A DNA stretch of 30,639 nt from a virus (IMGVR_UViG_3300020052_000025:1-30639), one strand, 5' to 3'. Shown: positions 1 through 30,639, numbered from the stretch's first letter. The notes: generated by a model not told the origin, from the letters alone. Numbers and translations: made by a program.

Positions 1-1
1 T

Positions 2-298
2 GCGGCCACTGCCGCGCAGGACGCCGCCGAGATTGCCGCCGCATCTATTAACATCCCCAACTCGCTCGCCGGGGAGGGTTCAAACTTTTTGCGTGTAAAG
101 GATGACGAGTCTGGCTACGAGTTGGTTAGCTCAGTGGCCCGCCCGACGTTCTTCGGCTTTAATCTAAGCGCAGACGGTACAGAGTTATTACACACATATG
201 GTAGTGACGACTACGTCGCATCCGAGTATACTACGTGGGCGGTAGGCGACGGCGTATCCTTTAGCGTCGTGAACAACAATCTGGTAGTGAACCTATGA
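2..298 (+). CDS. Tail fibre/appendage protein, C-terminal part (5' end outside window)
   Basis: The frame is open from the left edge, so this is the last 98 residues of a longer protein. The visible part starts with an Ala-rich stretch (AATAAQDAAEIAAAS), typical of the helical or collagen-like shafts of phage tail fibres. It continues with a GEGSNFLRVKDDESGYELVS segment resembling the connector that often precedes a fibre tip (pattern FLRVxxxxxxYELV). The end, with alternating hydrophobic residues and VSFSVVNNNLVVNL, looks like a beta-rich fibre tip. The stop TGA at 296-298 overlaps the ATG (295) of the next gene as ATGA, so the two are probably translationally coupled. The position just before two receptor-binding-type genes supports a tail appendage. 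Fibre identity is inferred from pattern and context; the N-terminal attachment domain cannot be seen. Confidence 0.7.
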   Translation, partial: AATAAQDAAEIAAASINIPNSLAGEGSNFLRVKDDESGYELVSSVARPTFFGFNLSADGTELLHTYGSDDYVASEYTTWAVGDGVSFSVVNNNLVVNL

Positions 299-1950
299 AT
301 ATAGATATTAGCCAAATCGGGTATCGCTGGAAGGGTATTTACTCTGAGTATCTGGCGTACGCTGACAACGATGTTGTTTACAAGAACGGCGGCGCGTATG
401 TCATTCGCAACGGCGTACCTGTAGAGTTCGCGCTGGGTCAGCAGGATGCGATCCTTAAAGGACACCTGCTTACAGGCGGTGTCTCCGCTGGCGGCTTTGG
501 GAATATGGTGCTGCATTCCAAGGGCGCGGATGGTGTAGAGTTCCGCTTCCAAGACACGCGCAACGGTACGTTAGCAACTGGGCTGATGGACACCCGCACA
601 GGCAGAACTGGGCAGTACTTAGCTTCGTCGTATTACATGATTGCCACCATGAATGACGGGTCTGCTCGCTCGTGGGGTAGCCAAGCTAATGGCAGAGGTG
701 GGGCGGGTAATCAGGACATCGGGCGCACGTTCCCAACACGCGTCGCGTTCCCTCCCGGCACTCCGCCGGTCACTAGCGTCTATAACGTATGGGCGCACAC
801 GTACCTGATAACCGCCGACGGCATGGCGTGGTCTTGCGGCATCGGGGACAATAACTTGGGCGGCGTTAACGCCACGAGCATCCCAATACCTAGAAAGCTG
901 CAGGGCTACGGCGACCTCGGCTCGACAACTAAGATTGTGAAGATTCGGGGGGCGTACGGCGACAACGCGTATCCACAAGCTATGCTTTTGGACGACCAAG
1001 GTCGTGTGTATGTGCTCGGCGCAAACCAGTATGGCTCGCTCGGCATTTCAGGCACCGCGAACGTCCCACGCCTACTCCCGTTCACAGAAACTGTGCCGAT
1101 CAGAGAGATGATCATGCAGGGGAGCCTGTATGGTGCCTCTCACCTCATCAGCCGGGATGGCGACCTCTATGTGGCGGGGCAGTCGTCCACATCAGGCTGG
1201 GGGCAAGTCGATCTTGCCGCACACCGCCTGTGGATGCCGTGGGGCCAAGATAAGAAGGTCAAGATGACTATGATGTCTGAGACCGACGCGCACTGGGCCA
1301 CCGGGTATAACGCGTACCGCACGCAGGGCGTCGTCCTTGAAAACGGTGACTTGTATGTGTGGGGTGACGGCGGCGGACAGACCAACAGCGGTTGGGGTGT
1401 CGGCTATAACTCCGACATTTGGCCCGGTAACCAGTACCACCCTCGCAAGGTGCTTGATGGCGTTGTAGATTACGGTGCCGTACAAGGTGGGTACCAGAAA
1501 CAGCTTGCTGTTCGAGATGACGGCACCGTTTGGGGGACTGGCGACAGCAACTACTCCGTAATTTCTACATCTCGCAACACTTGGGCGCAGGAGGGTGTTG
1601 GGGTTATCTCTAACGCAACGCGCCTTACCATGCACGGGTCGCAGTACTCGGCTACCGCCGGGGTACTGACAAGCGATGGCAAGGTGATTATGTGGGGCCA
1701 CGACGATACCGGCGGGTTCGGCACGGGGGACGCGGTTAGCCGTTCTAGCAATAACGCCTCGCCAGCGCTTATCCCCGAGCGAATTGTCGATTTTCAGTGG
1801 GTCGGCTATTTTGCCGTGTCTCAGCCCTACTTCACCACTATTTTCCTGACTGAGACCGGGCAAGTCTACGCATCTGGCTCGGGGTACTACAGCATCAACG
1901 GCGACGACGACAACGAAAACTGCTACAGCCCCCGACAAATTCTGTTTTAA
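295..1950 (+). CDS. RCC1-type beta-propeller tail protein, copy 1
   Basis: 551 aa. Residues 1-60 form a small module with the pattern W-K-G-x-Y-x(3)-Y-x(4)-D-V-V-Y-x-N-G-x-Y, like the N-terminal carbohydrate-binding-like modules of many phage tail proteins. From about residue 110 the protein has eight degenerate RCC1-type (alpha-tubulin suppressor family) loops, for example LGANQYGSLG, WGDGGGQTNSGWG and WGHDDTGGFGTGD, each followed by a strand and a hydrophobic 'xVxxDGxVYxxG' core. These repeats fold as a seven-bladed propeller in RCC1 proteins. It is a paralogue of the next gene, with the same order of parts and the same kind of C-terminal end (acidic DDD cluster, Y-S-P, terminal Phe). It overlaps the preceding fibre gene by 4 bp. 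The likely role is host surface recognition by a tail appendage; the ligand is unknown. RCC1 assignment is by visible repeats; the receptor role is inference. Confidence 0.75.
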   Translation: MNIDISQIGYRWKGIYSEYLAYADNDVVYKNGGAYVIRNGVPVEFALGQQDAILKGHLLTGGVSAGGFGNMVLHSKGADGVEFRFQDTRNGTLATGLMDTRTGRTGQYLASSYYMIATMNDGSARSWGSQANGRGGAGNQDIGRTFPTRVAFPPGTPPVTSVYNVWAHTYLITADGMAWSCGIGDNNLGGVNATSIPIPRKLQGYGDLGSTTKIVKIRGAYGDNAYPQAMLLDDQGRVYVLGANQYGSLGISGTANVPRLLPFTETVPIREMIMQGSLYGASHLISRDGDLYVAGQSSTSGWGQVDLAAHRLWMPWGQDKKVKMTMMSETDAHWATGYNAYRTQGVVLENGDLYVWGDGGGQTNSGWGVGYNSDIWPGNQYHPRKVLDGVVDYGAVQGGYQKQLAVRDDGTVWGTGDSNYSVISTSRNTWAQEGVGVISNATRLTMHGSQYSATAGVLTSDGKVIMWGHDDTGGFGTGDAVSRSSNNASPALIPERIVDFQWVGYFAVSQPYFTTIFLTETGQVYASGSGYYSINGDDDNENCYSPRQILF

Positions 1951-1962
1951 GAGGACCTACAC

Positions 1963-3624
1963 ATGGCTTCAATTTCTCTCGGCAAAATTGCTTTTAAGTG
2001 GCGCGGTGCCTATGACGCTGGCACCGCGTACGCAGCGCAGGACGTTGTGTCCTATAACGGCGACTCTTGGGTGTGCAAGACCGCCGCTACGGCGCAGACA
2101 CCCGCAGCTGGCACGTACTGGGACTTGTTCGCGCAAGGGTCCGCTAACATCGGCGCTAACGCCGGTGAGCTGATCTATAACGACGGCACAGGGCTCGCCG
2201 CGCTGCCCGTTGGTGAGGCGGGGCAGGTACTCCAGATCGACAAACTTACCCTCCTGCCTGTGTGGGGTCCGGCGGATGTGCGGTCCGCGACGCGCGTAAA
2301 AGCCCTGCCCGAGTCGACAAGATATAACCAACAAACGCTGACGTACCGCCACAACGGCGTCATCATGAACGACAACAGCGTTCGTATGTGGGGCGACAAC
2401 GCAGATTATCGCCTTGGTGATGGCACTACGAACGACCGGTCTTACCCCACTCGCCTGCCGTTTCCACCCAACTTCCCCGGTGTTGACAAGCTCTTCTTAG
2501 GCTATTATGGCCAACAGGCAGTGATTGATTTGGATGGGAAGTTGTGGACGTGGGGGTATAACGGATACGGGCAGCTCGGCACCGGCAACACAACCGCGCA
2601 GCGCGTCCCCTACTGCGCCAGCAACAACGAACTAAACTCTATCAACACTAAGACTGTTACCCACGTCGCCACACAGTGCGGACAGGAGGGGTACCAATCC
2701 ATGTTGGTGTTGTGCGCCGACGGGACTGTCCACACCGCTGGATACAACGGATACGGGCAGCTCGGTCAGGGTGACACGTCGCAGCGCAACTACTTTACGC
2801 AGGTCCCCGCGCTCAGCGACATCGTCTGGGTCGCGGCGGGGCGTGAGCGGTATGGCTGGTACTGCGCTATCTCTAGCACCGGCGTCTTATACACGTGGGG
2901 GTATGGTGGCGACGGGCAGCTTGGCGCCGGTAACACCAACAACTCGGCGCTCGCCGTACCTCGCACCACAGGCGTGCTATCTGGCAAGACGATGACCAAG
3001 GTCTGGTGCGGCCATACGTCTACGTACGCGCTTGATAGCAACGGGACGCTGTACGGCTGCGGCGCTAACTCGTACGGTTGTCTTGGTGATGGTAGCAACG
3101 CAACGCAGACCAGCTTCGTGGAGATTGAGACGGACGTGGAGGCGGTGTACGCCGGTGCGTATGACTACCCCATGGTCTTCCTTATCAAGACTGATGGCTC
3201 TGTCTGGTCGACTGGTTACGGCGGCTATGGCGGCAACGGAGACCCCGCTGCGGGGAATATCTCCACGTTTACCAAACTTGACTTCGGCTCCAAGATTGCT
3301 ACCAAAGTCATCCACAGCGGCACCGGGTCTTATAACTGGACTGCGGTCTTGTTTACCGACGGCACCGTTGAGATGTGGGGTTACAACGGCAACGGTGTTT
3401 TGATGCGCGGGGATACAACTACGGTGTATTTCGGCTCTCGCAACGTCGTACCTACGGGCGGTCTGAAGGTTGTTGACATCACTGGCTGGTGCCAGAGTTC
3501 GGAGCAGGCTGTCGGCTTCCTGATGGAGGATGGGCAGTACTTTGTCGGCGGCTACGCCGGGGAATCCGCGTTGCCTGAGGACGACGACGAAGCGTCATAC
3601 ACCCCGATGCCCGTACCGTTCTAA
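1963..3624 (+). CDS. RCC1-type beta-propeller tail protein, copy 2
   Basis: 553 aa. Residues 1-60 hold a Trp/Tyr-rich module (FKWRGAYDAGTAYAAQDVVS, then YNGDSWVC and TYWDLF) of the kind found in sugar-binding N-terminal modules of phage proteins. Residues 61-105 are a fibre-like linker ending in a VLQIDKLTLLPVWG segment. Eight RCC1-type loops follow, starting near residues 143, 197, 259, 312, 366, 417, 472 and 529; the clearest are WGYNGYGQLGTGNT, AGYNGYGQLGQGDT and WGYGGDGQLGAGNT. The repeats are far better preserved than in copy 1. The protein ends with an acidic EDDDE stretch, Y-T-P and a terminal Phe, as in copy 1. A GAGGA ribosome site lies at 1951-1955, 12 bp after the stop of copy 1. 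Probably a receptor-binding or adhesion propeller; no enzyme motif is seen. Confidence 0.8.
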   Translation: MASISLGKIAFKWRGAYDAGTAYAAQDVVSYNGDSWVCKTAATAQTPAAGTYWDLFAQGSANIGANAGELIYNDGTGLAALPVGEAGQVLQIDKLTLLPVWGPADVRSATRVKALPESTRYNQQTLTYRHNGVIMNDNSVRMWGDNADYRLGDGTTNDRSYPTRLPFPPNFPGVDKLFLGYYGQQAVIDLDGKLWTWGYNGYGQLGTGNTTAQRVPYCASNNELNSINTKTVTHVATQCGQEGYQSMLVLCADGTVHTAGYNGYGQLGQGDTSQRNYFTQVPALSDIVWVAAGRERYGWYCAISSTGVLYTWGYGGDGQLGAGNTNNSALAVPRTTGVLSGKTMTKVWCGHTSTYALDSNGTLYGCGANSYGCLGDGSNATQTSFVEIETDVEAVYAGAYDYPMVFLIKTDGSVWSTGYGGYGGNGDPAAGNISTFTKLDFGSKIATKVIHSGTGSYNWTAVLFTDGTVEMWGYNGNGVLMRGDTTTVYFGSRNVVPTGGLKVVDITGWCQSSEQAVGFLMEDGQYFVGGYAGESALPEDDDEASYTPMPVPF

Positions 3625-3630
3625 GCGTCG

Positions 3631-4110
3631 ATGGACCCGATCAGCCTCTTCATGGCCGCTACGGCGGCCTTCAATACAGTTAAAAAACTGGTGGAGGCTG
3701 GCCGCGAGGTGGAAGATGTGCTGGGGCAGATCGGGACGTGGATGGGAAAGGTCAGCGAGCTACAAGCTGCTGACAACAAGAAGCCCGGTATATTTCAGCG
3801 CATCGGTAGCGGAAAGTCGGTCGAGCAAGAGGCGATGGAGCAGTTGCAGCGCCGCGAATCGGTGCGCAAACAGCACCTAGAGCTTATGTCGATGGTGAAG
3901 TTGCGTTATGGGCCACAAGCCTTTGACGAACTGATGCAAATGCAGAGACAGATCAAACTCAAGCGTGAGCGTCAGATTATTCACCAGCAACAACGCCGCC
4001 GTGACTTGATTGGCTACGCCTTAGCCGCCGTCGTAGTAGTACTCGGCGTGTGGGCTTTGTGGGGCATGGTCGCTACCGCTATCGAGTGGAAGCAAAACGG
4101 AGTAGGTTGA
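3631..4110 (+). CDS. Uncharacterised coiled-coil protein with C-terminal membrane anchor
   Basis: 159 aa, not recognised. Residues 1-50 are mildly hydrophobic and helical. Residues 64-124 are strongly charged and Gln-rich (a run of Q, R and K around residues 104-124), predicted by eye to be a coiled coil. Residues about 126-150 form one membrane segment (LIGYALAAVVVVLGVWALWG). A single C-terminal anchor with a coiled coil, immediately upstream of a holin, would fit a lysis accessory or host-membrane protein, but this is inference from position. No good ribosome site precedes the ATG at 3631; an ATG at 3652 is an alternative. The stop TGA at 4108-4110 shares its last base with the ATG of the holin gene (TGATG), so the two are coupled. 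Confidence 0.6.
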   Translation: MDPISLFMAATAAFNTVKKLVEAGREVEDVLGQIGTWMGKVSELQAADNKKPGIFQRIGSGKSVEQEAMEQLQRRESVRKQHLELMSMVKLRYGPQAFDELMQMQRQIKLKRERQIIHQQQRRRDLIGYALAAVVVVLGVWALWGMVATAIEWKQNGVG

Positions 4111-4604
4111 TGAATGATCTCATTGGGATGGTTAAAGGCTTCGCGCCCGGTATTGCGACTGCGCTTGGCGGCCCTCTGGCTGGCATGGCAGTTACTGCGC
4201 TTTCTAAACAGCTTGGCGTCGAGGATGAAGTAGCTTCTGTGGTCAAAGCAATTAGCAGCGACCCAGAGGCTGAAGCAAAGATTAAACAGCTTGAACATGA
4301 CAAATTTAAAGCGATTCTTGCGGATAAAGCTAGCGCTCGCCAGCGCGAGATGGCTGTTGTGTCGAGTGAGCACGCGCCTCTTATTAACAAAGTTGTCACG
4401 CCAGCTCTTGCGCTCGGCGTCACAGGGCTATCGTTCGTGCTGTTCGCTGTGCTTATCTTTGTCGAAGTTAAGCCGGAAGCTAAGGATATTCTTATCTACA
4501 TCCTTGGCGTCCTCTCTGCGGCGGTGACACAGATTTTGTCTTACTACTTTGGCTCCAGCGTTGGCAGCAAAGATAAGGATGAGCAGTTGAAAACCTTTAA
4601 ATAG
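4110..4604 (+). CDS. Putative holin, 3TM (gene-transfer-release) type
   Basis: 164 aa. The N-terminus (FAPGIATALGGPLAGMAVTA, residues 11-30) is a Gly/Ala-rich hydrophobic helix. A charged helical middle (residues 50-88) is followed by two clear membrane segments at about residues 97-119 and 127-147. The tail YYFGSSVGSKDKDEQL is polar and charged. This arrangement and the YFGSS-x-GSKDKDE ending match the family of 3TM holins described in gene transfer agents and many phages (PF11351-like). It would form holes in the inner membrane and let the M15 endolysin encoded downstream reach the cell wall. The ATG at 4110 was chosen over an in-frame start 60 bases upstream because it couples to the preceding stop (TGATG) and gives the family-like N-terminus. 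Neighbouring genes fit a lysis cassette. Confidence 0.7.
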   Translation: MNDLIGMVKGFAPGIATALGGPLAGMAVTALSKQLGVEDEVASVVKAISSDPEAEAKIKQLEHDKFKAILADKASARQREMAVVSSEHAPLINKVVTPALALGVTGLSFVLFAVLIFVEVKPEAKDILIYILGVLSAAVTQILSYYFGSSVGSKDKDEQLKTFK

Positions 4605-4614
4605 GGGGTGGGCT

Positions 4615-4812
4615 ATGGTCTGGTTACCTGTGGCGTTTGTTTGCTTGAACAGCAACGTGTGCTCTTTTTACAACGGTAACCTGTCCATATCCTTGGAACA
4701 GTGTGAGGCGCAAAATAAAATCGCGGCTGTTACTATGAAGCGAGACCCCGACGTGCAGGCGTTTCAGGTGGACTGCATCGAAATCAAACCAAAACAGACT
4801 GACTCGTTATGA
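4615..4812 (+). CDS. Small Cys-containing protein in lysis cassette
   Basis: 65 aa, not recognised. It starts with a short hydrophobic stretch (MVWLPVAFVCLNSNVC) and has four cysteines in total (near residues 10, 16, 30 and 54). This would fit an exported or periplasmic disulfide-bonded protein, but the hydrophobic segment is short for a normal signal peptide. A strong GGGGGTGG ribosome site lies at 4605-4612. Its TGA stop at 4810-4812 overlaps the endolysin ATG at 4809 (ATGA). Lying between holin and endolysin it could be an o-spanin-like or other lysis helper, yet no canonical lipobox is seen, so no function is assigned. Confidence 0.55.
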   Translation: MVWLPVAFVCLNSNVCSFYNGNLSISLEQCEAQNKIAAVTMKRDPDVQAFQVDCIEIKPKQTDSL

Positions 4813-5273
4813 AGCTAACAGCTAACTTTTCCCTAGCCGAGATGACCAAGAGCGATACAGCTCTGCGTCTGGGCATGGATAACACCCCCAGCCAGACCGA
4901 AATAGATAACATGACCGCCTTGTGCGAGTGTGTTCTGCAGCCTGTGCGCAATCACTACGGCATGGGCGTCAAGGTCAACTCCGGCTTTCGCCACCCTGAT
5001 GTAAACGCCAAGGTCGGTGGCTCCAAGACGTCAGACCACTGCAAAGGCATGGCTGCGGACATTGAGATTCCCGGCGTTGCCAACGCTGACCTCGCCAAGT
5101 GGATTGTCGACCACCTCGAATTTCGCCAAGTTATTCTTGAGTTCTACACCCCCGGTATCCCTGATTCTGGCTGGGTGCATGTGAGTTATAACCCTGCTGA
5201 TAACAAGAAGCAGGTGCTTACAGCCGCTAAAAAAGACGGCAAAACAGTCTATTTGCCCGGTTTGGTGGCTTAA
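4809..5273 (+). CDS. M15-family peptidoglycan peptidase (endolysin)
   Basis: 154 aa, the normal length for a single-domain phage lysin of this type. The sequence has the zinc-site pattern of the M15A-like peptidases (PF08291 type): S-D-H-C-K-G-M-A-A-D at residues 75-84, giving H77 and D84, and W-V-H-V-S at 122-126, giving H124 as third zinc ligand. NSGFRHPDVNAKVGG (residues 57-71) is the usual substrate-side loop (SGYR..N..VGG). Such enzymes cut D-Ala-containing cross-bridges or peptide stems of peptidoglycan. No signal peptide is seen, so release through the holin encoded at 4110-4604 is expected. It is the likely lysis enzyme of the phage and is separate from the transglycosylase in the virion protein at 13768-15852. 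Confidence 0.88.
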   Translation: MKLTANFSLAEMTKSDTALRLGMDNTPSQTEIDNMTALCECVLQPVRNHYGMGVKVNSGFRHPDVNAKVGGSKTSDHCKGMAADIEIPGVANADLAKWIVDHLEFRQVILEFYTPGIPDSGWVHVSYNPADNKKQVLTAAKKDGKTVYLPGLVA

Positions 5274-5275
5274 TC

Positions 5276-5626
5276 ATGGTGGACGCTAGCCGCGTCGTGA
5301 CCAAGAAATCTATCCTGTTGGCGTATCAGATGTTGCGCGGGATGGGCCCTTTTTGTGCGTGGAAGCTCCCCACAAAAATAGAAACCCGCGTCGTTAGCGA
5401 CGCGTCTATGTTCGGTTCGTTCGAGACAGAGCCGAGTCTTATAACAATCAGTACCGCACGAGTCTGGGATGTCAATCAGTTGGTAGCCACAGTGGCCCAC
5501 GAGATGATCCACCTGCACCAGCACAGACTAAAGCGGCTTAACGCGGACAACCCGCACGACGCGTTCTTCTTGGAGTGTGCCCGTGAAGTCTGTGTGTCTC
5601 TTGGGTTTGATAAGGAGAATTTCTAG
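5276..5626 (+). CDS. SprT-like HExxH metalloprotein
   Basis: 116 aa. Residues 75-79 are H-E-M-I-H, a zinc metallopeptidase signature within a hydrophobic helix (VATVAHEMIHLHQHRL). A likely third ligand is H94 in N-P-H-D-A-F-F, as in SprT-like proteins where H-x(2)-F follows the HExxH helix. Short phage SprT-like domains are widespread; cellular SprT/Spartan proteases act on DNA-protein crosslinks, but the substrate of small phage versions is not known. It starts two bases after the endolysin stop. Its TAG stop shares a G with the GTG start of the phosphoesterase gene (TAGTG), so it is probably co-translated with that gene. Placement in a late lysis region rather than the replication arm is unusual. 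Confidence 0.7.
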   Translation: MVDASRVVTKKSILLAYQMLRGMGPFCAWKLPTKIETRVVSDASMFGSFETEPSLITISTARVWDVNQLVATVAHEMIHLHQHRLKRLNADNPHDAFFLECAREVCVSLGFDKENF

Positions 5627-6594
5627 TGGCTACCCCGTTACTTACTGACGATGAGTTTATCGCGCTTTGGAACGAGCACAAGAGCCCCGCGATGATGTCC
5701 AAGGTGTCTGGCATGTCGCTGCGGCACCTCTACTACCGGCGTCGCCAGCTTGAGGCTAAACTGGGCAAGGCACTTGAGGCCGCTAGCACTAGCGCGGCTA
5801 GATTTGCTGTATATCAAGACGCGTACAAGAGCCCGCAAGCCATCCATCTCGGCATAGAAAACGGCACCGTGTTGGTATTTTCCGACGCGCACTTTATGAT
5901 GCACCAGCGTACCACGGCGTACAAAGCCCTGCTCTGGCTTATTGAGGAGCTTCAGCCCACGGCGATTATTAACAACGGCGATGCTTTTGACGGCGCTGCC
6001 GTAAGCCGCCACCCCGCTAACGACTGGACCCCTGTGCCGTCTGTGCTCGAAGAGCTAAAAGCATGCCAGATGTATCTAGGAGAGATCGAGGACGCCGCCC
6101 CGAAGGCTAAGCTCATCTGGACGCTGGGCAACCATGACGCTAGGTTTAGTGCTCGCCTCGCTGCAGTCGCGCCTCAGTTCAGAGACGTTCAAGGGTTTTC
6201 CCTACCTGACCACTTCGATAAGTGGACACACACAATGTCTTGTTGGGTTACTGACGATTTAATGGTTAAACACCGCTGGAAGGGCGGAATTCACGCGACG
6301 CATAACAATGCCGTCGGAAGTGGTGTCAGCTTCTGCACCGGTCACCTACACAGTCTAAAAGCCACGCCTTGGACAGACTACAAGGGCACGCGCTGGGGCG
6401 TTGACTGCGGGACGCTGGCGGACCCGTTCGGCGAGCAATTTAACTACGCAGAAAACAATCCACGTAATTGGCGACAGGGGTTCGTCGTGCTGAATATACG
6501 AGATGGGCGCTTGTTGACGCCGGAATTGTGTATGACAGTAGATGATGGACAGGTCGACTGGCGCGGCGAGGTCTGGGATGTATCAGAGTTTTGA
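5626..6594 (+). CDS. Calcineurin-like metallophosphoesterase with HTH-like N-terminus
   Basis: 322 aa, GTG start overlapping the previous stop. All motifs of the calcineurin-like phosphoesterase fold are visible: D-A-H (D87, H89), G-D (118-119), G-N-H-D (168-171), a later His (H216 or H226), and G-H-L-H (239-242). The enzyme should bind two metal ions and cleave a phosphomonoester or phosphodiester, possibly nucleic acid or a nucleotide; the substrate cannot be read from sequence. Residues 1-50 (a TDDEFIALWNEH helix, then MSKVSGMSLRHLYYRRRQL) look like a helix-turn-helix of the kind used by terminase small subunits and Hin-like proteins, which suggests DNA targeting. It is followed by the 70-bp promoter region at 6595-6664, so it is probably the last gene of its operon. 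Confidence 0.8.
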   Translation: MATPLLTDDEFIALWNEHKSPAMMSKVSGMSLRHLYYRRRQLEAKLGKALEAASTSAARFAVYQDAYKSPQAIHLGIENGTVLVFSDAHFMMHQRTTAYKALLWLIEELQPTAIINNGDAFDGAAVSRHPANDWTPVPSVLEELKACQMYLGEIEDAAPKAKLIWTLGNHDARFSARLAAVAPQFRDVQGFSLPDHFDKWTHTMSCWVTDDLMVKHRWKGGIHATHNNAVGSGVSFCTGHLHSLKATPWTDYKGTRWGVDCGTLADPFGEQFNYAENNPRNWRQGFVVLNIRDGRLLTPELCMTVDDGQVDWRGEVWDVSEF

Positions 6595-6612
6595 CCGCTT
6601 GTCAAAAATGTG

Positions 6613-6641
6613 TTGCCTAGCTATGACGGGCAGCGTACAAT
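6613..6641 (+). promoter_or_regulatory. Sigma70-like promoter
   Basis: In the 70-bp gap after the phosphoesterase gene, TTGCCT at 6613-6618 (4 of 6 to TTGACA) and TACAAT at 6636-6641 (5 of 6 to TATAAT) are separated by exactly 17 bp. Transcription would begin near 6648 and run into the gene at 6665, whose ribosome site AGGAG is at 6655-6659. This is the widest gap on the + strand and the best-spaced promoter I see in the window. Activity is inferred. Confidence 0.6.
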
Positions 6642-6664
6642 AAACTAACTTTTCAGGAGTAGGT

Positions 6665-6895
6665 ATGTCCTCAAACGCAAAATCGTCAAAGCGCGCCGCC
6701 GAAGCCGTTGATGACATGGAAATGTCCCCCGAGCTAATTAAGCAGCTCAAGGCGGAGAAGAAAGAGCGCGAAACACAGCGCAAGACCAACGAAGCCTACG
6801 GCAAGGCGTTGTGGTCCACGGGCCTGCGCAACGGCGGTATCGTCAAGATGACACCCAAAGCCACACCGTACAGGTGCGGTGGTAAGGTCAAGTAA
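6665..6895 (+). CDS. Small phage protein with C-terminal Gly-Gly motif
   Basis: 76 aa, function unknown. Residues 1-50 are charged and helical (ELIKQLKAEKKERETQRK). The C-terminus has the motif GLRNGGIVKMTPKATPYRCG followed by GKVK. The pair 'RNGG-x-V-x-M-T-P-K-x(3)-Y-x(2)-GGK' recurs at the end of the next gene (6906-7325), which suggests a common peptide function such as virion assembly, docking or processing. It has a strong ribosome site (AGGAG at 6655-6659) and is the first gene after the promoter at 6613-6641. No membrane segment or enzyme motif is seen. The Gly-Gly 'xxGGxV' ending is a pattern I associate with small proteins in structural regions of marine phages; that is general knowledge, not a database result. 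Confidence 0.6.
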   Translation: MSSNAKSSKRAAEAVDDMEMSPELIKQLKAEKKERETQRKTNEAYGKALWSTGLRNGGIVKMTPKATPYRCGGKVK

Positions 6896-6905
6896 GGAGT
6901 TTATC

Positions 6906-7325
6906 ATGGCAATGTCTGAGTTCCAAAAAGCGTTCGCCGCAGCTCGCGCCGCGAACAAAAAAGCAGGTCGCCGCGCAGGTGACGGCGCATTTACGTTTAA
7001 CGGCAAGTCATACCACACTCGCACGGCTGATGAAGAGAAGGCTGCAAAGGCTTCTCAAGCGAATCGCGAGACGAATCGAGAGACTTCGCGACAGGTGCAA
7101 AACGAGCAAAATCGCCAGCAGAGCAAGCAAACTGAGGCAGAGACTACGCGCCTGCTTGCTACACGCCCCAAAAACACGGCTTTTGCCGGTGCTGCACAGG
7201 ATCGCACGGACGCCGAACGCTTCCGCAGAAACAACGCAGGCCCCGCATACGGCGAAACAGGCATGCGCAACGGCGGCCTCGTTATGACGCCCAAGTCAAA
7301 GAAATATGTAATTGGTGGCAAGTAA
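6906..7325 (+). CDS. Small phage protein, FxxAFAxAR N-terminus and Gly-Gly C-terminus
   Basis: 139 aa. The N-terminus has the pattern FQKAFAAARAANKKAGRRAG, then F-T-F-N-G-K-S-Y-H-T, a widely distributed phage motif ('F-x-x-A-F-A-x-A-R ... F-x-[FW]-x-G-K-x-Y-x-T') of unknown function found in short proteins of tail/head regions. The middle (residues 50-100) is a highly charged Gln/Arg/Glu helix. The C-terminus repeats the motif of the preceding gene: MRNGGLVMTPKSKKYVIGGK. The ATG at 6906 was chosen over an in-frame start at 6879 because AAGGAG at 6893-6898 lies at proper spacing and the earlier start would overlap the preceding gene. Stop TAA at 7323-7325 shares its final A with the next ATG (TAATG). 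A virion or assembly role is possible but not shown. Confidence 0.65.
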   Translation: MAMSEFQKAFAAARAANKKAGRRAGDGAFTFNGKSYHTRTADEEKAAKASQANRETNRETSRQVQNEQNRQQSKQTEAETTRLLATRPKNTAFAGAAQDRTDAERFRRNNAGPAYGETGMRNGGLVMTPKSKKYVIGGK

Positions 7326-7579
7326 TGTCAAAGACAGCCGCTTGGCAGCGTAAAGAAGGTCAGAACCCCAACGGCGGTCTTAACGCCAAGGGTCGTGCGG
7401 CCTACAACAAAGCCAATCCGGGTAAACCCGGACTGAAGGCTCCCCAGCCTGAAGGCGGCAAGCGTAAAGAGTCGTTTTGTGCCCGCATGGAGGGCATGAA
7501 GAAAAAACTAACCAGCGAGAAGACGGCTAAAGACCCGAACTCTCGCATCAACAAGAGCCTACGGGCGTGGAAGTGCTGA
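7325..7579 (+). CDS. DUF6321-like small basic protein
   Basis: 84 aa. The sequence opens with AWQRKEGQNPNGGLNAKGRA and contains K-R-K-E-S-F-C-A-R-M-E-G-M and a final L-R-A-W-K-C. This series ('W-x-R-K-E-G-x-N-P-x-G-G-L-N-A-K-G-R', 'S-F-C-A-R-M-x-G', terminal 'L-x-x-W-x-C') matches, from memory, a short conserved phage protein family (DUF6321) whose function is unknown. It is strongly basic and has two cysteines, one in SFCAR and one at the very end, which could pair or bind metal. It is coupled to the preceding gene by TAATG and sits in the run of small proteins between promoter and tail genes. Confidence 0.65.
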   Translation: MSKTAAWQRKEGQNPNGGLNAKGRAAYNKANPGKPGLKAPQPEGGKRKESFCARMEGMKKKLTSEKTAKDPNSRINKSLRAWKC

Positions 7580-7580
7580 G

Positions 7581-7787
7581 ATGATGAACGCAATTTCTGA
7601 ATCCACTAAACACGTCGTAGACGGTGTCTCTTTTCTTACGGTGCTTGGTACTTTGGCTAATGTCCTCCCCTCAGTTGCAGCGGTGTTCACTATAATTTGG
7701 ACCGGCATCCGTATTTATGAGACCGAGACCATCCAGATGGCGCTCGGCAAAGCTCCACAGCCCCCCGTCCAAGACGAGGAAAAATAA
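7581..7787 (+). CDS. Small single-pass membrane protein, holin-like
   Basis: 68 aa. Residues 13-50 (VDGVSFLTVLGTLANVLPSV, then AAVFTIIWTGIRIYE) form one long or two short membrane helices, followed by an acidic and Pro-rich tail. Proteins with the pattern 'V-D-x-[VI]-S-x(2)-T-V-x-G-T-L-x(3)-L-P-x-[VI]-A-A-V-x(2)-I-[VI]-W-T-x-I-R-I-Y-E-T' are commonly labelled holins (class II, T7-like) in podoviruses. That family knowledge plus the size is the basis for the call. It competes with the better-placed 3TM holin at 4110-4604, which sits next to the endolysin. An alternative ATG lies three bases downstream (7584). It starts just after the stop of the DUF6321-like gene and precedes the nozzle-like gene by 3 bases. 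Confidence 0.6.
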   Translation: MMNAISESTKHVVDGVSFLTVLGTLANVLPSVAAVFTIIWTGIRIYETETIQMALGKAPQPPVQDEEK

Positions 7788-7790
7788 GAT

Positions 7791-10301
7791 ATGCCCGGCG
7801 TAGCGCTAAAGATACAGCGGTTTTTCGGAGAAGCGCCAAAGATTTCTGGCGAACTTCTGCCCGACACCGTAGCGCAGTATGCGTTTAACTTGGACTTGTC
7901 GTCCGGTGATCTGCTGCCGTATCGCCGCCCAGAGCGCGTGGCTAAGTTAGATAAAGACGGTCTTTTCCGCACGATCTACCCACTGGAAGACCCAGAAACT
8001 GGTGAGTTAAAGTGGCTGCACTGGACAACCGACGTTGACGTCGCCACTGCGCAGGTAGAGGGCGACCAGACTCAGCGTATCTATTACACGGGTGAGGACT
8101 TCCCTCGTGTTACCAACTACGACTTGGCGACTAGCGGGACGCAATTCCCATCGCAGAGTTACAAGATGGGTCTCCCACTGCCAGCGGTCGTCCCCGTAGT
8201 TGTGGCAGAGCCATTCACGCAGAAGACGTCCGCGAGCCGGTCACGAGATGCGGGTAACAACGCGACCATAGTTACAAGCGCGCCACACGGGCTCACTACG
8301 GGCGACTATGTAACAATTACAGGCTTCACTGATGTCCTGTATAACTTGTCTAACGCGCAGGTTACGGTTATAGATGATACGTCGTTCAGCTACTTCAACT
8401 TCGGCGCCGCTGAAGCGAATACTGCAGACACTACAGGCAAGGTTGACTTGGCGGGCCTGACTGGCCCTCGGAACTACGTCTATACATACCATACCGCGTG
8501 GGACGAAGAGTCAGTGCCGTCCGAGCCATCCGACACGATTTTTGTCAAAGAGGGCCAGACCCTGCAGATAAAGAGTCTACCAAGTCTGTGGACTCACGGG
8601 GCTGGGTACCAAGAAGAAGGTATGCGGCTACGCCTTTACCGGACAGTGGGTGGTGTCTCGGGTACAGAGTACTTCCGCGTAGCTGAGTTAGATGCCCGTG
8701 AGCGTGTCCCTGCAGACTACACCCGCGCCGCTGGCACGGCTACCGTAGTTGTCACCAAGGCAACCCACGCTTTGCAGACGGGGCACCGAGTTAAGATTGT
8801 TGTGTCTGACGAGAGCGGGCTCTCCGACGCGACCGTGACAATTACCCGTACAGGTATAAATACATTCACGTTTGTCGACCCTTCGCTGCCTGTTCCTGCT
8901 GAGGGGCTTGCACTTACTGGGGAACTTACCTACGAAGTTTTGCCCAAAGCTGCTACTTATGTCCGCGATGCCGGTACAGACGTAGTCACAGTTACAGCAG
9001 AGGCACACGGGTACGCATCTGATGACTATGTGAGCATTCGCGCCACAGACGACTCGAAGTTGGCAGCTGGTAGCTACAAAGTCACTAGGATTGATGCCGA
9101 TAGCTTCCGGTTCACTGACACATCAGTGTTTGACGCAGCTAAAGCCACTGCGCTATCTGGCGCTGCGGAAGTCCTGCGTTCTCGGTCTTTTACAGACGAC
9201 CTCGACGTTACCGCGCTTGATGACGTGCTAGAGTCTCTCGACTACGACGCCCCCGATGAGCGGATGCTCGGGTTGTTAGCTATTCACAACAGCATGATTG
9301 TGGGCTTCTTTGACAACACAATTTGCTTTAGCGAACCCGGTGTGCCGCACGCGTGGCCAATTAAGTACCGCCTTCAGGTGGACTCGAAGATCGTCGCGCT
9401 GGGCGCGTATGGAACAACACTGCTTGCGCTAACAGACCGTACACCTTGGAAGCTGGACGGCAACAACCCGGCGGCTATGTCTATTACCCGCACGGACTAT
9501 ATTTTGCCGTGTGTGTCTAAGCGCTCTGTTATTAACATCGGTTTCGGCGTTGTCTGGGCGTCAGCGGGCGGCTTGGCGATCTACTCTACGACCATAGGCA
9601 CAGACTATCTAACGAAGAACGTCCATAGCTGGGCTTCATGGCCGCAAGACTACGACGCCAAGAATTTGTATGGCGCGTACTACCGAGGCCGCTACTTTGG
9701 CTCGGACGGCCTAAATACCTTCTTGTTCGAGCGTAACGAAGAAGTCGGAGGCCACTTGGTGCAGTCCGATGTTCGATTTACCGCCGCGTACTACGACGCC
9801 AAGAACGACCGCTTCTTCTACGCAGCTGGCGACCAAGTGTGGTTGTGGAACTCGCAGCAGGTTGGCAACGCTGTGCTGGACTGGAAGTCCAAGGTATTTA
9901 CGACCAAGTCTCCAATTAACTTGGGCGCCGCGCAAATCATAGGCGACTTTAACAGCGAAGAGGACGCCGCTGCGCTAGAGCTTGAGAACGCCAACATCCG
10001 AATATATAACGGCGAATTGATTACGAACAACGAGGTAATCGGCGCCATGGGCACCCAGCTTGGCAACGAGCTTCAGGTGGCAGGCAGTAACTTGCGCGAA
10101 ATTCGGGTTAGCACCGGTGCAGTTACGTTCCAGTTCTTTGTCAACAAGAAGCTAATCTATTCTAGTTCTCGAAGCACAACCGAGCCGTTCCGACTCCCGG
10201 GCGGGTACCGCGCTGATGTTTTCGAGGTACGGGCTTCCACCAACGTACGCGTTCGTGCTATTATGTTGGCTGAGTCTATGGCTGGATTGAGAGGTGCCTA
10301 A
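7791..10301 (+). CDS. Nozzle / tail tubular protein B-like tail protein with three inserted beta modules
   Basis: 836 aa, close in length to T7 gp12 (tail tubular protein B, about 790 aa). The N-terminus has the pattern G-x-A-P-K-I-S-x-E-L-L-P-D-x-x-A-Q ... N-L-D-L-x-S-G-D-L-L-P-Y, similar in kind to the start of gp12-like nozzle proteins (list of residues tying the protein to the tail ring). Three copies of a beta module with the pattern 'Y/S-x-R-D/A-A-G-x(2)-T-x-V-T-x(2)-x-H-G/A-L-x(2)-G-x-x-V-x-I ... V-x-D-x-x-[ST]-F-x-[FY]' lie at about residues 150-224, 307-382 and 388-463, with a fibronectin III-like segment (YVYTYHTAWDEESVPSEPSD) between the first and second. The C-terminal half (about 480-830) has repeated Trp/Gly strands resembling a propeller. 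Stop TAA at 10299-10301 shares a base with the next ATG. Tail-nozzle role is inferred. Confidence 0.6.
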   Translation: MPGVALKIQRFFGEAPKISGELLPDTVAQYAFNLDLSSGDLLPYRRPERVAKLDKDGLFRTIYPLEDPETGELKWLHWTTDVDVATAQVEGDQTQRIYYTGEDFPRVTNYDLATSGTQFPSQSYKMGLPLPAVVPVVVAEPFTQKTSASRSRDAGNNATIVTSAPHGLTTGDYVTITGFTDVLYNLSNAQVTVIDDTSFSYFNFGAAEANTADTTGKVDLAGLTGPRNYVYTYHTAWDEESVPSEPSDTIFVKEGQTLQIKSLPSLWTHGAGYQEEGMRLRLYRTVGGVSGTEYFRVAELDARERVPADYTRAAGTATVVVTKATHALQTGHRVKIVVSDESGLSDATVTITRTGINTFTFVDPSLPVPAEGLALTGELTYEVLPKAATYVRDAGTDVVTVTAEAHGYASDDYVSIRATDDSKLAAGSYKVTRIDADSFRFTDTSVFDAAKATALSGAAEVLRSRSFTDDLDVTALDDVLESLDYDAPDERMLGLLAIHNSMIVGFFDNTICFSEPGVPHAWPIKYRLQVDSKIVALGAYGTTLLALTDRTPWKLDGNNPAAMSITRTDYILPCVSKRSVINIGFGVVWASAGGLAIYSTTIGTDYLTKNVHSWASWPQDYDAKNLYGAYYRGRYFGSDGLNTFLFERNEEVGGHLVQSDVRFTAAYYDAKNDRFFYAAGDQVWLWNSQQVGNAVLDWKSKVFTTKSPINLGAAQIIGDFNSEEDAAALELENANIRIYNGELITNNEVIGAMGTQLGNELQVAGSNLREIRVSTGAVTFQFFVNKKLIYSSSRSTTEPFRLPGGYRADVFEVRASTNVRVRAIMLAESMAGLRGA

Positions 10302-10636
10302 TGCCTAAATTTCAGGGCATACCGGCTATTCCACCGGAAAAAATCGAGCAGTGGCAGTACGACGTACTCGCGGCGCTCAAAGAAAACGTCGAGATTATGT
10401 TGGGGCAGCGCGGCCCGGGTCGTGTAGTTACCAACGATACTCTTGGCGTGGAACCTGCCGACCGGCAGATTATGAAGCAGTTGTCTGCGCGGGGTAACTA
10501 CTACACCATCTCGGGCGCGTCAGTGCCAACGATAGACGACTATATCAATTTGCTTAATGATGTGCAACAATTGGCCATCGACGTAAGTAACATCCAAAGT
10601 GCAGTCAACGCACTAATAGCTAACATGAAGGCATAA
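10301..10636 (+). CDS. Small structural-region protein
   Basis: 111 aa, not recognised as a named family. It begins with a short Pro-rich arm (FQGIPAIPPEKIEQWQYDVL), then a helix with ALKENVEIMLGQRG. Proteins with the pattern 'I-P-x-I-P-x(5)-Q-W-x(3)-[LV]-x-A-L-K-E-N-V-E-x-[LM]-x-G-x-R-G' occur next to tail genes in other phages. Residues 75-110 are a predicted coiled coil (IDDYINLLNDVQQLAIDVSN, ending ALIANMKA), so it may form an oligomer. It is coupled to the preceding tail gene (TAATG) and is followed within two bases by the next gene. A virion or tail-assembly role is likely from position only. Confidence 0.6.
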   Translation: MPKFQGIPAIPPEKIEQWQYDVLAALKENVEIMLGQRGPGRVVTNDTLGVEPADRQIMKQLSARGNYYTISGASVPTIDDYINLLNDVQQLAIDVSNIQSAVNALIANMKA

Positions 10637-10638
10637 CC

Positions 10639-12474
10639 ATGGCACAATCCCGCTCTTTACTCGGAAGTTCCTTACGTCCCGGCTCTAAAGTCGGCATGAC
10701 GGCTGGCGTTGATTACTTCAAGCGAGTTGGCCGCGCTGACAAGGGTGGCATCAACCAAGCTATTGACACTATAAAACAAGCTGACGCTGTGCCGCCACCC
10801 GACGTAGGCATGAGCATCACGCCGTCTGGCAGTGAGTCTGGTTTTAGCGTATCAACGGGCTCTGGTGGCACTCCGGGCGCAGGCAAAATCGCAGGGGGCG
10901 GCCTCACACCTCTGCAGGTACAGGCGCTTCAGCTGAGTACTAAGGCGGCCGGCTTGGCTGGTATGATTAGCGGTGACAAAACGCTGGGTGACTTAGCACA
11001 GGCTGGAAACGTAGTCGGCGTTGCAGACCAGCTAAACAAAGGCAATGCCGGGCCAGCAGCTAGTGTATTGTCGCAGATGTCTGGTGTCCCCTACGCAAGT
11101 ACCCTCCTCAACGCCGGGATGAACGCCCAAGCTGGGCGCCCTTGGGCAGGGCAAGTAGGCTCAGCCATTGTTAATAATATGATCCCCGGTGCTGGGGCTG
11201 TCGACCTCGGCACGCAGATACTTACTTCTCCTGCGCTTGGTGGAGATAAGTCCGTTGGCATGGCAGACATAATTAACTACGGCCCTGCTGGTAGGAAAGC
11301 CTTTGGGTCCAATGGCCCTGTGGACGATGCGCAGGCAGGCAAGCAGCTGTTTGAGTCTGGTGTGGACCCCGCCCAAGCCGCAAACTTTATGGGTGGGCAG
11401 GGCTTGGGCATGACCCGGCCTAACTACACTGATTATATGGGCCCCGGTGATATGGGCCCGCAGACCCCCGAGGCGCAGGCTGGTATAGACGCTGGCGCGC
11501 GCAGTCGCGGCTGGCAGCAGGCGGCAATCGGTGCCAACAAAGCATACTCTTACGCAAACAACCTGCCGTACGACGGCACAAGTACTGCCCCGCTTGGCGC
11601 AGGTAGCACCGGCTCCGGCACTACCATTGAAGCTCCAGCTCCAGCTCCGGCTGCGGCTCCGTCTACGACTTCCTCCGACACATTTAACCCCAACGTATAT
11701 AGCACTAGCGGTGATAGCGGGGATCGTAGTGGCGGTAGCTTTGGGGGGGAAACTTACGGCGCAGATACCGGATATAGTTCCACTGGTGAGAGCTTATTTG
11801 CGGACGGTGGTATGGTCGACATGCCCGGTCTGACTATGCGCTACGCAGATGGTGGCGATGTAATGGGCGGCATGCCTATGGGCGGCATGAGCCAAGTATC
11901 TATGGGTGGCCAACCCGACGCGCAACAGATTCAGGCGCAAATCGCGCAGATGATGCGTGATCCACAGATGGTGCAGCGTTTGTTGGCCCGCCCAGCGCAG
12001 CTGATGCAATCTGGTGAGTTGACTCCTGACGAAGTGGTCACTATGGGCCGCGTCGCAGAGGCGGCTATGTTTAACCCCGCGCTCTACCCCCAGCTTCGCC
12101 AGTTCGTTGCGGCTCAGGGCATGACACCCCTGCCACCTTCGTTCGACCCCACGGTAATCATCAACATTATCGTTATTTCCCGCGCGCTGCAGCAGAGCAT
12201 GGGTAGTGGTGGGCAGGCAACCCAGCCCGGGCAAGTTCCTTCGATGGACCAAGCGCAGATGGTTAACCCCACTGGTATGCAGGAAGGTGGCGCTGTTTTT
12301 GGCCCCGGTACCGGTCGCTCTGACTCTATCGGCACCATAAACCGCACGACCAGTACACCTGTTAGTATTGCAAACGGTGAGTATGTAATCCCTGCGCACG
12401 TTGTGCGCGCTAAGGGTCGGGATTTCTTTGACGGTCTGCTGCGCAAGTACACCGCCGTTCCTAAAGGAGACTAA
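10639..12474 (+). CDS. Virion protein candidate with C-terminal GPGTGxSD/GEYVIPAxVV motif
   Basis: 611 aa. The N-terminal 170 residues are Gly/Ala/Ser-rich with helices (LQLSTKAAGLAGMISGDKTL). A Pro/Ala/Ser linker (about residues 333-345) and Gly/Ser-rich stretch follow. Residues about 390-425 carry Asp-Gly-Gly and Met-Gly repeats (FADGGMV, YADGGDV, MGGMPMGGM). The C-terminal 65 residues hold QEGGAVFGPGTGRSDSI and IANGEYVIPAHVVRAKGRDF followed by FDGLLRKY. 'G-P-G-x-G-x-S-D-x-I ... G-E-[FY]-V-I-P-A-x-V-V' is a recurrent motif of large virion or tail-region proteins in podophages of aquatic bacteria; its function is not established. Position between tail protein and ejection proteins suggests it belongs to the internal core or tail tip. 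No enzyme motif seen. Confidence 0.65.
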   Translation: MAQSRSLLGSSLRPGSKVGMTAGVDYFKRVGRADKGGINQAIDTIKQADAVPPPDVGMSITPSGSESGFSVSTGSGGTPGAGKIAGGGLTPLQVQALQLSTKAAGLAGMISGDKTLGDLAQAGNVVGVADQLNKGNAGPAASVLSQMSGVPYASTLLNAGMNAQAGRPWAGQVGSAIVNNMIPGAGAVDLGTQILTSPALGGDKSVGMADIINYGPAGRKAFGSNGPVDDAQAGKQLFESGVDPAQAANFMGGQGLGMTRPNYTDYMGPGDMGPQTPEAQAGIDAGARSRGWQQAAIGANKAYSYANNLPYDGTSTAPLGAGSTGSGTTIEAPAPAPAAAPSTTSSDTFNPNVYSTSGDSGDRSGGSFGGETYGADTGYSSTGESLFADGGMVDMPGLTMRYADGGDVMGGMPMGGMSQVSMGGQPDAQQIQAQIAQMMRDPQMVQRLLARPAQLMQSGELTPDEVVTMGRVAEAAMFNPALYPQLRQFVAAQGMTPLPPSFDPTVIINIIVISRALQQSMGSGGQATQPGQVPSMDQAQMVNPTGMQEGGAVFGPGTGRSDSIGTINRTTSTPVSIANGEYVIPAHVVRAKGRDFFDGLLRKYTAVPKGD

Positions 12475-12476
12475 AC

Positions 12477-13754
12477 ATGGCTGGCTATGACGAGTGGTGG
12501 TTGATAAACAACGGCGGCGGCGGCGGCGACTGGAATTCCGGTGGCTACGGTGCATCAGCGCAGAACGCTGGAGTTCCTGAGTACGGTCCAACTCAGTCTG
12601 ACCCTTGGGCAGATGGCAGCTATGACTATAACTCTGGCGGACCTAGCGCACCGGCTCAGTCTGACCCTTGGTCAGATGGTAGCTACGACTATAACTACGG
12701 CGGGGCTGGGCTACCGGCTCAGCCTGACCCTTGGTCAGATGGTAGCTACGACTATAACTACGGCGGCAACGACTGGAACTCTGGTGGCTATGGTGCATCA
12801 GCGCAGAACGCTGGAGTGCCCACACAAGCACCTGTCACAGAAAACCAAGGCAGCTGGGATTCCGGCGGTTACGGCGCATCAGCACAGAACGCCGGGACGT
12901 TTGCGGTTACCACCGCGCAGAACGCCGGTGGCGACTTTGGAACTGGCGGAAGCGATACCTTCGCTAAAACTAGAGGACTAAACCCAAAGCAACCCAACAT
13001 GCTAAATCAGGCCCGCAGCGGGAACTGGGACTCTGGTGGCTATGCTGCGTCAGCGCAGAACGCTGGGGCGCCACAGGGCAACAGAAACCTCCCCACCAAC
13101 GACAACCCCGTAGAGCGCAACATCGATCGCGCGCAGACATGGACGCGGGACAACTACAACACCGCGCGGCTTGGGCTAGATTTGACTGGCTTGTTGCTGG
13201 CGAACAATGCGAATCGCTCTGCTAACCGTATGGCGCAGCAACAGATGCAGATGCAGCAGGAGGCGCAGCAAAAAAATGCGGCTATGGCCGACAAGTCGAA
13301 CGCGCAGGCAACGCAGTCATTTAACGAGGCCCGCAGCCTGTATAACCCGCAAGAGCGGGCGGTACGCGCCATGGCGCAGCAGCAGATGAACACCGCGCGC
13401 AACATGGTCGATGCTCGCAACCAGATGGCACGGGCAGGCAAGAGCAAAGCGACAATCGACGCCGAAATGCGCCGCGCCAAGCTACAGGGCAGTACAGGTG
13501 CTGCGACTGCGTACACAGCCGGTTTGGACATAGGCCGACAAGCACAGCAGCAGGCGCTCACAGCAGCCAAGGGCTTGACATCTAACTACAACACTACCGC
13601 GGACTACACTGGCGCGGACCGCGTGGCTAAAGCAGGTGTGGGGCAGGCGCAGCAAATTACTGGTATGCTGAACAACTACTTGGGCAACCCCGTGTATCAG
13701 CAGAACCTAGCTGCTTTACGCCGCGCGCAACAAGACGCATACTACTACCCATAA
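12477..13754 (+). CDS. gp14-like ejection protein candidate with repeat-rich N-terminus
   Basis: 425 aa. Residues 18-197 are low-complexity tandem repeats of two kinds. Repeat A (consensus Q-S-D-P-W-S-D-G-S-Y-D-Y-N-Y-G-G) occurs three times with a 21-residue period at residues 40-60, 61-81 and 82-97. Repeat B (W-[ND]-S-G-G-Y-G-A-S-A-Q-N-A-G) occurs at 19-32, 100-113, 127-140 and 184-197, with a partial copy at 147-151. Residues 225-425 are Ala/Gln/Met-rich helices (ANRMAQQQMQMQQEAQQKNA; ARNQMARAGKSKATIDAEMR), the composition and size of T7 gp14-like internal core proteins. Placed first in a set of three ejection-type genes, it should be delivered into the cell with the DNA. Ejection role is inferred from order and composition. 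Confidence 0.6.
   Translation: MAGYDEWWLINNGGGGGDWNSGGYGASAQNAGVPEYGPTQSDPWADGSYDYNSGGPSAPAQSDPWSDGSYDYNYGGAGLPAQPDPWSDGSYDYNYGGNDWNSGGYGASAQNAGVPTQAPVTENQGSWDSGGYGASAQNAGTFAVTTAQNAGGDFGTGGSDTFAKTRGLNPKQPNMLNQARSGNWDSGGYAASAQNAGAPQGNRNLPTNDNPVERNIDRAQTWTRDNYNTARLGLDLTGLLLANNANRSANRMAQQQMQMQQEAQQKNAAMADKSNAQATQSFNEARSLYNPQERAVRAMAQQQMNTARNMVDARNQMARAGKSKATIDAEMRRAKLQGSTGAATAYTAGLDIGRQAQQQALTAAKGLTSNYNTTADYTGADRVAKAGVGQAQQITGMLNNYLGNPVYQQNLAALRRAQQDAYYYP
12531..13067 (+). repeat. In-gene tandem repeats (63-bp period and GGYGASAQNAG units)
   Basis: Repeat A lies at 12594-12656, 12657-12719 and 12720-12767; the second and third copies differ at few bases over the core CTGACCCTTGGTCAGATGGT. Repeat B copies lie at 12531-12572, 12774-12815, 12855-12896 and 13026-13067, sharing GCATCAGCGCAGAACGCTGG or near variants. 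Near identity at the base level points to recent expansion by slippage or unequal recombination. Confidence 0.85.
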
Positions 13755-13767
13755 CGAGGCGCTGGAT

Positions 13768-15852
13768 ATGAATTTCTACAACCCGCTGGCTGGTATGACC
13801 GGTTACACAAACGCGACGGACGCGGATGTCAACACGGCCATGGTCGATTCGGCGAGAACGAACAGAGTACTCGCGCAGTTGGAAGCAGACCGCATCAAGC
13901 GTATGCGGGATGAGGAGTTTCTGCGAGTAGGCCGCGAGGCGATACCCGACGCAACAATGGGCACGGGTACAGCGCCCGTAGAAATCGCTAATATGCCTAA
14001 CGCGGCTGCGATAAACCAGCTTAGTTTCGCGCGCAACGCGTACGAAGTGCCGTCGCCACGGGTCCCTGCACCTGCCGCCGCTGCGCCCGCTGCCGCTGCG
14101 CCCGCCGCTGATAAGCCCGGCGCTGATAAGCCCGCCGCTGCGCCGACTCGTCAGGTTGGCCCCGGTCAGGGGGGTGGCTGGGATTCATACCGCGCTCCGC
14201 TAACTCCCGCGCAGATGCAAGCGCAGATGGATCGCCTTGCGCTGCTTAAGACGCCCGCTCTCGCCGTGGACGTGTTCCAAGCTCCTATGGCGGGGGCGCT
14301 GAACTTGGGTATGGGTGTGGTTAACGGAGTCCGCAACGTCGGAAACCGCGTAGTTAATGCGGTGACTGGCGAGCCTACGCTCGGCACGAACTACGAGCGC
14401 GTCGGTGACTTTGAGTACCTGCCGAACTACAACAAACTACAGCGCCAAGAAGACAAGCTAAAAGAGTACCAGCGCAAGGCGCTCAACCTAAATAAGCCAA
14501 ACTTAGCAACCACTGCGGGTATCCCCGCGCCAGATCAGGCTCCGGCTACAGCTCCGGCTACATCTCCGGCTACAGCTTCAGCGCAGGCTCCAGCTGGCCA
14601 AGGGGCCGCCGCAGTGTGGGATACTAACAAAACCGCAGACAAGTACGCGACAACTATCGAGTCAGCTGCAGCCCAATATGGCGTCGACCCGGTGGTTCTA
14701 CGTCGATTGCTAGGCACAGAGTCTTCCTTCCGCGCTGATGCGGTCTCCCCCAAAGGCCCATCGGCTGGGCTGGGAATCGCGCAGATTGGTGCTGTTCATG
14801 GCATGTCTGATGCAGACCGACTGGACCCCAACAAAGCTATACCCAAAGCCGCAGAGATTCTGGCCCAGTACATACGCGAGGCTAATGGCGACGTTCGCGC
14901 TGCGCTCTTGCGCTACAAAGGGGCTACGTCTGCTAAAGGCAAGGCCGACATGGACCCGATTGTTGACAGCATCTTGTCCGGCACTGCACAGCAACAGGCA
15001 CCTGCGCCGGAGGAAGCTCCCGTAGAGGGAGCCACGGCTCCTGCGTCTACACAGGTGGCAGTATCGACTGCAGCCCCAGTAGCGCCGAACACGCCCGCGT
15101 TTATGTTTTCGCCCAGTCAGGTTGGAAACACACAAGCGCAGGCGGGCGAGCAACTTCGCCTTGCTCGCGCAAAGTTGGCACAGCTAAATCGTATGCTGGC
15201 GGTCGCACCCGACGCAGAGACGATGATGAAGTACCAGACTGCCGCGCTTACCTTACAAGCCAACATGCAAGACGCGGTGCATCGAGATGCCGCATCCCGC
15301 GCCGCCCGAGGCGACGAAGGCGCGCTTGCCTCACTTGCAGAAGCCGCAGGCATGGCGTACGCCCAAACAAACCAAGGTTTTGTGCAGGCCGCACCAGACG
15401 CCGAAGGCAACTACAGAGCTGTCGGCACGCCCGTAGATCGGCTAACGTTTGTTACTAATCTGTATGGCACACTTTCAGGACAGACCGCAGCCCGCGCGGC
15501 TGAGTTGTCTAAGCAGATGGCTGGTGCCCAAGCAAATGTGTGGGAAGCGCAGCAGAAGTACGCAACCGTCGAGGCCCCCAAAGCGATGCTCGAGCAGAAA
15601 TACAACCTTCGACTGGAACAAATCAAGGGCGTAAACACGCTGATGGGCAAAGAAGCCGACTCACTTAAAGAGATGCAAAAGATCATCCTGCAGAATAATC
15701 TGGACCCCAACAAGTCCGGCAAGTTCTTTAAGGACGATCAGAACAACGTCTTCTTCTCGACCCGAGACGGCATCCTGATATACGAGCCCGGCAAGCCTAT
15801 GAGCGACGGCATGGTTGGACCGGGGCGCATGAAGATGGTGCAACTCGGGTAA
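13768..15852 (+). CDS. Ejection protein with lytic transglycosylase (SLT) domain
   Basis: 694 aa. An SLT-type transglycosylase domain lies at about residues 292-400: AAQYGVDPVVLRRLLGTESS with the catalytic Glu at residue 318, followed by G-L-G-I-A-Q-I, then A-A-E-I-L-A-Q-Y-I and LRYKGATSAKG. Such domains cut the glycan strand of peptidoglycan; in podophages they sit in internal virion proteins that open the wall for DNA entry (as gp16 of T7). Two Ala/Pro-rich spacers flank it: residues about 97-125 (PAAAAPAAAA type) and about 250-275 (APATAPATSPATASAQAPA). Residues 430-650 are long Ala/Gln-rich helices. It lies between the gp14-like and the 2122-aa genes, which together form a three-gene ejection set. 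The 15853-15916 gap follows. Confidence 0.8.
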   Translation: MNFYNPLAGMTGYTNATDADVNTAMVDSARTNRVLAQLEADRIKRMRDEEFLRVGREAIPDATMGTGTAPVEIANMPNAAAINQLSFARNAYEVPSPRVPAPAAAAPAAAAPAADKPGADKPAAAPTRQVGPGQGGGWDSYRAPLTPAQMQAQMDRLALLKTPALAVDVFQAPMAGALNLGMGVVNGVRNVGNRVVNAVTGEPTLGTNYERVGDFEYLPNYNKLQRQEDKLKEYQRKALNLNKPNLATTAGIPAPDQAPATAPATSPATASAQAPAGQGAAAVWDTNKTADKYATTIESAAAQYGVDPVVLRRLLGTESSFRADAVSPKGPSAGLGIAQIGAVHGMSDADRLDPNKAIPKAAEILAQYIREANGDVRAALLRYKGATSAKGKADMDPIVDSILSGTAQQQAPAPEEAPVEGATAPASTQVAVSTAAPVAPNTPAFMFSPSQVGNTQAQAGEQLRLARAKLAQLNRMLAVAPDAETMMKYQTAALTLQANMQDAVHRDAASRAARGDEGALASLAEAAGMAYAQTNQGFVQAAPDAEGNYRAVGTPVDRLTFVTNLYGTLSGQTAARAAELSKQMAGAQANVWEAQQKYATVEAPKAMLEQKYNLRLEQIKGVNTLMGKEADSLKEMQKIILQNNLDPNKSGKFFKDDQNNVFFSTRDGILIYEPGKPMSDGMVGPGRMKMVQLG

Positions 15853-15885
15853 ACATAGTACCTAGATAAAATGCGCAGTGCGCGG

Positions 15886-15911
15886 TAGAATAGTTGCAGG
15901 TAAATCTGAGG
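15886..15911 (+). promoter_or_regulatory. Possible weak promoter and ribosome site before giant ejection gene
   Basis: The 64-bp gap 15853-15916 contains TAGAAT at 15886-15891 (5 of 6 to TATAAT) and GAGG at 15908-15911, five bases before the ATG at 15917. The -35 position at 17-bp spacing (15863-15868, TAGATA) is poor, so a promoter here is doubtful. A short self-complementary GCGC-AGT-GCGC lies at 15873-15883. The ribosome site is the firmer part and decides the start at 15917. Confidence 0.3.
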
Positions 15912-15916
15912 CCCTT

Positions 15917-18900
15917 ATGAAGAATATCTTTGACTATAACGCCCAAGCCAACGAAGCACTGCTGCAGGGCGGTGCGGCCACGCGCGCAAGTGGCATGCCC
16001 ACACAAGCGGCACTGCCGGGTACGCTAGCTCCGGGGGGGTCAAACGAGACAGGCGAGGCAATACTCGCGCGGATGCGGCAGAAGACACAGTCTCTGCTAG
16101 ACCCCGTTGAGCCGCAGCAGGTCCGCGACCCAATCTTGGGCTACAACCCCAACACCGGGCAAGTGTTTAGCGGTGGCAAAGTATTTGCACTGGACCTTAA
16201 CGAAGGCCGCCAAAACGCACCTTTGCTTGATGTGCATAACGAGCAGCTCCCCGAGGGTTTCTTGCCGCTTGAGTCTTCACAGGCCAAGGCAAAGCTGCAG
16301 CGTGATTATGATGGCTTAGACATCGTCGACGACTTCCAACGTCGGTTTGGTCAGGCTGCCTCCAACTACGGCAGCACAATCGAAGACCTCGGCGCTGAGT
16401 CTCTTGGTCGTGCCATGCAGCAGTATGGTGGTGACATCGCTGCGCGCAATCCGAGTAAGATTACTACCGCTAAAGATATTGTCGACAAGCCGATGACGCT
16501 TATCGGCGAGACTGTTGGCGAACTGGCATATGACCTTCCAGTCGCCCTCGGCACCACAGCCGCTGCGGTAACAGCTACTGCCCCAATCGGCTTAGCCCTC
16601 GCGCCTATGACAGGTGGCGCGTCGATTCCGCTTGTCGCTATTCTCAGTGGTCTGGGTAGTCGTTTCCTTACTACGATGCTTGAAACGTACGGCAGTGTTC
16701 GCTCGGAGCAGCGGGCAAAAGGCATCTACGACCCAACTGCAGCGGCCACGTCAGGCCTTGGCTCTTCTGCGCTAGAAGCTCTCGTCGGCCCGGAAGCCCG
16801 CATCGGTGCCCAGCTTGCAAAGAAGTCCGCGCAGGCTGCGGGTAGGCAGTACGCGACGAAGAAAGGCACCAGTGAATTACTCGCGCCGAACGCGGCTAAG
16901 AACGCACGGGACTTGCTGAAAGAAAACGCATTTAAATACGGCGGCAAGAAAGCGCTCCAAGACTTTGCCACAGAGGGTGGCACCGAGATTGCCCAGAGTG
17001 CTATGGAGCGTGCGGGTGCTTACAACGACCTGACAAGCCCTGAAGCGTTTGACGAGTATGCAATCTCTGGTGTTAAGGGCGGCATCGGCGGAGCTATGAT
17101 TAGCCCCCTGAGCACTATGGCCGAATTCCAAGACGCCAAGTCTTTTATGGAGAGCCTTAAAGCGGACATGGCTGACGCGGCGAACACCGCCCTGCCCAGC
17201 GCTCAGCGCATACAGGCAGCAAAACGCGTGCAGGATGTGTTGCGGGGGTCTTCGAGTGATGCGGAGTTTAACGCGCAGCTCCAAGAGTTCCGCGGACTTT
17301 TAGCGGAAGTCGACCGAAAAATTACAGAGGACGCGACTAAGCAAGCTCTCGCCGACGGCAGCCCAGTTAACTTGATGGATGCTGCGCCGCAACAGGACTT
17401 GTTCAACCGTGGCATGGACGAGGGCGCCAACGCACAGGGGGAGCAGGCAACGACCCAGCTCCAGAACATGGTCGCGCGAGTGATGCAAGAGGAAGCGGAA
17501 AAAGAGGACGGGGAAACACAGGTTACCGCAGAAATCCTGCGGAGGGCAGAAGAGCGCTTGCGCGCAGAGGCTGCCGCCGGAGCGCCGCAACCGCAACAGG
17601 ACTATTCCGGTCAAATTAGTCTGTTCGACGAAACTGACGCGCCTACATACCAAGCTGACCCTTCGTTTGGCGTATCACAGTTCGAGGCACAGCAGGCGTT
17701 CCAAGGCCCAACGCTCGACACACCGGCAGCACGTTTTGATGTCGCCGCGCGGCAGATGAACAGCGCGCTAGATTTAGAGGGTATCGGCGGTTTCCCGCAA
17801 GTACCGACTCGCCAACCCGTAACGAATGACCCCAACAGCCCGTTGACCGGCGACTTAGGTCCGCTGCAAACCGAAACGCTGCAAGGTCCAACGCGCGGCC
17901 CACGTCCTATCTCAGACGTGCTATCCCCTCTGCAACGGGCGTCGCTGAGCCGCCCTGCTAGTCCTATCGTCGGTGGCGTGGACATGAGCGGCCTTAGCCT
18001 CGATATTGGCGGAGCAGCTGCCCCAGTCTCGGCTCCGAACCCTGCAGTTGAGACAGCCGCCTTTGGGCGCCCCTTGCGCACAGTTTCTCCAACGGTCGAT
18101 GGACGCACCGACCTTACACCTCCCGCAGCTCCGGCTGCAGGGGGTGCTTTTTCTCAACAAGCTGCTCAGGATTTAGGCTTAGATAACCTCGAGTCATCTG
18201 TTGCTGGGCAGGTCGGCACCGTCCCCCCGATGCAGGGTACCATCGGCCAAACTGAAGCTATCAACATTACTAGCGGCTTGCTGTCGTCGGGCGGCAAAGT
18301 TCAAGGCCGGAGCACCCCCAAGGCGCAAAGCACTTCGGACGCACTGCGGACGTTTGCCATAGCGTGGTGGAAATTCACGAACTCTGGCACCAACTTAAAC
18401 CGCCCGACGAAACCTGTTAAGGGGGGCACCACGGCGCAAGCCAACGCCGAACAAAGCCTACGAACACACCTGCGCTATAAGGATGAGGCCGAGCAGGCTC
18501 TTACCGCCCTTGGCGAACTGGTTGGTTACAACGCCAAAGACCTGCAGACGCTAATCGCCACATCTAAAAAGCAGGTACAGGCAATCCTTAGCAACGTCGA
18601 CTTCAACGCACTGTCTAAGGAAGATCAGGCCATCGTCCAAGCGATGCAGAAGATCGACGTGAACTTGTCCTCTGGTTGGGCCGCCGCCAAAACAGATATT
18701 TTCCGGGGCGGCTACGACATATTTATGTCGAAGTCAAATGACACTCGCCAAGCTAGCGAGATGAAAGCCACAGGAAAGAAGTTGCAGTTCCGCAAAGCTG
18801 CCGAAGAAGGGTATGGAAACATAGCTGGCAACGCCGAGCTGGAGTACACCGGGTTCTTTGGCATCCTGCAATACATCCGGTTTAACGGCAGCACGTACGA

Positions 18901-21900
18901 CAAGGTGCTCGCGCGCGCCATCCGCGAAACGATGATTAAGGTGGACGAGTCCAGCCTTAGCCGGGAGGAAAACATTGCAGCGCGCCGCGAGCGCATGAAC
19001 GCTCCTGATATTCCTCGCGTTCAGTTTATTACAGAGGGTAACCCCCGCTTCGACCCGAACACCAACACCATCTACATCCGCGAGGACGACAGCCCTTCTA
19101 CCGTTCTACACGAGGCACTCCACGGTGCGTTGCAAAGTTTCGTCTACAACAACCCTGACCACCCCAACGTCAAGGCGCTGAAACAATCGCTCAAAGCGGT
19201 TATTAGCTATAAAGGCGCGCTGGGGGAAAGGGCTAGCAAAGTACGCGACATCTTGCGCGGCATGGTAGAAAAAGGAAACGAGCTTGACGCTGTGTTGGAG
19301 CTTATATCCTACGGCAACACCCTAAACGACTTCCGCAAAGCCATGGAAGCAATGCCTACCAAGGGCACGCCAAAGAGCTTCCTGCAGATGGTTAACGATG
19401 TGTGGAACAACGTTCTGGCTTTGGTTCGCCAGCTCACCGGTCTGAAGGGTAACACCGAGGCTGGTAACGTCATCAACCGCACATTTGAACTGCTGGCCGA
19501 AGCAGGCATGACACCTGTAGCTGAGGACGTAAGACCCAAGGGTAACGTGCTGGAGGCCGCCGTGCGGGCAGACGACCCAATGGATGGGCCTCAGAAACAG
19601 TTGCTCAAGCGCCCGGGCACCGAACTGCCGAGTTCCGCTGATATCTCACGCTTTAACAAGACACTGCTGCCTAAGTACTTAAACACAAAGGTGCTGTTTG
19701 ATCTTGTTGGCTGGAACAAAGCTGAGTCGTTCATCGGTAAATTTGCCGAGGCATCCGCAGACTGGGTACGCCGCAACTTCCCAGCCCTTGCAGGGGCGCT
19801 GACCTATATCCATGCGCACTTCAACACCCCGCATTTGCTCCGTGCCACGTTCCAAGAGTACAAGAACAACAAGCACGCGGGCTATCGCATGGCGGAGCGC
19901 TTGGCTACCAGCATTGAGAAGCTGCCCACCGACAAAGTATCCGAAATCTTCCGCTATCTGGACGGCGACCAAAACGCGCTTAAAGATGACGATGCAATGC
20001 GTGAAGTAGCTGACGACGTCCGCAAGTGGCGTGACTACTACGTCCAAGAGCTGGGCGACGACAAAGCTAAAGCGTTCTTTGCAGGCGGTAAGTTCTCTGA
20101 GACTTTGCTGTTCCCAACATCACGTGAGAAAGTAGCTTCTGATTCACTGGGTGTGCGTGGCATGTCTCGTCTGATCGGTTTGCACAAGCGCTCTGAGAAG
20201 AACCTGCAGACGGACTGGCTGGCTACCGACGCAAGCGGTGACTACATGTTGGACAACCGCAAGTTTATGCAGGTGTTTGAGGACAAGAACGGTAAGCGTG
20301 TGCCCGCTGGCTTTATTGACCAAGAAGTTTTTGCTAAGAATGGCGCACCAGTCGGCACAACGGTCGACAACCTGCACAACTGGGTGTTTGATAAGTACGT
20401 CAACGGCGAGTATCGCTTCGAGGCGCACACCACCGCCGCTCAGGTTATCCGCGCAAATAAGGCCGACCAGCTCGCAAACGCACTGCGCAACACCATGGCA
20501 GCGCTGGGCAACAGCTTCGCGTCCAAGACGTTTACTGACTCAGTTGCAAGCTATGGTGTAGAGGAAGGCAAGCGCACCGCTACCTCTGTCGCCTTCAGCA
20601 GCATCGAAGAAGCTGAGAAAGTTCTCGGAATCAAGATTAACCCAGACACAGTTATTACCGCCAACAGCGAAACTAACCGCACCCAAGCTGTGTCTCACCA
20701 GTATCGTAGCCCTTCATTGTGGGTGCGTATCCCCAAAGGCGCGCGCTACGGTGCGCTGGCTGGCATGGTGATGAAGTCATCCGTCTGGTCCGCGATGCAA
20801 GACACCAGCAACCGCAGTCCGTACGTCAGCAACCAAGTTGCCTCTGGGGCGATGCGCTGGTTCAAGCAGGCTAAGACAGTCTACAACCCCAGCACGCACA
20901 TGACCAACGTGGCGACGAACGTGTCTATTGCCATTATGCACGACTTGTCGTTTGGAACCATGGCGCAAGCTGGAAAGCTGTTTGCGATGTACCACGCGGC
21001 GCCTAATTCGATGTCACAAGCCGACCGCTCCTTGGTGCGTGCCTTCTTAAACTCTAGCGCCATGCTGGGCGACTACTCTAGCACCGAGGTCAAGCAGGCA
21101 TTGTCACAAGCGCTGCTGAACGCCGCAAAAGAGGCGGAGGGTAACAAGTCATTCCTCACCGGCGTGTTCGGTAAAGTGGCGCAGATGTCGCTGTATGAAA
21201 AACATAAGAGCAAGATAGCTACGACGGCTAAGGGAGGAAAAGCCGTACACGATTTCGCTAACGGCCTGTATGCTGCGGAAGACAACGTGTTCCGCTTGGC
21301 TCTGTTCCTGAAGTCAGCCGCTGAAGTCGCCGCCCACAAAGGCGAGAGCGTCCCGTCGCAAGCAACCTTTGACACCGCTGGTAACATGGCGCGTGACGGG
21401 TTCCTTGACTATGACATCGACGCCTACGCAGTTAAGGCGACCCGCGCTTCTGTGTTGCCTTTCGTATCGTGGCCTTATGCTATGGCAGGCATGCTCGGCA
21501 AGATGGCAGTCCACAAGCCTTGGGCTATTGTCAACTTAATGCTGGCATATACTGTCATGGAGCACATCATGCAGGAGATTTCCGGTGGCGACGACGAAGA
21601 CGAGCGTCTGCGCAAAACTGGCCCTGAGCATCTCCGTGAGCGTGCCTTCGGTGGTATCGGCCCCTACACCAGTGTGCGCATCCCGTTCATGGGCGACGAC
21701 CAGAACCCGGTTTACTACAAGCTGGGCGACTATAACCCTGTCTTTGCATTAGGGCGAGTTGTTGGTGAAGGCAAACCATCTTTCATGGGACAGTCGTGGA
21801 TACCTTCGGCGCTTCAGCCCGGCGGCCCATGGATTAGCGGGTTAATGATCGGTCTTGCAGGCATTGACCCGTGGACAGGCAAAACGCTGTCGTCTACCAC

Positions 21901-22285
21901 AGCCACCAACCTAGAGAAGCTGGGTGCCCGCCTCCAAGCCTTACAGGGTCAGTTCTCCCCCAACCTGCCGTTTGTTAACCTGAACGAGTGGGATAAGTTT
22001 GTGGAGACGCAGAAGGGTCGCCTCGACCGCTCTGACAATGCAGCTGCATTACAATGGGCACGTTGGGCCGGTTTCAAGGTCTACGATTACAACGTAGATC
22101 AGGCGAAGATTCAGCAGAGCCGCGCAGCTCGTGCAATCATGGGGCAGTACAAAGCAGAGATTTCAAAGCTGCGCCGAGCCGAAGCCCGATACGAGCGCCC
22201 AGACTGGGACGCGTTCCGCGAGAAACAAGCCGAGCTTCTGGTGCGTATGCAAGAGGCGACGGCTAAAGCCAGAGGAGAAGCCTAA
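15917..22285 (+). CDS. Giant ejection protein (2122 aa) with zinc metallopeptidase motif and LPD38-like C-terminus
   Basis: Largest gene in the window. The ATG at 15917 is preferred over an in-frame GTG at 15878 because GAGG lies at 15908-15911. Residues about 205-250 are hydrophobic (LGTTAAAVTATAPIGLALAP), a possible membrane-inserting stretch. Residues about 560-790 are Pro/Gln-rich and look disordered. A zincin motif H-E-A-L-H is at residues 1065-1069 (H1065, E1066, H1069), with E1128 in V-L-E-L-I-S-Y-G as probable third ligand; the pattern matches zincin-like domains of phage polyvalent proteins. Residues about 1600-1950 (SSVWSAMQDTSNRSPYVSNQ; ARDGFLDYDIDA; LPFVSWPYAMAG) match what I recall of 'large polyvalent protein-associated domain 38'. 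The size and location after the SLT protein are those of a gp16-like ejection protein. A peptidase inside it would act in the virion or the infected cell; its substrate is unknown. Confidence 0.75.
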   Translation: MKNIFDYNAQANEALLQGGAATRASGMPTQAALPGTLAPGGSNETGEAILARMRQKTQSLLDPVEPQQVRDPILGYNPNTGQVFSGGKVFALDLNEGRQNAPLLDVHNEQLPEGFLPLESSQAKAKLQRDYDGLDIVDDFQRRFGQAASNYGSTIEDLGAESLGRAMQQYGGDIAARNPSKITTAKDIVDKPMTLIGETVGELAYDLPVALGTTAAAVTATAPIGLALAPMTGGASIPLVAILSGLGSRFLTTMLETYGSVRSEQRAKGIYDPTAAATSGLGSSALEALVGPEARIGAQLAKKSAQAAGRQYATKKGTSELLAPNAAKNARDLLKENAFKYGGKKALQDFATEGGTEIAQSAMERAGAYNDLTSPEAFDEYAISGVKGGIGGAMISPLSTMAEFQDAKSFMESLKADMADAANTALPSAQRIQAAKRVQDVLRGSSSDAEFNAQLQEFRGLLAEVDRKITEDATKQALADGSPVNLMDAAPQQDLFNRGMDEGANAQGEQATTQLQNMVARVMQEEAEKEDGETQVTAEILRRAEERLRAEAAAGAPQPQQDYSGQISLFDETDAPTYQADPSFGVSQFEAQQAFQGPTLDTPAARFDVAARQMNSALDLEGIGGFPQVPTRQPVTNDPNSPLTGDLGPLQTETLQGPTRGPRPISDVLSPLQRASLSRPASPIVGGVDMSGLSLDIGGAAAPVSAPNPAVETAAFGRPLRTVSPTVDGRTDLTPPAAPAAGGAFSQQAAQDLGLDNLESSVAGQVGTVPPMQGTIGQTEAINITSGLLSSGGKVQGRSTPKAQSTSDALRTFAIAWWKFTNSGTNLNRPTKPVKGGTTAQANAEQSLRTHLRYKDEAEQALTALGELVGYNAKDLQTLIATSKKQVQAILSNVDFNALSKEDQAIVQAMQKIDVNLSSGWAAAKTDIFRGGYDIFMSKSNDTRQASEMKATGKKLQFRKAAEEGYGNIAGNAELEYTGFFGILQYIRFNGSTYDKVLARAIRETMIKVDESSLSREENIAARRERMNAPDIPRVQFITEGNPRFDPNTNTIYIREDDSPSTVLHEALHGALQSFVYNNPDHPNVKALKQSLKAVISYKGALGERASKVRDILRGMVEKGNELDAVLELISYGNTLNDFRKAMEAMPTKGTPKSFLQMVNDVWNNVLALVRQLTGLKGNTEAGNVINRTFELLAEAGMTPVAEDVRPKGNVLEAAVRADDPMDGPQKQLLKRPGTELPSSADISRFNKTLLPKYLNTKVLFDLVGWNKAESFIGKFAEASADWVRRNFPALAGALTYIHAHFNTPHLLRATFQEYKNNKHAGYRMAERLATSIEKLPTDKVSEIFRYLDGDQNALKDDDAMREVADDVRKWRDYYVQELGDDKAKAFFAGGKFSETLLFPTSREKVASDSLGVRGMSRLIGLHKRSEKNLQTDWLATDASGDYMLDNRKFMQVFEDKNGKRVPAGFIDQEVFAKNGAPVGTTVDNLHNWVFDKYVNGEYRFEAHTTAAQVIRANKADQLANALRNTMAALGNSFASKTFTDSVASYGVEEGKRTATSVAFSSIEEAEKVLGIKINPDTVITANSETNRTQAVSHQYRSPSLWVRIPKGARYGALAGMVMKSSVWSAMQDTSNRSPYVSNQVASGAMRWFKQAKTVYNPSTHMTNVATNVSIAIMHDLSFGTMAQAGKLFAMYHAAPNSMSQADRSLVRAFLNSSAMLGDYSSTEVKQALSQALLNAAKEAEGNKSFLTGVFGKVAQMSLYEKHKSKIATTAKGGKAVHDFANGLYAAEDNVFRLALFLKSAAEVAAHKGESVPSQATFDTAGNMARDGFLDYDIDAYAVKATRASVLPFVSWPYAMAGMLGKMAVHKPWAIVNLMLAYTVMEHIMQEISGGDDEDERLRKTGPEHLRERAFGGIGPYTSVRIPFMGDDQNPVYYKLGDYNPVFALGRVVGEGKPSFMGQSWIPSALQPGGPWISGLMIGLAGIDPWTGKTLSSTTATNLEKLGARLQALQGQFSPNLPFVNLNEWDKFVETQKGRLDRSDNAAALQWARWAGFKVYDYNVDQAKIQQSRAARAIMGQYKAEISKLRRAEARYERPDWDAFREKQAELLVRMQEATAKARGEA

Positions 22286-22539
22286 TGGCAACACGTAACT
22301 ATAAACTTGAGTACGCAAACTACCAAGGGTCGGAGGAGCAGAAGAAAAAGCGCGCTATGCGCAACGCTGCCCGCCGGGAAGCCGAGAAAAAAGGGCTAGT
22401 GAAGAAGGGTGACGGCAAAGATGTCGATCACAAAACTCCACTAGCCAAGGGGGGCAACAATGCCAGCGGGAACCTTCGTGTGGTTCCCGCCTCTAAAAAC
22501 CGGTCTTTCGCTCGAACAAAGACCGCGCGGATGCGTTAA
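22285..22539 (+). CDS. Small HNH-type endonuclease
   Basis: 84 aa. The core K-D-V-D-H-K-T-P-L-A-K-G-G-N-N (D48, H49) followed by G-N-L-R-V-V (N63) and SKNRSF fits the HNH fold (D-H ... N). Small proteins with 'V-D-H-x-x-P-L-x-x-G-G-x-N' are common as short phage HNH nucleases. The N-terminal 40 residues are strongly basic (EEQKKKRAMRNAARREAEKK), suited to DNA binding. No zinc-binding cysteine pairs are seen, so it belongs to the Cys-less class. It is coupled to the giant ejection gene by TAATG and is the last gene of the + arm. It may nick DNA for packaging or recombination, or it may be a remnant homing-type nuclease; which is not decided by the sequence. Confidence 0.75.
   Translation: MATRNYKLEYANYQGSEEQKKKRAMRNAARREAEKKGLVKKGDGKDVDHKTPLAKGGNNASGNLRVVPASKNRSFARTKTARMR
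22536..22539. other. Tail-to-tail overlap of the two transcription arms (shared TTAA)
   Basis: TTAA at 22536-22539 gives the + strand HNH gene its TAA (22537-22539) and the - strand primase gene its TAA (22538-22536). No terminator hairpin is evident nearby, so opposing transcripts may read into each other. Confidence 0.9.
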
Positions 22540-25529
22540 CTTCCAACACCGTGCAGGACTGCTAGGCTGATCGGGCTCTGTGGTCTTGCACGAGGTGATG
22601 TAATCGCCTCGATGAATCGTGGGTGATTTAGGTTCACCACCACACAGAACGCCTGCCCCGGGTTGCTTTTGTGACAGCCTTTAAACAGGGTAACACGCTC
22701 CCGTTGTGCGATCAACGCACCGGAACTCTCAAGCTCTGAGGTGATGCGATCTAGGCTATCTCTAGTCTTTAGCAGCCACTTCTTCAGCGCCGCTTGGTTG
22801 ATCGCAATGCTGCTGCCGGGCATGACGGGGTTAGCCGCATCATGGACAACCTTAATCCGCGCAACAGCCTTGTCAGGCACTGGGAACTGCACAGACTCCT
22901 GACCTTTGCCACCGGTCGTATATTCCTCTTTGCACTCGATCAGCTGGTCGTTGTGCTCCTGCAAGAACTGACCGATTATGTCGAACGCATCTTGGCGGTT
23001 GCTTTCAGCTTCCTGACGATACTGCTCAACACAACTACACAGATACTTAATAGTGGCGTCTACGTCGAAGGGGAATAGCCCAAGGCGCTTGCCGATGTTG
23101 CCGATAATCCAGCCGCTTATAATCGCCGACTTATAGAATCGCTCAGGGGGTGCAAAGTCAAACCCGTTGTGCTTCTCAAACGCAGCCAAGCCCTTATCCC
23201 ACACCACCTTCGGTCCGCCCATAGCGACAACCGCCTCAGCAAGCTCGGGCATCGCCCAGCCGTTGTGCTCGTTGACCAGATTGTAGAAGCGTGTGCCGCG
23301 CTCGCTCTTCTCGCCGCCGATAAAGATACGGTCGTTCTGCGCAACTTCCAAGCACCGAGCTTTGACCGCCTCGTTCTGAGACATGAACTCGTCGTACTTA
23401 CCGTGCAAAGATTGGTTGGTCGTGATAAGTGTCGGGCCTTCCCAAGTCACGGGGTCACGAATCTCCCGGTTCTTGTTCATCGCAATCTTCTCGCGGCCAA
23501 GGCTCAGGTTGTAAGCCAGTGACGTAGCCGCCACGCCGTCTTGCATGGTCATCTCGTCCATAGTGGCGGGGAGGTTGTTCAGCGTACCACGGATGTTATA
23601 CAGCGCGTTGGCTGTGTCGCGGTCGCCCAGCAACAACTTATCAGGGCTGCCGATCAGGCTGTTCGCCGCCGCCAAAGCCAGAGACTTACCCGTAGTCGTC
23701 TTCGTCGAATAGATCGACATGATGAACGATGAGTTGCCTGACACGCGGCCCAGCAAACCAGCGGTAGCGATAAGCACCGCCGCGCGGATGTTGTCGGCGC
23801 CCTCAGTGTCCAGCATAGACATGGCTTCGATCCACTTCTCACGCTCCCCGTGGGGGCACAGGATACCAGCGTATCGGCTTGCCGCACCTTTGAGGCGGCG
23901 GTTGACGTTTCCAGTAGGCGAGTTAACGAGCGTTTCACCACAGAGAAACGACCCGTCTTCCTGCCAACCAAACGAAGTGAACTCAGCGCCGCTTGGCGCT
24001 TGCTGTTGTACTTGCTCCAAATATCTCATTATGTACTGCCTCAAGCGTTCTTGTTGTGGGGGTGAGCCCACCAAAATCAACTTACTCATCAGGAAGTCTG
24101 CGAAGTCGCGCCCTGCAATCGAGATGGTTGTCATTGGCATGTCAAAGAACTTCCAGCCATCACGCTCATACCGCACAGCGAGGGTAGCGGTTGCAGAGCT
24201 TGCGCTTATGTCGGTGTAGATGCCGGTGACGTGAATCTCGTAGTTGCAGATCAGCTGGCGCTCGACCATCGTTGCCGCGACCTCGTTGCCGTTTGCGTCG
24301 ACAATCTTCGTCTCGACTTCAACCTCCTGCACAACTTTGTGGTCTTGGATGATGTACGGCTTGGGCAACGTAAATACGGTTTCAGCCAACTCGTCCGAGA
24401 ATCCGCTGGGTTGTTGTACAGGAACTTGTACAACTTCTTCGCCAGACAACTGCGCAGGACTGCGCAGCTTCTCGCTCTTGTATATACATTGTGAACACCC
24501 AGTGCCGCAGAACTGCTCAAATTTTGCGCAAGTGGTAGGACCAGTGCCGTTCCACCCAGCGATCTTCTCCATGCTGGCATCCAGATCGAAGTCGGGGTGT
24601 TTCCCCGCCAGCCGAATAACTGCCGCTGGTACATCGTTGCAGTATTTAGCTAGCCCCATGGTGGCGCGCCACATGGGTTCCTCGACTCGGTTACCAGCCG
24701 CATCAGTCAGGCCGCCGCTGTCGGCGATAGCCCGTAGCTGATTGCATCGCTTGAGGACGCTCTCCAGCACCACATCACCAGAGCCGAGAACGGCGCTCAT
24801 GACACTAGACTTGGGCTTAGCCCCCGGTGCCCTGACTGGCGCCGCGCTTACCGCTTTGCCGAACCATGGGCGCAACACTGCGAACAACTCGACAGGCTCG
24901 AAGTCTGGACAGTCAGCCTTGCACTCAACGAGCTTCCATGGTATCTGCTTCTTGTGGTGCGAACCCACGGGACGCAACACCATAGATGGGTCGTGAATCT
25001 TGCTGGTATCAATCTCGACACCGTTCTGCTCCAGCGCCAAACGCAGAGCCATCGAAGCCTTGACCCAGTGGTCCGTACCGATTACCTGCGTCAGCGGCCA
25101 GTAGCAGTGGATGCCGTTGCCAGATGACACAACCATCGGCTGTGGCAAACCGATCTGGGTGAGCGCCTGCTTGAGCGCCAGCCAACCTTCTTTCTGCGTA
25201 GCGTATGGTTTGTCGCTACCAATATCCAAGTCAAAAGCCAAAGCCTTGAAAGCCGTAGCATCAACTTGGCGGCGGCGGTATTTTTGACGACCTTGATCGT
25301 CTGTGTATTCATGCCCTGCAAAGCGTCCAACGGTAAAGTAAACCGTGGAGTTAGGCTCTGCATCCCATTGTGTAATCGCCGCAACTGCTTCATCAATATC
25401 TGAGAATGAACCTCTGTTCCAGAAGATTCCGCGTGGGTCTCTGCCAGATGCGTCTGGTCTATGCACACAGATAACGATGTCGTCTTGGTTGGCGGTTACA
25501 CGAGTAATAAAAGTTTTTGTATCCAACAC
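22536..25529 (-). CDS. Primase-helicase: AEP (PrimPol-like) primase fused to DUF927-type helicase
   Basis: 997 aa. N-terminal primase: F-D-L-D-I-G with D100 and D102 (metal-binding DxD), S-G-N-G-I-H-C-Y-W with H141, and L-R-P-V-G-S-H at 185-191 follow the three-motif order of archaeo-eukaryotic-type primases. Four cysteines (C334, C341, C345, C348; pattern C-A-K-F-E-Q-F-C-G-T-G-C-S-Q-C) form a probable zinc knuckle. The C-terminal ATPase has a Walker A S-T-K-T-T-T-G-K-S (608-616), Walker B M-D-E-M (D658, E659), sensor T-T-N (N705) and probable arginine finger R725, the features of DUF927-type superfamily 3-like helicases. It should prime and unwind at the fork. The start is GTG at 25529 with AGGGG only 3 bases upstream; TTG at 25526 gives better spacing. 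The hairpin at 25545-25567 precedes it. Confidence 0.75.
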   Translation of the reverse strand: MLDTKTFITRVTANQDDIVICVHRPDASGRDPRGIFWNRGSFSDIDEAVAAITQWDAEPNSTVYFTVGRFAGHEYTDDQGRQKYRRRQVDATAFKALAFDLDIGSDKPYATQKEGWLALKQALTQIGLPQPMVVSSGNGIHCYWPLTQVIGTDHWVKASMALRLALEQNGVEIDTSKIHDPSMVLRPVGSHHKKQIPWKLVECKADCPDFEPVELFAVLRPWFGKAVSAAPVRAPGAKPKSSVMSAVLGSGDVVLESVLKRCNQLRAIADSGGLTDAAGNRVEEPMWRATMGLAKYCNDVPAAVIRLAGKHPDFDLDASMEKIAGWNGTGPTTCAKFEQFCGTGCSQCIYKSEKLRSPAQLSGEEVVQVPVQQPSGFSDELAETVFTLPKPYIIQDHKVVQEVEVETKIVDANGNEVAATMVERQLICNYEIHVTGIYTDISASSATATLAVRYERDGWKFFDMPMTTISIAGRDFADFLMSKLILVGSPPQQERLRQYIMRYLEQVQQQAPSGAEFTSFGWQEDGSFLCGETLVNSPTGNVNRRLKGAASRYAGILCPHGEREKWIEAMSMLDTEGADNIRAAVLIATAGLLGRVSGNSSFIMSIYSTKTTTGKSLALAAANSLIGSPDKLLLGDRDTANALYNIRGTLNNLPATMDEMTMQDGVAATSLAYNLSLGREKIAMNKNREIRDPVTWEGPTLITTNQSLHGKYDEFMSQNEAVKARCLEVAQNDRIFIGGEKSERGTRFYNLVNEHNGWAMPELAEAVVAMGGPKVVWDKGLAAFEKHNGFDFAPPERFYKSAIISGWIIGNIGKRLGLFPFDVDATIKYLCSCVEQYRQEAESNRQDAFDIIGQFLQEHNDQLIECKEEYTTGGKGQESVQFPVPDKAVARIKVVHDAANPVMPGSSIAINQAALKKWLLKTRDSLDRITSELESSGALIAQRERVTLFKGCHKSNPGQAFCVVVNLNHPRFIEAITSPRARPQSPISLAVLHGVGS

Positions 25530-25544
25530 TTGCCCCTGATGAAA

Positions 25545-25567
25545 AGCCCCCGGTCCAGCCGGGGGCT
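25545..25567 (-). terminator. Terminator-like hairpin upstream of primase gene
   Basis: On the - strand a 9-bp perfect stem (AGCCCCCGG / CCGGGGGCT) with a 5-base loop is followed by TTTT at 25544-25541. This is a standard intrinsic terminator for the SSB-like gene ending at 25591. Because the primase gene begins only about 16 bases further on, it may act as a partial terminator or attenuator, setting primase level below that of the upstream genes. Confidence 0.75.
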
Positions 25568-25584
25568 ATTAACTTGTTTTATCG

Positions 25585-25613
25585 AGTTTACTACTCGTCG
25601 AACAGGCTGTCGA
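25585..25613 (-). promoter_or_regulatory. Possible promoter for the primase gene
   Basis: On the - strand TCGACA (25613-25608, 5 of 6 to TTGACA) and TAAACT (25590-25585, 4 of 6 to TATAAT) are separated by 17 bp, at the end of the SSB-like gene. A start near 25578 would transcribe the hairpin at 25567-25545 and then the primase. The match is modest and could be chance. Confidence 0.25.
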
Positions 25614-26484
25614 GTTTACTCGCTAATTCACTGGATGCCTTCACCGGCGCGACCTCGGGTTTTGCCGACTTGACAGGAGCCGCAGGAGCGGCTTCTTCTT
25701 CGTAAGCATCGTCGACGGCTGGCGCGCTGATAGCTGGCTTTGCCGCAGGGGCGCTCAGGGCAGGACTGGCGTTTTGCGGTGATAGTTGGCGGGTAGCAAC
25801 TTTGGACTCGTCGCTCTTGGCCAACACATCCACACGAGCCGCCGCCTTCTCGCTCACAAAACCGTTCTGCTTGAACGTGATCTTGGGGTAGCTCGCTTGG
25901 TCATCGAAGCCCAACTGTGTAATAACTTCTTCAGGAATTAAACCGTAGTTGTCCAAGTCTTTGAAGTACTCACGCATGGCTTTCATGCCAGAGACCGGAA
26001 CGGTCAGGCTGTACACCTTGGTGGGGTCTGCGGCGGCAACCACAGCCAAGTGGCGCTGGTCTGCGCACATCTTAGACTTGGCACCACTTGGCAGAATCTT
26101 AGAGCCGAGCTGGTTGTTGGGGCAGTTTGCACAGCTATTGCTAACGGGCGACTCGACTGCCGCGTCAGGCTTCAAGCCATCATTCGAGAAGCAGCTGGGG
26201 CGAACGTTCTCAGCGGCGGCGTCATAAGCCTGACCATAGAAGACCTTGGACACGCGGGGGTTAGCGCCGACAACGATTGTGTCTAGCGTGATGCCCACGG
26301 TTGTCTCAACGCCGTCTTCGACCAAGCGGTAACGACCAGCCTTGATGCTGATGCGGGGGATACCACCGCCGCTACCACCCTCTCCGATGATGGCTGAAGT
26401 CACAGCTGATTTAGTGCCAGCTTGTTGACGGGCGGCGATACGAGCGGCAATGTGTGCCGGTACAGTTGCGAGTGCATTACTCAT
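25591..26484 (-). CDS. SSB-like phage protein with four-cysteine motif and acidic C-terminus
   Basis: 297 aa from the ATG at 26484, preceded by a GGAG ribosome site; an in-frame upstream extension to 26628 overlaps the previous gene and lacks such a site. Residues 42-90 are beta-rich (IPRISIKAGRYRLVEDGVET). Cysteines C98, C118, C121 and C140 lie in a segment NSCANCPNNQLGSKILPSGA ... MCADQRHLAV that resembles the 'C-x(2)-C-P-x(3)-x-G-S-K-x-x-P-x-G-x-x-x-x-C-x-x-x-R-x-L-A-V' pattern of phage proteins that I recall being annotated as single-stranded DNA-binding or replication accessory proteins. The C-terminal 50 residues are Ala/Pro/Lys-rich and end L-D-S-L-F-D-E, an acidic tip with the form of SSB tails. 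Position in the replication arm fits. The SSB role is inferred; no OB-fold proof can be given by eye. Confidence 0.55.
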   Translation of the reverse strand: MSNALATVPAHIAARIAARQQAGTKSAVTSAIIGEGGSGGGIPRISIKAGRYRLVEDGVETTVGITLDTIVVGANPRVSKVFYGQAYDAAAENVRPSCFSNDGLKPDAAVESPVSNSCANCPNNQLGSKILPSGAKSKMCADQRHLAVVAAADPTKVYSLTVPVSGMKAMREYFKDLDNYGLIPEEVITQLGFDDQASYPKITFKQNGFVSEKAAARVDVLAKSDESKVATRQLSPQNASPALSAPAAKPAISAPAVDDAYEEEAAPAAPVKSAKPEVAPVKASSELASKLDSLFDE

Positions 26485-26512
26485 AAAAAATTTCTCCAGT
26501 TTCAAAAGTGAC

Positions 26513-26905
26513 TTAGTCAGTAGCTTGCGCTTTGCGGAAGTTAAAGACACGGACGGATGAGAAGTTAACCCCCGGCGGAGGACTTCCGTTTGCTTCGATA
26601 TAGCTACGCACACCCGTCTTGGACGCACGTGTCTCTACCAAATCCCACAGGTCGTTAGCCTTGCAGTGTGCGAAGAACTCCTCGCGGGATGACACGGTCG
26701 CCGTTGAGTGCGTCGACCAGTAACCCAAACCCAGAGAAGTCTTAACAGTCTCAAGACCATCTTCCTGCGCTTTGGCGGTGAACCAACCTTCAAGCATCTT
26801 TAGCTTCTCGGTTAGCTTCGCCTTAGCTTCTTTGTGCGCTGCTTCCAGCGCGTCAATCTCTTTGCGCACAGCAACAAAACGCTGCGCCGCTTCTTCGTAA
26901 TTCAT
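26513..26905 (-). CDS. Uncharacterised replication-arm protein with coiled-coil N-terminus
   Basis: 130 aa, function not recognised. Residues 1-45 are a charged coiled coil (FVAVRKEIDALEAAHKEAKA), followed by a segment with T-S-L-G-L-G-Y-W-S-T-H-S and W-D-L-V-E-T-R-A-S-K-T-G-V-R-S-Y-I, then a Pro-rich turn (GSPPPGVNFSSVRVFNFRKA). A coiled-coil followed by a compact alpha/beta domain recalls the arrangement of phage Gam-like or Gp157-like proteins, but there is no decisive motif. A GGAG ribosome site lies at the end of the upstream helicase gene, whose stop is 5 bases away; the SSB-like gene follows after 28 bases. Tight packing suggests co-expression with helicase and SSB-like protein. Confidence 0.6.
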   Translation of the reverse strand: MNYEEAAQRFVAVRKEIDALEAAHKEAKAKLTEKLKMLEGWFTAKAQEDGLETVKTSLGLGYWSTHSTATVSSREEFFAHCKANDLWDLVETRASKTGVRSYIEANGSPPPGVNFSSVRVFNFRKAQATD

Positions 26906-26910
26906 AGCCC

Positions 26911-28458
26911 CTACTCCTCGTTTATCCCATTAACCAAGTTTAAAAACTCTGTCAGCGTGTTCTGCTTTGCGCGTAGTCGCCGATAAAGTTCTGCCTCAAA
27001 AGCGGTAGCCCATATGTGCCACACGCTAGTCTTGCCCGTTGTAGTCAATCGTCTGATACGAGCATTAGCCTGCTCATACTGTTCGAGTGAATATATCGGC
27101 GCAAACCAAACGATATCCTTCGCACGAGTTAGCGTCAAACCATGCGCCGCAACCTTGGGGTGCGCCAGCAAAATCTGCGGTCTGTCTGTGTGTTGGAAAT
27201 CATTAAATATCTGATCTCGCTCTGTCTTGCCAACGCTACCATGCACCGATGCAACGTCGAATCCGTCAGCAAGTAATTTCTCTTTCAACCAATCCTGAAC
27301 GCCGCGCAAGGGTACAAAAATAATTGCCTTGTCGCCGATCTCTGCAAGTAACTCAGTAAGTGTATTATACCGCGCCGAGGCGTCGATGGCAATCGTATCG
27401 TTGTCGCCATACACTACGCCGCACGATATCTGCAACAGCTTACTTAGTACAACCGCCGCGTTAGCCGCCGTGACCTCGCCTTCGGCAAACACAGACACGC
27501 AGTGGTCTTTCATGTCCTTAAACGCTTTTTGTTGTTGAGGCGTAAGCTCTGTCTTGCGCCCAACGAAGTTAGTTTGCGGCAAATCCTTACACTCGTCAAG
27601 CGAGAATCGAATCGACGGTTGCAAAACTTTCTTGCAGGTCTCCAACGCATCGGGTCTTGGCGTCCACTTAAACTGCGTAACCTTTTGCATCACCATATCT
27701 TTGAACGTGGTGAAACTCTTTGGGCAGTTCTCTGAGCCAACCAAACGTGCGAGTGTCCAAGCATCAGCGGGAGTCTGCGATATAGGTGTACCAGTTAACA
27801 GCCACAACCAAGGGTTGTGCGCGGCGGCCCACTTTGCGAACGTTTTATACCGCTGTGAACTTGGTGACTTGAGCGCGGTCGCCTCGTCATAGATCACAAC
27901 ATCAAAGCCAGTCAGGTCGCTCTGCATATTCGTAAAGCCATCGTGGTTAATGATGACGTACTGAACGCCGGGCGTCTTGAGCAGCTCTTGCCGCTTCTGC
28001 TTTGACCCTGTGCATATAACAAACGACCGGTGCGGCAAGTGATGTCGTAGCTCCCGCGCCCACACAACCTTTAGTGTAGACAGCGGCGCGATGATTAAGA
28101 CTTTGCGTGCGTCACCTTCGTCGAGCAGAAAGTCTGCCGCCCAGATAGAGCTGATCGACTTCCCAGTGCCCGGCGCATTAAGACACAGAGCGCGCTTGTG
28201 CGTAGTAAGAAACGCGGCGGTCTCTTTCTGATGCGACATCGGCTCGAATCGCGCAGGCCAGTTGTAGTACTGCAATACTGGGGGCGGAACGCTGAACCCA
28301 AGATTGCGTAGCACCAACGACTCCTCGACACCGTAGTTAAGCGCGACCATGTCTTGCCCATCGTGCGAGAACTTTTTTGCGTGCGGGATGAACTGCGCTA
28401 CGGCCTCGTTCTCCGTACTGCTAATAACAATGCGGCGCTTGTCAGGGATTACGAGCAT
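26911..28458 (-). CDS. SNF2-type DNA helicase/translocase
   Basis: 515 aa from ATG 28458. Superfamily 2 motifs in order: Q77 in the pre-motif M-S-H-Q, Walker A A-P-G-T-G-K-S (95-101), motif Ia (APLSTLKVVW), motif II Y-D-E-A-T (190-194), motif III L-T-G-T-P (221-225), then F-V-P-L-R and A-H-P-K-V-A-A-H-G-L-T-L-T (motif V) and motif VI Q-A-N-A-R-I-R-R near residue 458. This is the full set for an SNF2-like helicase, which moves on double-stranded DNA and remodels forks or removes proteins. The ATG overlaps the end of the VRR-NUC gene by 10 bp. A GTG at 28470 is an alternative start. It is encoded beside two nucleases and a polymerase, so a fork-processing or recombination role is likely. Confidence 0.88.
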   Translation of the reverse strand: MLVIPDKRRIVISSTENEAVAQFIPHAKKFSHDGQDMVALNYGVEESLVLRNLGFSVPPPVLQYYNWPARFEPMSHQKETAAFLTTHKRALCLNAPGTGKSISSIWAADFLLDEGDARKVLIIAPLSTLKVVWARELRHHLPHRSFVICTGSKQKRQELLKTPGVQYVIINHDGFTNMQSDLTGFDVVIYDEATALKSPSSQRYKTFAKWAAAHNPWLWLLTGTPISQTPADAWTLARLVGSENCPKSFTTFKDMVMQKVTQFKWTPRPDALETCKKVLQPSIRFSLDECKDLPQTNFVGRKTELTPQQQKAFKDMKDHCVSVFAEGEVTAANAAVVLSKLLQISCGVVYGDNDTIAIDASARYNTLTELLAEIGDKAIIFVPLRGVQDWLKEKLLADGFDVASVHGSVGKTERDQIFNDFQHTDRPQILLAHPKVAAHGLTLTRAKDIVWFAPIYSLEQYEQANARIRRLTTTGKTSVWHIWATAFEAELYRRLRAKQNTLTEFLNLVNGINEE

Positions 28459-28751
28459 AGTGCAGACCACCCAAGAAATTCACTCTCCCAATCGTCTACG
28501 GTGGTCTCGCGTACGATCCACACCTTAGCGCCTGCCTGCGTCAGTGCCGCGATTTCTCGCTCTTGGTTAGCCGTAGTCGTACCTCGTCCAAACTTAGTTT
28601 CCACAGCAAACATATTACCGTTAACACACCCAACAAAGTCAGGGATACCAGAGCGCCCATAGCCATTGGCAGGAGGCATAAACCACCAGCAACAGTTAGA
28701 GTTCTTGAGTACGTCTTTGACAATTTTTTTAACATCGCCTTCGTTCTTCAT
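28449..28751 (-). CDS. VRR-NUC nuclease (PD-(D/E)xK, resolvase-like)
   Basis: 100 aa, the usual size for a stand-alone VRR-NUC domain. The active-site pattern is visible: G-I-P-D (D38), then A-V-E-T-K (E51, K53), followed by Q63 in N-Q-E-R-E, as in phage VRR-NUC proteins and the nuclease part of FAN1. These cut branched or flap DNA and can resolve junctions. Its ATG (28751) overlaps the upstream nuclease stop as ATGA, and its own end overlaps the SNF2 start by 10 bp. Coupling to both suggests joint action at forks or junctions. An SNF2-VRR-NUC pairing in phage replication regions is familiar to me as a general pattern. Confidence 0.85.
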   Translation of the reverse strand: MKNEGDVKKIVKDVLKNSNCCWWFMPPANGYGRSGIPDFVGCVNGNMFAVETKFGRGTTTANQEREIAALTQAGAKVWIVRETTVDDWESEFLGWSALCS

Positions 28752-29440
28752 CGTTTACCTTTTAGTCTTGCGCTTGGACAAATATCTTTTGCAGGGCACC
28801 ACGGGCACAGGCCAGACGGCTTGGCGTCGAACACACCTAAGTCGATGACCTCTTGTACTTTGTGAAACCGTGGTGACAACGCACGCCACAGCGAATCTAA
28901 GAAACGCCGTTCGTACACCGAATTAGTAACCTCGTTAAATTTCAGCCACAGGAAAGATGTCTTTACCTTTGTGACCTCGGGGAAGTGCCAGAATACCATA
29001 GCTGCGAATAACTGCAACTGAGTTGGGTTGTCTTTAACTTTGCCAGTCTTGTAGTCTAAGCAGTACGCCGTGTCGCCGTTCACCACCAGCACGTCAGCGA
29101 TTGAGCGAATCCACACATCCTTAGCGAACCAGTCCACTGGTTGCAGGTCGGCGTTGACTGCCATCTGATACTCAAAGTACTTCGTACCTTCGCGCGCCAG
29201 TATTTTGTCGACAACGTCACCCCACTTCTCTATCGTCTGCTTGCCCTCGGTCGAGAGGGTACCCTCATCAAGGGTGCCCTTGCCTTTGGCTTCGAGGACT
29301 TCGTGAACACGGTTGCCGTACTCCGATACCTCTGAGCCTTGGTCTTGCACCCGCTTTGAAACGTATAAGTAGTCAAACTTAGCCGCGCATTGCTCGAACG
29401 TTGAAAGCCTGCTGAACGATAGCGGCATTACATTACTCAT
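28748..29440 (-). CDS. Cas4/RecB-like nuclease with Fe-S-type cysteines
   Basis: 230 aa. PD-(D/E)xK nuclease of the RecB/Cas4 family: L-S-F-S-R-L-S-T-F-E-Q-C-A at the start, H46 in G-N-R-V-H-E-V-L-E, D116 in I-A-D-V, D129-Y-K131 and Q141 (the QxxxY-type position). Cys18 together with C212, C215 and C221 (C-P-W-C-P-A-K-D-I-C) gives the one-plus-three cysteine arrangement that binds a 4Fe-4S cluster in Cas4 and AddB. It should be a DNA exonuclease or end-trimming enzyme acting on 5' or 3' ends; polarity cannot be told. No CRISPR or Cas partner is present, so it is a phage recombination or replication nuclease rather than part of adaptive immunity. TAATG coupling links it to the 87-aa gene upstream. 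Confidence 0.82.
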   Translation of the reverse strand: MSNVMPLSFSRLSTFEQCAAKFDYLYVSKRVQDQGSEVSEYGNRVHEVLEAKGKGTLDEGTLSTEGKQTIEKWGDVVDKILAREGTKYFEYQMAVNADLQPVDWFAKDVWIRSIADVLVVNGDTAYCLDYKTGKVKDNPTQLQLFAAMVFWHFPEVTKVKTSFLWLKFNEVTNSVYERRFLDSLWRALSPRFHKVQEVIDLGVFDAKPSGLCPWCPAKDICPSARLKGKR

Positions 29441-29703
29441 TAGTCTTCCTCAAGTGCTAGCAAACCTAGCTGTGTGTTTAGCAAATCAATGCACTGCTGA
29501 ATAACATCACGCTTATGGAACGCGTATCGGTTTGATCTACCAGCCGAAACCAGAGCAAGGAACTCACCTTCCAGTATGCGAACGTCGCCGTCTATACAGC
29601 GTAGCGTCACACGAATGTCTGGGTTAGGTACGCCGATGTCTGTCTCGACGTTTAACCAGATTGGTAAGCGTCCGTCAAAGACCTCGTCACTTGGCTTCAC
29701 CAT
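29440..29703 (-). CDS. Uncharacterised small replication-arm protein
   Basis: 87 aa from ATG 29703, not recognised. The start is chosen because AGGGG lies 7 bases upstream; a GTG at 29727 is an in-frame alternative. The sequence alternates beta-type and charged stretches (FDGRLPIWLNVETDIGVPNP; IRVTLRCIDGDVRILEGEFL) and ends in a helix (CIDLLNTQLGLLALEED). No enzymatic motif or membrane segment. It overlaps the 3' end of the DNA polymerase gene by 17 bp and shares TAATG with the Cas4-like nuclease, so it is part of the same operon. It could be a polymerase or nuclease accessory protein, but that is guesswork from position. Confidence 0.5.
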   Translation of the reverse strand: MVKPSDEVFDGRLPIWLNVETDIGVPNPDIRVTLRCIDGDVRILEGEFLALVSAGRSNRYAFHKRDVIQQCIDLLNTQLGLLALEED

Positions 29704-30639
29704 ACGATACCCCTGCTCCTGTCTCACACGCCACTGGCAAATCCTTACGGCACCAGAGCGGCGCTAGCGACAAACATTCTTCCATGTAAGCGCGTGCGTC
29801 ATTTAACAAGTCATTACTTACAACACAAACTGCTTCGTCATGCACCGATAGTGCGACTGGAAATTTGTGATTGATGCGTGCAGTTTGCCACATAACCACC
29901 TTCATTGCAAGATGCTGACACAAGTTTTCTACCATCTTCGGGCCGTGGATACGTACGCGCATCCTGCCCATTTGGTAGTTCCACTCGCCGTCGGTCTGCT
30001 TGAGGTCGTGGTAAACCACGCCGGGTTCTCCAAGCCTGCCAAAGCCGCTACCTTCTGTGACACACCACCCGTTCACGTCCACGGGTTGTAGGTCGTTTCC
30101 GTTAGCGATACTTGGTAACACTACATCATTGCAGTACTTCCAAAGCTGCACAACTTTATTGTGTGTGCCACGGTACAGATGCACAATCTCTTGCGCTCGC
30201 TCAATCGAGATGGGCTCCAGTGCAGAGATGCTTCGCGCGGTGACGCGCACCATGTCTTGGAACCGCTCGGCTCCTGCCCCGTACTGCAACGACAGCATAG
30301 CCACCTTGCCTAGCATACGCTCGGGGACATCTGCCTTAGTTATGGTGCGGTTAAACAGCTTGCTAGCAAAGTCACAGTACAAGTCCACGCCGTTGCGAAT
30401 CTTCTCGACAACATCTAGCTGTCCTGCCGCCGCCATGATGACGCGCAGTTCAATGTTCGACGAGTCACCCACCAACACCGTGTGCCCCTCTGGAGCGCGC
30501 AGTGCCATACGCAAGCCCGCAGACGGACCACGCGCAGGGATGTTCTGCCAGTTGATCTTGTTGCCGCCTGAGTAACGCCCAGTTGTCTTGGCACCCCAGA
30601 AGTTGAGGTACACAGGCAAGGGCCCACGCCGCGCAGTCT
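29687..30639 (-). CDS. polA-like: Family A DNA polymerase, C-terminal part (5' end outside window)
   Basis: The frame runs to the right edge without a stop, so only about 317 residues of palm and fingers are visible. Motif A is V-G-D-S-S-N-I-E-L-R, motif B is R-M-L-G-K-V-A-M-L-S-L-Q-Y-G, and motif C is S-V-H-D-E-A-V, the standard set for polymerases of this family. The RYSGGNKINWQNIP stretch before motif A is also typical. Catalytic aspartates in motifs A and C are present, as are the motif B Arg, Lys and Tyr. At the residue equivalent to E. coli Pol I F762 (four after the Lys) the sequence has Leu (codon 30293-30295). An exonuclease domain, if any, would lie outside the window. This is the replicative polymerase of the phage. 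Confidence 0.93.
   Translation of the reverse strand, partial: TARRGPLPVYLNFWGAKTTGRYSGGNKINWQNIPARGPSAGLRMALRAPEGHTVLVGDSSNIELRVIMAAAGQLDVVEKIRNGVDLYCDFASKLFNRTITKADVPERMLGKVAMLSLQYGAGAERFQDMVRVTARSISALEPISIERAQEIVHLYRGTHNKVVQLWKYCNDVVLPSIANGNDLQPVDVNGWCVTEGSGFGRLGEPGVVYHDLKQTDGEWNYQMGRMRVRIHGPKMVENLCQHLAMKVVMWQTARINHKFPVALSVHDEAVCVVSNDLLNDARAYMEECLSLAPLWCRKDLPVACETGAGVSYGEAK

Follow-up and report, generated by a model that had tools for sequence, protein, structure and literature searches.

P1 and P2, two adjacent genes of a virus, code for RCC1-type propeller proteins that probably form the exchangeable, two-propeller receptor-binding end of a modular phage tail. The functional unit is larger than these two genes, as the anchor gene, of which the analysed window (a 30,639-bp fragment of the virus record) holds only the 3′ end, belongs to it. 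What is new here is the paired, eight-bladed, exchangeable module; RCC1 tail proteins of phages were already known. A sequence-only reading of the window had taken P1 and P2 for tandem tail adhesins, one of which had kept its function while the other drifted to a new ligand. As shown below, the adhesin reading of this pair is well supported but unproven, and the reading as duplication with drift is not supported.

Results

Two RCC1-repeat proteins downstream of a tail anchor

The two adjacent open reading frames proposed by the sequence-only reading have the lengths and coordinates given in Table 1. They are 12 bp apart and lie between the tail anchor and the lysis genes. The anchor product ends in ...DDYVASEYTTWAVGDGVSFSVVNNNLVVNL, and the anchor stop and P1 start codons overlap (ATGA), an arrangement seen at most anchor/P1 junctions of the cassettes compared. 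Window positions 1–298 correspond to 5707–6004 of contig L008, which is identical to the window (0 differences over 7,947 bp). The full-length anchor has 282 aa and matches the tail fibre PHROGs 8469 and 30299.

Table 1. Features of the anchor–P1–P2 unit in the window
Feature	Position	Strand	Description
Anchor (tail fibre) gene, 3′ end	1..298	+	Truncated by the left edge of the window; ~85-aa conserved C-terminal domain
P1	295..1950	+	551 aa; RCC1 propeller protein encoded first in the pair; faster evolving, with loose loops
P1 N-terminal Trp/Tyr module (WKGxY...Y..DVV)	295..426	+	Residues 1–44
P1 linker	427..573	+	Residues 45–93; model confidence mostly low
P1 propeller, RCC1-type, eight blades (model)	574..1947	+	Residues 94–551
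P2	1963..3624	+	553 aa; second RCC1 propeller protein; strict GYNGYGQLG loops
P2 N-terminal module, CBM_5_12-like	1963..2136	+	Residues 1–58
P2 linker	2137..2295	+	Residues 59–111
P2 propeller, RCC1-type, eight blades (model)	2296..3621	+	Residues 112–553

The plan that both proteins had been said to share holds for the Trp/Tyr module, the linker and the eight RCC1 repeats. It does not hold for a separate acidic end, which proved to consist of the final strand of repeat 8 and its c-d loop (GSGYYSINGDDDNENCYSPRQILF / GYAGESALPEDDDEASYTPMPVPF). The N-terminal module is real; that of P2 matches CBM_5_12 (PF02839) barely above the cut-off (3.9e-6; 27.2 bits against 26.2), and that of P1, though alike, gave no PF02839 match in the Pfam search. 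The RCC1-type repeats score far beyond chance in both proteins and above the curated cut-offs of both families (P2: PF00415 3.3e-38, PF13540 6.3e-19; P1: PF13540 2.5e-16, PF00415 8.8e-11).

AlphaFold2 models, built on shallow alignments of 14 (P1) and 13 (P2) family members, gave a propeller for each protein (pLDDT 78.8 and pTM 0.78 for P1; 86.5 and 0.77 for P2), and the DSSP strand lists of both contain eight four-stranded blades. A blade HMM found eight repeats in 14/14 P1 and in 9/12 P2 proteins, the other three P2 adding weak matches outside the eight, and seven in 14 of 15 stand-alone phage RCC1 proteins. The solved structures closest to the models are the RCC1-like domains of UVR8, HERC and RCC1 (P2 against UVR8: Z 36, 350 residues, 3.7 A), propellers of seven blades. 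Both proteins thus depart from the canonical RCC1-like domain in blade number. They share repeat and fold with the eukaryotic RCC1, UVR8, HERC and RPGR domains and with bacterial BLIP-II, which, however, have seven blades, act in GTPase exchange, as photoreceptor or as inhibitor, and lack the phage modules. Canonical RCC1 acts in guanine-nucleotide exchange on Ran and in chromatin binding; for P1 and P2 a eukaryotic partner is not to be expected. The eighth repeat is well supported by the amino-acid sequences. Closure of the eight-blade ring is predicted only, from alignments of little depth and, for P1, with low confidence in parts of blade 5.

Two old families inherited together

P1 and P2 align end to end by BLASTP (26% identity, E 2e-22), and their blade profiles match in register, with a mean score of 51 when each blade is compared with its counterpart of the same number and of 27–35 for any circular shift. 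They are therefore true paralogues across the whole gene, as the sequence-only reading required. Its view that one copy has strict loops and the other degenerate ones was also correct, P2 being strict (GYNGYGQLG) and P1 loose.

Such full-length homology, blade register and unequal loops would be in keeping with a pair that arose by recent tandem duplication and of which one copy drifts towards a new ligand. Several observations nevertheless make this origin highly improbable. In a tree, P1, P2 and the other phage RCC1 proteins form three separate groups (support 100/100, 97/93 and 100/100), and P1 and P2 occur as a pair in many phages. HMM scores are two-valued: complete P1 proteins score 593–867 on the P1 model and 100–170 on the P2 model, and complete P2 proteins 656–929 on the P2 model and 158–257 on the P1 model. 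The distances within the two families are correlated (r 0.89, Mantel p 5e-4). In 52 of 55 pairwise comparisons P1 has diverged further than P2; its loops are loose in every lineage, and P2 keeps the strict canonical loops. P1 and P2 represent separate, old families, co-inherited in many phages, and so their split predates their spread. Both are retained and neither is decaying; the notion that one copy kept its function while the other drifted is not supported.

The pair is found on unrelated tails

Adjacent RCC1 pairs of this kind recur in many viral contigs, as found by scanning the contigs with family alignments. They are present in the podovirus-like group of the window (L008, L077, L012, L009, L010 and L078), in the lambda-like L079 and L094, in the T7-like L080, L085–L088, L090, L091 and L097, and in L082. 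P2 follows wherever a contig runs on past an intact P1, and the order anchor–P1–P2 is kept across these unrelated backbones, of which the lambda-like one has a tape measure, DUF1833 and a gpJ-type protein. The slot of the cassette is occupied by other fibre genes in L068, which is related to the window phage (54% identity in the phrog_511 protein). Among 50,697 phage records, megablast with window positions 1–24,999 gave no match, tblastn with the window and prophage versions of P1 gave partial, distant RCC1 matches, none full-length, and blastn with the cassette of prophage L121 gave one short match, in its flank.

A scan of bacterial genomes yielded 17 P1 loci, nearly all in Burkholderiales. 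The cultured carriers include Achromobacter pulmonis ANB-1 (two loci), Cupriavidus pauculus, Zwartia panacis, Tepidicella baoligensis and Polynucleobacter; Zwartia panacis and Polynucleobacter sp. UB-Piko-W3 are environmental ones. P1 is followed by P2 in 16 of the 17, most of which are in lambda-like prophages. Two of the loci come from a MAG that carries the label Bacteroidetes, possibly through mis-binning.

The gene immediately upstream of the pair is of a tail type, with matches to tail fibre PHROGs or PF03906, which agrees with the proposed location in the tail. The N-terminus of the anchor varies with the type of phage: it is the T7 tail fibre N-domain (PF03906) in L080, L085, L091 and L097, a start specific to lambda-like phages in L079 and L094, and, in the window group, a start that matches tail-fibre PHROGs. 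The last ~85 residues, in contrast, are common to all cassette anchors.

A similar arrangement exists in pelagiphages (HTVC024P gp44–gp43, HTVC025P, Gjalp and others), where a fibre with an alike C-terminus is followed by a gene with a P2-type module. The module is 36–48% identical between P2 and the pelagiphage proteins, and it opens the gene directly after the tail fibre in 7 of the 8 pelagiphages checked. Unlike the cassette, these genes carry other C-terminal domains and no RCC1 propeller. Kinship of the two fibre C-termini is suggested by profile–profile comparison alone (hhalign E 3e-4, probability 40%; controls above 0.04), as the HMM of the anchor domain gave one weak match among pelagiphage fibres. 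It is possible that the C-terminal domain of the anchor docks the Trp/Tyr modules of P1 and P2.

The propellers are exchanged as a block

Two prophages of one Achromobacter strain, L116 and L121, have tape measure and DUF1833 proteins that are 98% and 97% identical, against 54% for P1 and 51% for P2. Between L118 and L121, DNA identity is 91–99% up to P1 residue ~66, drops there to about 58% and is restored beyond P2, so the P1 propeller and P2 are replaced as one block. The Trp/Tyr module of P1 stays with the anchor in this exchange, its DNA being conserved to about residue 66, and the flanks of the block remain about 90% identical. Exchange against a conserved backbone is the modular behaviour of receptor-binding and tail fibre proteins.

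Recent changes in the P1 propeller are biased towards one face

Three near-identical phages known from metagenome contigs (L009, L010 and L078) form a recent cluster, among which the pN/pS of P1 is 1.29–1.91. Two of them share ~19 kb, in which 21 nonsynonymous and 5 synonymous changes fall in P1, compared with 41 and 54 for the remaining ORFs (Fisher 8e-4; 7e-5 for P1 and P2 combined). Of 33 changes in the P1 propeller, 27 are in the a-b and c-d loops, which make up 163 of its 458 positions (p 2e-8). By position, 27/163 are changed in these loops versus 0/87 in the b-c and d-a loops of the opposite face (p 4e-6). Such one-sided change, seen in one cluster of metagenome assemblies, is what a ligand-contact face would show.

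In the other pairs of P1 or P2, prophages included, dN/dS is 0.01–0.16, indicating purifying selection. The bias towards one face is not significant in the older pairs window/L077 and L085/L088 for P1 and window/L012 for P2. P1 is under purifying selection at longer range and apparently under diversifying selection in one recent cluster.

Targeted mutagenesis by a diversity-generating retroelement is another conceivable source of the P1 variation in this cluster, and the changes are indeed mostly at the first two positions of NNC/NNT codons, with 8 of 41 changed codons differing at two or more bases. We consider this source very improbable, as no reverse transcriptase (PF00078) was found in five records, including an essentially complete 52-kb relative, and as changed sites occur in each of the eight blades instead of clustering in a short stretch. 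BLAST of P1 against that relative (G003) found no template-like repeat.

The uneven pace of the two proteins raises the question of whether both bind. It is conceivable that there is one receptor binder, most likely P1, with P2 serving as a structural or chaperone-like partner to cap or space it on the tail. Nearly all recent amino-acid changes are in P1 (21 versus five in P2), which evolves faster and whose first ~66 residues remain with the anchor in the exchange, and P2 keeps strict canonical loops. We find this division of labour rather unlikely, however. The exchange takes P2 along with the P1 propeller, and the two P2 alleles have diverged to the same degree (51%). In pelagiphages, P2-type modules come after fibres with no P1 present, and between the P2 proteins of L085 and L088 variability is higher in the a-b and c-d loops than on the opposite face (p 0.006).

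RCC1 proteins and other propellers in phages

The sequence-only reading had called RCC1 propellers uncommon as phage adhesins; in phages as such they are not very uncommon. P2 matches 49 phage records (some by the N-terminal module alone), and BFVD returned many matches. Some of the phage RCC1 proteins are already known as components of the virion. In PHROGs, RCC1 families are placed in the category of DNA, RNA and nucleotide metabolism.

Eukaryotic RCC1 binds nucleosomes, and P1 and P2 could by analogy organise DNA in the capsid, as the PHROGs category would also imply. For the jumbo coliphage phAPEC6, which has eleven RCC1-like proteins, the authors proposed just such an ordering of DNA (PMC7247149). 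For P1 and P2 this role appears most unlikely: the pair lies between the tail anchor and the lysis genes, in a slot taken by fibre genes in L068; several of its anchors are of T7-fibre type, and in PollyC RCC1 is fused to the T7 fibre N-terminus; and the diversification of P1 is one-sided.

The receptor-binding reading is, in contrast, supported by precedents, because an RCC1 propeller makes up the C-terminal part of the T7-type fibre in PollyC and SeaP4 and an RCC1 trio, encoded side by side, is present in the virion of W70. Pseudomonas phages PollyC, Littlefix and Ppr_SeaP4 (phrog_4219) carry the propeller at the position of the T7 tail fibre, like P1 and P2, held by the T7-fibre N-terminal domain. 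The fibre is, however, a single fused protein, with seven detectable repeats in PollyC, and has no separate anchor or P1–P2 pair. In Vequintavirinae and Rak2-like phages (W70, phAPEC6, 121Q, GAP32 and PBES 02), RCC1 genes adjoin each other or come right after a fibre gene, as in PBES 02, where the RCC1 gene directly follows that of the tail fibre, but the proteins are of ~40 kDa and there is no P1–P2 pair. All three adjacent RCC1 proteins of W70 (W70_237-239) were detected in the virion by mass spectrometry (PMC11370258), as was one of GAP32; 121Q has many copies (PMC5259590). Propellers are the proven or suspected cell-facing domains of phi11 Gp45 (five-bladed), PRD1 P2 and phiKZ gp131C, which belong to other propeller families, with no RCC1 repeats reported, unlike P1 and P2; phi11 Gp45 is a receptor-binding protein (PMC4901313). 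A survey of repetitive propellers also recorded RCC1/BLIP-II propellers of viral origin (PMC9218822).

A literature search that covered few subscription papers found no paper that describes the P1–P2 cassette or a receptor-binding role of RCC1 in phages. 'RCC1' stands for Roscoff culture numbers in PMC12906663 and PMC8066274 and for Rhodobacter locus tags in PMC10218006, not for the protein family.

Discussion

One-face diversification of P1, exchange as a block and the tail-anchor context support the putative role of the pair as adhesins, which is likely. The anchor would fix the P1–P2 unit to the tail through its N-terminus, which the sequences show to be specific to the phage type, and its common C-terminal domain may then dock the Trp/Tyr modules with which P1 and P2 begin. 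Each protein is predicted to display an eight-bladed RCC1-type propeller, and the one-sided change of P1 suggests that the face of the a-b and c-d loops touches a ligand on the host surface. P1, the fastest changing, is probably the main determinant of specificity. P2, with its strict loops, probably binds a more constant ligand or acts together with P1. A more specific proposal, to which we give only tentative credence, is a plug-in, two-headed cassette, in which two propellers with distinct ligands, docked by an adaptor on unrelated podovirus and siphovirus tails, are exchanged as a block and diversified on one face.

RCC1-like genes are widespread in phage genomes and are classed as DNA-metabolism proteins; our literature search found no tested function for them. 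The cassette provides an evolutionary argument for phage RCC1 proteins as host-recognition proteins and names the probable binding face. Natural allelic variants are present in prophages of cultured bacteria, so the proposal is directly testable. If it is true, the repeat propeller would join the short list of phage receptor-binding folds, a tail part would be shown to move as a block between different tail types, and the tandem RCC1 arrays of many uncultured phages would have a possible explanation. The two-headed cassette, if true, would be the first demonstrated function of phage RCC1 proteins.

Other genes of the window and the 51,953-bp relative

In the window, the M15 endolysin gene is immediately followed by a gene for a SprT-like metallopeptidase (see table). 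The 2,135-aa protein, for which the PHROG comparison gave no match of note, contains a HEALH stretch (LHEALHG) that, judged from its sequence, resembles a zinc metallopeptidase motif. Close to the start of the 425-aa protein lie repeated units of the DSGGYGASAQNAG type. Because its ends are identical over 92 bp, the 51,953-bp relative (G003; L101-L103) is probably a complete genome, circular or circularly permuted.

Features and their locations
Feature	Location	Remark
SprT-like metallopeptidase gene	window 5276-5626	PF10263, 2.6e-6
425-aa protein	window 12477-13754	
2,135-aa protein	window 15878-22285	
1,593-aa ORF	L074 (Clostridioides phage ES-S-0173-01) 5862-10643	unannotated record
Arrays matching the P2 model	L026, L033-L035, L040-L046, L049-L054, L058-L062	

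RCC1 proteins of other phages

In three T7-like contigs with the P1-P2 pair (L085, L088 and L097), the P2 linker carries an extra inserted domain of roughly 120 aa, whose GHPL...YYCASH pattern is reminiscent of copper-binding folds. The P2 model also matched a separate family, arrays of 3 or 4 consecutive phage proteins (650-1,700 aa each); RCC1 repeats occur in many of these proteins, and in some the P2-type module forms the start. The Clostridioides phage ORF, with ~24 RCC1 repeats, is apparently a single chain with three propellers.

The phage RCC1 families PHROGs 4219, 7220 and 16766 are categorized under DNA, RNA and nucleotide metabolism, probably a misfiling; their members are located in tail fibre genes and virions.
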